From Methyloversatilis sp. RAC08 (lineage in GTDB: Bacteria; Pseudomonadota; Gammaproteobacteria; Burkholderiales; Rhodocyclaceae): a stretch of DNA of 64,000 nt. The position numbers and the translations under genes were made by a program. The stretch covers positions 3,162,001 to 3,226,000 of the forward strand of contig NZ_CP016448.1 in NCBI RefSeq assembly GCF_001713355.1, written 5' to 3'. Under the pieces are notes generated by a model, which saw nothing but the letters and a program-made list of their open reading frames with translations, was not told the origin of the DNA and did no database searches. Shown here piece after piece: positions 1 through 64,000 of the stretch; positions within the stretch are counted from its first letter, which is position 1, and every line of letters begins with the position of its first letter.

Positions 1-528
1 TGTGTAGCGGGCGGAGTCGGTGGTATTGAGTCCGACGACCGGGCCGAACGACAGCAGGCTGTTGGCACTCACCTCACCCGACACTCCGGTGGTTTCCAGA
101 TTTCCATGCACCACGAGTTCAAGCGTCACGGCGTAGGTGCCGGCCACTGCCGAGCTGAGCGTCAACACGTCCTTCGCCTGGGCATAGACGTTGATCAGCG
201 GCACTCCGAAGCCGAACATGTCGGTGCCGGTTGAATTCGTCAGACTGCCGCCGATCTTCAGGAGCTGATTGCCGATGTCGGCGTCCGCCGTGTAGGAGAA
301 GCTGCCCGCCGTGCCACCGGAAATATTCACCACCGAGCGGTCATACGGCAGGTCGATCTCGGATTCGGTCAAGTTGACCAGTGGTGCATTGCCGCCGAAG
401 GCGTCGGTGTCGATGAGCGCCCGCACCTCCAGACCCACATTGTTGACCAGCACTGCAGACGCGGTGCCACTGTGCAGCGATGCCATCGCCGCCAGAGCGA
501 TACCTGTGAGGGTGCGAGAAACTTTCAT
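1..528 (-). CDS. Exported protein of unknown function, C-terminus outside window
   Basis: The reading frame is open from the ATG at 528 to the window edge (176 codons). A GGAGG ribosome site lies about 7 nt upstream. The N-terminus MKVSRTLTGIALAAMASLHS followed by GTASA is a good signal peptide. The mature part is rich in Ser, Thr, Gly, Val and Asn with alternating hydrophobic residues, as in a secreted beta-rich protein. No catalytic motif is visible. A second exported protein nearby (4276-4893) ends in a PEP-CTERM signal, so this may be another PEP-CTERM substrate, but the C-terminus that would prove it is missing. Exported protein is well supported; the PEP-CTERM idea is inference. Confidence 0.7.
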   Translation of the reverse strand, partial: MKVSRTLTGIALAAMASLHSGTASAVLVNNVGLEVRALIDTDAFGGNAPLVNLTESEIDLPYDRSVVNISGGTAGSFSYTADADIGNQLLKIGGSLTNSTGTDMFGFGVPLINVYAQAKDVLTLSSAVAGTYAVTLELVVHGNLETTGVSGEVSANSLLSFGPVVGLNTTDSARYT

Positions 529-840
529 GTCCTGCCTCCGCGGGAAAGGATGAAACGCGATCGGTCTGACCACGTTACTCGTCCATCCTGGGCGATCGAC
601 ATGTTGATCGCCATGTACCCGAAAGGGTGTGTGTGCATATATTCACGGGGAATGAAGAACAACACAAAACTGCAACAAATCACGTTGGCACCCGGCAGGT
701 GCGGAACACGGGCAAACAGCGACGATCTGCGCAGGAGTCGGTCCACGTCCGTCCCGGCAACACCAGCCGGCCATGCAGGCAGCGCGCGGTGCCCGCCGAC
801 GTCCCTGCTCACGTTGTTCGGCTGACGCCGCGACATTCGA

Positions 841-867
841 GATCCGGTCGCGTACAGGGTGCGCCCC
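841..867 (-). repeat. REP-like element, second subfamily, copy 1
   Basis: Read on the minus strand it contains GCGCACCCTGTACGCGA. A near-identical copy (23 of 27 bases) lies exactly 200 bp away at 1041-1067 in the same orientation. The core GCGCA...TGCGC can form a short hairpin and resembles the layout of GGGAGCG-type REP sequences, but differs from the dominant REP family of this window. Confidence 0.4.
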
Positions 868-1040
868 TGCTGAGACGGCACTGCTGCGCCTGACCGCGAT
901 GCCGTTCCAAAACAGTTCAGTTCCAGGGTCGGCCCTGCGCGGCCGACCGGCTGCGCAGGCGTCGAGCGATGCTCGCCCAACTCGCTGCTGCGCACCTGTC
1001 GGCGTTCCGGACACTGAGCATGTAACTGCGCGTGTTTGGC

Positions 1041-1067
1041 GACCGGGTCGCGCACAGGGTGCGCTCC
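1041..1067 (-). repeat. REP-like element, second subfamily, copy 2
   Basis: The minus strand reads GGAGCGCACCCTGTGCGCGA, with a perfect short inverted repeat GCGCA/TGCGC. It lies just downstream of the katG stop codon and is the partner of the copy at 841-867. REPs commonly sit just after genes and may protect the mRNA 3' end; that role is only inferred here. Confidence 0.4.
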
Positions 1068-1101
1068 CCCAGGAGCAGCATCTGGGCCGTGGCCGCGGAC
1101 G

Positions 1102-3676
<2,575 letters not shown>

Positions 3677-4012
3677 TCAGGCGCGTGTCGGCGGTCTATG
3701 CCGGTCGTCGAATTCCGGCGGTCGGCGGCGTATCCAGCGGATGAAGGCGGCGATGTCCGGCTGTTCGCGCAGGCGCTCGGGCGTGGCGTAGTCACGCGCC
3801 AGTTCGTCCTCGCTCAGCACGGCGTGCAGCTTGCGGTGGCAGATGCGATGCATCAGCACCGTGACGCGTCCGCCCTTCGATTTCGGCACCAGATGGTGCT
3901 GGTCCACCACCGATCCGGCGCGCATCGGCCGTCCGCACAGCGGGCAGGGTGCGTCTTCGCGCAGGCGCTTACTGGCGCCATCGTGTGCGGTCGGGTCCGG
4001 TTTGCGTGTCAT
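3677..4012 (-). CDS. Small HNH endonuclease-family protein
   Basis: This 111-aa protein has the compact HNH layout: CPLCG (Cys pair), then DQHHLVPKSKGG with the catalytic His pair, then MHRICHRKLHAVLSEDEL with the closing His residues. Free-standing HNH proteins of this size are common in betaproteobacteria and their function is usually unknown; they may act as nicking or structure-specific nucleases. The C-terminal part (about residues 75-111) is Arg- and Pro-rich. There is no neighbouring terminase, methylase or toxin gene to suggest a phage, restriction or toxin role. The family call is firm; the biological role is unknown. Confidence 0.8.
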   Translation of the reverse strand: MTRKPDPTAHDGASKRLREDAPCPLCGRPMRAGSVVDQHHLVPKSKGGRVTVLMHRICHRKLHAVLSEDELARDYATPERLREQPDIAAFIRWIRRRPPEFDDRHRPPTRA

Positions 4013-4275
4013 GTCGAACCAGTGACCGACCCGGACCGCTCGCGGTTCCGGCCGCGCGGCGCGTCCGCGTGACGATTGCGTGATGTTCGCGTGACAACGG
4101 GAACTTCATAGCGCACGAAGCTTCTATCCGACGCTGCGTCTTCGGACGAAGCCGCGCGCGTGACGCAACGCATCCGGTCCGCACGCGCAGGGAGGATAGA
4201 CGCAGGATCGACACCACATCGACAAGCGGCCGGCCCACCGGCCCATGACCCTTCTATCCATTCAGGAGCGTATCC

Positions 4276-4893
4276 ATGATGATCAGGAATATTGCAGCAA
4301 GTGCAGCACTCGCGGCCCTGGCCGCTTCCCCGATGACGGTCAGCGCGGCGTTTCCGATCGAACCCATCGGACCTACGGTAACCGTATTTACCGCCACCCC
4401 CACACTCGTCGGTGCGGGTGTGTCGGTGAGTGCTCTCGGCCTGGCTTCGCTGACAAGCGATGCGTCGGGCAATCTGGTCGGTCTGTTTCCGATCACCGGG
4501 GGGCTGCTCGACCCCGATCTTTCGAACGCCACCGTGGAACATGTCGGCAGCGGCTTGCGCCTGTCGCGCGGCGGCGTCGATGTCGATCTGCAGAACTTCC
4601 TGATCGACACCACGCTTGCGGTTGATACCATTTTCGGCAGCGTCACGTCGGGTGCAACCTTCATCCCGCTTGCGCCGCTGTTTTCGCTGTCCGGCCTGAA
4701 CCTGGTGGTGACCGACCCGGCCGGCGACGCGCTGGCGGCCTTTCTGGGCATCCCCGACCTCGGAGGTGCCCAGGTTGGCTTCGCACTGACCAGCCCGGTC
4801 GCCGCCGTGCCCGAGCCCGAAACCTACGCCATGCTGCTGGCCGGCCTAGGCCTGATCACGCTAGCCGCGCGCCGGCGTACGCAGAAAGGTTGA
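4276..4893 (+). CDS. PEP-CTERM sorting-domain exported protein
   Basis: This 205-aa protein starts with the signal peptide MMIRNIAASAALAALAA and ends with a classic PEP-CTERM signal: VPEPETYAMLLAGLGL, a hydrophobic stretch, then the Arg cluster AARRRTQKG. Such proteins are exported, recognised by exosortase (EpsH/XrtA family), and linked to exopolysaccharide production. The middle is Val-, Thr-, Leu- and Gly-rich and predicted beta; it shows no enzyme motif. An AGGAG site lies about 8 nt upstream of the ATG. No exosortase gene is in this window. The distant pel operon makes an exopolysaccharide, but a functional link is not shown. Confidence 0.88.
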   Translation: MMIRNIAASAALAALAASPMTVSAAFPIEPIGPTVTVFTATPTLVGAGVSVSALGLASLTSDASGNLVGLFPITGGLLDPDLSNATVEHVGSGLRLSRGGVDVDLQNFLIDTTLAVDTIFGSVTSGATFIPLAPLFSLSGLNLVVTDPAGDALAAFLGIPDLGGAQVGFALTSPVAAVPEPETYAMLLAGLGLITLAARRRTQKG

Positions 4894-4925
4894 TCGCGCG
4901 CGCGGACGGCGAGCAGTGAAGTTCT

Positions 4926-5010
4926 TGTGGGAGCGGCGGCCTCGCCGCGATCAATTCCGCGACGGCCATTGATCAGAGTGCGTATCGCGGCGAGGCCGCC
5001 GCTCCCACAG
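4926..5010. repeat. REPIN 1 (inverted pair of REP elements)
   Basis: The left REP (4926-4951) begins TGTGGGAGCGGCGGCC and ends in CGCCGCGAT. The right REP (4984-5010) is its exact reverse complement. A spacer of about 32 bp separates them. The unit sits between the convergent PEP-CTERM gene and dinB. The same sequence recurs at 11675-11758, 16461-16544 and 23388-23471. It resembles the GTGGGAGCG-type REPs of Pseudomonas that are mobilised by RAYT transposases; no RAYT gene is in this window. Confidence 0.9.
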
Positions 5011-5062
5011 GCCGCTGCTCCCTCAGGAACACGTCGCCAGCTCGTCTTCCCGCGCCTTACGT

Positions 5063-6256
5063 TCAGAAGGGCAGCGCGAGCTGCCCTTCTTTCTTGTCGG
5101 GCGCAGCACCTGGCGGGGGCAGTGCGTCGGCACGCATCAGGTGGCCGGCCCGCACACCGAGCAGGCGGAAGCGCCGGTCGAGTGGCATGCGCTTGACGCA
5201 AAGTCCTGCGTGATGACGGATCGCAGGCGCATCGCATATGTATACAGGCAGCGTCAGTTCGCGAGTCAGGATGCTGAAGTCATCGAGCCGCATCTTCGCT
5301 CCGATGGATTTCGCGACATAGCCCTTGCGCTGAAGGTCTTCCGCCAGGCGCTCGCACAGACCGGTGAAGATCTCGCCCAGTTCGGCACGGTCATGGCGCG
5401 CATGCAGATCACGCTCGAAGGTGGTTTCGCGGCTGAGCGACTTCGCCTCGCGCTCGGTCACCAGCGGCCGGTCGTCGCGGCCGTGCGCAGCGGCGGTCAG
5501 CCAGCGGCCGTAGCTCTGGCCGAACTGTTCGATCAGCCAGAGCGGTTCGGCGGCCGCCAGTTCGGCGATGCTGCCGATGCCCAGCGCTTCGAGCTTCGCA
5601 CTGGCTTTCGGGCCGATGCCGTTGATCCGTCTGGCCGGCAGCGGCCAGATGACGGATGGCACATCGGCTTCGGTCAGCAGCGTGATGCCTTGCGGCTTGT
5701 GCAGATCGGACGCCAGCTTGGACAGCAGCTTGTTCGGCGTGATGCCGATCGAGCAGCTGAGCCCGGTTGCCGCGAGCACTGCCTGCTGGATGCGCAGCGC
5801 GATGGCGCGCACACCGCCGTGCATGTCCTCGCCAATGGCATCCTGCGCGCCCGGCAGGTCGGTCAGGTCCATGTAGATCTCGTCGATGCCGCGGTCCTCG
5901 ATCAGCGGGGCATGCTCGGACACGGTTGCCTTGAACAGCCGCGAGTAATGTCGGTAGGCGTCGAAATCGACCGGCAGCAACACGGTATCCGGCGCCAGCG
6001 CGGCGGCTTTCATCAGTCCGATGCCGGAATGCACGCCGAAAGCGCGCGCTTCATAGGTGGCGGTTGTGGCGACGCCGCGGCCGGCGTAGTCGCGCAGACG
6101 GGCGAAGCGGCGCGTGCCATCGGGCAACCGTTCGGGCTGATGGCGGGCGCCGCCGCCCACCACCATCGGCAGGCCGCGCAGCTCGGGGTAGCGCAGCAAC
6201 TCGACCGAGGCGAAGAAGGCGTCCATGTCGAGATGGGCGATCCAGCGGCGGGTCAT
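5063..6256 (-). CDS. dinB: DNA polymerase IV (Y-family translesion polymerase)
   Basis: This 397-aa Y-family polymerase copies damaged DNA with low fidelity. The first catalytic aspartate is in HLDMDAFFASVE (Asp10). The second acidic pair is in RGIDEIYMD (Asp125-Glu126). The finger motif SCSIGITPNKLLSKLASD and a helix-hairpin-helix, INGIGPKASAKLEALGI, follow, then the little-finger domain. The protein ends in QLALPF, matching a beta-clamp binding motif, which supports the stop position. The start MTRRWIAHLDMDAFF fits family length; longer in-frame starts run into the upstream gene. It follows the rhomboid gene by 10 nt and is probably co-transcribed. No LexA box was found. Confidence 0.95.
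   Translation of the reverse strand: MTRRWIAHLDMDAFFASVELLRYPELRGLPMVVGGGARHQPERLPDGTRRFARLRDYAGRGVATTATYEARAFGVHSGIGLMKAAALAPDTVLLPVDFDAYRHYSRLFKATVSEHAPLIEDRGIDEIYMDLTDLPGAQDAIGEDMHGGVRAIALRIQQAVLAATGLSCSIGITPNKLLSKLASDLHKPQGITLLTEADVPSVIWPLPARRINGIGPKASAKLEALGIGSIAELAAAEPLWLIEQFGQSYGRWLTAAAHGRDDRPLVTEREAKSLSRETTFERDLHARHDRAELGEIFTGLCERLAEDLQRKGYVAKSIGAKMRLDDFSILTRELTLPVYICDAPAIRHHAGLCVKRMPLDRRFRLLGVRAGHLMRADALPPPGAAPDKKEGQLALPF
5066..5095 (+). terminator. Intrinsic terminator-like hairpin overlapping the dinB 3' end
   Basis: A perfect 10-bp stem (GAAGGGCAGC, loop GCGA, GCTGCCCTTC at 5066-5089) is followed on the plus strand by TTTCTT. It would stop rightward transcription from the PEP-CTERM gene. 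The same bases encode the last residues of DinB (EGQLALPF), so the hairpin is also coding sequence. Confidence 0.55.
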
Positions 6257-6266
6257 GGCGGCCGGA

Positions 6267-7406
6267 TCAATTCGGCTTGCCGCTTCGCGGCGCCACCTGC
6301 GGTGGCGGCTGGCTGGCCTGTTCCAGCGCCTCGCGTACGCGCTCGATGTCATGCGCGCGCAGGCCATCGACCAGCGCGCGCGAGGCATCGAGCCGACGTT
6401 CGGCATAGCGACGCAGGCTTTCCAGCGTCGGTGCCGACGGTGCTTCCGGACTGAGGCGCAGGTCGGTCAATTCGTCAAAGCGCTGCTGGTAGGCGTCGGC
6501 CACTTCGGATTCGATGCGCCCGGCCAGTTCGTCGAACGACGCGCCGGACGACTGCGCATCGCCGAGCAGCTGCGTCCAGCGGTCGGCGATGCGCTTGTCC
6601 TCACCGATGAATTCGCGGATTTCGCCGCGTGCCATCACCTCTTCGCTCCAGCGATAACGCGGCGACGGAATGCCGATGATCATCAGCACCAGCGCAGTGA
6701 CCAGCGTGAAGCCGGCCAGCCATTGCCCGGCCGACGCGGTATGTGTGCGATAGCGGCCAAGCAGCGGCTTTGCGCCCTCGCCCAGCGGTTGTGCCAGCGC
6801 CGCACCGGCCAGCAGGCCGGCGATGAAGCCGCCGATGTGTGCACCGTTGTCGATGCCGGGGATCTGGAAGCCGAGGAAGATGGTGATGGCCGCGAACAGG
6901 CTGGCACCCCAGAACAGACGGGTGAATTCGCGTCGGTCCAGCGTATCGCGCTGCTGCCACAGAAAGCTCAGCAGCGCGCCATACACGCCGAAGATGGCGC
7001 CCGATGCGCCGCCCGACACTGCGCGATCGCCCTGCGAAATCAGTGAAAGCAGATTGCCGGCCAGACCGCTCGCCAGATAGATCGTGATGAAGCGCGCCGG
7101 ACCGAACATGCGTTCTACCAGCCGGCCGCCATCCCACAGCGACAGCATGTTCATGCCCAGATGGAACAGCCCGAAGTGCAGGAACAGCGCGCTGCCCAGC
7201 CGCCACCATTCGCCGTCCTTGGTCGCCGGGCCGAAATTGGCACCCCAGGCGAACTGCACGTCGCTCGACGAATGCCACAGGCCGGCGCCATACAGCAGCA
7301 TCAGCACGAAAACACCGACATTGAGCACGACCAGCGTGAGCGTGACCGGAATATGCCGGCGGCGCCGGATCAGCTGGTCGAGCAAGGGCAGGGGGGTGGG
7401 GGTCAC
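6267..7406 (-). CDS. Rhomboid-family intramembrane serine protease
   Basis: This 379-aa integral membrane protein has about six transmembrane segments in residues 20-240. The Ser-His dyad is visible as GGASGAIFG (Ser135) and NGAHIGGFIAG (His190). A conserved FHLGMNMLSLW motif precedes them. Rhomboids cut transmembrane segments of other proteins; the substrate is unknown. The soluble C-terminal tail (about residues 255-379) is charged and predicted helical, making this longer than minimal rhomboids. The start is GTG. The downstream gene, dinB, begins 10 nt after the stop, so the two form a transcription unit, though no functional link is known. Confidence 0.93.
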   Translation of the reverse strand: MTPTPLPLLDQLIRRRRHIPVTLTLVVLNVGVFVLMLLYGAGLWHSSSDVQFAWGANFGPATKDGEWWRLGSALFLHFGLFHLGMNMLSLWDGGRLVERMFGPARFITIYLASGLAGNLLSLISQGDRAVSGGASGAIFGVYGALLSFLWQQRDTLDRREFTRLFWGASLFAAITIFLGFQIPGIDNGAHIGGFIAGLLAGAALAQPLGEGAKPLLGRYRTHTASAGQWLAGFTLVTALVLMIIGIPSPRYRWSEEVMARGEIREFIGEDKRIADRWTQLLGDAQSSGASFDELAGRIESEVADAYQQRFDELTDLRLSPEAPSAPTLESLRRYAERRLDASRALVDGLRAHDIERVREALEQASQPPPQVAPRSGKPN

Positions 7407-7582
7407 GTGCGGTGTTGCGTCATGCAGGATTGAACCGAGCGTAGCACTCCAGTCCGGCGCCGATGATCACCATCGTGTATCCGTTTGCGACCTGTCCGGG
7501 CGGAAGTCGCAGAGGTACGCAGCAATGACATCGACCACGGCGCGTGCGTAGACCGCTGAAGCCGATTGGCCGCGCCGCTGAG

Positions 7583-8209
7583 TCAGCGACCGAATTCGGT
7601 CATGTCCAGCAGGTCGCTGATCAGCTCGAGACGGAGCAGCGGATCGGTCATTTCCATCATGCGCTGGCGGTCTTCGGCCGGTACCGGCAGAAGTTCGCAC
7701 CAACGGTTGGCCACCCAGCCGGCGGCGTCGAAGCGACGGGGTTCGAGGATGGGCGACACCTCGGCCGATTCGAACACTTCGAGCATGCGCACCAGATTGG
7801 CCGCGACATAGGCCAGATCCGACGGTACCTTGACATGCGGGTCGTCCGGCAGCACTTCGATGTCGGCCATCCACAGACCATGCGGCGTCTGTTCGCTGGC
7901 CGTCACCTTGAAGCGCGAGGTGCCGCGGGTGACGATTTCGATCAGCCCGGGTTGCGGGGTCTGGTAGTCGATGATTTCGGCCAGCGTGCCGATGGCGTGA
8001 AAACGCTCGCCCGGCGTCGGCCCGGGGCGCTGCACGTCCTGGCCCTGGGTCAGCGCCACCACGCCGAACGGCTTGCCGCTCTTGTGGCACTGCTTGATCA
8101 TCGTCAGATAGCGCACCTCGAAGATGCGCAGCGGCAGCATACCGTCGGGAAAAAGCACGACGCCGAGCGGAAACAGCGGAATGGCGTCGGGAGAAAGTGA
8201 GGTCGTCAT
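7583..8209 (-). CDS. LON N-terminal (substrate-binding) domain protein
   Basis: This 208-aa protein corresponds to the stand-alone N-terminal domain of Lon protease without the AAA+ and protease parts. The family pattern IPLFPLGVVLFPDGMLPLRI followed by FEVRYLTMIKQC is clear, and a helical C-terminal bundle (VANRWCELLPV onward) follows. Single-domain LON proteins are common in proteobacteria and their function is not established. Its ATG overlaps the upstream lipoprotein stop codon (ATGA), so translation is probably coupled. Confidence 0.9.
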   Translation of the reverse strand: MTTSLSPDAIPLFPLGVVLFPDGMLPLRIFEVRYLTMIKQCHKSGKPFGVVALTQGQDVQRPGPTPGERFHAIGTLAEIIDYQTPQPGLIEIVTRGTSRFKVTASEQTPHGLWMADIEVLPDDPHVKVPSDLAYVAANLVRMLEVFESAEVSPILEPRRFDAAGWVANRWCELLPVPAEDRQRMMEMTDPLLRLELISDLLDMTEFGR

Positions 8210-9129
8210 GAGCGGGCCTGTAGGCTGAATTCGCTGCGGCGGCAGGCGATCTGTTCGATATCGGCGATGAGCGAGGCGGCTTCGCGCTGCAGGTGCTTGC
8301 GCTGAGTCGGCGTGAGCGAGGCCGACAGCGCCGACAGCGCCTCGGCCGCGCGGGCACGATTGGCGTCGAAGGCGGCGGAATAGCCCGGCGTGAAGACGTT
8401 GCCGGGCGACACGAACAGGGTTTCGAGGTCGCTGATCACGGCGCCGCGATCGGCATTGCGGCGCGCCAGCACGTCGGCCAGTGCAGTTTGCCAGCGACGG
8501 CGGCTTTCCATGCCGTCCTCGCCATTGCTGCGTACGTCGCGTGCCCAGTCGTCTATCAGCGCCAGCTGCGCCGGCGTGAGTTTGCCCAGCCATGCCTCAC
8601 TGCGCTTTTTCATGCGCTTTGCGCGCTCGCGCACCAACTCATCGCGCGGTGGCTCGACCCAATCTTCAACATAGTCACGGTTGCTCTTTTTCATCCGCTT
8701 GTTGAATGTCTCGATCTGCGCCGGCGTGGCGCCCACCATCAGCGGCCCGACTTCACGCGCCGCGCGGCGAGCGATGTCGTGGCCGAATCCCAGGGCCTGG
8801 TCGATGTGCACATTGGCGCGCGCCACGCTCAGGCCGGCGCGCATGTCGGCATCGACCGTGCGCAGCCAGGCCGAGTATGCAGGAAGCTGGGTTGCGCAGT
8901 GCCAATCTACGAGCCGAGTGACCGCCGGCTCGACCTCCGCACGTTGCGCCGAATACATCGGAAGGTAGTCATCGAGTCGCCAGGCGATCAGGCGGTCGAG
9001 CTGGTTGTAGCCCATCTGCACGAAGCTGCAGCCGGCGAGCGCGAGCGCGACGGCGAGCGCGGGCAGCATCGCTTTCAGGGCGTGGACACGGAAACGGAAC
9101 AGGTTCATCGGCGGGCGCAGAGGTGACAC
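8206..9129 (-). CDS. DUF6279-like lipoprotein
   Basis: This 307-aa protein has an N-terminal signal ending in the lipobox ALALAGCSF, so the cysteine should be lipidated. The rest is helical, with repeated Trp- and Arg-rich patterns (YNQLDRLIAWRLDDYL, LTPAQLALIDDW, LTPTQRKHLQ), the look of the DUF6279 lipoprotein family. The function is unknown. The GTG start at 9129 was preferred because GGAG lies 5 nt upstream; an ATG seven codons later lacks a ribosome site. It forms an ATGA-overlapped pair with the LON-domain gene and is divergent from the peptide transporter. Confidence 0.8.
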   Translation of the reverse strand: MSPLRPPMNLFRFRVHALKAMLPALAVALALAGCSFVQMGYNQLDRLIAWRLDDYLPMYSAQRAEVEPAVTRLVDWHCATQLPAYSAWLRTVDADMRAGLSVARANVHIDQALGFGHDIARRAAREVGPLMVGATPAQIETFNKRMKKSNRDYVEDWVEPPRDELVRERAKRMKKRSEAWLGKLTPAQLALIDDWARDVRSNGEDGMESRRRWQTALADVLARRNADRGAVISDLETLFVSPGNVFTPGYSAAFDANRARAAEALSALSASLTPTQRKHLQREAASLIADIEQIACRRSEFSLQARS

Positions 9130-9252
9130 ATCGTCTCCATCCTAGACCGATCGTCGCACCGTCGGTTCGCCGAGTGGACCGCCAGGCCTGTAAGCCGGGC
9201 TTCACCGGAAACCTTTTTCCGCTCGCCCGCTCACAGATCGGACCTCGCCGCC

Positions 9253-9258
9253 TACAAT
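9253..9258 (+). promoter_or_regulatory. -10 element of the peptide-transport operon, possibly leaderless
   Basis: TACAAT lies only 6 nt before the ATG at 9265, so transcription would start at or next to the start codon. No good -35 and no Shine-Dalgarno sequence is visible, which fits a leaderless mRNA. Confidence 0.4.
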
Positions 9259-9264
9259 CCGCCC

Positions 9265-11445
9265 ATGATCCGACTGCGACCGTTGCACCGCACCCTGTGC
9301 CGACTGCTGGCCGCATCCTGTGCCTCCGTGCTGCTCAGTGGCTGCGGCGAGGTCTGGAACAACCCGTATCCGGCGGCGGAACGCGGTCGCAACATTCTCT
9401 ACACAGCGTTCACCGATCGTCCGAAGCACCTCGACCCGGTGCAGTCGTACAGCGAAAACGAAATCACCTTCACGGCGCAGATCTATGAGGCGCCGCTGCA
9501 GTACCATTATCTCAAGCGACCGTTCGAACTGACGACGGCGACGGCCGAGGCGATACCTCAGCCGCGCTTCTATGACCGTGATGGCCGTGAGCTGGCGGCT
9601 GATGCCCCGGCCGCCGACATCGCCGAGTCGGTGTACGACATCCGCATCAAGCCGGGCATCCGCTATCAGCCGCATCCGGCGCTGGCGCGCGACGAAGCCG
9701 GCAATTACCGCTACCACTCGGGTGGCCCGGGCGAGCGGCTGACGCTGTACGACTTCGAACAGACCGGCTCGCGCGAGCTCGAAGCCGCCGACTACGCCTA
9801 CCAGATCAAGCGGCTGGCGCACCCGGGTCTGCATTCGCCGATCTTCGGCCTGATGAGCGACTACATCGTCGGTCTGAAGGAATTCGGCGACACGCTGAAG
9901 GATGCCGCGAAGACCCTGCCGCCGGGCGCCTGGCTGGATCTGCGCCAGCACGCCTTGCCTGGCGTCGAGGTGATCGACCGCCACACCTACCGCATCCGCC
10001 TGAAAGGCAAGTATCCGCAGTTCCTGTATTGGCTCGCCATGCCCTTCTTCGCGCCGGTGCCGTGGGAAGCCGATCTGTTCCACGCCCAGCCCGGCATGGC
10101 GGAGCGCAACCTCACGCTCGACTGGTACCCGATCGGCACCGGCCCCTACATGCTCAGCGAAAACAATCCGAACGCGCGCATGGTGCTGACGCGCAATCCG
10201 AACTTCCGCGAAGAAACCTATCCGTGCGAAGGCGAGGAGGGTGACCGTGCAGCCGGTCTGCTGGCCGACTGCGGCAAGCGCCTGCCACTGGTCGAACAGA
10301 TCGTGTTCACGCGCGAGAAGGAACAGATCCCCTACTGGAACAAGTTCCTGCAGGGCTACTACGACGCGTCCGGCATCAGCTCCGACTCTTTCGACCAAGC
10401 GGTGCAGTTCGGCCAGACCGGCGAAGTGAGCCTGAGCGACGGCATGCAGGCGCAGGGCATCCGGCTGCAGACCTCAGTGTCGACGTCCACCATGTACATG
10501 GGCTTCAACATGCTCGACCCGGTGGTCGGCGGCATGGAAGAGCGCGGCCGCAAGCTGCGTCAGGCGATCGGCATCGCGCTCGACCAGGAAGAGTTCATCT
10601 CCATCTTCCAGAACGGCCGCGGTCTGCCGGCGCAGTCGCCGCTGCCGCCGGGCATCTTCGGCTATCGCGACGGCCGTGCAGGCACCAACCCCAATATGTA
10701 CGACTGGGTGAATGATCAGCCGCAGCGCAAGCACATCGACGAGGCCAGGAAGCTGCTGGCCGAAGCGGGCTGGCCGAACGGTCGTGATGCGAAAACCGGC
10801 GAGGCGCTGGTGGTCAATCTCGACACCACGGGCACCGGTCTCGGCAGCAAGGCGCGCATCGACTGGCTGACCAAGCAGTTCGATCAGCTCGGCGTGCAAC
10901 TGGTGGTGCGCAGCACCGACTACAACCGCTTCCAGGAAAAGGTGCGCAAGGGCGCCGCGCAGCTTTTTTTCTGGGGCTGGAACGCCGACTATCCGGACCC
11001 GGAAAACTTCCTGTTCCTGCTCTACGGCCCGCAGTCCAAGGTGAAGGTGCAGGGCGAGAACGCGGCAAACTACGAAAACGCCGAGTTCGACCGTCTGTTC
11101 GAGCGGATGAAGGCGATGGACAACAGCCCGGAGCGGCAGGCCATCCTCGACCGCATGCTGGCCATCCTGCAGCACGACGCGCCCTGGGTGTGGGGCTTCC
11201 ACCCGAAGAGCTATGGCCTGGAACACAGCTGGGTGTTCAACCGCAAACCGTCGACCGTGGCCAACAACACGATGAAGTACACCCGCATCGACCCGGCGCT
11301 ACGTGAAGCGAAGCGCGCCGAATGGAACCACCCGGTGCGCTGGCCGCTGGTCGCTGGCGCACTGCTGCTGCTCGCGCTGGTGTGGCCCGCGTGGCGTCAC
11401 TGGAAGCGCTCGGAACAGGCGCGCGCTGTGGGAGCGACCGCATGA
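9265..11445 (+). CDS. Peptide ABC transporter substrate-binding lipoprotein
   Basis: This 726-aa solute-binding protein is of the family 5 (OppA/DppA/YejA) type. It captures peptides or similar solutes outside the inner membrane and delivers them to the permease encoded downstream. The signal ends in the lipobox VLLSGCG. Family 5 features include LTLDWYPIGTGPYML, RKLRQAIGIALDQEEF and a long C-terminal lobe. Unusually, a second hydrophobic segment (VAGALLLLALVWPAW) lies near the C-terminus, so the protein may be tethered at both ends. The last codons (RAVGATA) lie within a fragment of the REP sequence CTGTGGGAGCG. The substrate is not predictable from sequence alone. Confidence 0.9.
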   Translation: MIRLRPLHRTLCRLLAASCASVLLSGCGEVWNNPYPAAERGRNILYTAFTDRPKHLDPVQSYSENEITFTAQIYEAPLQYHYLKRPFELTTATAEAIPQPRFYDRDGRELAADAPAADIAESVYDIRIKPGIRYQPHPALARDEAGNYRYHSGGPGERLTLYDFEQTGSRELEAADYAYQIKRLAHPGLHSPIFGLMSDYIVGLKEFGDTLKDAAKTLPPGAWLDLRQHALPGVEVIDRHTYRIRLKGKYPQFLYWLAMPFFAPVPWEADLFHAQPGMAERNLTLDWYPIGTGPYMLSENNPNARMVLTRNPNFREETYPCEGEEGDRAAGLLADCGKRLPLVEQIVFTREKEQIPYWNKFLQGYYDASGISSDSFDQAVQFGQTGEVSLSDGMQAQGIRLQTSVSTSTMYMGFNMLDPVVGGMEERGRKLRQAIGIALDQEEFISIFQNGRGLPAQSPLPPGIFGYRDGRAGTNPNMYDWVNDQPQRKHIDEARKLLAEAGWPNGRDAKTGEALVVNLDTTGTGLGSKARIDWLTKQFDQLGVQLVVRSTDYNRFQEKVRKGAAQLFFWGWNADYPDPENFLFLLYGPQSKVKVQGENAANYENAEFDRLFERMKAMDNSPERQAILDRMLAILQHDAPWVWGFHPKSYGLEHSWVFNRKPSTVANNTMKYTRIDPALREAKRAEWNHPVRWPLVAGALLLLALVWPAWRHWKRSEQARAVGATA

Positions 11446-11493
11446 ACCTGCTGCCATCGCTGGCATTCATTGATGTGGCACTGTCACGGGCCC

Positions 11494-11509
11494 CTGTGGG
11501 AGCGGCGAT
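11494..11509 (+). repeat. Truncated REP element
   Basis: CCTGTGGGAGCGGCGA is the first part of the dominant REP, broken where the 43-bp duplicated block begins. Together with a fragment at 11427-11441 it shows that several REP insertions or rearrangements affected the gap between the binding-protein and permease genes. Confidence 0.65.
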
Positions 11510-11518
11510 CCATTGCAG

Positions 11519-11633
11519 GCTTCGCGGGCGGCGAGCAGTGCTCGCCGAAACCCCCGCTCCGTTCCACGGCTGGCCCTACATGGCCAGCCGGCTTCGCGGG
11601 CGGCGAGCAGTGCTCGCCGAAACCCCCGCTCCG
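11519..11633. repeat. 43-bp direct duplication with internal hairpins
   Basis: Two identical 43-bp copies (11519-11561 and 11591-11633) begin GCTTCGCGGGCGGCGAGC and contain the hairpin GGCGAGC-AGT-GCTCGCC. The 29 bp between them form another palindrome, GGCTGGCC...GGCCAGCC (about 11568-11589). The period is 72 bp. This is not the main REP sequence and may be a third repeat family or a rearranged REP relative. Confidence 0.85.
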
Positions 11634-11674
11634 CCCTCGCCGCGATCGGCACCGACCCTGTGGGCGCGGCGGCC

Positions 11675-11758
11675 TGTGGGAGCGGCGGCCTCGCCGCGAT
11701 ACGCACTTTGCAATGCGACCATCGCTGCACGATCGCGGCGAGGCCGCCGCTCCCACAG
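11675..11758. repeat. REPIN 2, inside the peptide-transport operon
   Basis: The left REP is at 11675-11700 and its exact reverse complement at 11732-11758, with a spacer of about 31 bp. A partial REP (CCTGTGGGCGCGGCGG) precedes it, and a single ACAGGGACAGCTCCC tail follows. It lies between the solute-binding-protein gene and the first permease gene, a position where E. coli malE-malF carries REP sequences that favour expression of the upstream gene. Confidence 0.9.
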
Positions 11759-11839
11759 GGACAGCTCCCACCATCACCGGTCCCTCAGGCACGTCGCTGA
11801 TCAGGCGTGCTTTCGGTGCACAGTCGAAGGCGCCGCGCG

Positions 11840-12817
11840 GTGATCGCCTACATCATCCGCCGGCTGCTCTATGCCATTCCGATCCTGATCGGGGTCAATC
11901 TGATTACCTTCCTGCTGTTCTTCGTCGTCAATTCGCCGGACGACATCGCGCGCATGCAACTGGGCGCGAAGCGCGTGACGCCGGAGGCGATCGAGAAGTG
12001 GAAGGCGGAGCGCGGCTACGACAAGCCGCTGGTGTGGAACGCTGACGCGCCGGGTGTGGCGAAGGCAACCGACACCATCCTGTTCGACAAGTCGGTGCGC
12101 ATGTTTGCGCTCGACTTCGGCCGCGCCGACGACGGCCGCGACATCGCCCTCGAAATCAAGAGCCGCATGGGGCCCAGCCTCGCCATCGCGATTCCGACCT
12201 TCATCCTCGGGCTGTTCGTCACCGTCAGTTTTGCGCTGCTGCTGGTGTTCTTCCGCAACACCGCGCTCGATGTCGGCGGTGTCGTCCTGTGCGTGGCGGC
12301 GATGTCCATATCCGGCTTGTTCTACATCATCGGCGGCCAGTATCTGGTCAGCAAGGTGTGGAATCTGGTGCCCATCTCCGGCTACAGCGGCGGGCTGGAT
12401 GCAGGCAAATTCCTCGTCCTTCCGGTGCTGATCAGCGTGATCGGCGGCATCGGCGCGTCGGCACGCTGGTACCGCACGCTGTTCCTCGAAGAGATCAACA
12501 AGGACTACGTGCGCACGGCGCGCGCCAAGGGCCTGTCGGAGCTGCGCGTGCTGTTCCGCCATGTGCTGAAGAACGCGATGATCCCCATCCTGACCGGTGT
12601 GGTGGTGGTCATTCCGCTGCTGTTCATGGGTTCGCTGCTGCTCGAAAGCTTCTTCGGCATCCCGGGGCTCGGCAGCTACACCATCGACGCCATCGGCTCG
12701 CAGGACTTCGCCGTGGTGCGCTCCATGGTGTTCATCGGCTCGGTGCTCTACATCGTCGGTCTGCTGCTGACCGACATTTCCTACACGCTGGTCGATCCGC
12801 GGGTGAGGCTGAACTGA
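11840..12817 (+). CDS. Peptide ABC transporter permease (DppB/YejB type)
   Basis: This inner-membrane permease (325 aa from the GTG at 11840) forms half of the translocation channel of the importer. MIAYIIRRLLYAIPILIGVN is the typical first transmembrane helix. The cytoplasmic EAA loop, YVRTARAKGLSELRVLFRHV, contacts the ATPase. About six membrane segments are visible, with the binding-protein-dependent transport domain in the C-terminal two thirds. An in-frame ATG at 11807 would add 11 residues, but GTG fits family N-termini and has a GAAGG site upstream. It is separated from its binding-protein gene by about 390 bp of repeats, so it may be expressed less or from another promoter. Confidence 0.93.
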   Translation: MIAYIIRRLLYAIPILIGVNLITFLLFFVVNSPDDIARMQLGAKRVTPEAIEKWKAERGYDKPLVWNADAPGVAKATDTILFDKSVRMFALDFGRADDGRDIALEIKSRMGPSLAIAIPTFILGLFVTVSFALLLVFFRNTALDVGGVVLCVAAMSISGLFYIIGGQYLVSKVWNLVPISGYSGGLDAGKFLVLPVLISVIGGIGASARWYRTLFLEEINKDYVRTARAKGLSELRVLFRHVLKNAMIPILTGVVVVIPLLFMGSLLLESFFGIPGLGSYTIDAIGSQDFAVVRSMVFIGSVLYIVGLLLTDISYTLVDPRVRLN

Positions 12818-12886
12818 TGTCGACCTGCGCATTCCGTCTGCTGCCCGACGCCTGCGTGACGCGGCGCACCGCGAGGCACGGCTGAC

Positions 12887-14331
12887 ATGGATTTCAAACC
12901 GCTCCTGTTGTGGTCCGACATTCTGCTGTGGGCCATGGTCGCCGGCTGCATCGCGCTCGCCGTCTACTGCCGGCGGCAGGACTACCTGCGCCGCGCGTGG
13001 CGGCGGGTCGGCGAGTCCGGTGTGGCGATGGCGTCGGCGACGATACTGGCGGCCTTCGTCAGCGTAGGCCTGCTCGATTCGCTGCACTACCAGCCGCGAC
13101 TGCCGGCGCAGGAAGGCAGCACCGAAGCGCAATATGCGCCCGAGGTGCTGTCGGTGCTCGACGCGCTGGTCGCGGACCTGCGCCTCAACAAGGAAAAGAC
13201 CTACTCGGCGCCACTGGCCACGCACGCCTTCGCGAAGGAAACGATGGAGCGCGACGGCGTGCAGACGCGCGACTACCCGCGGCTGAAGTGGGGCGGTGCG
13301 CACCTTGACGATGTGGCCGGGCGCGACAGCGATCTCGCGCGCCGTGCGCTGAGCGGTGCGTTTTACGGTCTGCTGTTATGGGCGGCGGTGGTCGGCGTGG
13401 CAGTCGGGTGCATGGCGCTCGCGCGCGGCGCCGCCTACGGCGCCACGTGTCGCACCGTATGGCGGCCCGACACCGCGGCGACCCGGCCGATCGCCTGGCG
13501 CGCGGTGTTCGCGACGCTTGCAGTGCTGTGCGTGATCGGCGGCATCACCGCGGCCTGGTCCGGGGGGTACCACGTGTTCGGCACCGACAAGGTCGGGCAG
13601 GACGTGCTCTATCTGTCGCTCAAATCGGTGCGCACCGCGCTGCTGATCGGCACGCTGACCACGCTGGTGACGCTGCCGCTGGCGGTCGCGCTCGGCCTGA
13701 TCGCGGGCTTCCGCGGCGGCTGGTGGGACGACGCGATCCAGTACCTCTACACGGTGCTGAACTCCATCCCCGGCGTGCTTCTGATCGCTGCCATGGTGCT
13801 GATGATGCAGGTCATCATCGATACCCACCCTGAATGGTTCGAAACCGCCGCCGAGCGCGCGGACGCGCGGCTGCTGGCGCTCTGCTTCATTCTGGGCCTC
13901 ACCTCATGGACCGGCCTGTGCCGGCTGCTGCGTGCGGAAACGCTGAAGCTGCGCGAACTCGATTACGTGCAGGCGGCGCGCGCCTTCGGCGTCGGCGACG
14001 CGCGCATCATGGCGCGCCATATCCTGCCCAACCTGATGCACATCGTGCTGATTGCGCTGGTGATGGATTTCTCCGGCCTGGTGCTGTCGGAAGCGGTGCT
14101 GTCCTACATCGGCATCGGCGTCGACAGTTCGATGAACAGCTTCGGCACCATGATCAATGCGGCACGTCTGGAGCTGTCGCGCGAGCCGGTCGTGTGGTGG
14201 TCGCTCGCAGCCGCCTTCGTGCTGATGCTGGCGTTGGTGCTGGCGGCCAATCTGTTCGCCGATGCAGTGCGCGACGCCTTCGATCCGCGCTTCCAGTGGC
14301 GCGCGCGGCGCATCGTGAAGAAGGTGACAGC

Positions 14332-14335
<4 letters not shown>
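12887..14335 (+). CDS. Peptide ABC transporter permease (DppC/YejE type), extended N-terminus
   Basis: This 482-aa protein is the second channel subunit. The permease domain (about residues 220-470) contains FGTDKVGQDVLYLSLKSVRT, typical of DppC, and the EAA loop LDYVQAARAFGVGDARIMAR. The N-terminal 200 residues are longer than in DppC. They have a membrane segment near the start, a periplasmic-like stretch (LDSLHYQPRLPAQEGS onward) and another membrane segment, as in YejE-like permeases. Its stop overlaps the ATG of the ATPase gene (ATGA), indicating translational coupling. Confidence 0.92.
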
Positions 14336-16356
<2,021 letters not shown>

Positions 16357-16426
16357 ATGCGGATTGGCGAACCGGGCGGTGAAGATCGGCAGGTGAGCAG
16401 CGCGCTGAAGCAGCCATGCAAGCGGC

Positions 16427-16459
16427 CCTGCGGGAGCGAAGGCCTGTGGGAGCGGCGGC
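16427..16459 (+). repeat. Partial REP copies preceding REPIN 3
   Basis: CCTGCGGGAGCGAAGGC (a diverged REP start) and CTGTGGGAGCGGCGGC (the first 16 bp of the consensus) are stacked head-to-tail directly before the complete left REP, suggesting local duplication of the REP end. Confidence 0.6.
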
Positions 16460-16460
16460 C

Positions 16461-16544
16461 TGTGGGAGCGGCGGCCTCGCCGCGACTGTGTCGCGACTAT
16501 CTTTATGCAAAGTGCGTATCGCGGCGAGGCCGCCGCTCCCACAG
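16461..16544. repeat. REPIN 3
   Basis: The left REP (16461-16485) and its inverted partner (16518-16544) are separated by about 32 bp. The unit lies between the convergent ABC operon and the mltD-like gene. Its right end merges into the 14-bp tandem array. Confidence 0.9.
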
Positions 16545-16629
16545 GGCAGCCACCACAGGGCAGCCACCACAGGGCAGCCACCACAGGGCAGCCACCACAG
16601 GGCAGCCACCACAGGGCAGCCACCACAGG
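16541..16629. repeat. Tandem array, six 14-bp units extending from the REP end
   Basis: Six perfect copies of ACAGGGCAGCCACC fill 16541-16624, and a seventh partial ACAGG follows. The first copy starts within the terminal CCCACAG of the right REP, so the array grew from the REPIN edge. No intervening spacers are present, so it is not a CRISPR. Confidence 0.95.
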
Positions 16630-16660
16630 TCGCCGCGCCGGCTTGCCGCAAGCCCGACCG

Positions 16661-18163
16661 CTACTTTCCGGTCGTTGATTTTCCAGCTGGGATCACCGTA
16701 GTCTTCCGTGCTGGCGGGGTGCTGACCTTCTTCTTCTGCACCGCCGGCTTCACCGCTTTGCTGCCTGTGGCGGGCGTGACCGGTACATTCACCCAGCGAC
16801 CGTTGCGCTTCACGCGCTTGTACTTGGGCTTGTCGACGCCCAGGCGCGGCGCTTCTTCGGCGCTGCCTCCGTCCAGCGACAGGCTGCTGTTCTCGTCCGG
16901 CACCAGCAAAGTGCTGCCCGGGCCGATGCGCACGGTCGGTGACAGGCCGTTGAAACGGCGTAGCCGCCATTCGCTGACGCCGAAGCGGCGGATCACCGTG
17001 GCCAGCGTTTCCTTCGGCCCCAGCGTATAGGTGCGCCAGGGCGCGCCGGCGGTCGGCGCGGCGGACGGGTTGCGGTTGTCCAGATTGGCCATGAAGGTAT
17101 CGACCGCGTGCGCCGGCAGCACCAGCTGCGCGCCGCCCTTGCCGGTACGGATGACTGGCCGCTTGTGCTGCGGATTGAGCGCCTTGATTTCGGCCAATGG
17201 CACGTCTGCCAGCCGGGCGGCAGTCGCCAGATCCATCGACGGCGCTTCGGCCACCTGGGCGAAATAGGGTTTGTTCTCGACCGATTCGAGTTCGATGCCG
17301 AACAGTTCGGGCTGCGCGATGATGTTCTTCAGCGCCTGCAGCTTGGGTACGTAATGGCGCGTTTCGGCCGGCATGTTCAGCGAGGCGTAGTCGGTCGGCA
17401 GGCCGGCCGCCTGGTTGCGCAGCACGGCGCGCCCGACCGCACCTTCGCCCCAGTTGTACGACGCCAGCGCCAGATGCCAGTCGCCGTGCATTTCGTAAAT
17501 CTTCTGCAGGTATTCGAGCGCTGCCTGGGTTGAGGCGACGATGTCGCGCCGGTCGTCGCGCTGCGCGTTCTGTTCGAGTCCGTACAGCTTGCCGGTGGAC
17601 GGGATGAACTGCCACAGACCGGACGCCTTGGCCACCGACAGTGCCTCGGGGTTGTAGGCGCTTTCCACCATGGGCAGCAGCGCCAGTTCGGTCGGCAGAC
17701 CGCGCTTCTCGATCTCTTCGACGATGTGGAACATGTAGCGCCGGCCCCGTTCGGACATGCGGCGGAAGTAGTCGGGTCGGTTCAGATACCAGGCCTGGTG
17801 CTCTGCGACCAGCGGGTGGTCGAGGTCGGCCATGCCGAAGCCCTTGCGGATGCGTTCCCACAGGTCGTCCGGCGGCAGGGTGAGGTCGACCGGCTTGATT
17901 TCATCTTCCGGTGCCCGGACGATTTCGGTCGGTTCGGGGAAGGGGATGGGTTCGGCCTTGCCCGGTTTGATGCCCGGTGTGCGGCTGGTGTCACCCGGTT
18001 TTTTCGTCACCCGGCTGCGATCCGGCGTGCTGACTGATGACCGTGCAACGGGCGCGTCGCCGGAATTCTCGCTGACCACGCTGGTGGCCGCGCAGCCGGC
18101 GAGCAGCAGGCCCGACAGCAGGAGTGCGGCGCGGCGCAGGAGGGAGTCGATGAGAAGCGGCAT
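16661..18163 (-). CDS. mltD: Membrane-bound lytic murein transglycosylase, MltD-like
   Basis: This 500-aa lipoprotein cuts peptidoglycan glycan strands. The signal ends in LLLAGC (Cys24). The SLT domain of glycoside hydrolase family 23 spans about residues 145-290. Its catalytic Glu167 is in MVESAYNPEALS, followed by the family motifs ASGLWQFIPSTGKLYGL and ALASYNWGEGAVGRA. One LysM-like domain (YTLGPKETLATVIRRFG to GSTLLVPD, about residues 375-420) binds peptidoglycan. E. coli MltD has two LysM repeats; only one is clear here. The C-terminal tail is Lys-, Thr- and Pro-rich and low in complexity. It is convergent with the ABC operon across REPIN 3 and divergent from the diguanylate cyclase gene. 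Confidence 0.9.
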   Translation of the reverse strand: MPLLIDSLLRRAALLLSGLLLAGCAATSVVSENSGDAPVARSSVSTPDRSRVTKKPGDTSRTPGIKPGKAEPIPFPEPTEIVRAPEDEIKPVDLTLPPDDLWERIRKGFGMADLDHPLVAEHQAWYLNRPDYFRRMSERGRRYMFHIVEEIEKRGLPTELALLPMVESAYNPEALSVAKASGLWQFIPSTGKLYGLEQNAQRDDRRDIVASTQAALEYLQKIYEMHGDWHLALASYNWGEGAVGRAVLRNQAAGLPTDYASLNMPAETRHYVPKLQALKNIIAQPELFGIELESVENKPYFAQVAEAPSMDLATAARLADVPLAEIKALNPQHKRPVIRTGKGGAQLVLPAHAVDTFMANLDNRNPSAAPTAGAPWRTYTLGPKETLATVIRRFGVSEWRLRRFNGLSPTVRIGPGSTLLVPDENSSLSLDGGSAEEAPRLGVDKPKYKRVKRNGRWVNVPVTPATGSKAVKPAVQKKKVSTPPARKTTVIPAGKSTTGK

Positions 18164-18334
18164 TGCTGCGAAAGAGCCAAACCCCGAATGCTAGCCACCC
18201 GGAGCATGCAGCGTCAAACCCGATTGCGGACGCTGCCGGCATTGAAGAACCGATGAAGAGACCCCGGACGGACCGCATGGGTTGCACATAGTTTCGTTTC
18301 GTCAGACACCCGCACGCGCGGCGCGCCCGTGGCT

Positions 18335-18340
18335 TATGAT
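18335..18340 (+). promoter_or_regulatory. Putative -10 of the diguanylate cyclase gene
   Basis: TATGAT lies 15 nt before the ATG at 18355 in a short divergent intergenic region. No convincing -35 is visible. Confidence 0.3.
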
Positions 18341-18354
18341 GCGGAAAAAAGGGT

Positions 18355-19317
18355 ATGTCCATGAAAGCGCTGATCATTGAAGATTCCCAGACGGGGCTCG
18401 CCGTCATCAGTCAGCATCTCGAACGAATGGGCATTCTGCCTATTGCCGCCACCGACGGCGAAGCCGGCATTGCCGCTTTCCGTGAACACAACCCGGACAT
18501 CGTGCTGCTCGACGTGGTGCTGCCGGGCATCGACGGCTACGAGGTCGCGCGACGCATCCGCGCCATCGAGCAGTCCGGCGAATGGACGCCCATCCTCTTC
18601 CTGACCGCGCGTACCGCCGATACCGATCTGGTGCAGGGCATCACCGCCGGCGGAGATGACTACCTGTTCAAGCCGGTCAGCGAAGTGGTGCTGGCGGCAA
18701 AGGTACGTGCGATGCAGCGCATCCTTCAGATGCGCTATTCGCTGGTGGTGCTGACGCGCAAGCTCGATGCCGCCAATCAGGAATTGACCCGGCTGAGTTC
18801 GCTCGACGGCCTGACCGGGCTGGCCAACCGCCGCCAGCTCGACGAAACCATCATGCGCGAATGGCGGCGCGCGGCACGCTACAAGCGGCCGATCGCGCTG
18901 GCACTGGTCGATGTGGACAACTTCAAGCAGTACAACGACACCTACGGTCACATCGCCGGCGACGAATGCCTGAAAAGCGTCGCCAATGCCTTGCTCGCGG
19001 TGTCGCGCCGACCGAGTGATCTGGTGGCGCGCTACGGTGGCGAGGAATTCGCGCTGGTGCTGCCGGAAACGGATCTGAGCGGTGCGCGCCGGGTCGGCGA
19101 GGGTTTGTGCGACTCGATCCGCGCGCTCGGCATCGAACATCGTGCGGTGCCGGGCGGCAAGCTGACCATCAGTGTCGGCGTCGCCAGCACGACACCCGGG
19201 CAGGAAAGCGGCGGTCCGCAAAGCCTGCTCGCAGAGGCCGACTTCGCGCTCTATTCCGCCAAGGCCGGCGGTCGTGACCGCGTCGGCTACAAGGTGCCGG
19301 AAGTCGCCGTGGAGTGA
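18355..19317 (+). CDS. Response regulator with GGDEF output (diguanylate cyclase, PleD-like)
   Basis: This 320-aa protein joins a receiver domain (residues 4-122) to a GGDEF domain (about 148-315) that makes cyclic di-GMP from GTP. The phospho-acceptor is Asp53 in IVLLDVVLPGIDGYE; the switch Thr is in FLTAR and the Lys in FKP. The active site is intact as RYGGEEF (GGEEF at 228-232). The product-inhibition I-site RxxD (Arg219, Asp222) lies five residues before it. No histidine kinase gene is adjacent. Cyclic di-GMP made here could act on PelD encoded at the end of the window, but that link is only possible, not shown. A second ATG two codons later is an equally plausible start. Confidence 0.94.
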   Translation: MSMKALIIEDSQTGLAVISQHLERMGILPIAATDGEAGIAAFREHNPDIVLLDVVLPGIDGYEVARRIRAIEQSGEWTPILFLTARTADTDLVQGITAGGDDYLFKPVSEVVLAAKVRAMQRILQMRYSLVVLTRKLDAANQELTRLSSLDGLTGLANRRQLDETIMREWRRAARYKRPIALALVDVDNFKQYNDTYGHIAGDECLKSVANALLAVSRRPSDLVARYGGEEFALVLPETDLSGARRVGEGLCDSIRALGIEHRAVPGGKLTISVGVASTTPGQESGGPQSLLAEADFALYSAKAGGRDRVGYKVPEVAVE

Positions 19318-19337
19318 TTTGCGGCGACGACGCCTCG

Positions 19338-20099
19338 TCAAAAAGCGTTTTTCCACTCCCGAAGTATCGCGAACACCTCGACCGGACTGTTCAATCTGCG
19401 GCCGGCGTGTGCTTCGGCCGCGCGGATGACTGCCGCTTCGCGCACGCGCAGGAAGGGGTTGGTCGCCAGTTCTTCGGCCAGTGCGAACGGTACGCTGGGC
19501 TGATCGGCGGCTCTGAGTTTCGCGACGCGCCGTGCGCGGGCGATCAGCGCCTGGTTGTCCGGTTCGACCGCCAGCGCGAAGCGCAGATTGGATTCGGTGT
19601 ACTCGTGCGCACAGTAGATGCGCGTGTGCAGTGGCAGCGAGGCGATGCGCGACAGCGAGTGCCACATCTGTTCCGCCGTGCCTTCGAACAGCCGCCCGCA
19701 GCCGGCGGCGAACAGCGTGTCGCCGCAGAACAGCGCATCGCCGCCATACCAGGCGATGTGGCTGCGCGTGTGGCCCGGCACTTCGAGCACGCTGAGGGCC
19801 GTACCGAGCCAGGGCAGGTCCAGGCGCCGGCCTTCGGTCACGGGATCGGTCACGTCTGCGATGCGCGCGTCGGCCGGGCCATAGACGCGCGCACCGCTGC
19901 GGCGCACCAGTTCGGCGACGCCGCCGATGTGGTCGTCGTGGTGGTGGGTGATCAGAATGGTGTCCAGCGTGAGGCGGTGGCGTTCGAGTGCGGCGAGCAC
20001 CGGGTTGGCGTCACCCGGGTCGACCGCCAGCGCGCGCGTTCCGTTTGCGACCAGCCAAAGATAATTGTCGCCAAACGCGGGTATCGGATATATCTTCAT
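19338..20099 (-). CDS. gloB: Hydroxyacylglutathione hydrolase (glyoxalase II)
   Basis: This 253-aa metallo-beta-lactamase-fold enzyme hydrolyses S-lactoylglutathione to lactate and glutathione in methylglyoxal detoxification. The dinuclear metal motif is THHHDDHIGG, with further ligands in VPGHTRSH, FCGDTLF and AHEYT. Glyoxalase II start MKIYPIPAFGDNYLW matches the family well; longer frames lack similarity. It is divergent from a methyltransferase gene, an order (gloB, methyltransferase, rnhA, dnaQ) common in betaproteobacteria. Confidence 0.95.
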   Translation of the reverse strand: MKIYPIPAFGDNYLWLVANGTRALAVDPGDANPVLAALERHRLTLDTILITHHHDDHIGGVAELVRRSGARVYGPADARIADVTDPVTEGRRLDLPWLGTALSVLEVPGHTRSHIAWYGGDALFCGDTLFAAGCGRLFEGTAEQMWHSLSRIASLPLHTRIYCAHEYTESNLRFALAVEPDNQALIARARRVAKLRAADQPSVPFALAEELATNPFLRVREAAVIRAAEAHAGRRLNSPVEVFAILREWKNAF

Positions 20100-20176
20100 G
20101 CGCCCGATTCTGGCGTGACGCTGACGCAATGACAATGTGTCGGCGTCACGCATGACGATCCACCGCCCCGTAAAAC

Positions 20177-20923
20177 ATGTCGATTCCTGGTTTGCACGAA
20201 TGGCTGGATACCCCGCAGGGACAGTATGTCCAGCGTTGGGAGCACGCGCAGGTCGACGAAATGGTGGCCGATGTGTTCGGTTACAACGCGGTACAGATCG
20301 GCCTGCTGCAGCACGACTACCTGCGCGCAAACCGGATGCCGTTCAAGCTGTACAGCGACGATGCGCGCCCCGGCCCGTTGCCGGCGCTGGTGTGTGATCC
20401 CGTGCATCTGCCGTTTCCGGCCACCAGCATCGATCTGGTGGTGCTGCCGCATGTGCTCGAATTTGCTGCCGACCCGCACGCTGTGCTGCGAGAGGTGGAG
20501 CGCGTGCTGGTGCCGGAAGGCCAGGTGCTGGTGACCGGCTTCAATCCGTTCAGCCTGTGGGGCGCACGGCGGCGCCTGCAGGAACGCGATCCCTTTCCAT
20601 GGAATGGCGACTGGCTGTCGGTGCCGCGCCTGCGCGACTGGTTCAAGCTGCTCAACCTGGACACGCAGGCGGGCTGTTTCGGCTGCTACCGTCCGCCGGT
20701 ACGCAGCGAAAAATGGCTGGCGCGCTGGAGTTTCATCGAATCAGCCGGAGACCGCTGGTGGCCGTTTCTGGGTGGCGCCTATGTGCTGCAGGGTGTCAAG
20801 CGGGTGCATGGCATGCGCCTCATCACGCCGCAATGGAGCGACCGCCGCGCTGCCGCGCGGGCCGTGGCCAGCGTCGGCAGCGCCCGTCGCAATACCGTGC
20901 CGGACCGCAAGTTCGGTACCTGA
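20177..20923 (+). CDS. SAM-dependent methyltransferase, class I
   Basis: This 248-aa protein has a Methyltransf_11-like core: [20 protein letters not shown] (acidic loop and post-motif), then [20 protein letters not shown] and [16 protein letters not shown] canonical GxGxG motif I is not obvious, as in other members of this betaproteobacterial family encoded between gloB and rnhA. The substrate is unknown. It is 14 nt upstream of rnhA and likely co-transcribed with it. Confidence 0.85.
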
Positions 20924-20937
20924 ACCTGGAGCAGATT

Positions 20938-21375
20938 TTGGACGATGTGATCATTTACACCGACGGTGCCTGCAGCGGCAACCCGGGCCCGGGCGGCTGG
21001 GGCGCGCTGCTCAAGTGCGGCGGCGTCGAGCGCGAACTGTCGGGTGGCGAGCGCGCGACCACGAACAACCGCATGGAACTGATGGCGGTGATCGAGGCGC
21101 TCAACGCACTGAAGAAGCCGGTGCGTGCCGTGGTCTACACCGATTCGCAATACGTGCAGAAGGGCATCAGCGAGTGGATACACGGCTGGAAGCGCAAGGG
21201 CTGGAGGACGGCTGGCGGCGATCCGGTCAAGAACGTCGACCTGTGGCAGGCGCTCGACGCGGCGGCGCGCGTGCATGAAGTCGAGTGGAAGTGGGTCAAG
21301 GGCCACGCAGGTCACCCTGAAAACGAGCGCGTCGACCGGCTCGCGCGCGACGCGATTCCCGCGCGCGGCGCGTAA
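20938..21375 (+). CDS. rnhA: Ribonuclease HI
   Basis: Ribonuclease HI cuts the RNA strand of RNA-DNA hybrids. The four acidic active-site residues are visible: [17 protein letters not shown] (Asp9), [13 protein letters not shown] (Glu), [13 protein letters not shown] (Asp) and [10 protein letters not shown] (Asp). The [17 protein letters not shown] loop holds the catalytic His. TTG at 20938 was chosen as the start because GGAG lies 6 nt upstream and the product (145 aa, [10 protein letters not shown]) fits family length. A longer frame runs into the methyltransferase gene without similarity. Confidence 0.94.
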
Positions 21376-21439
21376 GCGCGACGGCTGGCTGTAGAATGCG
21401 CGGCGCTGCAGTCCGACCTGTTTCCAGATTCCCCTTCCC

Positions 21440-22159
21440 ATGAAGCGCCAGATCATCCTCGATACCGAAACGACCGGGCTGGAATGGCAGAACGGCGACC
21501 GGCTGATCGAAATCGGCTGCGTCGAAATGGTCGGCCGCAAGCGTACCGGCCGGCAGTTTCATCGTTTCGTCAATCCGGAACGCGAGGTGCCGGAGGGGGC
21601 CGTCGCCATTCACGGCATCACGACCGAATTTCTTGCCGACAAGCCGAAATTCCGCGACGTGGCGGCCGAATTCGTCGATTTCGTGCGCGATGCCGAACTG
21701 GTCATCCACAACGCCGCCTTCGACGTCGGATTCATCGACAACGAACTGAATCTGATCGGGCTGCCGCTGCTGCGCACGATCACCAGCGGCCCGCCGATCG
21801 ACACCGTGCGCATGGCGCGCGACATGTTCCCCGGCAAGCGGGCCAACCTCGATGCACTGTGCGAGCGCTTCGGCATCGACAACACGCACCGTGAATTCCA
21901 TGGCGCGCTGCGCGATGCCGAACTGCTGGTGGAAGTCTATCTGGCGATGACGCGCGGTCAGGAAAGCCTGATCATCGATCTCGAACCGGATGCCGCAACA
22001 GTGCGCAGTGCCGCGCCGACGCGCGTTTCCGGTGCATTGCGCCGCGTGCAGGCGAGTGAGGCCGAGCGTTCGGAGCACGAACGCGTGCTGGCGGAGATCG
22101 ACAAGGCCAGCGGCGGCGCCACGGTATGGCGCGCCATCGAGCCGGTCACGCCGGCATGA
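21440..22159 (+). CDS. dnaQ: DNA polymerase III epsilon subunit (proofreading exonuclease)
   Basis: This 239-aa DEDDh 3'-5' exonuclease proofreads for the replicative polymerase. Active-site residues are in IILDTETTGLEW (Asp, Glu), VIHNAAFDVGFID (Asp) and HREFHGALRDAELL (His, Asp). The C-terminal segment (about 180-239) would bind the polymerase alpha subunit. A TAGAAT -10-like sequence at 21392-21397 suggests its own promoter after rnhA. The rnhA-dnaQ adjacency is conserved in many proteobacteria. Confidence 0.95.
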   Translation: MKRQIILDTETTGLEWQNGDRLIEIGCVEMVGRKRTGRQFHRFVNPEREVPEGAVAIHGITTEFLADKPKFRDVAAEFVDFVRDAELVIHNAAFDVGFIDNELNLIGLPLLRTITSGPPIDTVRMARDMFPGKRANLDALCERFGIDNTHREFHGALRDAELLVEVYLAMTRGQESLIIDLEPDAATVRSAAPTRVSGALRRVQASEAERSEHERVLAEIDKASGGATVWRAIEPVTPA

Positions 22160-22164
22160 ACATC

Positions 22165-22210
22165 GGGTCTGCCGGTACGTGCCGCCAGACCCTGCCGGGG
22201 CAGGTTTCTT
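22165..22210 (+). terminator. Possible terminator after dnaQ
   Basis: An inverted repeat GGGTCTG (22165-22171) / CAGACCC (22186-22192) overlaps a second short GC stem, CCTGC-CGGG-GCAGG, followed by TTTCTT. Either could end dnaQ transcription, but both stems are modest. Confidence 0.3.
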
Positions 22211-22293
22211 GCTTCGGCCTTCCCACATTTCCGGACGCTGCGCCAACCCGGCGCTGACGTACGGCGATGCATAACCATGACAGGAGACCCCGA

Positions 22294-23328
22294 ATGAGTG
22301 CGCAGAAAATTCCCGCCACCCTGATACCCGGCGACGGTATCGGCCCCGAAATCATGGACGCCGCGCTGGCTGCGCTGGATGCCGTCGGTGCGCCGTTCGA
22401 ATGGGATACCCAGCCGGCCGGCATGGGCGCGCTCAAGACGCATGGCGATCCGTTGCCGGAGGCGACGCTGGAAAGCATCCGCCGCACCCGGCTTGGCCTG
22501 AAAGGACCGCTGGAAACACCGGTCGGCGGCGGCTTCCGCTCGATCAATGTGCGCCTGCGCGAAGCTTTCAAGCTGTACGCCAACATCCGTCCGGCACGCA
22601 CGCTGATCCCCGGCGGTCGCTATGACAACATCGATCTGATCGTCTGCCGCGAAAACCTCGAAGGCCTGTACATGGGCTACGAGCACTTCATCCCGATCGA
22701 GGGCGACCCGCACGCGGTGGCGATGTCGACCGGCGTGAACACCCGCCAGGGTGCGCGCCACATCCTCGAATACGCGTTCGAACACGCGATCGCGCTCGGC
22801 CGCAAGAAGGTGACCGTGGTGCACAAGGCCAACATCATGAAGGCGCTGACCGGCATCTTCCTGGAGACCGCCGAACAGATGTACGAAGAGCGCTACAAGG
22901 GGCGCATCCAGTTTGAGCAGGTCATCGTCGACGCCTGCTGCATGAAGCTGGTGATGAATCCGTGGCAGTTCGACGTGCTGGTGACCACCAACCTGTTCGG
23001 CGACATCCTGTCCGATCTGACCGCCGGTCTGGTCGGTGGCCTGGGCATGGCGCCGGGTTCGAACATCGGCGCCGACGCGGCGATCTTCGAAGCCGTGCAT
23101 GGCTCGGCGCCGGACATCACCGGCAAGGGCATCGCCAATCCGACGGCGCTGGTGCTGGCGTCCGCGCTGATGCTCGACCACGTGAAACTGCAGGACATGG
23201 GTGACCGCATTCGCAAGGCGGTGTCGGATACGCTGAACATCGACAACGTGCGCACCGGTGATCTGGGTGGCAAGGCGACGACGAAGCAGTACACCGATGC
23301 CCTGGTCGCACGTATCCGCAACAGCTGA
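22294..23328 (+). CDS. Isocitrate dehydrogenase, NAD-type (IDH/IPMDH family)
   Basis: This 344-aa decarboxylating dehydrogenase probably converts isocitrate to 2-oxoglutarate in the TCA cycle. The substrate-binding segment GGGFRSINVRLREAFKLYAN has the Ser-Asn-Arg spacing of isocitrate dehydrogenases rather than LeuB. Further motifs are CRENLEGLYMGYEH, HKANIMKALTGIF and the metal-binding DACCMKLVMNPWQFDVL. The short length resembles mitochondrial-type NAD-IDH subunits, not the 416-aa E. coli enzyme. The start at 22294 has AGGAG 8 nt upstream. Homoisocitrate or other 3-hydroxyacid substrates cannot be excluded. Confidence 0.88.
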   Translation: MSAQKIPATLIPGDGIGPEIMDAALAALDAVGAPFEWDTQPAGMGALKTHGDPLPEATLESIRRTRLGLKGPLETPVGGGFRSINVRLREAFKLYANIRPARTLIPGGRYDNIDLIVCRENLEGLYMGYEHFIPIEGDPHAVAMSTGVNTRQGARHILEYAFEHAIALGRKKVTVVHKANIMKALTGIFLETAEQMYEERYKGRIQFEQVIVDACCMKLVMNPWQFDVLVTTNLFGDILSDLTAGLVGGLGMAPGSNIGADAAIFEAVHGSAPDITGKGIANPTALVLASALMLDHVKLQDMGDRIRKAVSDTLNIDNVRTGDLGGKATTKQYTDALVARIRNS

Positions 23329-23348
23329 TCGCTGTCGGAGCACAGATC

Positions 23349-23375
23349 CTGTGCGAGCGGTGGCCTTGCCTCGAT
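23349..23375 (+). repeat. Diverged REP element
   Basis: CCTGTGCGAGCGGTGGCC followed by TTGCCTCGATG is a mutated copy of the dominant REP, lying 39 bp upstream of the intact left REP of REPIN 4 in the same orientation. Confidence 0.65.
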
Positions 23376-23387
23376 GGGTGGACACCC

Positions 23388-23471
23388 TGTGGGAGCGGCG
23401 GCCTCGCCGCGATCGTGCAGCGACCGTCGTTGTGCGGAGTGCGTATCGCGGCGAGGCCGCCGCTCCCACAG
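23388..23471. repeat. REPIN 4
   Basis: The left REP (23388-23413) and its exact inverse (23445-23471) flank a spacer of about 31 bp. The element lies between the convergent isocitrate dehydrogenase and cytochrome c genes, and its right end continues into a 15-bp tandem array. Confidence 0.9.
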
Positions 23472-23587
23472 GAACAGCTCCCACAGGAACAGCTCCCACA
23501 GGAACAGCTCCCACAGGAACAGCTCCCACAGGAACAGCTCCCACAGGAACAGCTCCCACAGGAACAGCTCTCACAAGGGCTGCTCTC
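23468..23587. repeat. Tandem array of eight 15-bp units derived from the REP end
   Basis: Six perfect copies of ACAGGAACAGCTCCC, a seventh with one mismatch (ending CTCTC) and a degenerate eighth (ACAAGGGCTGCTCTC) run from 23468 to 23587. Each unit contains GCTCCCACAG, the outer 10 bp of the REP, plus a 5-bp spacer GAACA. The array starts exactly at the outer edge of the right REP. Confidence 0.95.
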
Positions 23588-23681
23588 ACTGAACTTCGGT
23601 CACCATTAAGCCGCGCAGATCCCGAATGCAGTGGCGAACGCTCCCGCAGTGTGCGTCTTCTCGGTCCGTGCCGCCGGGCAC

Positions 23682-24965
23682 TCAGCGCAGGTTGCCGCGG
23701 TAGCGCTGCACGTCGATCACGCTGACCGGGCTTGCGGCATTGCTCCAGCTGCCGCGGATGTGTGACACGACCAGCGCGATGTCTTCGTCGCTCAGGCTGG
23801 CGGCAAACGGCGGCATGCCGAAGGGACGCGGATTGCCTTTCGTGGCGGGGGCAAAGCCACCGCCGAGCACGATGCGCAGCGGATTGGCCGGCGGGTCCAG
23901 CGTCACCGCGCGGTTGCCGTCGAGCGCCGGGTAGAAGTTGCCTGCGCCTTCACCGCCTTCGCCATGGCAGCCTGCGCAATGGTCGGCATACAACTGCGCT
24001 GCGCGGACGCGCTGCGCATCGTCGAGCGCGAGGGCCCTGCTGGCGACGGTCATCGACGACGTCGAAGGCAAGGCCTGCAGATAGGTCGCCATCGCGTCCA
24101 GATCACTTGCCGTCAGATATTGAGTGCTGCCGTACACCACCTCGGCCATCGGACCGGCGACCGATGCGTCGCGCGTGACGCCGTCGCGCAGTAGCGCGAT
24201 CACGTCGTCGCGTTTCCAGTCCTGCACGCCCGCCTCGTGCGGTGAGGCCAGCGACGGCGCATACCAGTTCTGGCCGGCCAGCAGTCCGCCGGCCAGCTTG
24301 TCCGCGTCTTCGCTGGCGCCCAGCGCGTTGCGTGGTGCATGGCACGCGCTGCAGTGGCCGAGCCCTTGCACCAGATAGGCGCCGCGGTTCCAGGCTGCGG
24401 ATTGCGACGCGTCGGCCTGGAATACGGCCGGCTTGAAGTACAGCGCCCGCCAGGCGGCCAGCGCAGTCTGCGAGTCGTACGGGAAGCGCAGCACGTGCGG
24501 CCGACCGGCTTGCTGCGTCGCCGGCAGCGTTTGCAGATAGGCCCACAGCGCGTCCGAATCTTCGCGCGTGACGTGGGTGTAGCTCGTGTAGGGAAAGGCC
24601 GGGTAGAGCAGTCGGCCGTCGCGCGCGCGACCTTCGTGCAGCGCCCGCCAGAAGTCGTCGGCCGTCCAGCGGCCGAGACCGGTGTCGGGGTCGGGGGTGA
24701 GATTGCTGGTGTAGAACGTGCCGAACGCGGTGTCGATGGCGCGCCCGCCGGCCCAGGGCTTGCCGCCGCGCGCGCTGTGGCAGGCCATGCAGTTGCCGGC
24801 GCGCGCCAGATACTCGCCGCGTGCGACGAGTTCGGCCGGCGGCGCGAAGGAGCGGGATGCATCGGCAACCGGGGGCGTGTCCGGATCGGCGTCACGACCG
24901 GTCGACCACCAGGCAAGTGCCACCAGAAGCGTGAGCAGCGGAAGTATCAGTGCAGCGCGCTTCAT
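23682..24965 (-). CDS. Tri-haem cytochrome c, alcohol/gluconate dehydrogenase subunit type
   Basis: This 427-aa exported protein has three CxxCH haem sites: CMACH (residues 59-63), CSACH (mid-protein) and CAGCH (about residue 325). An N-terminal hydrophobic segment (LILPLLTLLVALAWW) serves as signal or anchor. The three-haem layout, and sequences such as GRAIDTAFGTFYTSNLTPDP, match the membrane cytochrome subunit of alcohol, gluconate or aldehyde dehydrogenases, which pass electrons to quinone or oxidase. No dehydrogenase subunit gene is adjacent, so its electron donor is unknown. Its ATG overlaps the stop of the upstream c4-type cytochrome gene (ATGA), so the two form one unit. Confidence 0.92.
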   Translation of the reverse strand: MKRAALILPLLTLLVALAWWSTGRDADPDTPPVADASRSFAPPAELVARGEYLARAGNCMACHSARGGKPWAGGRAIDTAFGTFYTSNLTPDPDTGLGRWTADDFWRALHEGRARDGRLLYPAFPYTSYTHVTREDSDALWAYLQTLPATQQAGRPHVLRFPYDSQTALAAWRALYFKPAVFQADASQSAAWNRGAYLVQGLGHCSACHAPRNALGASEDADKLAGGLLAGQNWYAPSLASPHEAGVQDWKRDDVIALLRDGVTRDASVAGPMAEVVYGSTQYLTASDLDAMATYLQALPSTSSMTVASRALALDDAQRVRAAQLYADHCAGCHGEGGEGAGNFYPALDGNRAVTLDPPANPLRIVLGGGFAPATKGNPRPFGMPPFAASLSDEDIALVVSHIRGSWSNAASPVSVIDVQRYRGNLR

Positions 24966-25711
24966 CGTGCGGCTCCATCCGCTGTCTGCGAGGCCGGCAC
25001 GCCACCGCAGCGTATCGGCAGCTCGCGTGCCGGCATGGCCGCAGGCTTGGCGCCAGGCGGCACCGTTTGCGCGGCCAGCCATTGCGACACCGCGCCGATG
25101 TCGTCGGCGCTCAGCTGCTTGACGATCTGTGCCATGCAGTCCGGCGCATGCGCCTGGCGGATGCCGCTTTTCCAGGCGCTCAGCTGGGCGGCCAGATAGT
25201 CGCGCGGCAGGCCGATCAGGCCCGGAATCGCGGGCGCCACACCCATCAGCGGGTCGCCATGGCAGCTGGCGCAAGCTGGCAGGTCACGCGCCGGATCACC
25301 TTCGCGCACCAGTTTTTCGCCGCGGGTGAGCGCTGCATTGGGGCCGGTGGCACGCACGGCCGGGTAGGGCAGGTCGAGCGCTGCGAAGTGGTCGGCCATG
25401 TCGCGCAGGTAGTCATCGCCGAGCGTCTGCAGCAGTTCCGACATCAAGGGGTACTGGCGGCGACCATCGCGGAAGTTCAGCAGCTGATTGTGCAGATAGC
25501 CGGCCGGCTTTCCGGCGATGCGCGGGTAGTAGCCGTCCGGGCCGGCGCGGCCTTCGGCGCCGTGACAGCCGGTACAGGCGAGCACGCGCTGCGCCATCGT
25601 GTCTTCGACGAGGGGTGCGGCAAGTGCCGAAAAGGACAGCACGGCGCAGCAGGTGAGCAGCGAGCGCCGCACCGGCAGGCGGGCAGGGCGGGATTCAGAC
25701 AGACTTTTCAT
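24962..25711 (-). CDS. Di-haem cytochrome c (c4-like)
   Basis: This 249-aa exported protein has two CxxCH sites, CTGCHGAEGRAG and CASCHGDPLMG, in two similar halves, as in cytochrome c4. Likely axial Met ligands are in YPLMSELLQTL and related positions. The N-terminus has Arg residues followed by a hydrophobic stretch ending in ALAAP. The start MKSLSESRPARLPVRRSLLT was chosen for family length; a longer frame runs upstream without similarity. It would carry electrons in the periplasm together with the downstream tri-haem protein. An NtrC-like palindrome lies about 65 bp upstream (25775-25791). Confidence 0.88.
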   Translation of the reverse strand: MKSLSESRPARLPVRRSLLTCCAVLSFSALAAPLVEDTMAQRVLACTGCHGAEGRAGPDGYYPRIAGKPAGYLHNQLLNFRDGRRQYPLMSELLQTLGDDYLRDMADHFAALDLPYPAVRATGPNAALTRGEKLVREGDPARDLPACASCHGDPLMGVAPAIPGLIGLPRDYLAAQLSAWKSGIRQAHAPDCMAQIVKQLSADDIGAVSQWLAAQTVPPGAKPAAMPARELPIRCGGVPASQTADGAAR

Positions 25712-25774
25712 CGGAGCGGTGAGTCGGGCACACAGGAGGCGGTGAAGCCGGATGATAAGGGCCGCGCCCCGATA

Positions 25775-25791
25775 TGCACGGTTATGGTGCA
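25775..25791. promoter_or_regulatory. NtrC-like palindrome upstream of the cytochrome pair
   Basis: TGCACG-GTTAT-GGTGCA matches the NtrC-binding pattern TGCACC-N5-GGTGCA at 11 of 12 positions and shares GTTATGGTGCAA with the stronger site at 50104-50122. No sigma-54 promoter is visible between it and the cytochrome start, so function is doubtful. Confidence 0.3.
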
Positions 25792-25814
25792 ATGCCGCGC
25801 GCCCGCCGACGCGA

Positions 25815-26303
25815 TCAGAGCCGGCGGATCTTCTGCAGCAGCGCGCTGGTCGAGCGCTCGTGCTCGAAGGCGATGGATTCGACCCGGCCGCCCCAAGCGA
25901 GCACTTCGCGCGCGCCGACGATGCGGTCGATCGGCCAGTCGCCGCCCTTGACCAGCACTTCGGGGCGACAGGCGAGGATGAGCTCGAGCGGGGTATCGGC
26001 GTCGAACCAGGTGACCAGGCTGACCGATTCAAGTGCGGCGATCACGGCTGCGCGGTCTTCCAGCGGATTGACCGGACGATCATCACCCTTGCCGAGCTGG
26101 CGTACCGACGCATCGGTGTTCAATGCCACGATCAGCGAGCCACCGAGCGCGCGCGCCTGCGCCAGGCAGGTCACGTGACCGCGATGCAGGATGTCGAAGC
26201 AACCGTTGGTGAATACCCGAGGTCCGGGCAGATCGACAGCGCGCGCCGACAGATCGGCCGGCGCGCACAGTTTGCGTTCGAAGGCCGGTAGTCCGCCGTG
26301 CAT
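25815..26303 (-). CDS. rfaE2: D-glycero-beta-D-manno-heptose 1-phosphate adenylyltransferase
   Basis: This 162-aa nucleotidyltransferase corresponds to the C-terminal half of E. coli HldE. It would transfer AMP to heptose 1-phosphate for LPS inner core synthesis. The motif FTNGCFDILHRGHVTCLAQA contains the HxGH site, and STSALLQKIR near the C-terminus matches the ISTS/T motif. Betaproteobacteria often have separate kinase and adenylyltransferase genes, which fits. Its ATG shares one base with the stop of the upstream ferritin-like gene (TGATG), indicating coupling. The kinase gene is not in this window. Confidence 0.9.
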   Translation of the reverse strand: MHGGLPAFERKLCAPADLSARAVDLPGPRVFTNGCFDILHRGHVTCLAQARALGGSLIVALNTDASVRQLGKGDDRPVNPLEDRAAVIAALESVSLVTWFDADTPLELILACRPEVLVKGGDWPIDRIVGAREVLAWGGRVESIAFEHERSTSALLQKIRRL

Positions 26304-27133
26304 CAAGCAGCCGTGGCGAACTGCTTGCGGAAGCGGTTCAGGTCGCTGATGGTCTTGAAACTTTCGCCGAACAGCGAACTGAGATTGCGCAGGATGCCGC
26401 CGATGACGCGCGCTTCGCAATCCTTGTCGAAACGGATCTGCTGGTCCAGCCAGTGCTCGAGCCAGTCAGGGTCGGGCAGGCGGGACTGTATGGTGTCGCG
26501 CGGGTAAAGGTCTTTGCTGACATGCAGATTGGTCGGGTGCAGCGGCTTGCCGGCGCGCCCACTGGCTGCCATCAGCATGCCGATCTTTGAAAAGGCCGCG
26601 CGCGCCGTGTCGCCGGTGCGCTCGATCGCGCGCTTCATGTACTTCAGATAGGCGCCACCATGCCGTGCCTCGTCGCGCGACAGCAGGCCGTAGATGTGCT
26701 TGATGACCGGCTCGGTGTGCCATTCCGACGCACGGCGGTACCACTGGGTCAGCCGGACTTCGCCGCAGAAATGCAGCATCAGCGTTTCCAGTGCCGGTGC
26801 GGGATCGAATTCGAAGCGCACCTCGTGCAGTTCCTGCTCGGTCGGCGACAGGTCGGGCCGGAAGCGGCGCAAATATTCCAGCAGCACCAGCGAATGCTTC
26901 TGCTCCTCGTAGAACCACACTGACATGAAGGCGCAGAAGTCGGAGTCGTCGCGGTTGTCGCGCAGGAACATTTCGGTTGCCGGCAGCGCCGACCACTCGG
27001 TGATGGCATTCATCTTGATGGTCAGCGCCTGCTCGTCCGACAGCAGCGACGCATCGAAACCGTCCCAAGGCACGTCCTTGTCCATGTCCCAGCGGGCGGA
27101 TTCGAGTGACTTGAACAGTTCGGGGTAGAGCAT
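26303..27133 (-). CDS. Ferritin-like diiron protein, acyl-ACP desaturase-related
   Basis: This 276-aa helical protein has the carboxylate-bridged diiron pattern: ITEWSAL (Glu), WFYEEQKHS (ExxH), FCGEVRLTQWYRR (Glu) and SRDEARHGGAYL (ExxH). This is the ferritin-like fold related to acyl-ACP desaturases and similar oxygen-activating enzymes. The substrate is unknown. The start MLYPELFKSLES was chosen for its perfect GAGGAG site 7 nt upstream; a start eight codons earlier lacks one. A TAAAAT -10-like element on this strand lies at 27158-27163. It is translationally coupled to rfaE2 downstream. Confidence 0.82.
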   Translation of the reverse strand: MLYPELFKSLESARWDMDKDVPWDGFDASLLSDEQALTIKMNAITEWSALPATEMFLRDNRDDSDFCAFMSVWFYEEQKHSLVLLEYLRRFRPDLSPTEQELHEVRFEFDPAPALETLMLHFCGEVRLTQWYRRASEWHTEPVIKHIYGLLSRDEARHGGAYLKYMKRAIERTGDTARAAFSKIGMLMAASGRAGKPLHPTNLHVSKDLYPRDTIQSRLPDPDWLEHWLDQQIRFDKDCEARVIGGILRNLSSLFGESFKTISDLNRFRKQFATAA

Positions 27134-27348
27134 GGGCTGGCTCCTCGGAAAAACCACATTTTACGCGAGCACAAGTCAGCATGATGAATGCTGTGCATGT
27201 ACGACCGGTCAGATCAAACCACGTTCAGCAAGTCGCCGTTTAATGAAATAGACGGAAAAATGGGCCGTTATCGGGCCTGAGCGGCGTACCTGGCGCATAT
27301 TCAGGAGAAATTCCCGGCCGACTTGCGCTCGCCGGGCGAATCCGGAAC

Positions 27349-28299
27349 TCAGTTGATGGCTGCGATCGGTGGATCCGGCAGCCTTGCCGCGCGCCACTCG
27401 GCCAATGCCTCGGGCACGCTGCGGATGGCACCGATGACGGATACGCCAGGGATGCCTGCCAGTCGCTCGTGCGCGCCTGCTCCACCGACCCAGATATCCA
27501 CCGTGTCCGGCAGTGAATCGCGCAGGGTGCGAACGCCGGCAAGTGCCTGGCGCAACGGATAGGCGGCACTGAACGAGAGCGCCACGATGTCGGCCGCCGA
27601 TGTCAGGGCCGACGTGCGGATGTCGGTCAGCGGCATGCGGGGCCCGAGCGAACAGCATTGCGCGCCTTCGGAGGCCAGCATCACCTCCACCATCAGCAGC
27701 CCGAGGCCGTGCTCTTCCTCCGGCAATGTGGTCAGAAGGACGCGCGGCGGCGCAGCCGGACGGGTGTAATTGGCGAGGGTGCCACGCAGGAAGCTCTGCA
27801 CCTGCTCGGTGTAGAAATGTTCTTCCGGTACGCCGAGTTCGCCACGTATCCAGGCTTCGCCGATGACCACGTTGAGCGGCGCGACCAGATCCGACACCAG
27901 CGCCTGCAGCCCGCGTTCTAGCAGGCTGCGCTGAAACAGGCCGCGCAGCGCCGGCACATCGTGGCGCCGTATCGCCGCAAGTACCTCATCCGTCGGCACA
28001 CCGCCATCCGGCGCGACCGGCGTGCTTGCCTCGCGTTCGGCCTCGACAATCCGCTGCAGATCCGCCTCGCTGGCGGCCAGCAGCTTGCCTGGCCGCCAGC
28101 CTTGGTCGATCAATCTACGGATCAGGCGCAACCGATTGACGTCTTCCTGCGTATACAGACGCTCACCCGCTTCATCGCGGACAGGCTGAGGAAACCCATA
28201 ACGCCTTTCCCACACCCGCAACGTGTCTTTGGGAAGGCCTGTTTCGCGTTCGACGGCACTGATCGACATCCGACCGGATCCGTTGGTGTCATGTTTCAT
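27349..28299 (-). CDS. MerR-family regulator with B12-binding domain (CarH/LitR-type photoreceptor)
   Basis: This 316-aa protein has a MerR winged helix (residues 11-75: MSISAVERETGLPKDTLRVW, then ERRYGFP) and a C-terminal cobalamin-sensing module. The helical subdomain carries Trp150-x9-Glu160-His161, the signature that caps adenosylcobalamin in CarH. The Rossmann subdomain has EEHGLG (ExHxxG, His197 as cobalt ligand), the matching LGPRMPLTDI, a Ser in ALSFSAAYP and the GG of IWVGGAGA. In this family, dark adenosylcobalamin-bound protein represses, and light breaks the Co-C bond and releases DNA. It is divergent from the lipid-modification cluster. A perfect palindrome abuts its start codon, suggesting autoregulation. 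Light sensing is inferred from family features. Confidence 0.92.
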   Translation of the reverse strand: MKHDTNGSGRMSISAVERETGLPKDTLRVWERRYGFPQPVRDEAGERLYTQEDVNRLRLIRRLIDQGWRPGKLLAASEADLQRIVEAEREASTPVAPDGGVPTDEVLAAIRRHDVPALRGLFQRSLLERGLQALVSDLVAPLNVVIGEAWIRGELGVPEEHFYTEQVQSFLRGTLANYTRPAAPPRVLLTTLPEEEHGLGLLMVEVMLASEGAQCCSLGPRMPLTDIRTSALTSAADIVALSFSAAYPLRQALAGVRTLRDSLPDTVDIWVGGAGAHERLAGIPGVSVIGAIRSVPEALAEWRAARLPDPPIAAIN

Positions 28300-28300
28300 A

Positions 28301-28313
28301 TTGTCCTGGACAA
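28301..28313. promoter_or_regulatory. Operator O1 of the MerR/B12 regulator
   Basis: TTGTCC-T-GGACAA is a perfect 13-bp palindrome immediately upstream of the regulator start codon and 4 bp upstream of the -35 of the divergent promoter. It shares its six-base arms with O2 (28362-28378), 63 bp away centre to centre, about six helical turns. Confidence 0.75.
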
Positions 28314-28317
28314 ACCA

Positions 28318-28346
28318 TTGACACGGCGTTCATTGCACCCTAGATT
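28318..28346 (+). promoter_or_regulatory. Sigma-70 promoter of the lipid-modification cluster
   Basis: TTGACA (28318-28323), 17 bp, TAGATT (28341-28346): the -35 is perfect and the -10 matches 4 of 6. The transcript would start near 28353, between operators O1 and O2. On the opposite strand TGGACA (28365-28370), 17 bp and TAATCT (28342-28347) could be the regulator's own promoter, overlapping face to face. Confidence 0.7.
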
Positions 28347-28361
28347 AAGAGTGACATATAG

Positions 28362-28378
28362 TTTTGTCCAGGACAAAA
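28362..28378. promoter_or_regulatory. Operator O2 of the MerR/B12 regulator
   Basis: TTTTGTCC-A-GGACAAAA is a perfect 17-bp palindrome just downstream of the predicted start of the rightward transcript. A bound repressor would block elongation or early transcription, and its right half overlaps the likely -35 of the divergent regulator gene. Confidence 0.8.
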
Positions 28379-28392
28379 TTGGGGGATCAGTC

Positions 28393-28665
28393 ATGAAGCA
28401 CACTGCTGTAGCGGGATTGTTGTTTGCGGGAATGGGTGCTTTCAGCAGTGCATGCATGGCACGCATGCCGGGTGCTGATGAACCGTCCGCCGCGGCAAAG
28501 CCGGCGCAGGTTGCGCTGGCCGTGCCGGCTGGTGCTGCGCACAAACCGACGCCCAATGAAACGCTCATCCACCTGCACCGTGCGGTGACGGGCATCCATT
28601 TCCTGCCACCGGCGTTTTCCGAAACGGCGGTGCGCTGTTGCGAGCCCAGTCGTGCGTCTCGCTGA
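28393..28665 (+). CDS. Small lipoprotein of unknown function, first gene after the operator
   Basis: This 90-aa protein has a GGGGGA ribosome site and N-terminus MKHTAVAGLLFAGMGAFSSA followed by Cys21, which fits a lipoprotein signal. The mature part is Ala- and Pro-rich, then has NETLIHLHRAVTGIHFLPP and a Cys pair near the end (VRCCEPS). No known domain was recognised. Its 3' end overlaps the start of the glutathione peroxidase gene by 14 nt, so the two are probably co-translated. Its position directly after the regulated promoter suggests it belongs to the regulon. Confidence 0.6.
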   Translation: MKHTAVAGLLFAGMGAFSSACMARMPGADEPSAAAKPAQVALAVPAGAAHKPTPNETLIHLHRAVTGIHFLPPAFSETAVRCCEPSRASR

Positions 28666-29200
28666 CTGGCTGATTGCAGCTGCCTTGACACTGACGACCG
28701 GAGTCGCCATGGCTGATGCCTGTCCCACACTGCTTGACCGATCGCTGCCCGGCCTGCTCGACGGCAAGCCAAAATCACTGTGCGAATTCAGCGGTCGCGT
28801 GTTGCTCGTCGTCAATACCGCAAGCCGCTGCGGCTTTACCCGGCAGTACGAAGGGCTGGAAAAGCTGCAGTCACGTTTCGGTGCGCGCGGCCTTACCGTG
28901 CTCGGCTTTCCGTCAAACGATTTCGGCAATCAGGAACCGGGCAGTGACAAGGACATCGCGGAATTCTGCAGCATGACCTATGGGGTCAAGTTCCCGATGT
29001 TCTCGAAGACAGCCGTGAAGGGGGCGCAGCGTCATCCCTTTTACGCCGACCTTACGCGCCTGACCGGCGTCGAACCGGCATGGAATTTTCACAAGTATCT
29101 GATCGCCAGAGATGGCAGCACGATCACGTCGTTTCCGAGCAATGTAGCGCCGGAATCGCCCGAAATGATTGCTGCCATAGAGGCTGCACTGACGCGCTGA
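28652..29200 (+). CDS. Periplasmic glutathione peroxidase-family protein
   Basis: This 182-aa thiol peroxidase reduces lipid or hydrogen peroxides. The catalytic Cys is in VNTASRCGFTRQYEGLEKL, Gln in FGNQEPGS and the Trp-Asn pair in AWNFHKYL. It uses Cys rather than selenocysteine, and most bacterial members use thioredoxin more than glutathione. The GTG start at 28652 gives the signal peptide MRLADWLIAAALTLTTGVAM ending in ADA, so it should act in the periplasm. Starting at the internal ATG (28709) would remove it. A periplasmic lipid-peroxide reductase fits a response to photo-oxidative stress. It overlaps the preceding lipoprotein gene. Confidence 0.88.
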   Translation: MRLADWLIAAALTLTTGVAMADACPTLLDRSLPGLLDGKPKSLCEFSGRVLLVVNTASRCGFTRQYEGLEKLQSRFGARGLTVLGFPSNDFGNQEPGSDKDIAEFCSMTYGVKFPMFSKTAVKGAQRHPFYADLTRLTGVEPAWNFHKYLIARDGSTITSFPSNVAPESPEMIAAIEAALTR

Positions 29201-29305
29201 AAAGGGTGTCAATTTTCCGTTTGTGGGTGGTGTCAAGGTAGAGTTACGCTTGGTGCAGCGGAATGATCCGGCTGCAGGTCACCCGATTCGGTTTCCAGGA
29301 GAATT

Positions 29306-30589
29306 ATGAGGATTGCAGTCGTGGGTTCCGGAATTTCCGGGCTCGCAGCCGCATGGCTGCTTTCGCGCGAACACCAGGTCACGCTGTTCGAACAGAATGA
29401 CCGCCTCGGCGGTCATTCGAACACACTGGACGTCGAACTGGATGGCGTATGCCACCCCGTGGATACGGGTTTCATCGTGTTCAACCGGGCGACCTACCCG
29501 CATCTTTGCGGTCTGTTCGCGCATCTGGGCGTGGACATCGCGGACAGCGAAATGAGCTTTGGCGTCAGCCTGCGGGATTCCGGCATCGAGTGGAGCGGCA
29601 GCAGTCTCGCCACCGTGTTCGCGCAGCCGGCGAATCTGGCCCGCCCCAAGTTCTGGCGGATGCTGCAGGACATCATGCGCTTCAACAGCGAAGTGACCGA
29701 GCGGGCAGCCAATGGCAGCGCAGAGCACCTGTCGCTCGGCGAGTTCCTGGTGAAGCATCGTTACAGCGAGGCCTTCCGGGACTGGTATCTGCTGCCGATG
29801 GCGGCGGCGATCTGGTCCTGCCCGACGCGCACGATGATGGCTTATCCGCTCGCCACGTTTGCCCGGTTCTGCCACAACCACGGGTTGCTGCGCGTGAATG
29901 ACCGACCGCAGTGGCTCACCGTGCGTGGCGGCTCGCGCGAGTACGTGAAAAAGCTGGCTGCGCTGTTGTCGGACGTGCAGCGTGGCGCTGCAGTCACGCG
30001 TGTGCGTCGGGCAGAAGAAGGCGTGTGGATCGACGTGGGCGACGCGTCTCAATGCTTCGATCAGGTCGTGATGGCCAGCCATTCGGATGAGTCGCTGGCC
30101 TTGCTGGGCGACGCTGCGACGCAGGCGGAACGGAGGCTGCTTGGTGCCATACGCTATCAGCCCAACCATGCGGTGCTGCACACGGACTCGCAGTTGTTGC
30201 CGCGCAACCGCCGCGTCTGGTCTGCGTGGAATTACCTGGCGGGTGAAGGTGCGCCCGATGAGCGGCCGGTCAGCGTGTCCTACCTGATGAACCGGCTGCA
30301 GCCGCTGCCGTTCAGACAGCCTGTCGTGGTGACGCTGAACCCGTTCATCGAACCTGATCCAGCCCGCGTGATCGCACGTATCGAATACGCACACCCGTTG
30401 TTCGATGGCCCGGCGATCGATGCGCAGCAGCGGTTGCCCGAGATCCAGGGCCGCGACCGCATATGGTTCTGCGGCGCCTGGACTGGCTACGGTTTTCACG
30501 AGGACGGCCTGTCGTCGGCAGTGCGAGTGTCGCGGCAACTTGGTGCCGATGTGCCCTGGCAACGCAGCGAACCGGTGCTTGCCACATGA
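29306..30589 (+). CDS. FAD/NAD(P)-binding amine-oxidase-like protein (COG2907)
   Basis: This 427-aa flavoprotein begins with a dinucleotide-binding fold, MRIAVVGSGISGLAAAWLLS, then the FAD pattern LFEQNDRLGGHSNT. A C-terminal FAD-contact segment, WFCGAWTGYGFHEDGLSSA, completes the family features. COG2907 proteins occur next to DUF1365 and CFA-like genes in many proteobacteria; related flavoproteins are proposed to desaturate modified fatty acyl chains. The real substrate here is not shown. An AGGAG site precedes the ATG. Its stop overlaps the next start (ATGA). The 105 bp upstream contain two direct repeats of GGTGTCAA (29205-29212 and 29229-29236) that could mark an internal promoter. Confidence 0.9.
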   Translation: MRIAVVGSGISGLAAAWLLSREHQVTLFEQNDRLGGHSNTLDVELDGVCHPVDTGFIVFNRATYPHLCGLFAHLGVDIADSEMSFGVSLRDSGIEWSGSSLATVFAQPANLARPKFWRMLQDIMRFNSEVTERAANGSAEHLSLGEFLVKHRYSEAFRDWYLLPMAAAIWSCPTRTMMAYPLATFARFCHNHGLLRVNDRPQWLTVRGGSREYVKKLAALLSDVQRGAAVTRVRRAEEGVWIDVGDASQCFDQVVMASHSDESLALLGDAATQAERRLLGAIRYQPNHAVLHTDSQLLPRNRRVWSAWNYLAGEGAPDERPVSVSYLMNRLQPLPFRQPVVVTLNPFIEPDPARVIARIEYAHPLFDGPAIDAQQRLPEIQGRDRIWFCGAWTGYGFHEDGLSSAVRVSRQLGADVPWQRSEPVLAT

Positions 30590-31356
30590 TGGCTGCAAGC
30601 GACGTCAGTCTGTGCCGCGGCGCGGTCATGCATGAGCGAACCGCACGGGTCCGTCGCCGCTTCGCCTACCAGTTGTTCTTCATGCGTTTTCGCCTCGACA
30701 CGCTGGGCAAGTCGAAAATCCCGATGCTCGCGCTGAACCGCTGGGCGCCGTTGTCGCTGCACTATCGCGATCACGGCGCTCGCGACGGCTCCCATCCGCT
30801 GCCGTGGATACGCGCCCTGCTGGCGCAGGAGGGGCTGGCCGGCGTCGATGGGGACGTGGTCCTGCAGACCATGCCGCGGCTGTTCGGCTATGTGTTCAAC
30901 CCGGTCAGCTTCTGGTTCTGTCACGATACGGGCGGCGCCTTGCGCGCCGTGCTGTGCGAGGTCAGCAACACCTTCGGCGAACGCCATGCCTACCTGGTGT
31001 CGCATGACGACCGCCGCCCCATCCTGAATGGCGAGTGGCTGGAGACACGCAAGGTGTTTCACGTGTCGCCCTTCTTTCCGGTCAGCGGTCGCTATCGCTT
31101 CCGTTTCGATCTGCGCGGCACCCAGCACGCGGTCGCGATCGACTACTTCGAAGGCACGGAACGGCAGCTGCGCACGCGTGTCTCAGGTCGCGCCGTGCCG
31201 ATGAGCCGCGCCGTTGCGTGGCGTGCGCTGGCGGCTTTCCCGCTGATGACGCTGGGTGTGATCGCGCGCATACACATCCAGGCTTTTCACCTGTGGCGGG
31301 CGAATGTGCCCTTTTTCAGAAAACCGGCTCCTCCAGTACAGGAATTGACCCGATGA
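30586..31356 (+). CDS. DUF1365 family protein
   Basis: This 256-aa protein matches DUF1365 by its segments FAYQLFFMRFRLDTLG, MPRLFGYVFNPVSFWFCHD, EVSNTFGERHAYLV and KVFHVSPFFPV. The function is unknown; it is nearly always encoded between the COG2907 flavoprotein and a CFA-like enzyme, so it probably takes part in the same acyl-chain modification. A short hydrophobic stretch (FPLMTLGVIARIHIQAFHLW) near the C-terminus suggests membrane association. The start overlaps the upstream stop (ATGA) and the end overlaps the next start in the same way. A second ATG lies immediately after the first. Confidence 0.88.
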   Translation: MMAASDVSLCRGAVMHERTARVRRRFAYQLFFMRFRLDTLGKSKIPMLALNRWAPLSLHYRDHGARDGSHPLPWIRALLAQEGLAGVDGDVVLQTMPRLFGYVFNPVSFWFCHDTGGALRAVLCEVSNTFGERHAYLVSHDDRRPILNGEWLETRKVFHVSPFFPVSGRYRFRFDLRGTQHAVAIDYFEGTERQLRTRVSGRAVPMSRAVAWRALAAFPLMTLGVIARIHIQAFHLWRANVPFFRKPAPPVQELTR

Positions 31357-32567
31357 ACCAACCGGATGCCATGGTCGCGCTTGCGCGACACGGAAAGCTT
31401 CCATCGGCCGCGCGCCATGTATTCAAACTGCTCGAACGCATCGAGCACGGCTGGCTGATGATGTCTCTGCCGGACGGAGAGATGGTGTCCTTCGGCGGCC
31501 GGGGTCAGCCGGTCGAAATGCGCATCCTCGACTGGGGCGTGTTCGACCGCGTGATCGCGCGTGGTGACATCGGTCTTGGCGAAGCCTGGTTCGACGGCCT
31601 GTGGGATACCGACGAACTCGGCCGCGTGTTGACGCTGTTTGCGCAGAACCGCGACGCGCTGCAGCGCGCGGTGCACGGCAACCTGCTGGCACTGGTGTTT
31701 GCGCGCATGCGCCATCTCGGCCGTGCGAATACGCGACGAGGCAGCCGCCGCAACATCGTTGCCCACTACGATCTGGGCAACGAGTTCTACGGTCTGTGGC
31801 TGGACGGCAGCATGACCTACTCGAGCGCTCTGTACGAAGGCGACTCCCGGCGCGACCTGGAAGCGGCGCAGCTCGCGAAGTATCAGCGCATCGCACGCGT
31901 GATGGGGCTGACGGCCGACGACAGCGTGATCGAGATCGGTTGCGGCTGGGGTGGCTTCGCCGAGGTCGCAGCGCAGCGCGCCGGTGCGCGTGTGCATGGC
32001 GTGACCCTGTCGCCCGCACAGCTCGCATGGGCGCGACAGCGCGCCGAGCGCGGCGGCTACGCCGACCGCGCAACCTGCGAGTTGCGTGATTACCGGGATC
32101 TGCGCGGCAAGGCGTCGCACATCGTATCGATCGAAATGCTCGAAGCGGTCGGCGAGCGCTGGTGGCCGACCTATTTCGCCAAGCTCGACAGCCTGCTGGC
32201 ATCCGGTGGGCAGGCGGTGATCCAGACGATCAGCATCGCAGACGACCTGTTTTCGCGTTACCGTAAGGGAACTGACTTCATCCAGCAGTATATTTTCCCG
32301 GGCGGCATGCTGCCGTCACCCAGCGTGTTCGTGCAGCAGGCGGAGAAGGTCGGCTTGCACGTCCGTGACGATTTCCGCTTCGGTCTTGATTACGCACTGA
32401 CGCTGGCACGCTGGCGCGCCACCTTCGAAGCACGCACAGACGCGTTGCGCGCATTGGGTTTCGATCGTCGCTTCCAGCGGCTGTGGCGCTTCTATCTGGC
32501 GTATTGCGAGGCCGGCTTCCGCGCCGGTTCGATCGACGTTCATCAATTCCATCTGGAGAAAACCTGA
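31353..32567 (+). CDS. Cyclopropane-fatty-acid-synthase-like SAM methyltransferase
   Basis: This 404-aa enzyme has the CFA synthase layout: an N-terminal lipid-binding domain, then HYDLGNEFYGLWLDGSMTYS, the SAM motif VIEIGCGWGGFAEVA, and TDFIQQYIFPGGMLPS. In classical CFA synthases the bicarbonate site reads EHVG; here the equivalent is SIEMLEAVGE, so His is replaced by Ala. This suggests a related methyl- or methylene-transferring enzyme (for example UfaM-like methylation of unsaturated acyl chains) rather than a true cyclopropane synthase; that is inference. The start has AGGA upstream and overlaps the DUF1365 stop (ATGA). Confidence 0.9.
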   Translation: MNQPDAMVALARHGKLPSAARHVFKLLERIEHGWLMMSLPDGEMVSFGGRGQPVEMRILDWGVFDRVIARGDIGLGEAWFDGLWDTDELGRVLTLFAQNRDALQRAVHGNLLALVFARMRHLGRANTRRGSRRNIVAHYDLGNEFYGLWLDGSMTYSSALYEGDSRRDLEAAQLAKYQRIARVMGLTADDSVIEIGCGWGGFAEVAAQRAGARVHGVTLSPAQLAWARQRAERGGYADRATCELRDYRDLRGKASHIVSIEMLEAVGERWWPTYFAKLDSLLASGGQAVIQTISIADDLFSRYRKGTDFIQQYIFPGGMLPSPSVFVQQAEKVGLHVRDDFRFGLDYALTLARWRATFEARTDALRALGFDRRFQRLWRFYLAYCEAGFRAGSIDVHQFHLEKT

Positions 32568-33091
32568 TGCGCCGAATGCTTGTCTTGCTGTTGATGGTCG
32601 CCGGCATCGCGTCCGCCCAGCCGCTGGCGGGTGCCGGCGACTTGCTGCCCGATCTGAAACCGCTGGGCAAGGGTGAAATGCGCTGGTTCGGCTTCAAGCT
32701 GTACGACGCCTCCTTGTGGGCAAGCGGTGGCAGCTATTCGCCGGACGGCGGTTTTGCGCTGAGCATCCGCTATGCCCGCTCGTTCGAAGGCTACAAGCTG
32801 GCCGAAGCCAGCATCGACGAGATCAAGCGGCTGGGCGAACGTGACAAGAAGCGGCTGGCACGCTGGAAGGACGTTCTGACGGGCGTGTTTCCGGACGTGA
32901 AGGACGGCGACGTGCTGACCGGCGTGAAGATGCCGGACGGAAGTGCGCGCTTCTTCCATCAGGGTGCCGAATTGCCGGCCATCGAGGACAAGGCGCTGTC
33001 CGATGCCTTCTTCGCCATCTGGCTTGATGCCCGCACCCGCGAGCCGAAGCTGCGCGCCCGTCTGCTGGCCGAATCTCTCCCGTCCAGTTGA
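32567..33091 (+). CDS. Chalcone-isomerase-like exported protein
   Basis: This 174-aa protein has the signal peptide MRRMLVLLLMVAGIASAQP and a chalcone-isomerase-like fold pattern: GKGEMRWFGFKLYDASLWAS, ALSIRYARSFEGYKLAEAS and a C-terminal FFAIWLDARTREPKLRARLL. Bacterial members are not flavonoid enzymes; fatty-acid or lipid binding is a reasonable guess for the fold, and it is periplasmic here. Its ATG overlaps the CFA-like stop codon (TGATG) with GGAG upstream, so it belongs to the same translation-coupled chain. Confidence 0.85.
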   Translation: MRRMLVLLLMVAGIASAQPLAGAGDLLPDLKPLGKGEMRWFGFKLYDASLWASGGSYSPDGGFALSIRYARSFEGYKLAEASIDEIKRLGERDKKRLARWKDVLTGVFPDVKDGDVLTGVKMPDGSARFFHQGAELPAIEDKALSDAFFAIWLDARTREPKLRARLLAESLPSS

Positions 33092-34404
33092 GATCGGCGC
33101 GCCTGTTTGCGTATGGCGTGCTCGGCGCGCCGCTGGCCGCCGCGGCACTGCCCATCTACGTACATATTCCGAAGCTGTACGCCGACAGCTTCGGTGTATC
33201 GCTGACGGTACTGGGCATCGTGCTGTTCGCAGCGCGCCTGCTCGACGCGCTGGTCGACCCGCTGATCGGTGCTGCCAGTGACCGCGCACGGGGTCGCCGC
33301 CGGCTGGTGTGGATGGGTCTGCTGCCACTGGCGCTCGGGTTGCTTGCACTGGTGCGCCCGCCTGAAGGCACCGACCCGGTCTTCTGGCTGATCGGTGCGC
33401 TGGCGCTGGTCTATGCCGGCTACAGCATCAGCACCATCAACTATTACGCCTGGGGCGCCGAACTGTCGGCGACGCCGGCGCTGGGGACCCGGCTGGTCGC
33501 GGTGCGCGAAGGCTGTGCGCTGGTCGGTGTCGTCGCGGCGTCCATCGCGCCGGGACTGCTGTCGCCGGATGCGGCACAGGGGCTGTGGCAGGCGGTGCTG
33601 TACTGGCTGCCGCTGCTGGCGGTGAGTGCCGTCATCACGCTGTTTGCCGTGCCGGAGGCAAGCCGCGTGCAGCCGATGCGGCACGAGCCGTTGCGTGCCG
33701 TGTTGGGCGAGGTGCTGCAGAACCGGCGCTTCCGCCGCCTGCTCGCGGTGTTTGCGCTCAACGGCATCGCGTCGGCGATTCCGGCCACCCTGGTGTTGTT
33801 CTTCATCGCCGACGTGCTGGGCGCGGCCGAGCGGGAAGGACTTTTTCTGGCGCTGTATTTCGTCGCCGGCGTGCTCGCGCTGCCGTTGTGGACGCGCCTG
33901 TCCGACCGCTACGGCCGCGCGCGCAGCTGGGCCGCCTCGATGGTGCTCGCGATATCGGTATTCGCCTGGGCGTTCACGCTCGGCCCGGGCGATGACACGG
34001 CCTTCATGCTGATCTGCGCAGCTTCGGGCATCGCGCTCGGTGCCGACCTCGCGTTGCCGGCGGCGCTGGTGGCCGGCCTGGTCGGCCGGCGCGATGAGCC
34101 GCTGTCGGCTGGCGGCAGCTTCGGTGTGTGGAACTTCGTCACCAAGATGAACCTGGCGCTGGCGGCCGGCCTCGCGCTGCCGCTGCTCGGCCTGCTCGGC
34201 TATCAGCCGGGCGCCACCGACGCCGATGCACGGCTGGCGCTGGCCGCGGTCTATGGATTGGTGCCGCTGGCGCTCAAGGCGGCCGCCTGCGTGCTGCTGT
34301 GGCGCCATGCGGACTGGCTGGAACCGGAAGCGGAGCCCGAATCGAAGAGCGAAACGGGAACCGGAATTGCAACCGATGCCGAATACGGAGAACTGAAATC
34401 GTGA
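33088..34404 (+). CDS. MFS transporter (GPH/MFS_2 sugar-cation symporter-like)
   Basis: This 438-aa membrane protein has about 12 transmembrane segments. LLDALVDPLIGAASDRARGRRR is the typical loop 2-3 motif of the MFS_2 (melibiose-type) group, also found in lysolipid and lipid-related transporters. The substrate is unknown; its place in a lipid-modification cluster suggests lipid movement but does not prove it. The start is TTG, overlapping the previous stop (TTGA), and the end overlaps the next GTG start. The hydrophilic C-terminal tail (EPEAEPESKSETGTG) is unusual and acidic. Confidence 0.87.
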   Translation: MRSARLFAYGVLGAPLAAAALPIYVHIPKLYADSFGVSLTVLGIVLFAARLLDALVDPLIGAASDRARGRRRLVWMGLLPLALGLLALVRPPEGTDPVFWLIGALALVYAGYSISTINYYAWGAELSATPALGTRLVAVREGCALVGVVAASIAPGLLSPDAAQGLWQAVLYWLPLLAVSAVITLFAVPEASRVQPMRHEPLRAVLGEVLQNRRFRRLLAVFALNGIASAIPATLVLFFIADVLGAAEREGLFLALYFVAGVLALPLWTRLSDRYGRARSWAASMVLAISVFAWAFTLGPGDDTAFMLICAASGIALGADLALPAALVAGLVGRRDEPLSAGGSFGVWNFVTKMNLALAAGLALPLLGLLGYQPGATDADARLALAAVYGLVPLALKAAACVLLWRHADWLEPEAEPESKSETGTGIATDAEYGELKS

Positions 34405-34952
34405 ACTCGATGCTGTGGCGGATGAGGAGCTTCATCGGTGCGTTGTGCGCCGCGCTGCTGGTGGCCGGGTGTGGCGGCGTGGCGGTCGATCGCTATGCCG
34501 GGCAGACGCCGGCCATGGACCTGCGTACCTACTTCAACGGCACGGTCAATGGCTGGGGCATGTTCCAGGACCGCGGCGGCGAGGTGGTCAAGCGCTTCAC
34601 GGTGCGCATCGACGCACGCTGGGAAGGCGATACCGGCACGCTGGACGAACACTTTTCCTGGAGTGATGGCACGACCAGCCGTCGCGTTTGGACCATCAAG
34701 GATCTGGGCAACGGCCGCTACACCGGCCGCGCCGACGACGTGGTCGGCGAGGCGACCGGCGAAGCGAGCGGCAGTGCGCTGCGCTGGCGTTACGTGCTGG
34801 CGCTGCCGGTAGATGGCAGCGTCTACAACGTCGACTTTGACGACTGGATGTACATGATCGACGACAAGGTGATGCTGAACCGCTCGGCGATGAGCAAGTT
34901 CGGCATCCACCTCGGCGAGGTGACGCTGTCGTTCACCCGCGGCGCACCCTGA
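34401..34952 (+). CDS. DUF3833 family lipoprotein
   Basis: This 183-aa lipoprotein has a signal ending in AALLVAGCGG. The mature part matches DUF3833: LRTYFNGTVNGWGMFQDRGG, RFTVRIDARWEGDTGTLDEH, and VYNVDFDDWMYMIDDKVMLN. The predicted fold is an eight-stranded beta-barrel like a lipocalin, which may bind a lipid. GTG at 34401 was chosen because it overlaps the MFS stop (GTGA) and has GGAG upstream; an ATG three codons later is possible. Confidence 0.87.
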   Translation: MNSMLWRMRSFIGALCAALLVAGCGGVAVDRYAGQTPAMDLRTYFNGTVNGWGMFQDRGGEVVKRFTVRIDARWEGDTGTLDEHFSWSDGTTSRRVWTIKDLGNGRYTGRADDVVGEATGEASGSALRWRYVLALPVDGSVYNVDFDDWMYMIDDKVMLNRSAMSKFGIHLGEVTLSFTRGAP

Positions 34953-35731
34953 TGTTCGCGCCGCTGAATCCGCCGCTGGCCGACTGGTCGGGCAAACGCG
35001 TCTGGCTCATAGGCGCATCGTCCGGCATCGGTGAAGCGCTGGCGCGCCGCTTGATGGCCCAGGGCGCGCGGGTGGCGCTGTCGGCGCGCAGTGCTGACAA
35101 GCTGGCGGCGTTGTGTTCGGTGTCTGCGCAGGCGGCCGCGCTGCCGCTCGATGTGGCCGAACCTGACGCATTGGCCGATGCGGCTGCCACGCTCACCGCG
35201 CGCTGGGGTGGCATCGATGTCGTGCTGTTCGTCGCCGCACGTTATCAGGCGGTGCGTGCCTGGGAGCTGGATCCGGCGGACATCGACGCCACGCTCAACA
35301 CCAATGTCGCCGCCGTCATGAAGGGCTGTGCCGCGGTGCTGCCGGGCATGCTGGCCGCGCAGTCGGGTGCGCTCGTCATCCTGTCCAGCGTGGCGGGATA
35401 TCGCGGCCTGCCGAAGGCCATCATCTACGGCGCGACCAAGGCGGCGCTGATCAATTTCGCCGAAACGCTCTTCATGGACGTTCGGCCGCGCGGACTGGGC
35501 GTGCATCTGGTGTGCCCCGGCTTCGTCGAAACGCCGCTGACCGCACAGAACGACTTCAAGATGCCGGCGCTCATTACCGCCGACGAGGCGGCCGGTCACA
35601 TCCTGAACGGCCTCGCCCGCGGTGACTTCCACATCCACTTTCCGCGTCGCTTCACGCGCTGGCTGCTGCTGCTGCGACTGCTGCCCTACCGGTTGTATTT
35701 CGCCGCGGTACGGCGGATGACCGGGCTTTGA
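34952..35731 (+). CDS. Short-chain dehydrogenase/reductase
   Basis: This 259-aa SDR has the NAD(P) motif GASSGIG (residues 21-27), the Ser of VILSSVAGYRG and the catalytic YGATK. Substrate is unknown; a ketone or hydroxyl group on a modified acyl chain or quinone is possible given the cluster. The basic, hydrophobic C-terminus (RFTRWLLLLRLLPYRLYFAA) suggests membrane contact. Its ATG overlaps the DUF3833 stop (TGATG), and it is the last gene of the coupled chain. Confidence 0.92.
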   Translation: MFAPLNPPLADWSGKRVWLIGASSGIGEALARRLMAQGARVALSARSADKLAALCSVSAQAAALPLDVAEPDALADAAATLTARWGGIDVVLFVAARYQAVRAWELDPADIDATLNTNVAAVMKGCAAVLPGMLAAQSGALVILSSVAGYRGLPKAIIYGATKAALINFAETLFMDVRPRGLGVHLVCPGFVETPLTAQNDFKMPALITADEAAGHILNGLARGDFHIHFPRRFTRWLLLLRLLPYRLYFAAVRRMTGL

Positions 35732-35749
35732 GCTCGGCAGTGCCTGAAC

Positions 35750-36409
35750 TCAGCGCGCTTCAACCGTTGCGCTGTTGTCGTCCCGACGCATCGAAAGCCC
35801 CGACAGCCAGTCCAGCACGCAGTAGAACGCACCGGCGGCAATCGGCGGGTTGGCGGCAGTGAACGGCAGCCCAGGAACAAGCAGCGCCCAGGTCCAGTTG
35901 CCCATCGCAGTGCCATACAGTTCCATCAGCAGTGCAAGTGCGAACATGGTGCCGTACAGCCGGGGTGACGGACCGTAGCGGATGCACAGCAGGAAGAAGG
36001 CGAACAGCAGCAGGCTGATGGTGTCCGCTTCAAGCCACGCGAAGGACAGGACCAGACCGGCACCGAGCGCCGGAACGGCGTCCGGTAGTGACGCGGGCAA
36101 CCGCTCGGTGAGCCACATGCCGAGCGCGAACAGCAGCACGTGGCCGGGCGGCACGAACAGCGGCAGATTGCCGAGCCGGTATTCGTACAGCCCCCATACC
36201 AGCGAAAGCACGATTTCTCCGAAGGTCGCCCATGCGAGGCACACCAGCCACAGCCGGCGATGGTCGGCGTCGGCGCGCCAGCACAGCAGCCCGAACAGCA
36301 TCCAGGTCCAGATGGACACCACCGGCTGCGCCCAGACGAAAGCCTGCCCGTCGAGCCACAGGCCGCCGACGATGGTGAGCACGATGATGAGGGCGAAGCG
36401 TTGCGTCAT
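35750..36409 (-). CDS. Integral membrane protein of unknown function
   Basis: This 219-aa protein is almost entirely hydrophobic, with about seven membrane segments. Notable features are GLYEYRLGNLPLFVPPGHVL, with a conserved-looking PPGH in a membrane loop, and MELYGTAMGNWTWALLVPGL. I did not recognise the family. It is convergent with the SDR gene (18 bp between stops) and divergent from aroC. Because it is on the opposite strand it need not belong to the lipid cluster. Confidence 0.65.
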   Translation of the reverse strand: MTQRFALIIVLTIVGGLWLDGQAFVWAQPVVSIWTWMLFGLLCWRADADHRRLWLVCLAWATFGEIVLSLVWGLYEYRLGNLPLFVPPGHVLLFALGMWLTERLPASLPDAVPALGAGLVLSFAWLEADTISLLLFAFFLLCIRYGPSPRLYGTMFALALLMELYGTAMGNWTWALLVPGLPFTAANPPIAAGAFYCVLDWLSGLSMRRDDNSATVEAR

Positions 36410-36503
36410 GACGAGGTGGGTTCAATCACGGATGGCGTGCGCCGGAAAGGCGCGACCGGGGCGCATGGTAAACTCCGGGCCTTGAAAAATCGCGGGTTTT
36501 CCC

Positions 36504-37673
36504 ATGTCCGGCAACACTTTGGGCACGCTGTTCTGTGTCACATCCTTTGGTGAATCGCACGGCCCGGCCATCGGCTGCGTGGTCGATGGCTGCCCGCCGG
36601 GGCTGGCGCTGACCGCTGCCGACATCCAGCACGAACTTGATCGGCGCAAGCCCGGTACATCGCGCCACGTGACGCAGCGGCGCGAACCGGATGAAGTGGA
36701 AATCCTGTCCGGCGTGTTCGAGGGTATGACAACCGGCGCGCCTATCGCATTGCTGATCCGCAACCAGGACCAGCGTTCGAAGGACTACGGCAACATTGCC
36801 GAAACCTTCCGCCCGGGTCATGCCGACTACGCTTACTGGCAGAAGTACGGCATCCGCGACCACCGCGGCGGTGGCCGTTCGTCGGCGCGCGAAACCGCAG
36901 TGCGCGTGGCGGCCGGCGCGATCGCGCGCAAGTGGCTGAAGGAGCGTTACGGCATCGACATCCATGGCTGGATGAGTCAGCTCGGTCCGCTGCGCATCAC
37001 CTACCGTGAACGTGCGGCCATCTCGGACAACCCCTTCTTCGCGCCCGATGCAGCCATCGTGCCCGAACTCGAGGCCTTCATGGACACGCTGCGCAAGTCC
37101 GGCGATTCCTGCGGCGCGCGCATCGAGGTCATGGCATCCGGTGTGCCGGTCGGCTGGGGCGAGCCGGTGTACGACAGGCTGGATGCAGACATTGCACACG
37201 CGATGATGGGCATCAATGCGGTCAAGGGTGTCGAGATCGGCGCCGGTTTTGCGAGCGTCGAGCAGCGCGGCACCGAGCATTCGGACGAAATGTCGCCGCA
37301 GGGTTATCTGTCGAACAACGCCGGCGGTGTGCTCGGCGGCATTTCGACCGGGCAGGACGTGCGCGTATCGATCGCCATCAAGCCGACGTCGAGCATCCGG
37401 CTCGACCGCCATTCGATCGACAAGGCGGGCAACCCGGTCATCGTAAATACACACGGCCGGCACGACCCGTGTGTCGGCATCCGCGCCACCCCGGTGGCCG
37501 AAGCCATGCTGGCGCTGGTGCTGATCGACCATGCGCTGCGCCACCGCGCGCAGTGCGGCGACGTCGAATGTGCGACGCCGCGCATCGCCGCTGCGGCGCC
37601 GGCTGACGTGATCGCCGGCATCCGCGCGCAGCGCGACGCGGCGGTCGATGATCCGGAGCCGGACGAGGCCTGA
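36504..37673 (+). CDS. aroC: Chorismate synthase
   Basis: This 389-aa enzyme converts 5-enolpyruvylshikimate 3-phosphate to chorismate, the last shared step of aromatic amino-acid synthesis, using reduced FMN. Family signatures are [54 protein letters not shown] and the late [24 protein letters not shown] -10-like element at 36469-36474 suggests its own promoter. It is convergent with the PEBP gene, with only 6 bp between the stops. Confidence 0.97.
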
Positions 37674-37679
37674 GGCGCG

Positions 37680-38306
37680 TCAGCCGGCGACCGCCGGGTT
37701 CAGCGCGTACACGCCGGTCAGTTTCGCTTCACCGAGCACATGGCCAGACATTGCCTTGAGTGCATCGGCGGCGGTGAAACGTCCGTCGACCGGCAACCGC
37801 TCGACGTCCAGCGCGTACAGCGTGAACACGTAGTGATGCAGGATTTCGTCATTCCACGGCGGGCAGGGACCGTCGTAGCCGTAGTAGTCGCCCTTCATCT
37901 GCTCGTCGCCGGCAAACCAGGCCGTGTAGTCATTGATGCCCTGGCGCGTGCCGCGCGGACCGGTCGGACCCGGTTTGCCGCACGGCGTCACGTCGGACGA
38001 GAACTCACCCTCGGCGATTTCACCGGACGGGGCGAGATCGACGAGCACCCAGTGCGAAAAATCGGTCCGCGGCAGGCTTGCAGGCACGGTGCGACCTTCC
38101 TGATTGACATCGTCTGGCCGGGTCGGGACGTCCGGATCGTTGCAGATCAGCACCAGCGAGCGGGTGCCGGTCGGCAGGCCGGACCAGGCAAGGTGCGGAT
38201 TGCGGTTCGCGCCCAGGCAGACATGGCCGGTGACGGCCGGAATGCAGAAGGCGTTCTCGCCCGGGATGCGGCCGTTGTCCTCGAAGTTGTTGCTCGTCAG
38301 TTTCAT
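37680..38306 (-). CDS. YbhB/YbcL-type phosphatidylethanolamine-binding-like protein
   Basis: This 208-aa protein belongs to the PEBP (RKIP) family: NPHLAWSGLPTGTRSLVLIC, NDPDVPTRPDDVN, DFSHWVLVDLAPS and the C-terminal HHYVFTLYALDVE. E. coli YbhB and YbcL have this fold, but no clear function. Several positions (GKPGPTGPRGTRQGINDYTA, GYDGPCPPW) form the conserved anion-binding pocket. No signal peptide is visible, so it is cytoplasmic. The start has GGAGGG 5 nt upstream. It follows murJ by 13 nt and is probably co-transcribed. Confidence 0.92.
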   Translation of the reverse strand: MKLTSNNFEDNGRIPGENAFCIPAVTGHVCLGANRNPHLAWSGLPTGTRSLVLICNDPDVPTRPDDVNQEGRTVPASLPRTDFSHWVLVDLAPSGEIAEGEFSSDVTPCGKPGPTGPRGTRQGINDYTAWFAGDEQMKGDYYGYDGPCPPWNDEILHHYVFTLYALDVERLPVDGRFTAADALKAMSGHVLGEAKLTGVYALNPAVAG

Positions 38307-38319
38307 GCATGCCCTCCAG

Positions 38320-39858
38320 TCAGGATGTTGCTCGACGCGAAAAATCGCGCAGCCGGAAACCCAATGCAAACAGCGTGGCGAAATAGCTGCCTGCGCCCGC
38401 CAGAACGATCCAGATCAGGTTCAGGATGCGCGTCATCGTACCTGCGCGCAGCCAGTCGCCGGCGAGATCGGCGCTGAAGTACAACACGCCGCCCATGACG
38501 GCCAGCGCGATCAGGATTTTCAGCCAGAAAGCGGTCCATCCGGGTGCCGGCAGGTAGGCGCCGATGCGCCGCAAGCCGCGATACAGCAGCGCGGCGTTGA
38601 CCAGTGATGCGAGACCGATCGACAAAGCCAGCCCGGCGTGCGCCAGCGGTTTGATGAAGGCGAGGTTCATCAGTTGCGTCAACACCAGCACGCCGAGCGC
38701 GATTTTCACCGGCGTGCGGATGTCCTGGCGGGAATAAAAGCCGGGCGCGAGCACCTTCACAAGAATCAGTCCGGTCAGGCCGACGCTGTAGGCGACCAGT
38801 GCGTTGCGCGTCTGCAGCACATCGTGCGCCGTGAACTGGCCGTGGTGAAACAGCGTCGCCACCAGCGGCGTGGCGAGAAGGGCGAGCGCCAGTGCAGCAG
38901 GCAGCGTGAGCATCAGGGTCAGGCGCAGGCCCCAGTCGAGCAGGCCGGAAAACTCGCCGGTGTTTCCGTCCGCGTGACTGCGCGACAGCGAGGGCAGCAG
39001 GATGGTACCCAGCGCCACGCCAAGCAGACCGGCCGGAAATTCCATCAGGCGATCGGCGTAATACAGCCACGACACCGATCCGCTTTCCAGGAAGGACGCG
39101 AAGATGGTGTTGATCAGCAATGAAATCTGCGACACCGACACGCCGAGGATGGCCGGCAGCATCAACTTGAAGACACGCCGCACGCCGGGGTCCTGCAGAT
39201 CGAGCCTGATGCGCGGCAGCATGCCGATGCGCATCAGTGCCGGCACCTGCAGCGCCAGCTGCAATACGCCACCGATGAATACCGCCCAGGCCAGCGCCAG
39301 CACCGGCGGATCGAAGAAGGGCGCCGCGAACAGGCTCATGCCGATGAAGCTCAGGTTCAGCAGCACGGGCGTGAAAGCCGGTATCGCGAATCGGCTGAAG
39401 GTGTTCAGCACGCCGCCGGCCATCGCCACCAGCGACATGAACAGGATGTAGGGGAAAGTGATGCGGGTCAGCATGACCGTCAGGTCGAACTTTTCGGTGT
39501 CGGCCGCGAAGCCCGGGGCGGAGATGTAGATCAGCCAGGGCGCGCCGAGGATGCCGAGCAGCGTCACGCCGGTGACGATGAGCGCCAGCAGGGTCGCCAC
39601 CCGATCGATCAGCGCCCGCGTATCGTCGGTGCCGCGCCGGTTGCGGTACTCGCCGAGAATGGGCACGAAGGCCTGCGAAAACGCACCTTCGGCGAACATG
39701 CGGCGCAACAGATTGGGCAGGCGGAAGGCGACGAAGAAGGCGTCGGTCGCAGCGCCCGCACCGAAAGCACGTGCGATGAAGAAGTCGCGTACGAAGCCGA
39801 GGATGCGCGACAGCAGAGTCATGCTGCTGACGGTCGCGAGTGCGCGGAGCAGATTCAT
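38320..39858 (-). CDS. murJ: Lipid II flippase MurJ
   Basis: This 512-aa inner-membrane protein of the MOP superfamily flips lipid II for peptidoglycan synthesis. It has about 14 membrane segments. The start [20 protein letters not shown] and [20 protein letters not shown], plus [16 protein letters not shown], are typical of MurJ. Key Arg residues of the central cavity are in the [11 protein letters not shown] region. A longer frame to 39951 lacks similarity. Its upstream region is shared with the divergent rpsT promoter, an order common in proteobacteria. Confidence 0.96.
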
Positions 39859-39940
39859 CGAAAGAAGGCGATGCTGGGTCAGCGCGCACCTTACCAGAGC
39901 GCGCAGCGCGAACGTGCCTGCCGGGCGCTCGATCGGGGGC

Positions 39941-39969
39941 TTGCGCCGCACTGTGAGCTTATGTATATT
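39941..39969 (+). promoter_or_regulatory. rpsT promoter
   Basis: TTGCGC (39941-39946), 17 bp, TATATT (39964-39969). The transcript would start about 24 nt before the rpsT ATG. Confidence 0.6.
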
Positions 39970-39999
39970 CGCGTGTTTTCCCGAACACGAATTCGCAAC

Positions 40000-40275
40000 A
40001 TGGCCAATTCAGCACAAGCACGCAAGCGCGCCCGTCAGGCAAACGTTCGTCGCGATCACAACACGAGCCAGCGCTCCGAACTGCGCACGGCGATCAAGAA
40101 TGTCCGCAAGGCGATTCTCGCCGGCGACAAGCAGGCCGCGCAGGCGATATTCCTGAAGGCACAGACGACGATCGACAGCATCGCCGACAAGAACATCATT
40201 CACAAGAACAAGGCCGCTCGCCACAAGAGCCGCCTGTCTGGCGCGATCAAGTCGATGGCCGCCGCAGCCGCCTGA
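40000..40275 (+). CDS. rpsT: 30S ribosomal protein S20
   Basis: This 91-aa basic protein binds 16S rRNA in the small subunit. [35 protein letters not shown] and [20 protein letters not shown] are the S20 signature regions. It has its own promoter and a strong terminator, so it is monocistronic, as in many proteobacteria. Confidence 0.98.
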
Positions 40276-40290
40276 GCCTCGATACGAAAT

Positions 40291-40324
40291 GAAAAAGCCG
40301 ACCTTCGGGTCGGCTTTTTCATTT
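40291..40324 (+). terminator. rpsT intrinsic terminator
   Basis: A perfect 13-bp stem, GAAAAAGCCGACC / GGTCGGCTTTTTC, with loop TTCG (40291-40320), then ATTTT. The A-rich left arm makes it potentially bidirectional. Confidence 0.95.
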
Positions 40325-40468
40325 TATCCGGCAGCCCTTGCGCGAACGACAGCCCGAATCAATCGGGTGCGTCGTCCGGATCAGTCATCCGGAATTCATT
40401 CGTTCTGCTGCAATTCCTTCCTTGCCGTCCGCAATCCGGACGGCGCATATCGATTGCTGCTTTGCATC

Positions 40469-40864
40469 TCAGGGTAGCGTGTCGCTGACCTGATAGTCGA
40501 CGCGCAAGCCGTTGTCACGCGCAAAGTGCATCAGGAAGTTGTAGGCCAACGGTTCGAGGTCGTACAGCCGCGCGTCGACGAAGACACACTTTTCTCCCGT
40601 GATCCAGCAACCCGGCCGCACAAACGGTGAATAGCGCATCTTGCGCTGGCTGCCGAATGAGGACATCACGCCACACAGGCGGTCGCACCAGTCGCTGGGG
40701 CGGAACGGCCTGCCGTTGGCGGTAGCGCCGATGATGGTGAAGCTGCGCGGCGCACGATTCCCGTCGCGCAGTGCGTCATCAGCATTGCGTGTCGACAAGA
40801 CTTCATTCGCCGGTGTATCGGCAATCGATAAAGCTGTGGCGTCAATATGCGGTAAGGCGCTCAT
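40469..40864 (-). CDS. DUF3579 family protein
   Basis: This 131-aa protein matches the betaproteobacterial DUF3579 family: SFTIIGATANGRPFRPSDWC, DRLCGVMSSFG, YSPFVRPGCWITGEKCVFVD and LEPLAYNFLMHFARDNGL. The function is unknown. The N-terminal 35 residues are less conserved-looking and may indicate a later real start. No operon partners are on this strand. Confidence 0.85.
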   Translation of the reverse strand: MSALPHIDATALSIADTPANEVLSTRNADDALRDGNRAPRSFTIIGATANGRPFRPSDWCDRLCGVMSSFGSQRKMRYSPFVRPGCWITGEKCVFVDARLYDLEPLAYNFLMHFARDNGLRVDYQVSDTLP

Positions 40865-40892
40865 ATCGTATTTACGACCTGTGCAATGGAAT

Positions 40893-40945
40893 TCTTGACC
40901 CGAGCCACAGACGCCTGCGTTTGCAGGCGACGTGAGTCAAACAAG
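40893..40945. other. Inverted-repeat structure between DUF3579 and a small gene
   Basis: An inner 7-bp hairpin CGCCTGC-GTTT-GCAGGCG (40912-40929) is framed by TTCTTGAC on the left and GTCAA-AC-AAGAA on the right, so the whole could fold as a two-level stem. It lies between divergent genes and may be a regulator site or an RNA structure. Confidence 0.4.
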
Positions 40946-40972
40946 AAATCCTTTAAAAACAATCGGAACGAA

Positions 40973-41001
40973 TTGTAAAGTTACCAACTAGTTTCTATAC
41001 T
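40973..41001 (+). promoter_or_regulatory. Promoter of the small gene at 41014
   Basis: TTGTAA (40973-40978), 17 bp, TATACT (40996-41001): a good sigma-70 match in an AT-rich pocket. The transcript would start near 41008, leaving a leader of about 6 nt before the ATG at 41014. Confidence 0.6.
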
Positions 41002-41013
41002 CGCGCTATCTCC

Positions 41014-41241
41014 ATGACGAGATTGCGATTTATGCTTAATTCACCCATGCGCGCTCACAAGGCAACGAAGCCTTCGACGGTGCGATCTCCGGTAGCACGG
41101 TTCGGATTCAGCATTCGCACACGCAGCGGCGTGTTGATGGAGAACCTGAGCATTCCAGGTACGTCGGCGGACGATGCCGAACGCAAGCTGAAACAGATCT
41201 ACATGGGTTGCTCGGTGCTAGCACGCTTTGTGCCAGACTGA
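41014..41241 (+). CDS. Small conserved-looking protein of unknown function
   Basis: This 75-aa protein has a basic N-terminus, then FSIRTRSGVLMENLSIPG and SADDAERKLKQIYMGCSVLA. The second part looks like a compact beta-alpha unit, probably conserved among betaproteobacteria, though I cannot name the family. There is no Shine-Dalgarno sequence before the first ATG; ATGs at 41032 and 41047 are alternatives. A clear promoter precedes it, which supports expression. Confidence 0.55.
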   Translation: MTRLRFMLNSPMRAHKATKPSTVRSPVARFGFSIRTRSGVLMENLSIPGTSADDAERKLKQIYMGCSVLARFVPD

Positions 41242-41392
41242 AGTCGGCGCGTCGCACATGCTGATGATCTGTTCCGGATCAAGGTGCTAGCGTCGCTGAA
41301 GCTGGCTTCAGATAGGCCGTGAAGCGATGTGTCACCGGCGTTGGTTGCTGCGCTGCAGTGACGATGTGCGCCGCAACATGAAGGTCTGCCGC

Positions 41393-41421
41393 TACACAGC
41401 GTGACGGCTTTGCACTAAAAT
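41393..41421 (+). promoter_or_regulatory. Putative promoter of the argD-argF-argG genes
   Basis: TACACA (41393-41398), 17 bp, TAAAAT (41416-41421). The -10 is strong and the -35 matches 4 of 6. It would start transcription near 41428, just before the hairpin at 41435. Confidence 0.45.
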
Positions 41422-41434
41422 CTCGGCTTGATCA

Positions 41435-41466
41435 AGCACGGCGGCGCGAGCCGCCGTGCTTTTTTC
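41435..41466 (+). terminator. Intrinsic terminator in the argD upstream region (possible attenuator)
   Basis: A perfect 11-bp stem AGCACGGCGGC / GCCGCCGTGCT with loop GCGA is followed by six Ts. It lies 54 bp upstream of argD and just after a TAAAAT -10. It may end transcription from the small gene upstream, or act as a leader terminator for argD. Confidence 0.85.
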
Positions 41467-41519
41467 GTTTTCCGTAGTGCGCCTGACGGCACACTCGCCA
41501 CGCGGTCGCGGAGCTTTCG

Positions 41520-42707
41520 ATGACGCATCTGATGAATACCTACGGCCGGCAACCGGTCGCCTTCACGCACGGCAAGGGCGCCCGCCTGTATGACGACGCC
41601 GGGCGCGAATATCTGGACGCGATGGCGGGCGTGGCGGTCAACACGCTGGGCCACGGCCACCCCGATCTGGTGCAGGCGATTTCCCGCCAGGCCGCCGAAA
41701 TGATCCATTGCTCGAACCTCTACCGGGTGACCGCGCAGGAACACCTGTCGGACCGTCTGGCCGCGCTGTCGGGCATGGACGAGGTGTTCTTCTGCAATTC
41801 CGGTTGCGAAGCGAACGAGGCGGCCATCAAGCTGGCACGGCTGTACGGTCATCAGCGCGGCGTCGAATTGCCGGGCATCATCGTCATGGAGCACGCCTTT
41901 CACGGCCGCACGCTCGCGACGTTGTCGGCTACCGGCAACCGCAAGGTTCAGGCCGGCTTCGAACCGCTGACGCCGGGTTTCTACCGCGTGCCTTTCAGCG
42001 ACATCGCCGCCGTGAAGGCGATCGCCGAACACAACCGCAATGTGGTGGCCGTGCTGTTCGAGCCGGTCCAGGGCGAAGGCGGCATCCATCCCGCCGATCT
42101 GGCCTACGTGCGCGAGCTGCGCGAACTGTGCACCCAGCATCAATGGCTGATGATGGTCGACGAAGTGCAGAGCGGCGTCGGCCGTACCGGCAGCTGGTTT
42201 GCCTTTCAGCATGCCGGCATCGAACCGGACGTGATGACGCTGGCCAAGGGCCTGGGTTCCGGCGTGCCGATCGGCGCCTGCCTGGCGCGTGGTCCGGCAG
42301 CCGGCGTTTTCAAGCCTGGAACGCACGGCTCGACTTTCGGTGGCAACCCGCTGGCCTGCGCCGCGGCACTGACCACGCTGCACGTGATCGAGCGCGATGG
42401 CCTCATGGATAACGCCGTGCGTCAGGGCGACGCCATCCGCGCCGCCTTCCGCTCGGCACTGGCCGACACCGCCGGCGTGAAGGACATTCGCGGCGTCGGC
42501 ATGATGATCGGTGTCGAACTCGACCGGCCGTGCGGTGCGCTCGTCGCGCAGGCGCTCGAAGCGGGCGTGCTGATCAACGTCACGTCGGAAAGCACCATCC
42601 GTCTGGTGCCCCCGCTGATCTATTCCGATGCCGACAGCCAGGAACTGGTGCAGCGCCTGGCACCCCTCATCCGTAACTTTCTCGCGGGCGCCCAGCTCGC
42701 CGCCTGA
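41520..42707 (+). CDS. argD: Acetylornithine aminotransferase
   Basis: This 395-aa PLP-dependent class III aminotransferase makes N-acetylornithine in arginine synthesis and can also act in lysine synthesis. The PLP Lys is in MTLAKGLGSGVPIGA, preceded by WLMMVDEVQSGVGRTGSWF. FFCNSGCEANEAAIKLAR binds the PLP phosphate. A GGAG site lies 6 nt upstream of the ATG; Met5 is another possible start. argF begins 2 nt after its stop codon. Confidence 0.95.
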   Translation: MTHLMNTYGRQPVAFTHGKGARLYDDAGREYLDAMAGVAVNTLGHGHPDLVQAISRQAAEMIHCSNLYRVTAQEHLSDRLAALSGMDEVFFCNSGCEANEAAIKLARLYGHQRGVELPGIIVMEHAFHGRTLATLSATGNRKVQAGFEPLTPGFYRVPFSDIAAVKAIAEHNRNVVAVLFEPVQGEGGIHPADLAYVRELRELCTQHQWLMMVDEVQSGVGRTGSWFAFQHAGIEPDVMTLAKGLGSGVPIGACLARGPAAGVFKPGTHGSTFGGNPLACAAALTTLHVIERDGLMDNAVRQGDAIRAAFRSALADTAGVKDIRGVGMMIGVELDRPCGALVAQALEAGVLINVTSESTIRLVPPLIYSDADSQELVQRLAPLIRNFLAGAQLAA

Positions 42708-42709
42708 CG

Positions 42710-43633
42710 ATGACTCGACCCAGACACTTTCTGCAGCTCACCGACCTGTCGCGCGAAGAACTGGATTACGTGTTCGCGCGCACGCGCTGGATCAAGGACA
42801 AGTTCAAACGCTACGAACAGTACTGGCCGCTGCAGGACCGCACGCTGGTGATGATTTTCGAGAAGCAGAGCACGCGCACGCGGTTGTCGTTCGAAGCCGG
42901 CATGCATCAGATGGGTGGCAGTGCCATCTACCTAAACACGCGAGATTCGCAGCTCGGACGCGGCGAACCGGTCGAGGATGCCGCGCAGGTCATTTCGCGC
43001 ATGTGCGACGTGGTCATGATCCGCACCTTCGAACAGACCATCATCGAGCGTTTCGCGGCCAATTCGCGGGTGCCGGTCATCAACGGTCTGACCAACGAAT
43101 ACCACCCGTGCCAGGTGCTGGCCGACATCTACACCTGGATAGAGCACCGCGGCGAGATATCCGGCCGCACGGTGGCGTGGATCGGTGACTCGAACAACAT
43201 GTGCCACACCTGGATGCAGGCGGCCGAGCTGTTCGACTTCAAGCTCAATATTTCGACGCCGCCGGGCTACGAGGTGGAACCGGAACGCGCCGGCGTGGGT
43301 ACCGATCACCACGAATGCTTTGCCGACCCGATGGACGCCGCGCGCGGCGCTGATCTGGTCACCACCGACGTATGGACCTCGATGGGCTGGGAAGCGGAAA
43401 ACGAGGCGCGTGCCGCGGCGTTCGCCGACTGGCAGGTCGACGCCGACATGATGAAGGCCGCGAAGCCGGATTCGCTGTTCATGCACTGCCTGCCGGCACA
43501 TCGCGGCGAAGAGGTCAGTGCCGACGTGATCGACGGCCCGCATTCTGTGGTGTGGGACGAAGCCGAAAACCGCCTGCATGCGCAGAAGGCCCTGATGGAA
43601 TTCCTGCTGCTGGGCCGCGTGTCCGGCAGCTGA
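42710..43633 (+). CDS. argF: Ornithine carbamoyltransferase
   Basis: This 307-aa enzyme joins carbamoyl phosphate to ornithine, giving citrulline. The carbamoyl-phosphate motif is FEKQSTRTRLSFEAGM, the HPCQ motif is in NEYHPCQVLADI, and the catalytic HCLPAHRGEE is present. It lies between argD and argG in a clear operon for the last steps of arginine synthesis; argG begins 35 nt downstream. Confidence 0.97.
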   Translation: MTRPRHFLQLTDLSREELDYVFARTRWIKDKFKRYEQYWPLQDRTLVMIFEKQSTRTRLSFEAGMHQMGGSAIYLNTRDSQLGRGEPVEDAAQVISRMCDVVMIRTFEQTIIERFAANSRVPVINGLTNEYHPCQVLADIYTWIEHRGEISGRTVAWIGDSNNMCHTWMQAAELFDFKLNISTPPGYEVEPERAGVGTDHHECFADPMDAARGADLVTTDVWTSMGWEAENEARAAAFADWQVDADMMKAAKPDSLFMHCLPAHRGEEVSADVIDGPHSVVWDEAENRLHAQKALMEFLLLGRVSGS

Positions 43634-43668
43634 ACCAACGAATCAACTGAAAGCGAAAGACGAAGACA

Positions 43669-44907
43669 ATGAGTAGCGGCGACATCAAGAAAGTGGTTCT
43701 GGCCTATTCGGGCGGCCTCGACACCTCGGTCATCCTGAAGTGGCTGCAGGATGTGTACCAGTGCGAAATCGTGACCTTCACCGCCGATCTCGGCCAGGGT
43801 GAGGAGCTCGAACCGGCGCGTGCCAAGGCGATCAAGCTGGGCATCAAGCCGGAGAACATCTACATCGACGACCTGCGCGAAGAGTTCGTGCGCGATTTCG
43901 TGTTTCCGATGTTCCGCGCCAATACGATCTACGAAGGCGAATACCTGCTCGGCACCTCGATCGCGCGTCCGCTGATCGCCAAGCGCCTGATCGACATCGC
44001 GCGCGAAACCGACGCCACGGCCATTTCGCATGGCGCGACCGGCAAGGGCAATGACCAGGTGCGTTTCGAGTTGGGCGCCTACGCCTTGATGCCGAATGTG
44101 AAGGTGATCGCGCCGTGGCGCGAATGGGATCTGCTGTCGCGCGAAAAGCTGCTCGCCTACGCCGAAACGCACGGCATACCGATTGAAATGAAGCACAAGC
44201 AGGGTGGCTCGCCGTATTCGATGGACGCCAACCTGCTGCACATCAGCTACGAAGGTCGTCACCTCGAAGATCCGTCGGCCGAGGCCGAAGAGTCGATGTG
44301 GCGCTGGACGGTGTCGCCCGAAGCGGCACCGGACGCCGCCGAATACCTCGACCTCGAATTCGAGCGCGGCGACCTGGTCAGCATCAACGGCACGCGCATG
44401 CAGGCGCACGAACTGCTGGCCACGTTGAACCAGATAGGCGGCAAGCACGGCATCGGCCGTCTCGACCTGGTCGAGAACCGCTACGTCGGCATGAAGTCGC
44501 GCGGCTGCTACGAAACGCCCGGCGGCACCATCCTGCTGCGCGCCCACCGCGCCATCGAGTCGATCACGCTGGATCGCGAGGTCGCCCACCTGAAGGACGA
44601 CCTGATGCCGCGCTACGCCAGCATCATCTACACCGGCTACTGGTGGAGTCCGGAACGCCGCGCGCTGCAGGCGCTGATCGACCACACTCAGCAATCGGTC
44701 AATGGCTGGGTGCGGCTGAAGCTGTACAAGGGCAATGTGATCGTCGTGGCGCGCGATTCGAAGACCGATTCGCTGTTCGATCCGACCATCGCCACCTTCG
44801 AGGACGACGCCGGTGCCTACGACCAGAAGGACGCGGCCGGTTTCATCAAGCTGAACGCACTGCGCATGCGCATTGCCGCCAATGCGGCCATCAAGCGCGG
44901 CAAGTAA
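43669..44907 (+). CDS. argG: Argininosuccinate synthase
   Basis: This 412-aa enzyme condenses citrulline and aspartate using ATP. The ATP-binding P-loop is [16 protein letters not shown]. Substrate-binding regions include [20 protein letters not shown] and [20 protein letters not shown]. The sequence ends in the usual basic tail. ppnP follows after 32 nt and may share the transcript. Confidence 0.98.
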
Positions 44908-44939
44908 GTCTCCAGACATCCATTTACAGGAACGCAAGC

Positions 44940-45254
44940 ATGTCCCAGTTCGACAACGTCAATGTCGTCAAGAAGGCCAATGTTTATTTCGACGGCAAGT
45001 GCGTCAGCCACAGCATCCAGTTCGCCGACGGCACGAAGAAGTCGGTCGGCGTCATCCTGCCGGCCACGCTCACCTTCAACACCGGCGCGCCGGAAATCAT
45101 GGAAGGCGTGGCGGGCAGCTGCCGGGTGCGCCTGAAGGGTGAGACGGAGTGGAAGACGTATGGCGCGGGCGAGTCCTATGATGTGCCCGGCAACTCGTCG
45201 TTCGACATCGAGGTTGCCGGCGAGCCCTATCACTACGTCTGCCACTTCGGCTGA
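44940..45254 (+). CDS. ppnP: Pyrimidine/purine nucleoside phosphorylase PpnP
   Basis: This 104-aa cupin-like protein (formerly DUF1255/YaiE) splits nucleosides with phosphate. It matches over its full length: [40 protein letters not shown] and [13 protein letters not shown]. An AGGA site precedes the ATG. It lies between argG and yajQ, consistent with a run of co-oriented housekeeping genes. Confidence 0.94.
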
Positions 45255-45278
45255 GCGGACACTTCCGGGAACCGACGC

Positions 45279-45764
45279 ATGCCTTCCTTCGACATCAGTT
45301 CCGAAATCGACATGGTCGAGCTGCGCAATGCGGTCGATCAGGCGAACAAGGAAATTGCCAACCGCTTCGACTTCAAGGGGTCGGATGCGCGCGTCGAGCA
45401 GGGTGACAAGCTGCTGACCCTGTTCGCCGACGACGACTTCAAGCTCGACCAGGTGTACGACGTGCTGCTCACCAAGTTCGCCAAGCGCAACATCGACGTA
45501 CGCTCGATCGAACGTGGCGACGCGCAGAAGATCAGCGGCAACAAGTCGAAGCAGGAGTTGAAGCTCAAGGTGGGCATCGAGAGCGAATCGGCCAAGAAGA
45601 TCGTGCGCATCCTCAAGGACAGCAAGCTCAAGGTGCAGGGCAGCATCCAGGGCGAAGAGGTGCGCGTGACCGGCGCCAAGCGCGACGTGCTGCAGGACGC
45701 GATCGCGCTGCTGCGAAAGCAGGTGACCGATATCCCGCTGCAGTTCGGCAATTTCCGCGACTGA
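45279..45764 (+). CDS. yajQ: YajQ-family nucleotide-binding protein
   Basis: This 161-aa protein has two ferredoxin-like domains: [20 protein letters not shown] at the start, [16 protein letters not shown] next, and [14 protein letters not shown] at the end. YajQ proteins bind nucleotides, and some bind cyclic di-GMP (the Xanthomonas homologue is a c-di-GMP receptor that acts with a transcription factor). Whether this one does is unknown. The terminator hairpin begins within its last codons. Confidence 0.96.
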
Positions 45765-45807
45765 GCCGCGCGCTGCCGTGTCAGCCGGCGGCGCGGCTCA
45801 GTCTTTC
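45761..45807. terminator. Bidirectional terminator between yajQ and the GATase gene
   Basis: A perfect 11-bp stem CTGAGCCGCGC / GCGCGGCTCAG (45761-45771 and 45791-45801) encloses a smaller stem GCTG/CAGC and is followed by TCTTTC. It overlaps the stop codons of both convergent genes. Confidence 0.75.
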
Positions 45808-46502
45808 AGGCCTTCACTCCACTTCGCGTAGGCGGTTTCCGCCACCGCGTGCAGCGCCGCCACGCGCGCCTCGATGTCCTGCTGCATGCCTTCGGCCGAT
45901 TGCACCGTCGGCTGAGCCGAGGCTGCTCGAATTTCCTTCTGCCCGCCGACACACCACTCGCGGATCATCGCTTCGGTCATTTCGATGTGGCACTGCATCG
46001 CCAGATGCTTGCCGATCGCCCACGCCTGATTGGGGCAGGCGTCCGACGCCAGCAGATGGGTGGCACCGTCCGGCAGCGAAAAGGTTTCACCGTGCCAGTG
46101 AAAGGACAGGAAACCTTCCCGCTCGCCGAACCACTCGCGCGCAGCCGCGCCGTTCAGCGTCACATGGCGCCAGCCGATCTCCTTGACCGGATTGGCGTCC
46201 ACCGCGCCACCGAGCGCCTTCGACATCAGCTGCCCGCCCAGACAGTGACCGATGACCGGGATGTCGGCGTCCATCGCACGGCGGATCAGCGCCAGCACCT
46301 CAGGTATCCAGGGCAGCGGGTCGTTAACACTCATCGGGCCGCCCATGAAACACAGGCCGGCAAATGCGGTCGGATCATGCGGAACGACATCTCCGCGGTC
46401 GATGGCGACCACCTTGATGTCGCGACCTATGCCTTTCATGTATGTTGCAATATAACCTGGCCCCTCGGTCAGGCTGTGACGGAAAACTGCAATGGGCTTC
46501 AT
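45798..46502 (-). CDS. Class I glutamine amidotransferase (GMP synthase-like GATase)
   Basis: This 234-aa stand-alone GATase has the nucleophile Cys in IPVIGHCLGGQLMSKALGG and the His-Glu pair in SFHWHGETFSLP and MQCHIEMTEAM. Such proteins release ammonia from glutamine or hydrolyse gamma-glutamyl compounds; the acceptor is not known. A perfect AGGAGG site precedes the ATG. Its start overlaps head-to-head by 11 bp with the start of the next, rightward gene if that gene uses its first ATG. A TAGAAT -10-like sequence on this strand lies at 46522-46527. Confidence 0.92.
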   Translation of the reverse strand: MKPIAVFRHSLTEGPGYIATYMKGIGRDIKVVAIDRGDVVPHDPTAFAGLCFMGGPMSVNDPLPWIPEVLALIRRAMDADIPVIGHCLGGQLMSKALGGAVDANPVKEIGWRHVTLNGAAAREWFGEREGFLSFHWHGETFSLPDGATHLLASDACPNQAWAIGKHLAMQCHIEMTEAMIREWCVGGQKEIRAASAQPTVQSAEGMQQDIEARVAALHAVAETAYAKWSEGLKD

Positions 46503-47148
46503 CAATAGACCTCCTGCGTACATTCTAGCGATGCTTCTGTCGCTGGCGGGCGGTTCTGCCCACGCGGCGGACCTCTCGCTGGCCGGCGTGTTCGGCGGCA
46601 AGGCGGTGCTGGTGATCGATGGCGGCGCGCCGCGCACGCTCGCCGTCGGCGCCCGGTCGCCGGAAGGCATCCGGTTGTTGTCGGTAGACCGCGACAGTGC
46701 GTGGGTTGAAGTCGAAGGCCGGCGCGTGCAGCTGCGCATCGGCGAAAACGTCGCCTCGTCGCGCAGCAGCGATGCCGGTGCGGCTGCCATCCACCTGAAT
46801 GCCGATTCGCAGGGGCACTTCCTGTCCGATGGCGCCATCAACGGCACGCCGGTTCGCTTCCTGCTCGATACCGGCGCCACGGTCATCGCGCTCGGGCGCA
46901 GCGACGCGTTGCGCGCCAACATCCGCACCGCGTCCGCTCCGGCCATGGCCGTGCAGACCGCCAATGGCGTGGTGCGCGCCTGGCGGGTCAAGCTCGTCAG
47001 CGTGAAACTGGGTGGCGTGACGCTGAGCAATGTCGATGCTGCGGTGATGGAAACCGACATGCCGCACGTGCTGCTGGGCATGAGCTTTCTGAACCGCATG
47101 GACATGCAGCGCACGGGCCAGATCATGACGCTCAGGCAGCGTTTCTGA
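46492..47148 (+). CDS. Retropepsin-like aspartic protease, exported
   Basis: This 218-aa protein has the signal peptide MGFINRPPAYILAMLLSLAG ending in SAHA and a C-terminal retropepsin-like domain with the active-site motif RFLLDTGATVIALG and the later HVLLGMSFLNRMD. This is the TIGR02281-like clan AA family, found in proteobacterial periplasms. Substrates are unknown. An ATG at 46531 would give a shorter signal and avoid overlap with the divergent gene, so the start is uncertain. Its stop overlaps the Nudix start (TGATG). Confidence 0.87.
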   Translation: MGFINRPPAYILAMLLSLAGGSAHAADLSLAGVFGGKAVLVIDGGAPRTLAVGARSPEGIRLLSVDRDSAWVEVEGRRVQLRIGENVASSRSSDAGAAAIHLNADSQGHFLSDGAINGTPVRFLLDTGATVIALGRSDALRANIRTASAPAMAVQTANGVVRAWRVKLVSVKLGGVTLSNVDAAVMETDMPHVLLGMSFLNRMDMQRTGQIMTLRQRF

Positions 47149-47762
47149 TGGACACGCCCCTGCTTCTGTCCGCCGGTTTCGATCCGCATGGCTTGCGCAG
47201 TCGCCTGGGCGCACTGCAGCCGCGCCCGATCGACGAGCGCTTCGCCGGTTTCACACCCGCTGCCGTGCTGGTGCCGGTGGTCATCGGCGGTGCCGAACCG
47301 ACATTGCTGCTGACCCGGCGCAGCGCCCATCTCTACGACCACCCGGGCCAGATTGCGTTTCCGGGTGGCCGGGTCGACCCGGGTGATGTGTCGCCCGAAG
47401 CCACCGCGCTGCGCGAAGCACAGGAAGAAATCGGTCTGGCGGCCGAACAGGTCGAACTGCTCGGCCGTCTGCCCGACTACTTCATCACGGCGAGCGGATT
47501 CCGCGTGACACCGGTGGTCGGCCTGCTGCGCACGCCGCTCGCGTTGCGGCTCGACCCGTTCGAGGTCGCCGAGGCCTTCGAAACCCCGCTGTCCTTCCTG
47601 CTCGATCCGTCCAACCGCAAGCGCGGCCGCATCGAGCACGCGGGCGTGATGCGTGAATACTGGGCCATGCCCTGGCAGGGCTACGACATCTGGGGCGCGA
47701 CGGCCGGCATGATCGTCAGTTTCGCCGAGCACCTGCTCGTCGATCAGCCGCTGCGGCGGTGA
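47148..47762 (+). CDS. Nudix hydrolase, CoA pyrophosphatase type
   Basis: This 204-aa enzyme probably splits coenzyme A or its derivatives into 4'-phosphopantetheine and 3',5'-ADP. The UPF0035 signature LTRRSAHLYDHPGQIAFPGG overlaps the Nudix box GGRVDPGDVSPEATALREAQ followed by EEIGL. This matches E. coli NudL in arrangement. The start shares bases with the upstream stop (TGATG), showing coupling to the retropepsin gene. Confidence 0.92.
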   Translation: MDTPLLLSAGFDPHGLRSRLGALQPRPIDERFAGFTPAAVLVPVVIGGAEPTLLLTRRSAHLYDHPGQIAFPGGRVDPGDVSPEATALREAQEEIGLAAEQVELLGRLPDYFITASGFRVTPVVGLLRTPLALRLDPFEVAEAFETPLSFLLDPSNRKRGRIEHAGVMREYWAMPWQGYDIWGATAGMIVSFAEHLLVDQPLRR

Positions 47763-47861
47763 CAACGGGCTGTGTTGACTTTTGGCCGCTGACGCCCGCC
47801 CGGCGCCGGATTCCGCGGTGTGCTATCGTCCGCAGGCTGGCACGGCAACTGACGCTTCTTC

Positions 47862-48788
47862 ATGACCTGGCTGTCCCTCTTCGTCGCACTCCTGATCGAG
47901 CAATTCAAACCGCTGTCCTACGAACGCGTAGTGGCGGGGCCGCTTGCCCGCTACGCCTTCTGGTTCGAGCAGCGGCTCAATGCCGGTGAAGCCCGGCATG
48001 GCGTGATCGCGTGGGTGCTGGCAGTCGGCCTGCCGGTGTTCGCGGTCTGGTGCCTGTACCTCGTACTGGTATGGATCAACCCCTTGCTCGGCTGGGCGCT
48101 CAATGTGCTCGTGCTCTACGCCACCATGGGTTTCCGCCAGTTCAGCCACCATTTCGAGGCGATTGCCGACGCACTGCGCGCCGACGACCCGGACACTGCG
48201 CGGCGCGAGCTGTCGGACTGGCTGCAACGCAATACCGACCGGCTGAAGACCGAGGAAATCGCCCGTCTGTCCATCGAGCAGGGCATCCTCGCGGCGCATC
48301 GGCACGTGTTGGCGCCACTAGCGCTGTTTGCCCTGCTGCCCGGCCCGACCGGCCCGCTGCTGTATCGCCTGACCGAACGCCTGTCGTGGTCATGGGCGCG
48401 GCGGGAAAACATCGAATTCGGTGCATTCGGCCGCTTTGCGCGTCGCATGTACGAATGGCTGGACTGGGTACCCGTGCGCATGACCGCCGCCACCTTCGCC
48501 ATCGTCGGCGATTTCGAGGATGCGGTGCATTGCTGGCGTACGCAGGCGGCAAAGTGGCCTGAACAGGCGGCCGGCATCCTGCTGGCCAGTGGCGCCGGCG
48601 CACTGGGCGTCAAGCTCGGCGCGCCGCTGTTCGAGCTCGGCGAGGTGGCCGACCGGCCTGAACTCGGCATGGGCAACGACGCCGATGTTGATCTGATGCA
48701 AAGCGCGATTGGTCTGGTCTGGCGCACACTGGTGTTTTGTCTGATCCTGCTTGGCTTGCTGACGCTGGCCGGCTATATCGGAAACTGA
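47862..48788 (+). CDS. CobD/CbiB-family membrane protein
   Basis: This 308-aa protein has about five membrane segments and a CobD/CbiB-like core: YATMGFRQFSHHFEAIADAL, then RADDPDTARRELSDWLQRNT and TEEIARLSIEQGILAAHRHV. True CobD/CbiB performs adenosylcobinamide phosphate synthesis, but the usual VGRDT motif is replaced by LQRNTD and no other cobalamin gene is nearby. It may be an AmpE-like relative with another role. The family call is fair; the function is unknown. Confidence 0.8.
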   Translation: MTWLSLFVALLIEQFKPLSYERVVAGPLARYAFWFEQRLNAGEARHGVIAWVLAVGLPVFAVWCLYLVLVWINPLLGWALNVLVLYATMGFRQFSHHFEAIADALRADDPDTARRELSDWLQRNTDRLKTEEIARLSIEQGILAAHRHVLAPLALFALLPGPTGPLLYRLTERLSWSWARRENIEFGAFGRFARRMYEWLDWVPVRMTAATFAIVGDFEDAVHCWRTQAAKWPEQAAGILLASGAGALGVKLGAPLFELGEVADRPELGMGNDADVDLMQSAIGLVWRTLVFCLILLGLLTLAGYIGN

Positions 48789-48831
48789 TTCGAAACGTGT
48801 TCGGAAACTGATTTCAAGGGAGGTTGTGGCG

Positions 48832-50019
48832 ATGGCTGACAAGAGAGAAGTGGTGATCGTGGGTGCAGCGCGTACGCCGATCGGTGCCTACGGCGGTTCG
48901 CTGAAGGATTTCACGGCGTGTGATCTGGGCGCGCATGTCGTCAAGGCCGCCTTCGCGCGCGCCGGTGTCGATGCCAAGGAAGCGCAGCATCTGGTGTTCG
49001 GCAACGTGATCCACACCGAAGCACGCGACATGTACGTGTCGCGCGTCGTCGCACTCAATGCCGGCATGGCCCAGGAGTCCTGCGCAATGGGCGTGAACCG
49101 CCTGTGCGGGTCCGGCTTCCAGGCCATCGTGTCGGCCGCCAATGCGATCCAGCTCGGCGACGCCGAATGTGCGGTCGGCGGCGGCGTCGAAACCATGAGC
49201 CGCGGCGGCTACCTGATGCCGGCTGCCCGCTGGGGCGCCCGCATGAACGACACCAAGATGATCGACATGATGGTCGGTGCACTGACCGATCCGTTCGAAA
49301 CGACGCATATGGGCATCACGGCCGAGAACATCGCCAGCCAGTTCGGTTTCGGTCGTGAGGAGCAGGACGCCTTCGCGGTCGAATCGCACCGCCGCGCGGC
49401 GGCCGCAACCGATGCCGGCCACTTCAAATCGCAGATTGCGCCGCTTGAAGTGCAGACCAAGAAGGGCACGACGGTCATCGACACCGACGAACATTTCCGC
49501 CGTGACGCCACCGTCGAAGGCATGGCCAAGCTGCGCCCGGTATTCAAGAAGGACGGCTCGGTGACGGCTGGCAATGCCTCGGGCATCAACGACGGCGCGG
49601 CCGCCATCGTCATGATGGAAGCCGGTGCCGCCGCACGCGCCGGTGCCAAGCCGCTGGCCCGCCTGGTGTCCTATGCGGTCGCCGGCGTCGCGCCCAGCAT
49701 CATGGGCACGGGTCCGATTCCGGCCGTCAAGCTCGCGCTCGCGCGTGCCGGCCTGAAGGCGTCCGATCTCGACGTGATCGAATCGAACGAGGCGTTTGCG
49801 GTGCAGGCGATGTGCGTGACGCGCGAACTCGGTCTCGACCCGGCCAAGGTAAACGTCAATGGCGGTGCAGTGGGCCTCGGTCATCCGGTCGGTGCGACGG
49901 GCGCTGTCCTGACCGTAAAGTGCCTGTACGAACTGCAGCGCACGGGTGGCCGCTACGGCCTGATCACGATGTGCATCGGCGGCGGGCAGGGCATTGCCGG
50001 CATCATCGAACGCATCTGA
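48832..50019 (+). CDS. Acetyl-CoA acetyltransferase (thiolase)
   Basis: This 395-aa thiolase joins or splits acetyl-CoA units. The nucleophile Cys is in VNRLCGSGFQAIVSAA, and NVNGGAVGLGHPVGATGA and MCIGGGQGIAGI carry the catalytic His and second Cys. It could serve polyhydroxybutyrate synthesis (PhaA/BktB-like) or acid degradation; no PHB genes are adjacent. The start at 48832 has GGGAGG 8 nt upstream. A strong terminator follows. Confidence 0.94.
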   Translation: MADKREVVIVGAARTPIGAYGGSLKDFTACDLGAHVVKAAFARAGVDAKEAQHLVFGNVIHTEARDMYVSRVVALNAGMAQESCAMGVNRLCGSGFQAIVSAANAIQLGDAECAVGGGVETMSRGGYLMPAARWGARMNDTKMIDMMVGALTDPFETTHMGITAENIASQFGFGREEQDAFAVESHRRAAAATDAGHFKSQIAPLEVQTKKGTTVIDTDEHFRRDATVEGMAKLRPVFKKDGSVTAGNASGINDGAAAIVMMEAGAAARAGAKPLARLVSYAVAGVAPSIMGTGPIPAVKLALARAGLKASDLDVIESNEAFAVQAMCVTRELGLDPAKVNVNGGAVGLGHPVGATGAVLTVKCLYELQRTGGRYGLITMCIGGGQGIAGIIERI

Positions 50020-50043
50020 GCGCGTGCCGCTTCAACGCTCCGG

Positions 50044-50076
50044 AACGCCCCGCCCCCAGCGGGGCGTTTTGTTTTG
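50044..50076 (+). terminator. Terminator of the thiolase gene
   Basis: A perfect 10-bp stem AACGCCCCGC / GCGGGGCGTT (50044-50053, 50059-50068) with loop CCCCA is followed by TTGTTTT. Confidence 0.9.
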
Positions 50077-50103
50077 CGGCTCTGCACCAGATGAATCCGG
50101 GTG

Positions 50104-50122
50104 TTGCACCGTTATGGTGCAA
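50104..50122. promoter_or_regulatory. NtrC-type binding site upstream of the ATP-grasp cluster
   Basis: TTGCACC-GTTAT-GGTGCAA is a perfect palindrome matching the NtrC consensus TGCACC-N5-GGTGCA. Its centre is about 60 bp upstream of the predicted -24 element, a usual distance for an enhancer-like site. Confidence 0.7.
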
Positions 50123-50171
50123 AAACCCAGCCGTGGCAGGGGTTTTCAGGTATCGACGCCGCTTTGCGGCA

Positions 50172-50187
50172 TGGCACATTTCTCGCT
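50172..50187 (+). promoter_or_regulatory. Sigma-54 (RpoN)-like -24/-12 promoter
   Basis: TGGCAC-ATTTC-TCGCT matches TGGCAC-N5-TTGCW with one mismatch; GG and GC are spaced exactly as required. Transcription would start near 50198, 44 nt before the ATP-grasp ATG. Confidence 0.6.
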
Positions 50188-50241
50188 GTGCTCCGGATGA
50201 AGTCAGCACACGCGCCACATCACCACCGAGACAACACGATC

Positions 50242-51663
50242 ATGGCAAATCCGTCGTCGATCTATGACGAAATGAACAGTGCCGACGGCACGGTGCGCAG
50301 TCACTACGCCGGATACAAGAAATGGCTTGCGGAGACGCCCCCCGAGCGCATTGCCCAGAAGCGAGCCGAAGCCGACCTCGTCTTTCACCGCGTCGGCATC
50401 ACCTTCGCCGTCTATGGCGAGGAGTCCGGCAAGGAACGCCTGATCCCGTTCGATATCGTGCCGCGCATCATTCCGGCGCAGGAATGGAAGCAGCTCGCGG
50501 CCGGCCTGCGCCAGCGGGTCAAGGCGTTGAACATGTTCCTGAACGACGTCTATCACGACCAGGAAATCATCAAGGCCGGTCACGTACCTGCCGAACAGAT
50601 TCTGTCGAACAGCCAGTACCGCCCGGAAATGCAGGGCGTCGATGTGCCAGGCGGCATCTATGCCCATATCGCCGGGGTCGACGTGGTGCGTGCCGGCGCC
50701 GGCGAGTTCTACGTGCTGGAAGACAATCTGCGCGTGCCGTCCGGCGTGTCCTACATGCTGGAAGACCGGCGCATGATGATGCGGCTGTTCCCCGAGCTGT
50801 TTTCGCGCTACCGCGTGGCACCGGTCGAACACTACCCGGACATGCTGCTGACCAATCTGCGCGCCGTCGCACCGGCCGGGGTCATCGACCCGACCGTCGT
50901 CGTGCTGACGCCGGGCGCCTACAACTCTGCCTACTTCGAACACGCCTTCCTCGCGCAGCAGATGGGTGTCGAGCTGGTCGAGGGGCAGGACCTGTTCGTG
51001 CGCGACGAGCACCTGTACATGCGCACTACGCAGGGTCCGCAGCGGGTCGACGTGATCTACCGCCGCATCGACGATGACTTCCTCGACCCGCTCGCCTTCC
51101 GGCCCGATTCCATGCTTGGTGTGCCGGGGCTGCTGCAGGTCTACCGCGACGGTCACGTCACGCTGGCCAATGCGATCGGTACCGGCGTGGCCGACGACAA
51201 GTCGATCTACCCCTATGTGCCGGACATGATCCGCTTCTACCTCGGCGAAGAACCCTTGCTGAACAACGTGCCGACCTTCATGTGCCGCAAGCCGGACGAT
51301 CTGGCTTACGTGCTGTCCCATCTGGGTGAGCTGGTCGTGAAGGAAACGCACGGCGCAGGCGGCTACGGCATGCTGATCGGCCCGCTTGCCACGAAGGAGG
51401 AAATCGAACGCTTCCGGCAGCTCATCATCGACACGCCGGATCGCTACATCGCCCAGCCGACGCTTGCGCTGTCTGCCTGCCCGACCTTCGTCGACGCCGG
51501 CATCGCGCCGCGCCACATCGACCTGCGTCCGTTCGTGCTGTCTGGCAAGGACATCAACATGGTCCCGGGCGGCCTGACCCGCGTGGCGCTGCGCGAAGGA
51601 TCGCTGGTGGTGAATTCGTCGCAGGGCGGCGGCACCAAGGACACCTGGATACTGGAAATCTGA
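50242..51663 (+). CDS. Circularly permuted ATP-grasp ligase-like protein
   Basis: This 473-aa protein belongs to the circularly permuted ATP-grasp family (DUF404/DUF407 type). Family features include VGITFAVYGEESGKERLIPF, RQRVKALNMFLNDVYHDQEI, YVLEDNLRVPSGVSYMLEDR, VVKETHGAGGYGMLIGP and RHIDLRPFVLSGKDINMVPG. Such proteins are proposed amide- or peptide-bond-forming ligases. Together with alpha-E, transglutaminase and Anbu genes they form a conserved operon thought to make and process a small peptide-like product; the product is unknown. The next gene starts 1 nt after its stop codon. It follows an NtrC/sigma-54-like control region. Confidence 0.93.
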   Translation: MANPSSIYDEMNSADGTVRSHYAGYKKWLAETPPERIAQKRAEADLVFHRVGITFAVYGEESGKERLIPFDIVPRIIPAQEWKQLAAGLRQRVKALNMFLNDVYHDQEIIKAGHVPAEQILSNSQYRPEMQGVDVPGGIYAHIAGVDVVRAGAGEFYVLEDNLRVPSGVSYMLEDRRMMMRLFPELFSRYRVAPVEHYPDMLLTNLRAVAPAGVIDPTVVVLTPGAYNSAYFEHAFLAQQMGVELVEGQDLFVRDEHLYMRTTQGPQRVDVIYRRIDDDFLDPLAFRPDSMLGVPGLLQVYRDGHVTLANAIGTGVADDKSIYPYVPDMIRFYLGEEPLLNNVPTFMCRKPDDLAYVLSHLGELVVKETHGAGGYGMLIGPLATKEEIERFRQLIIDTPDRYIAQPTLALSACPTFVDAGIAPRHIDLRPFVLSGKDINMVPGGLTRVALREGSLVVNSSQGGGTKDTWILEI

Positions 51664-51664
51664 C

Positions 51665-52615
51665 ATGCTGAGCCGCACCGCAGATCACCTCTACTGGATG
51701 GCGCGCTACATCGAACGCGCCGAAAACGTCGCCCGCATGCTGGACGTGAATTACCGCATGTCCATGGTGCCGCAGGCCGAAGGCGGCATCGATGCCGGCT
51801 GGGGGGCGACGCTGTCGATCACCGGTCTGGAAGACGCCTTCCGCGCCAAGCACAGTGCGGCCACGATGGAATCGGTGCTCGAATTCATGGTGTTCGACGG
51901 TACGAACTCGTCGTCGATCATGAGCTGCCTGCGCATGGCGCGCGAGAACGCCCACGCGGTGCGCGGCACCATCACATCGGAAATGTGGGAAACCACCAAC
52001 GACACCTGGCTCAAGATGCGCGACTACCCGCGCTGGAAACTCGCCGGCAGCGAAATCGGTGAATTCTTCGAATGGGTCAAGTTCCGCTCGCACCTGTCGC
52101 GCGGCGTCACGCTGGGCACAATGCTGCGCGACGAGGCATTTCACTTCATCCGCCTCGGCACCTTCCTTGAACGGGCTGATGCGACCGCGCGCTTCATCGA
52201 CGTGAAGTACCACATGCTGGTCGACGGCGCCGCGCCGCCGGACACCGCAGCCGACTACTACCAGTGGAGCGCGCTGCTGCGCTCGGTGTCCGCCTTTGAG
52301 GTGTATCGCAAGGTCTATCGCGACCTGATCACGCCGGTCAAGGTCGCCGAACTGCTAATCCTGAACGACCAGATGCCGCGTTCGCTGCGCACCAGCATGG
52401 TCGAGGTGTTCGAAAACCTGAATGCGCTGTCCAACTACCGATCGAGCGAGACCGAAAGACGTGCCGGCGAACTGCAGGCCAGCCTGAAGTTCGGTCGCAT
52501 CGAGGACGTGTTCGCGCGCGGTCTGCACGAATACCTCACGCAGTTCATCGTACGTGTCATTGATCTGGGCAACCGGGTGTCCGAAGACTTCCTGGTGCCG
52601 ATGTCGTCGAATTGA
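51665..52615 (+). CDS. Alpha-E domain protein (DUF403)
   Basis: This 316-aa all-helical protein begins MLSRTADHLYWMARYIERAE, the family signature, and has many conserved acidic residues (FLERADATARFIDVKYHMLV). Alpha-E proteins are always linked to the permuted ATP-grasp protein and probably work with it, but the reaction is unknown. It is separated from the transglutaminase gene by a 68-69-bp repeat present twice (52625-52771). Confidence 0.93.
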   Translation: MLSRTADHLYWMARYIERAENVARMLDVNYRMSMVPQAEGGIDAGWGATLSITGLEDAFRAKHSAATMESVLEFMVFDGTNSSSIMSCLRMARENAHAVRGTITSEMWETTNDTWLKMRDYPRWKLAGSEIGEFFEWVKFRSHLSRGVTLGTMLRDEAFHFIRLGTFLERADATARFIDVKYHMLVDGAAPPDTAADYYQWSALLRSVSAFEVYRKVYRDLITPVKVAELLILNDQMPRSLRTSMVEVFENLNALSNYRSSETERRAGELQASLKFGRIEDVFARGLHEYLTQFIVRVIDLGNRVSEDFLVPMSSN

Positions 52616-52624
52616 CTACCCCCT

Positions 52625-52771
52625 GGGCCGGCCTGCGTCCGTCCCGCCCCCCGAGGGGGGCAAGTCGTCTTGGGGCGGCCCGGCGACGACTTGTCTGCCC
52701 CCCGGGCCGGCCTGCGTCCGTCCCGCCCCCCGAGGGGGCAAGTCGTCTTGGGGCGGCCCGGCGACGACTTG
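52625..52771. repeat. Duplicated 68-69-bp repeat with internal hairpins
   Basis: Copies at 52625-52693 and 52704-52771 differ only in the length of one G run. Each contains CCCCCCGAGGGGG, able to form a GC hairpin, and the inverted pair CAAGTCGTC / GACGACTTG around TTGGGGCGGCCCGGC. The period is 79 bp. Sequences of this kind (GGGGCGGCCCGGC) are known as dispersed repeats in betaproteobacteria. It occupies the gap between the alpha-E and transglutaminase genes. Confidence 0.9.
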
Positions 52772-52796
52772 ACTGCTGATATCAGAGGAGATAACC

Positions 52797-53609
52797 ATGC
52801 TGCTCGACATCCGCCACGAAACCACGCTGCGCTACATGCGGCCGGTGCAATACAGCATCCAGCAGCTGCGGCTGACGCCGCGCGAGGATTCGACCCAGCG
52901 GGCACTGGCCTGGAAGGTTCAGGTGCCGGGCAACGCGCGCCGCTCGATCGATGCGCACGGCAATGTCGGCCACCTGTTGACGCTGGACCGCCCGCACAGC
53001 GAGCTGTCCATCCTGGTCAGCGGTACGGTTCGCATGACCGAGGATGCGGCGTGGATGCCGCGTGATGCGGGCACGTTGTCGCCGCTGTCCTATCTGGCGA
53101 CCAGCCGTCTGACGGAGAGCGACGAGCAGGCCCATGCGATGGCGGCCACCCATCTTCGCGCGCGACGCGACACCGTGGGCGAACTGCTCGATCTGAGCGG
53201 CGCCGTCTGCGGCGCGGTGCGTCACCAACCCGAATGCGTGCCGCCGGCTGGCGCAGCCAGTGCCTTCGAAGCCGGGCGCGGCTGCGGTGCCGACATCGCG
53301 CACGCCTTCATCGCCTGCTGTCGAGCCGCCGGCCTGCCGGCACGTTTCGTCAGCGGCTATCTGGTGGACGCAGCCGGAGAATGGGCTGCGCCGCACACCT
53401 GGGTCGACGTCTGGCTGGCCAGCGGCCCGGCTGCCGGTGGTGAGGCCGGCTGGGTCAGCGTCGATGTGCTGGAACGGTCGCTGGCCGGGCAGGGCTACTG
53501 CCGGCTGGCGGTCGGTCGCGATCATCTCGATGCCTGCCCGGTGCGTCTGAGCGACACGGCCGACCATGCCGTGATGACGGTGACGCGGGTGTCCGTACAT
53601 CGCCACTGA
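52797..53609 (+). CDS. Transglutaminase-like cysteine protease family protein
   Basis: This 270-aa protein starts with the bacterial transglutaminase N-terminal domain (MLLDIRHETTLRYMRPVQYS, RLTPRE). The catalytic triad is Cys163 in GRGCGADIAHAFIACC, His200 in AAPHTWVDVW and an Asp in GWVSVDVLERS. Members of this family encoded with ATP-grasp and alpha-E proteins are proposed to cleave or cross-link a peptide product. AGGAG lies 7 nt upstream of the ATG. Confidence 0.93.
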   Translation: MLLDIRHETTLRYMRPVQYSIQQLRLTPREDSTQRALAWKVQVPGNARRSIDAHGNVGHLLTLDRPHSELSILVSGTVRMTEDAAWMPRDAGTLSPLSYLATSRLTESDEQAHAMAATHLRARRDTVGELLDLSGAVCGAVRHQPECVPPAGAASAFEAGRGCGADIAHAFIACCRAAGLPARFVSGYLVDAAGEWAAPHTWVDVWLASGPAAGGEAGWVSVDVLERSLAGQGYCRLAVGRDHLDACPVRLSDTADHAVMTVTRVSVHRH

Positions 53610-53721
53610 GCGGGCGGCCTTTCCGCCCGGGCTCCCCCGGCTGTGGCTTTTCGGGCCGCGTCGCGCACAGGTCCGCCGAGACGGATAACATTCCTCCCTC
53701 ACACCTGCCGGAACTTATGCC

Positions 53722-54453
53722 ATGACTTACTGCGTGGGCATGCTGCTCGACGCCGGGCTGGTCTGCCTGTCCGATTCACGCACCAATGCGGGGGTCGATC
53801 ACATCAATACCTTCCGCAAGATGAATGTGTTCGAGCGGACGGGTGAACGCGTGCTCGTGCTGATGAGCGCAGGCAATCTAGCGGTCACGCAGACGCTGGT
53901 GAGCCTGTTGCGCGAGCGCCTGGCCACTGACGGCCCGAACCTGCATACCGTGGCGAACCTGTTTGAAGCGGCTCGCCATGTCGGCGACTGCCTGCGCGAG
54001 GTCTATGCGCGCGATGCCGATGCCCTGCAGGAATTCGGCATCGAATTCAACGCGTCCTTCATCCTCGGCGGTCAGATACTGGGTGAGGTGCCGCGGCTGT
54101 TCCAGATCTACTCGGCCGGCAATTTCATCGAGGCGACACGCGACACGCCTTACTTCCAGATCGGCGAGGCGAAATACGGCAAGCCCATCATCGACCGCGT
54201 CATCCGCCCGGAAACCCTGCTCGACGATGCGGCCAAGTGCGCGCTCATCTCGATGGATTCAACGATACGGTCCAACCTGTCGGTCGGCCTGCCGCTCGAC
54301 CTGCTGGTGTTGCGCCGCGACGGGCTCAAGGTGTGCTCCAGCCTGCGCATCGACGCCGACAACGCCTACTTTGAAATGATCCGCAGCCGCTGGGGCGAAA
54401 GCCTGCGCGAGGCCTTCCACGCGCTGCCCTCGCCGGACTGGATACCCGGCTGA
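53722..54453 (+). CDS. Proteasome-type protease (Anbu / BPH)
   Basis: This 243-aa protein belongs to the bacterial proteasome-like Anbu family. After removal of Met, Thr2 (MTYCVGMLLDAGLVCLSDSR) would be the N-terminal nucleophile, with the conserved Asp of SDSRTNAGVDH and Lys in FRKMNVFE. SAGNLAVTQTLVSLL completes the pattern. It is usually encoded with transglutaminase, alpha-E and ATP-grasp genes, as here. Its substrate is unknown. The 112-bp gap before it shows no clear terminator, so it may belong to the same operon. Confidence 0.92.
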   Translation: MTYCVGMLLDAGLVCLSDSRTNAGVDHINTFRKMNVFERTGERVLVLMSAGNLAVTQTLVSLLRERLATDGPNLHTVANLFEAARHVGDCLREVYARDADALQEFGIEFNASFILGGQILGEVPRLFQIYSAGNFIEATRDTPYFQIGEAKYGKPIIDRVIRPETLLDDAAKCALISMDSTIRSNLSVGLPLDLLVLRRDGLKVCSSLRIDADNAYFEMIRSRWGESLREAFHALPSPDWIPG

Positions 54454-54671
54454 CGTCGCCCGGGACCGGCACACAGCGCTGAACCACGTGTTGCACCGAG
54501 CGGTTACGTTGTCCTTTCTGGCGTTTCTGCCGGTCCGCCCGCAAAGCTAAAGGTTCCCGCAAGGCCGTCGTTAATCCGGATTCCAGCCACCAACCCGTCC
54601 GGAGCATGTCCGCTCAAGCCGACTGGCCTTGCGCACGCGCAACCGATGCGTGCGCCACGCCGCGTACCCCG

Positions 54672-57479
54672 ATGCCCCGGGGGTTGCGAGGTGTTCTGTA
54701 CCTCCTGCTTTGTCTGGTCGCTGCAAGCTGCGCCTGCGTGACGGCAGCGCGCGCGGCCGACCTGCCTTCCATCGCGTTGCATTACGGCAAACAGGCGCTG
54801 CTGGCTTCGCTGAAGGCGTTCGACATCGCGGTGGTCGAGCCTGACCACGGCTTCGATCCGGTCGCCTACCGTGCCGGCAAGGCTGAAGGTGCCGGCAGCG
54901 AGCTGTTCGCCTATGTCAGCGTCGGCGAGGTGCATCCGTCACGCGGCTACGCCTCACGCATCCCGGCGGCGTGGCGCATCGGCAGCAATACCGACTGGCA
55001 GTCCATCGTGATCGATCAGGCGCAGCCGGACTGGCCGGCCTTTTTCGCCGAACAGGTCATCGCACCGCTGTGGACGCGCGGCTACCGCGGCTTCTTTCTC
55101 GACACGCTCGATTCCTACCATCTGGTGAAGAACGCAGACGTGGCGGCGCAGCAGGCCGGTCTGGTGGCGGTGATCCGCCTCATGCGCACGCGCTTTCCGG
55201 GCATCCGCCTCATCATGAACCGCGGCTTCGAACTGCTGCCCGCGTTGCGGGGCGAGGTGTTTGCCGTGGCGGCCGAATCCCTCTATCGCGGCTGGGACGC
55301 GAAGAAGAAACGCTATGTCGAGGTGTCGCAGGCGGACCGCGACTGGTTGCTTGGCCAGTTGGCCGCGGCGCGCGACCAGTATGGCGCCACGGTGCTGGCG
55401 ATCGACTACGTGGCGCCGACCGACCGCGCGCTGGCGCGCGCGACGGCCCAACGCATCCTGTCGCACGGCATCGTGCCCTACGTCACCGATGCTGCGCTCG
55501 AAACCACCGGCGTCGGCCTGATCGAAGTGCTGCCGCGCAAGGTGATGTTCCTCTACAACAGTCGTGAGTCGTCGCGCATCAATGCGTCGAATGCGCACCG
55601 CTACGCCGAAATGCCGGTCAATCATCTGGGCTATGTGGCCGAGTATGTCGACGTCAACGGCAGTCTGCCGGAGGTGGTGTCCGCCGGCGACTACGCCGGC
55701 GTCGTCGCCTGGTTCGACGGCTACGTGGCCCCGGATCGCACCGGCGCGCTGTCGAACTGGCTGGCTGCGCGCATCGCCGACGGCACGCGGGTTGCGGTAT
55801 TCGGCAGTTTCGGGTTCCAGCCGGCGGGCAGCTTCGTTCGCGCTGCAGGGCTCGACGACGCGGCCCCTCCGAAAGGTGCACTGAAGGTCGTCAGTGCCGA
55901 TGCGCTGATCGGCTACGAGTCACCGGCGCTTCCGGAGCGACGGGGCGTCGAAGCGATACGGGTATCGGCGCCCGGCGCCCGGACGTTGCTGCGCCTGTCG
56001 GACGCCAACGGCACGCACTACGACGCGGCCGCCCTGACCGGGTGGGGCGGCTACGTGATGAATCCTTTCGTGGTGCGCGTACTCCCGGGCGAGGACGAAC
56101 AGTCGCGCTGGATCGTCGAACCCTTTGCCTTCATCCGTCAGGCGCTGGCGCTGCCCGCGCTGCCGGTCGCCGACACCACGACGGCGGCCGGCCGCCGCAT
56201 GTTCTTCGCCCACATCGATGGCGACGGCTTTCCGTCGCGCGCCGAAATGCCGGGCCGCCGCCTGGCCGCAGAAGTGCTGCTCGACGATGTGCTCAAGCGC
56301 TACGCGGTGCCGCATGCGATGTCGGTCATCGAGGTCGAAACCAGCCCGCAGGGTGCGTACCCGAAAGAGTCGCCGCTGATGGAAGACGTGGCGCGTCGCA
56401 TGTTCGCGTTGCCGCACGTCGAAATCGCGTCGCACAGCTACACGCACCCGTTCTTCTGGGACAGCGTCGAGCGCGGTGAAGTGCGCGAGTCGCTGCAGGG
56501 CTATTCACTGGCGCCCAAGGGCTATGTGCCGAGCCTGCAGCGCGAGATTCTGGGTTCGAGCGAATACATCCGCAGTCGTCTGGCACCGCCCGGCAAACCG
56601 GTCGGGTTGATGTTGTGGACCGGCGATGCGTCACCGACCGAAGCTGCGCTGGACATCGTCGACGCCGCCGGCATGGTGCAGATGAATGGCGGCTATACGG
56701 TGGCCACCCGCAACTACGCCAGCCTGGCCGCGGTGTCCGCGCTGGGATCGTGGCAGGGGCGGCGCTTCCATGTGCATGCGCCGATCATGAACGAGAACGT
56801 CTACACGAACCTGTGGACCGGCCCGTTCTACGGCTTCGAGCGCGTCATCGAAACATTCGACTACACCGGCGCGCCACGCCGCCTGAAGCCGATCAACATC
56901 TATTACCACACGTATTCGGCCAGCAAGCGGGCGGCGCTCGATGCGCTGCACAAGGTGTATCGACATGCGCTGGCGCAGGAGATCCACCCGGTCTTTCCGA
57001 GCGAGTACGTGCGCATAGCCATGAACTTCAACGACCTCGTGCTGGCGCGTTCGCTCGATGGCCGACGCTATCTGGTGCGCAATGCGCCGCATCTGCGCAC
57101 GCTGCGCCTGCCGGCCGAACTGGGTTATCCGGATCTCGCCCCAGCGTCCGGCGTGGCCGGCTTCAACGCCGGACCGGAAGGCCGCTATCTGCATCTGGCC
57201 GCCGATCAGGCGAGCTTCGGCCTGCAGCCCACCGCGCCGGCCGGGCCTGCGCTGTCGAGCAGCAACGGGCGCATCGCCGCCATGACGCGCGACGGCGACC
57301 GCATGCTGCTGGACCTGCGGGCCCACGTACCGCTCGAATTCGTGCTCGCGAACATCGATCGATGCACCGCCAGCGCGGACGGCAAGCCGCTCACGCCCTT
57401 CCGTCGCGACGGATCACTTACACACTTCAGGCTGACCGCGCATGCTGCGACGATCGAGCTACGCTGCCGCCTCGCTTGA
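54672..57479 (+). CDS. pelA: PelA: polysaccharide deacetylase/hydrolase of the Pel system
   Basis: This large periplasmic protein (935 aa from 54672) has a GH114-like hydrolase domain at the N-terminus (residues 30-280: FDIAVVEPDHGFDP, GYRGFFLDTLDSYHL, RGFELLP), a central region, and a polysaccharide deacetylase-type domain with FFAHIDGDGFPSRAE and IASHSYTHPFFWD. In Pseudomonas, PelA deacetylates and can cut Pel polysaccharide. ATG 54672 gives a normal signal peptide (MPRGLRGVLYLLLCLVAASC); an upstream ATG at 54606 would add 22 residues. It overlaps pelB by 38 bp. Length is close to Pseudomonas PelA. Confidence 0.94.
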   Translation: MPRGLRGVLYLLLCLVAASCACVTAARAADLPSIALHYGKQALLASLKAFDIAVVEPDHGFDPVAYRAGKAEGAGSELFAYVSVGEVHPSRGYASRIPAAWRIGSNTDWQSIVIDQAQPDWPAFFAEQVIAPLWTRGYRGFFLDTLDSYHLVKNADVAAQQAGLVAVIRLMRTRFPGIRLIMNRGFELLPALRGEVFAVAAESLYRGWDAKKKRYVEVSQADRDWLLGQLAAARDQYGATVLAIDYVAPTDRALARATAQRILSHGIVPYVTDAALETTGVGLIEVLPRKVMFLYNSRESSRINASNAHRYAEMPVNHLGYVAEYVDVNGSLPEVVSAGDYAGVVAWFDGYVAPDRTGALSNWLAARIADGTRVAVFGSFGFQPAGSFVRAAGLDDAAPPKGALKVVSADALIGYESPALPERRGVEAIRVSAPGARTLLRLSDANGTHYDAAALTGWGGYVMNPFVVRVLPGEDEQSRWIVEPFAFIRQALALPALPVADTTTAAGRRMFFAHIDGDGFPSRAEMPGRRLAAEVLLDDVLKRYAVPHAMSVIEVETSPQGAYPKESPLMEDVARRMFALPHVEIASHSYTHPFFWDSVERGEVRESLQGYSLAPKGYVPSLQREILGSSEYIRSRLAPPGKPVGLMLWTGDASPTEAALDIVDAAGMVQMNGGYTVATRNYASLAAVSALGSWQGRRFHVHAPIMNENVYTNLWTGPFYGFERVIETFDYTGAPRRLKPINIYYHTYSASKRAALDALHKVYRHALAQEIHPVFPSEYVRIAMNFNDLVLARSLDGRRYLVRNAPHLRTLRLPAELGYPDLAPASGVAGFNAGPEGRYLHLAADQASFGLQPTAPAGPALSSSNGRIAAMTRDGDRMLLDLRAHVPLEFVLANIDRCTASADGKPLTPFRRDGSLTHFRLTAHAATIELRCRLA

Positions 57480-60400
57480 GCGGCCGCGGCTGGTCGCGCC
57501 GCATGTGCTGCTGGGCATCGCGCTGCTGGTGGCGCTGCTGCTGGTCGTGCTCTATCCCTATCGCGAGCTGGTGCAATACACGCTGAATGCGACCCGCGGC
57601 GACACGCTGACCATTGCCTATCTGCGCAACCTGCTGCGCACGGATCCGGACAATCCCGAACTGCGCCTGGCGCTGGTGCGACAGGCGCTGGCGCGGCGCG
57701 ACTACGACGGTGCGCGCCTGGCGCTGGCGCCGTTGCTGTCCGGCACGCCGGCCGGCGCCTCTGGTACCGAGGCGCGCTGGGTCGAATGGACGGTGTTCGA
57801 AAGCGAGCTGCTGGCCAGTCTGCCGGGTTCTGCGCGGCGCGCCGAACTCGAGGCGGCCCTGCCCGAAAAGCTGCGCCGCACCGTGCTGATCGACGGCCTG
57901 ACCGACCAGAACCGCATGGCGCTGGTCGAACGTGCGCTGTCCTGGGGCCAGGCGGTGCTGGCGCTGGAATTGCTGTCGGGCTTCACGCGCGAAGGTGTGC
58001 GGCCCGACCCGCGCATCTATCGCGAGGCGGCGAAGGAACTGCTTGGCCACGGCGAGTACCAGAGCGCCGCGAAAATCCTGCTGCTGCTGCGTGCCGCCGA
58101 ACCGGATGCCGCAACGCGTCGCCAGCTCTATCTGCAGGCCATCCGCATCCTGCAGTCGGGCAACCTGCTGGCGCTCGCGCTCGACACGGCGGAACGCGAA
58201 CTGGGCGAACTGTCGGGCGACACCGAAGTGCTGTACTACCTGGTCACGCTGGCGCGCGCCGCCAACCGTCCCGACGCGGCGGCGCGCTTTGCGCGCGCCA
58301 TGCTGAAGCTGTCGCTGCAGCTGCAATGGCGCCGCACGCTGCTGGCGCAATCCGGCTTCGATGCGCGGCCCTGGCGGGTGGCGACGAATGGCGTGCCCGA
58401 TCTGCCGTTCGATGACCGCATCTACACGCTCGGGTTCGAGGCCTTCCTCGGCAACCGCCAGCTCGACGACGCGCAGCGCGTCGCCGCATCGGCGGTGCGC
58501 CAGGCGCCCGACAGTCTGGTCTGGCGCGAGCGCCTGGCCACGTCGTCGGAGTGGGCCGGCAAGCCGCAGGAAGGGCTGGAACAGTGGCTGGTCATCGCCC
58601 GGCGCACCGGCCGCGAGGACGCATGGGACGCCGTACTGCGGCTGGCGCCCGGCCTGCTCGACGACGAGGCGCTGCTGGCCGGCCTGCGTCATCGCATCGC
58701 CCGCCAGCCCGGCGACAGCCGCCTGCTGAGCGCCATCATCGCCACCTACGAGCGGCTGGGCAGACCGCGCGAGGGCATCGAGTTCCTGCAGGGTGTGGGC
58801 GGTGCCACGCCGCCGCTGCCAGTGCTGGTGGCGCTGGCCGATCTGGCCGAGCGCGCAGCCGACATCGATCTCGCACTGGCCACGCTGGCGCGCATCGATG
58901 GCACCGCCACGCCGGATGTGCGTCGCACATCGCGCCGCGCCGCACTGCTGATTTCGCGCAACCGCTTCGATGAAGCGATGGCGGCGCTCGAAGCGGTCCG
59001 CCCGGCGGCCACCGACGCCGATCGCGACTACTGGCGGCTGTACTCGTCGCTCGCCCAGTTGCTGCAGGACGACGACCGGGCGCGCGACGCGCTGGCCCGC
59101 ATCACGCGCTTCGACGACGCCGAGGTGTCGGAGCTGCAGGATCTGGTCGAACTGCTGCTGGATGTCGCACCGCTGCAGGCGGCGCGCGAAGCCGAGCGCG
59201 GCTGGCGTCACTACGGCGATCGAGTGTGGCTGATGCGTACGCTGGATCTGTATGTATTCACCGGTCGGCCGCAGGACATCGGTCGCATCATCGGTGAGCT
59301 GTCGGACGCCCAACGGCGCGATGCCGAGCAGCTGCCGCTGTTCCTGCAGATCCGCGCACGCTGGCATCAGGCGGCCGGCCGCAAGGCACAGGCGCTGAAC
59401 GATTTCAGCGCCGCGCTGGCGATCGACCCGGGCTCGGTCGAGGTGCGCTCGGCGCTGCTGTGGCTGTTCATCGACGGCAACGACACGCTGGCGCTGCGCG
59501 AACTGCTGGCCCGCCACGAACAGGCCTGGGCGCGCGAACCGCTGCTGCATGACGCGCTGGCCGCGTCCTGGCAGGCGCTGTCGCGCCCGCAGACTGCGCT
59601 CGAACGCTATCTGCTGCCGCGCATCGGCGCGCAGCGCGGCGACTTCCTGTGGATGATGAATGTCGCCGATGCGCTGGAACAGAATCAGGAAACCGAGCGT
59701 GCCTGGCGGCTGCGCGAACAGCTTTGGCGCGCCGAGCGGCCGAAGCTGCGGGTGCTCGCCGCCGACGACATCGCGCAGCTGCAGCGTCTGGCGCGCGTGC
59801 GACTTGCCCGTGCCCAGCAGCCGGGCGACGCCTCGCATGCGCTGCTGCGCGAGGTGCTGCGGCTCGATCGCGCACCCGATGGCGAATGGCTGCCGGCGGC
59901 GAAGGAACTGGCGCTGTCCTGGTTCATCGATCATGGCGAATACGAGGCGGTGCGCGGCTTTCTGTGGCACCAGTACGGTCGTGCGCTGAACCGTCCGCTG
60001 TGGGCCGACATCACCGCCGCACTCGGTCAGGGCGACGTCGCGGCGGTCGGTGCGCTGCTCGAACAGTGGGACGAACGCCTGCCGCGCTACGACCGCGTCA
60101 ACAGCGCGCGGCTGGTCGGCGACGTGCGGCGTGCCCAGACGGCCGCCTTCGAAACGATGGACGCGCAGCGCGATGACGCGCCGCTGCACCTGCAGCTGAG
60201 CGACGCGCTGCTCGACTACGCCGACCGCTTCGACCTCGACATCGCACAGCGCGAACTGGCCGGCATCGACGAGCGTCAGCAGTCGGCCACGTTGGACATC
60301 GGTGTCGCGCCCGACCTGCGCTTCAGCGTCGAATTCGGCTCGATCACGCGCGGGCGCGGCGACAACGTGGACTACTCGGCGGTACCGGACGAACGCGAGT

Positions 60401-61155
60401 ACCTGCTCGGCCGCGTGGCCTGGGCGCACGACGACGGCGTGACCCGCCTCACCATCGGCCAGCGCGACGGCTTCGAAACGATTCATCCGTTCGCCATCGA
60501 GCGCGAACAGCGCATAGACCGGCGCCTGTCCGGGTCGCTGGGCATCGGCCTGAACATGCCGGCTACCGAAAATCTCGGCCTGCGCGTCGCCGGCATGCGC
60601 GATCAGGTCGAACTGCGCGGCACCTACCGGGTGTCGCGCTACGACCGCGTCGGTCTGCAGCTGTCGCGCTACCGCTATCAGGCGCAGAACGATCTCGACA
60701 TCGGCCGCGGCCGGCTGTGGCAGGCGGAATACGTGCACTCGATCCGCACCGAGCTGCCCGATCTCGAAGTGAGCGCCTACGTTGCCGGCTACCGCTTCAA
60801 TCCGTCCGACATTGATCTTGCCGATGCGCGTGCCGTAGACATCAAGAACCGGCTGTTCTTCGCCAGCGCGTCCGACGCCACCGCGCTGCGGCCGCAAAGT
60901 TTCAACCTGCACGGCGTGCGACTGACCCACAACGTACGGCTGGTGCGCGACTACACGAAGGCGCTGCGGCCGTTCGGCTCGGTCGGCGTGCTCAACAACA
61001 GCGTGTCGGGTGCCGGTTACGACGTGGCGCTCGGGCTGGCCGGCAGCGTGCTCGGCACCGATCATTTTTCGCTGTCCTGGCGACAGAACAAGGGCGGTGG
61101 CGGGCTGTTCGCGCGCACCACCGAATTTGCGCTTCACTACCGGCTGTTCTTCTGA
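57442..61155 (+). CDS. pelB: PelB: outer-membrane secretin-like export protein with TPR domain
   Basis: This 1237-aa protein matches PelB organisation: an N-terminal membrane segment (VLLGIALLVALLLVVLYPY), a long TPR superhelix rich in Ala, Leu and Arg (about residues 60-930) and a C-terminal beta-barrel (about 940-1237) ending in a Phe, FALHYRLFF, as outer-membrane proteins do. In Pseudomonas, PelB forms the export channel, with PelC outside and PelA bound to its TPRs. The start overlaps pelA. A long open frame on the opposite strand (57427-61398) is a codon-bias shadow. Confidence 0.94.
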   Translation: MLRRSSYAAASLERPRLVAPHVLLGIALLVALLLVVLYPYRELVQYTLNATRGDTLTIAYLRNLLRTDPDNPELRLALVRQALARRDYDGARLALAPLLSGTPAGASGTEARWVEWTVFESELLASLPGSARRAELEAALPEKLRRTVLIDGLTDQNRMALVERALSWGQAVLALELLSGFTREGVRPDPRIYREAAKELLGHGEYQSAAKILLLLRAAEPDAATRRQLYLQAIRILQSGNLLALALDTAERELGELSGDTEVLYYLVTLARAANRPDAAARFARAMLKLSLQLQWRRTLLAQSGFDARPWRVATNGVPDLPFDDRIYTLGFEAFLGNRQLDDAQRVAASAVRQAPDSLVWRERLATSSEWAGKPQEGLEQWLVIARRTGREDAWDAVLRLAPGLLDDEALLAGLRHRIARQPGDSRLLSAIIATYERLGRPREGIEFLQGVGGATPPLPVLVALADLAERAADIDLALATLARIDGTATPDVRRTSRRAALLISRNRFDEAMAALEAVRPAATDADRDYWRLYSSLAQLLQDDDRARDALARITRFDDAEVSELQDLVELLLDVAPLQAAREAERGWRHYGDRVWLMRTLDLYVFTGRPQDIGRIIGELSDAQRRDAEQLPLFLQIRARWHQAAGRKAQALNDFSAALAIDPGSVEVRSALLWLFIDGNDTLALRELLARHEQAWAREPLLHDALAASWQALSRPQTALERYLLPRIGAQRGDFLWMMNVADALEQNQETERAWRLREQLWRAERPKLRVLAADDIAQLQRLARVRLARAQQPGDASHALLREVLRLDRAPDGEWLPAAKELALSWFIDHGEYEAVRGFLWHQYGRALNRPLWADITAALGQGDVAAVGALLEQWDERLPRYDRVNSARLVGDVRRAQTAAFETMDAQRDDAPLHLQLSDALLDYADRFDLDIAQRELAGIDERQQSATLDIGVAPDLRFSVEFGSITRGRGDNVDYSAVPDEREYLLGRVAWAHDDGVTRLTIGQRDGFETIHPFAIEREQRIDRRLSGSLGIGLNMPATENLGLRVAGMRDQVELRGTYRVSRYDRVGLQLSRYRYQAQNDLDIGRGRLWQAEYVHSIRTELPDLEVSAYVAGYRFNPSDIDLADARAVDIKNRLFFASASDATALRPQSFNLHGVRLTHNVRLVRDYTKALRPFGSVGVLNNSVSGAGYDVALGLAGSVLGTDHFSLSWRQNKGGGGLFARTTEFALHYRLFF

Positions 61156-61186
61156 TGGCCGCCTTTCTAGAACAGGGAGATACACC

Positions 61187-61714
61187 ATGACCCGCCTGAT
61201 CCACCGCACCCTGGGCCTGCTGGCCGTTGTCACGCTGCTTGGCGGCTGTGCCGTCATCGACCACTCGCCGCCGTCCGGCGCCGACAAGAACGCCGCCTGG
61301 GTGGTGCTGCCATTCGCCAACGCGACCGAAACACCGTTCGCCGGCCAGCGCGCCGAAAGCGTCACCGAAGGCCTGCTGCGTTCGCTCGGCGTGGCCAACC
61401 TGAAGCGCTACCCGGTCAGCCTGCAGAACGACAACCTGTTCGAATCCGGCAAGCCGAAGGATGCCGACAAGGCGATGGACTGGGCGAAGGAGCAGGGCGC
61501 GCGTTACGCGGTCACCGGCACCGTCGACGAGTGGCGCTACAAGGTCGGCGTCGATGGCGAACCGGCGGTGGGCGTGGCGCTGCAGATCGTCGAGATCGAC
61601 GGCGGCAAGGTGGTGTGGAGCGGCGTCGGCGGCAAGAGCGGCTGGAGCCGCGAATCGCTGTCCGGCGTGGCGCAGGAACTGATCAAGTCGCTGCTCGTAC
61701 CGGCCCTGAAATAA
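61187..61714 (+). CDS. pelC: PelC: lipoprotein of the Pel export complex
   Basis: This 175-aa lipoprotein has a lipobox VVTLLGGCAV. The mature part, AWVVLPFANATETPFAGQRA and GARYAVTGTVDEWRYKVGVD, matches PelC, which forms a ring that helps guide Pel polysaccharide to PelB. A GGGAG site lies 8 nt upstream. pelD begins immediately after its stop codon. Confidence 0.93.
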   Translation: MTRLIHRTLGLLAVVTLLGGCAVIDHSPPSGADKNAAWVVLPFANATETPFAGQRAESVTEGLLRSLGVANLKRYPVSLQNDNLFESGKPKDADKAMDWAKEQGARYAVTGTVDEWRYKVGVDGEPAVGVALQIVEIDGGKVVWSGVGGKSGWSRESLSGVAQELIKSLLVPALK

Positions 61715-63106
61715 ATGAATCCGCGCGCGCCCGGTGAGAAGCCGGTCATCCGCCGCGTCGATGAGCCGCTGGTCCGGCGCATCATCGACCGCTTCACACC
61801 GACCGGTTCCGGAGCCGGCGCTTCAGCGCTGACCGAAACCCTGGTGCTGCCGGTGCTGGCGCTGGCACTGGCGTTCTGGCTGAATCCGCTCGATCCCTTC
61901 TTCCTGCGCTCGCAGTTCGCGTGGGTGTGGCTGGGCCCGGTGCTGGTGGCGCTGCGCTACGGGCCGATACCGGGTCTGGTCGGCAGCGCCATCGTGTTCG
62001 GCGCCTGGTTCGTGTTCGGCGAGCTCGGCGTGGCGCTGGGCGAACTGCCCAAACTGTACTTCCTCGGCTGGCTGATCACGGTGATGATCAGCGGCGAGTT
62101 CTCGTCGCTGTGGCGCGGCCGCGTGCGGCGCGCCGAAAGCGTGCAGGCCTATCTCGAACAGCGGCTCGAATACCTGACGCATCAGCACTATCTGTTGCGC
62201 CTGTCGCATGACCGGCTTGAGCAGGACCTCATTTCACGCCCGGTGTCGATGCGCGATGCGCTGGTCAGCCTGCGCGGTCTGGCATCGACGCCGGCGGCAG
62301 CGGGGACCTCGCTGCCGGGTGCGGCCGAGCTGTTGCGGCTGGTGTCACAGTATTGCCAGATCGAGCGCGCCGCCCTGTTGCAGGTCGATCAGAACGGCCA
62401 TGCCGATGGCGCGGCGCCGGTGCATCTGGGCGCGCAGTTCGACATCGACTTGGCGGATCCGCTCGTCGGCTACGCCTGCGAACGACGCCGCCTGGCCCAC
62501 ATTGCGCTCGACGAGGAACGTGCGCTCAGCGGCTCGCGCTACCTGGTCGTGGCGCCGCTGACCGACATGAACGGCGACATGCGCGCGCTGCTGGTGGTCG
62601 AAGGCATGCCGTTCTTTGCGCTGCACGACGAAACGCTGCAGATGCTCAACCTGCTGCTCGGCTACTACGCCGACGGCCTGTCAGCCAGCGAACTGGCGGC
62701 ACCGATACGCGCTGCGTACCCGGACTGCCCGCTCGACTTCGCGTTCGAACTTGCGCGCATGTGGCGTGTGCGGGTCGAATCCGGCGTGGCCAGCGCACTG
62801 GTCACGCTCGACTTTCCGGCCGCTGCGCCGGAAGACGATCTGGCGCTGCAGATCAGCCGCATCCAGCGCTCGCTCGACGTGGTCTGGCTGGTGCGCAGCG
62901 ACACCGGCTCGCAACTGATCACGCTGATGCCGCTCGCCGGCAGCGCCGCGGTCGAAGGCTATCTCGCGCGCATCGATGCCTGGCTGGCGCTGCACCGCAG
63001 CGGCGGGCTGGATGCAAGCGGCGTCGGGAGCCGCATCAACCCGATCGATACGGTCGAACCGCTGACGCTGCTGGAACGGCTGCTGAAAGGTCGCCATGGG
63101 CGCTAG
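61715..63106 (+). CDS. pelD: PelD: cyclic di-GMP receptor of the Pel synthase
   Basis: This 463-aa inner-membrane protein has four membrane segments (residues 40-135), a helical coil, a GAF domain (about 180-325) and a degenerate GGDEF domain. The allosteric RxxD motif that binds cyclic di-GMP in Pseudomonas PelD is present as Arg385-Ser-Leu-Asp388, in a region without catalytic GGDEF residues. Binding of cyclic di-GMP turns on polymer synthesis by PelF. Cyclase activity is not expected. The ATG directly follows the pelC stop and its end overlaps pelE by 11 bp. Confidence 0.95.
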   Translation: MNPRAPGEKPVIRRVDEPLVRRIIDRFTPTGSGAGASALTETLVLPVLALALAFWLNPLDPFFLRSQFAWVWLGPVLVALRYGPIPGLVGSAIVFGAWFVFGELGVALGELPKLYFLGWLITVMISGEFSSLWRGRVRRAESVQAYLEQRLEYLTHQHYLLRLSHDRLEQDLISRPVSMRDALVSLRGLASTPAAAGTSLPGAAELLRLVSQYCQIERAALLQVDQNGHADGAAPVHLGAQFDIDLADPLVGYACERRRLAHIALDEERALSGSRYLVVAPLTDMNGDMRALLVVEGMPFFALHDETLQMLNLLLGYYADGLSASELAAPIRAAYPDCPLDFAFELARMWRVRVESGVASALVTLDFPAAAPEDDLALQISRIQRSLDVVWLVRSDTGSQLITLMPLAGSAAVEGYLARIDAWLALHRSGGLDASGVGSRINPIDTVEPLTLLERLLKGRHGR

Positions 63107-64000
63107 CAAATTCGGCCTGATGGCCCTGCTGACCGAGCTGGGCGCCCTGCAGGCGCTGCTTCTGGTCGAGCATGCCGATCAGGCACTGCTGGCCTACCTG
63201 GCGATTCACGCGCCGGCGAGTGGTCTGCTTGCGCTGGCGGTCTACACGCTGATCCCGGCGCGGCAATCGAAGCCGCGCAGCAGCGTGCTGGCGCTGCTGT
63301 TCAGCTGCATATTCTTCGTGCCGCTGCTCGGTTTCGTCGGCGTGATCATCGGTGCGCTGCTGCGCCACCTGCTGCCCAGGTTGCGCGCGCCGCAGCGTTT
63401 CACCGCGGTGCGCCTGCCCGATCTAGATACGCACGAAAGCAGCGAGAAATCGTCAGCCGGATTCCGCCAGGCCGGCGTGCGCCAGTTCCTGAAGAACGAG
63501 CGTGCACCGGTGCCGCAGCGCCTGCGTGCGATGGTGGCGCTGTCGCATGCGCCGTCGCGCATCGGCTCACCGGTGCTGCGCGAACTGCTGGGCGATGCCG
63601 AAGACGACCTGCGCCTGCTCGCCTACGGCCTGCTCGACGGGCGTGAAAAGCATCTCAACGCGTCCATCCACGATGCGCGTCAGCGCCTTGCGGCCAGCCG
63701 CGACGTCGCAGTGCGCAGCACGGTGGCGCATCAGCTCGCCGCGCTTTACTGGGAGCTGATCTATCAGGGACTGGTGCAGGGCGACCTGCTGGACTACGCA
63801 GTCGGCGAGGCGCTGCGCCATACCGAAACCGCGCTGCAGGGGCTGACCGACGATCCGGCGCTGCACCTGCAGCACGGTCGCCTGCTGCAGCAGCTGCAAC
63901 GCTTCGACGAAGCGGACGCCGCCTACCGGCGCGCGCGCGAACTGGGCCTGCCGGCGTCGCGCGTGGTGCCCTATCTGGCCGAGCTGGCGTTCGCCCGGCG
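63096..64000 (+). CDS. pelE: PelE: inner-membrane/TPR protein of the Pel system, C-terminus outside window
   Basis: The frame is open to the window edge (301 codons seen). It starts with two membrane segments (ALLTELGALQALLLVEHADQ and SSVLALLFSCIFFVPLLGFV), then a cytoplasmic region with TPR-like helices (HLQHGRLLQQLQRFDEADAA). This matches PelE, which stabilises the synthase complex with PelD and PelG. AAAGG lies upstream of the ATG. pelF and pelG are expected beyond the edge. Confidence 0.9.
   Translation, partial: MGASKFGLMALLTELGALQALLLVEHADQALLAYLAIHAPASGLLALAVYTLIPARQSKPRSSVLALLFSCIFFVPLLGFVGVIIGALLRHLLPRLRAPQRFTAVRLPDLDTHESSEKSSAGFRQAGVRQFLKNERAPVPQRLRAMVALSHAPSRIGSPVLRELLGDAEDDLRLLAYGLLDGREKHLNASIHDARQRLAASRDVAVRSTVAHQLAALYWELIYQGLVQGDLLDYAVGEALRHTETALQGLTDDPALHLQHGRLLQQLQRFDEADAAYRRARELGLPASRVVPYLAELAFAR

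Follow-up and report, generated by a model that had tools for sequence, protein, structure and literature searches.

A putative B12-type photoreceptor divergent from an operon probably making furan fatty acids in Methyloversatilis sp. RAC08

CarH serves as the model B12 photoreceptor, and the papers considered here discuss it in the context of carotenoid control. Furan fatty acids are membrane lipids thought to be antioxidants, and in R. sphaeroides the pathway that makes them is tied to the RpoE/ChrR response. The proteins of this pathway are the NAD/FAD-binding UfaD, UfaO with its DUF1365, and UfaM (Lemke 2020, PMC7380195), and its published products are 11Me-12t-18:1, 11Me-10t,12t-18:2 and the furan acid. 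Control of a ufaM operon by light through the LitR family is already known: a related operon of Pseudomonas, with genes for an FAD oxidoreductase, an SDR and ufaM, is light-induced (PMC9758184) and belongs to the PmlR1/PmlR2-PplR system, in which a class II LitR without a B12 domain works with a LOV partner and represses the promoter from one site at −35 and another between the start site and the ATG. In Vibrio cholerae, blue light raises a CFA-synthase-like gene, and part of this response depends on a MerR-like gene; that MerR-like gene adjoins phr, the CFA-like gene lies elsewhere, and the available excerpt of the report describes no role for B12 (PMC5241685).

In the window analysed here, a stretch of 64,000 nucleotides from the genome of Methyloversatilis sp. 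RAC08, the gene for a MerR regulator of the LitR/CarH type that contains a cobalamin-binding domain (27349..28299, minus strand, 316 aa) is divergent from a plus-strand operon extending from 28393 to 35731, and every gene of the cluster was found at the position previously claimed for it. The first gene, ORF1 (28393..28665), recognized by its reading frame and start context, encodes a small exported-looking protein of 90 aa. It had been read as a small lipoprotein, but no canonical lipobox was seen by eye and there is no Pfam match; its C-terminus is alike, by eye, in seven rows of the same genus. The lipobox protein of the cluster is rather the DUF3833 protein (34401..34952; PF12915, 232.5 bits), with LVAGC seen by eye. 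ORF1 is followed, all on the plus strand, by genes for a glutathione-peroxidase-family protein (GPx) with an N-terminal signal-like segment (28652..29200; PF00255, E 1e-33); a UfaD-like flavoprotein of the COG2907 type, a predicted acyl-chain desaturase whose nearest solved protein is LkcE (29306..30589; PF01593, PF13450); a UfaO-like DUF1365 protein, a predicted furan-forming oxygenase and the sole DUF1365 match in the genome (30586..31356; PF07103, 248 bits); a UfaM-like SAM methyltransferase of the CFA-synthase family (31353..32567; PF02353); a chalcone-isomerase-like (CHI) protein, exported by its look (32567..33091; PF16036, E 4.5e-8); an MFS transporter of the GPH type (33088..34404; PF13347, with TIGR00792 under its cut-off); the DUF3833 protein; and a short-chain dehydrogenase/reductase (SDR; 34952..35731; PF00106). 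Stop-start overlaps do occur at nearly all junctions, as the sequence-only reading had it: at seven of the eight with the GPx start used here, GTG 28652, and at six with the possible alternative ATG 28709. The clear non-overlapping junction is a 105-bp gap (29201-29305) from GPx to the COG2907 gene.

By family, the COG2907 flavoprotein is the counterpart of UfaD, the DUF1365 protein that of UfaO and the CFA-like protein that of UfaM, the three enzyme types common to the furan pathways of R. sphaeroides and Rhodopseudomonas palustris. This correspondence strengthens the earlier suggestion of 'perhaps furan' products, and the operon probably makes furan fatty acids. The earlier statement that the chemistry is not established holds for this organism, but not for such proteins elsewhere (PMC7380195). 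In R. sphaeroides ufaM is RSP2144, away from the operon, whereas the RAC08 ufaM-like gene lies inside the RAC08 operon. After ufaO, R. sphaeroides carries RSP1089, 1088 and 1087 (402, 186 and 245 aa), which we take to be MFS, DUF3833 and SDR genes; the corresponding RAC08 proteins have 438, 183 and 259 aa.

It is rather unlikely that the operon makes some other modified lipid and no furan, whether a methyl-branched or cyclopropane acyl chain or something made by the CHI, SDR or DUF3833 proteins. RSP1087-1089, which adjoin ufaD-ufaO, are dispensable for furan fatty acids in R. sphaeroides, and Halomonas ufaM overexpressed in E. coli yielded, according to an excerpt of that work, a methylated alkene, with cyclic acids detected too. 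However, all three furan-pathway enzyme types are adjacent here, like RPA2571-2570-2569 of R. palustris by locus tag, and a CFA enzyme with the ordinary residues is encoded elsewhere in the genome. At the positions of C139, H240 and H266 of E. coli CFA, this second enzyme keeps C, H and H, whereas the UfaM-like protein has Ser, Ala and Gln. Among 92 UfaM rows including the window (best tblastn segments of more than 330 aa without stops), H240 is replaced by Ala and H266 by Gln in all, and C139 by Ser or Ala in 90. Judged against the E. coli CFA sequence, the UfaM-like enzyme is thus distinct from a cyclopropane synthase at three positions.

For UfaO, whose cofactor is reported as unknown, the locus supplies many sequences (57 of 92 rows, plus the window, were aligned) and a confident fold model. 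A sequence search of the PDB gave no match at E up to 1. By fold, the best PDB match was Ycf58, which is fatty-acid-binding-like (E 0.0097), followed by a mutant nitrobindin (E 0.013), with none at E 0.001 or better; such matches, with TM about 0.3, are too weak to name a cofactor. Among the 25 UfaO plasmid records listed of 99, no characterized one was recognized.

The arrangement is widely kept. Relatives were picked by regulator similarity, and 94 of 112, those whose sequence covers 8.5 kb or more on the operon side, were counted. The three enzyme families are encoded together, as ufaD-ufaO-ufaM divergent from the regulator, in 85 of the 94, and all seven genes from UfaD to SDR are kept in 76, which argues against a chance arrangement; in the other nine, ufaDOM is absent beside the regulator. 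Since the regulator guided the choice of relatives, these counts do not give the frequency of ufaDOM without it. GPx lies on the operon side in 47/94. The gene folE2 was found in 41 of the 94 relatives, in 39 of them ahead of ufaD at the place of the 105-bp gap; the Pseudomonas regulon likewise includes a GTP cyclohydrolase gene.

The regulator has in common with Thermus thermophilus CarH (TtCarH, class I LitR) the MerR domain, the four-helix and Rossmann cobalamin domains and the fold. Its Pfam domains are MerR_1 (PF13411, E 1.6e-16), B12-binding_2 and B12-binding, the last at 29.6 bits, under the cut-off of 32.1. TtCarH is the closest solved protein by sequence (E 1.3e-34), and the best Foldseek match of the AlphaFold model (pLDDT 91.6) is CarH 5c8d (E 2.7e-20). 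The motifs named in the sequence-only reading are as it described them: W150-x9-E160-H161, E195-x-H197-xx-G200, S242 and G272-G273 are invariant in 113/113 aligned homologues. The Trp, Glu, His and His binding residues are those of TtCarH, and Wx9EH caps the adenosyl group in CarH, according to an excerpt of PMC8156234. The invariance of both motifs argues that cobalamin binding is still retained.

The claim that every cobalamin-sensor feature is kept nevertheless went too far. The His beside the Trp (His132 of TtCarH, the light-state ligand) is Ile here and His in none of the 113 homologues. In the portions of the sources available, this bis-His light state is reported for many CarH but not all (PMC9304148), and one study found TtCarH H132A to remain mostly a tetramer after illumination, whereas disassembly had been seen in earlier work (PMC10442372). 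The strict motif ExHx2G-x41-SxV/T-x22-27-GG fits two of the 113, and not the RAC08 regulator; with the V/T position and the last spacing freed, E, H, G, S, GG and the spacing fit all of them. The V/T position is Ser (SxS) in 111, RAC08 included, and this, with the strict motif unmatched, makes the protein a CarH-like variant rather than a canonical CarH. It reaches 143.3 bits where the NCBIfam equivalog TransRegCarH has a cut-off of 400. Among the SignatureFinder CarH motifs GxxW, EH, GxxH and GxxxP (PMC11796333), GxxW, EH and GxxxP occur in every homologue and the Gly of GxxH in ten; RAC08 reads ExxH, with Glu for Gly. One regulator alignment comprised 39 sequences (40 regulators, minus L040 and L041 with a stop in the extended frame, plus the window), and a quickly built regulator tree left 34 of 110 forks open.

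The regulator could also govern the operon without B12 light sensing, in the manner of CarA or a class II LitR, with a short LOV protein, for example, as its separate antirepressor; we regard this as unlikely. The Pseudomonas operon is run in this way, CarA keeps the B12 motif and does not require B12 in the excerpt at hand, and the light-state ligand is absent from this whole branch. Yet class II LitR has no C-terminal B12-binding domain, whereas the RAC08 regulator has the Rossmann B12 domain with its motif residues; CarA, in the same excerpt, has no Trp of Wx9EH; and both B12 motifs are kept throughout the homologues. As first proposed, the pairing of a B12-type photoreceptor with a divergent lipid-modification operon is well supported by predicted domains and fold, conserved motifs and synteny. 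The genome also has a gene for a cobalamin adenosyltransferase of the PduO type (PF01923, 190 bits) and a single cobalamin riboswitch, around which the ORF list alone was uninformative; four further B12-binding matches exceed the cut-off.

A pair of TTGTCC-N-GGACAA palindromes brackets the operon promoter, which is a new observation. Candidate operator 1, TTGTCCTGGACAA (28301..28313), is separated by 1 bp from the regulator start codon and by 4 bp from the operon −35, which lies downstream of it; on the minus strand it contains, by eye, AGGA 4 nt ahead of the regulator ATG, a possible Shine-Dalgarno sequence. The predicted promoter is of the sigma-70 type, TTGACA-17-TAGATT (28318..28346, plus strand). 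Candidate operator 2, TTGTCCAGGACAA (28364..28376), begins 17 bp after the −10, likewise in most relatives, has 8-bp arms counting its flanks and falls inside the predicted early transcribed region. The 3.94-Mb genome has no exact copy besides these two. With up to one mismatch the genome has four places against 12 for a reversed control, thus no enrichment, and the two further sites fall within reading frames; the two photolyase matches of the genome lie far from the exact operators and outside the cluster, whereas the Pseudomonas cluster includes a photolyase. A wider regulon of exact operators was rejected on these grounds. The sequence-only reading was silent on the two operators.

Upstream sequences of relatives (118 loci, 112 after merging identical ones) contain 195 sites with up to one mismatch; of 20 shuffled sets, none contains more than one. 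Sought at a separation of 50-100 bp, a pair was found in 88 of the 112 and none in 24; operator frequencies were computed over sites with no more than two mismatches. The spacing is 63 bp in 59 relatives, of which 52 place the promoter identically relative to the operators. In 20 others it is longer by roughly one helical turn, and in 17 of these 20 the added length lies upstream of the −35. Placement resembles that in Pseudomonas, but the operator there is TGTACA-N12-TGTACA. The retention of the operators in many relatives suggests that the genes are held off in the dark and freed in light. An RpoE-ChrR-type sigma factor response to singlet oxygen, with the divergent regulator as a minor modulator, is highly improbable: a chrR deletion mutant of R. 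sphaeroides has increased furan fatty acids, but no ECF sigma factor or ChrR is among the ten cluster proteins scanned, and the promoter is near-consensus sigma-70, fixed between two conserved operators.

Domains, motifs, operators, promoter and synteny come from the sequence; from these we infer AdoCbl binding, light release, the sign of regulation, the lipid product and its role. We consider it likely that the regulator is a CarH/LitR-type repressor that depends on AdoCbl, is released by light and serves only this furan-fatty-acid operon promoter. In the dark, the AdoCbl-bound repressor would occupy both palindromes and block RNA polymerase; in light, photolysis of AdoCbl would release it and the operon would be expressed. 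The UfaM-like protein would then add a methyl group to a monounsaturated acyl chain of a phospholipid, the UfaD-like protein would desaturate the methylated chain, and the UfaO-like protein would insert O2-derived oxygen to give a methylated furan fatty acid, a presumed scavenger of light-generated oxidants alongside the exported peroxidase. A more specific version is possible though doubtful: this betaproteobacterial branch may have dropped the bis-His ligand, with one AdoCbl oligomer bridging the two same-face operators across the promoter, at a distance of six or seven helical turns, and photolysis opening the loop to turn on a membrane antioxidant.

The 113 aligned homologues form a large conserved branch linked to furan-fatty-acid genes instead of carotenoids, and it is without the His on which one current mechanism of CarH release relies. 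With its simple, exactly placed operator pair, the locus makes the requirement for His132 in light release directly testable, and it opens a direct test of furan fatty acids as a light-induced membrane defence.

CarH, with carotenoid genes as its target, uses three or four tandem 11-bp repeats rather than two separated palindromes. In the window, TGGACA (in operator 1) and TTGACA (the −35) start 11 bp apart, and TnnACA is complete at these two register offsets in 51/64 and 35/64 of the six-turn class. A full CarH-type array was rejected: no more repeats follow in register in the window, operator 2 is inverted, and in the seven-turn class TnnACA fits the middle position in only 3/20. Third operator-like sites number 46 among relatives, and those inspected overlap the conserved ORF1 peptide.

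The LitR/CarH-type MerR protein of Methyloversatilis sp. RAC08 (27349-28299, minus strand, 316 aa) is quite probably a dark, AdoCbl-bound repressor of the divergent operon. In the dark, the regulator carrying AdoCbl would repress this operon; light would release the repressor and allow expression, with a modified lipid and an antioxidant role as the presumed outputs. All genes named in the sequence-only reading were found where it had placed them. Family searches assigned MerR_1, B12-binding_2 and B12-binding domains to the regulator and, along the plus-strand chain, GSHPx, an amine-oxidase/NAD-binding flavoprotein, DUF1365, CMAS, Chalcone_3, MFS_2, DUF3833 and adh_short. The stop-start overlap claimed for nearly every junction holds at six of them, by 1 or 4 nt (ATGA, ATGA, TGATG, TTGA, GTGA, TGATG), and, taking GTG 28652 as the GPx start, also between ORF1 and GPx (14 bp); it fails at the sole non-overlapping junction, the 105-bp gap between GPx and the flavoprotein. 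ORF1, previously called a small lipoprotein, gave no Pfam match and shows no canonical lipobox by eye. Inspection by eye revealed a small exported-looking ORF of ~65-115 aa at this position in many relatives, often with a KLFLHR-like stretch near its C-terminal end.

The solved proteins closest to the regulator are the Thermus CarH structures, and CarH is the top Foldseek match of its AlphaFold model (pLDDT 91.6), isolated cobalamin-domain chains superposing mostly at ~2.4-3.3 Angstrom. The cobalamin motifs read by eye stand: W150, E160, H161, E195, H197, G200, S242, G272 and G273 are invariant in an alignment of 113 regulators (112 loci and the window), and all 113 keep Wx9EH as well as the ExHx2G-x41-S..GG spacing. 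According to a review, motifs of these two types define CarH homologues (PMC8156234). The broader claim that every cobalamin-sensor feature is kept was too strong, with three departures: the Trp is never followed by His (0/113; Met in 51, Leu in 34, others in the rest), SxS replaces SxV/T in 111/113, and the Gly of GxxH occurs in only 10/113. The Trp-adjacent His is present in many CarH homologues (PMC9304148). In Thermus thermophilus CarH this residue, His132, is the upper ligand in light, and the H132A protein is described as largely tetrameric after light (PMC10442372); an earlier study cited there saw disassembly. Since this His is never present here, light release in this branch must follow a different path, or else the branch tests which H132A report holds. 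C215 in the Rossmann part is Cys in 111/113 regulators and lies opposite an Ala of the Thermus protein in a pairwise alignment. AdoCbl is plausibly available in the organism, because the genome encodes a PduO-type adenosyltransferase (PF01923), one cobalamin riboswitch and four other B12-binding matches above cut-off; no match to a CobA/BtuR-type adenosyltransferase was detected in it.

Two exact TTGTCC-N-GGACAA palindromes, operator 1 (28301-28313) and operator 2 (28364-28376), bracket a TTGACA-17-TAGATT promoter (28318-28346), with no further exact copy anywhere in the genome. When one mismatch is allowed, two more places appear, both within reading frames, and genome-wide the pattern shows no enrichment (4 places versus 12 for the reversed control); with two mismatches, a pair of matches in the window would be unremarkable, being reached in 45 of 100 shuffles. 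What carries the case for these candidate operators is their exact sequence, their placement and their conservation. In the upstream regions of the relatives, 100 of 112 loci have sites with no more than one mismatch, 195 in total, whereas each of 20 dinucleotide-shuffled sets gave 0 or 1. A pair of sites 50-100 bp apart, neither with more than two mismatches, occurs in 88/112 relatives, spaced by 63 bp in 59, 62 or 64 bp in five, 73-77 bp in 20 and 58, 58, 80 and 86 bp in four; none of the 88 falls at 65-72 bp. Changes between the six-turn (~63 bp) and seven-turn (73-77 bp) classes number at least six on the regulator tree, a quick tree with many weak forks.

In 52 of the 59 loci with 63-bp spacing, the start of the -35 is offset by 17 bp from that of operator 1, and another 17 bp lie between the end of the -10 and operator 2. 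The wider class still holds the latter distance at 16-17 bp in 17 of 20 loci, the -35 then lying 27-32 bp from the operator 1 start; the other three fit worse, one having its best promoter match on the opposite side. As the extra length in these 17 lies before the -35, operator 1 tends to keep its helix face relative to the promoter. This constancy agrees with repressors touching one another from the two sites, or with one oligomer bridging both. It agrees likewise with an 11-bp register to the -35, because the CarH half-site TnnACA is matched by TGGACA as well as by TTGACA. Tandem 11-bp repeats make up the known CarH operators, and CarA uses two inverted repeats (PMC9304148), so two palindromes set apart from each other seem to be a different kind of design. 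A single base pair lies between operator 1 and the regulator start codon, which suggests autoregulation. A third operator-like site lies 116-284 bp downstream of operator 2 in several relatives (L039, L043, L050, L083 and others; 46 sites in all); in the loci inspected it falls within ORF1 and encodes V-Q-D or a similar tripeptide, and could be an intragenic operator or merely a conserved peptide. The window has no such site at up to two mismatches.

In Pseudomonas mendocina, light induces a likely nine-gene operon that includes an SDR, an FAD oxidoreductase and ufaM, the last by 25- to 33-fold. PmlR2, a class II LitR that lacks a B12 domain, binds the promoter of this operon and represses it until PmlR2 is itself bound by a LOV protein activated by light (PMC9758184). 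The PmlR2 promoter, like that of the window, has operators at the -35 and between the start site and the ATG, although with TGTACA half-sites. Given the similar ufaM operon and operator placement, outputs and promoter plan look shared, whereas the photosensor differs.

The enzymes point to furan-fatty-acid synthesis, a pathway that yields a methylated furan fatty acid on phospholipids through UfaM (a SAM methylase), UfaD (an NAD-FAD-binding desaturase) and the O2-dependent DUF1365 protein UfaO (Lemke 2020, PMC7380195). In an R. sphaeroides triple mutant the three R. palustris ufa genes, whose locus tags are consecutive, are enough for its synthesis, and RSP1087-1089 are not needed for it (PMC7380195). 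The only DUF1365 match of the RAC08 genome lies in the window, and of the two strong CMAS proteins the genome encodes, one is that of the cluster. At positions aligned with the catalytic E. coli CFA residues C139, H240 and H266, the cluster enzymes have Ser/Ala (90/92), Ala (92/92) and Gln (92/92), while the genome's other CMAS enzyme retains Cys, His and His. By these residues the cluster enzyme is UfaM-like and set apart from ordinary cyclopropane synthase. The model of the UfaO-like protein (30586-31356; pLDDT 93) is mostly beta with C-terminal helices and weakly resembles nitrobindin/lipocalins and the fatty-acid-binding Ycf58. Across 58 aligned rows H16 never varies, and H63, H134, H159 and H230 are each present in at least 90%; the protein may have a metal or heme site.

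The RAC08 genome is a single 3.94-Mb contig. By regulator, its nearest named relative is a Methyloversatilis metagenome-assembled genome (91% identity), with M. discipulorum at 70%; among 199 genomes sampled from the family, 80, RAC08 included, have a match at E 1e-20 or better. Sampling covered 118 loci (40 regions and 78 named loci), 112 with distinct upstream regions. In the 94 loci whose operon side spans 8.5 kb or more, ufaD-ufaO-ufaM lies divergent from the regulator in 85, accompanied by CHI, MFS, DUF3833 and SDR in 76, and is absent beside it in nine; GPx is found in 47. Titles and abstract openings disclosed no link between a B12-binding LitR/CarH and ufaDOM, which is weak evidence of absence, the subscription literature (probably including the papers on LitR classes that PMC9758184 cites) being largely outside the scope.

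On the operon side, folE2 occurs in 41 of the 94 loci; it precedes a ufaD in 39, whereas in L085 and L129 no ufaD lies within the covered sequence. Its identity as GTP cyclohydrolase IB was checked in one locus (PF02649, 296 bits), an example being L052:7912-8733 (minus strand). It recalls folE in the light regulon of Pseudomonas. No folE2 stands on the operon side in the window, its 105-bp gap marking the place the gene would occupy. Next to the cluster, loci L053, L091 and L094, which seem to represent one or two lineages, carry the regulator as two copies in tandem. Adjoining the regulator on the same strand is a 284-aa protein (26303-27157, minus), perhaps a diiron protein: FA_desaturase_2 scores 31.4 bits, above cut-off, yet no single stretch passes, and AurF is below cut-off. 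It occurs somewhere within the fetched locus in 25/112 and is 79-91% identical in the eight relatives examined that have it, exceeding the identity of the regulator.
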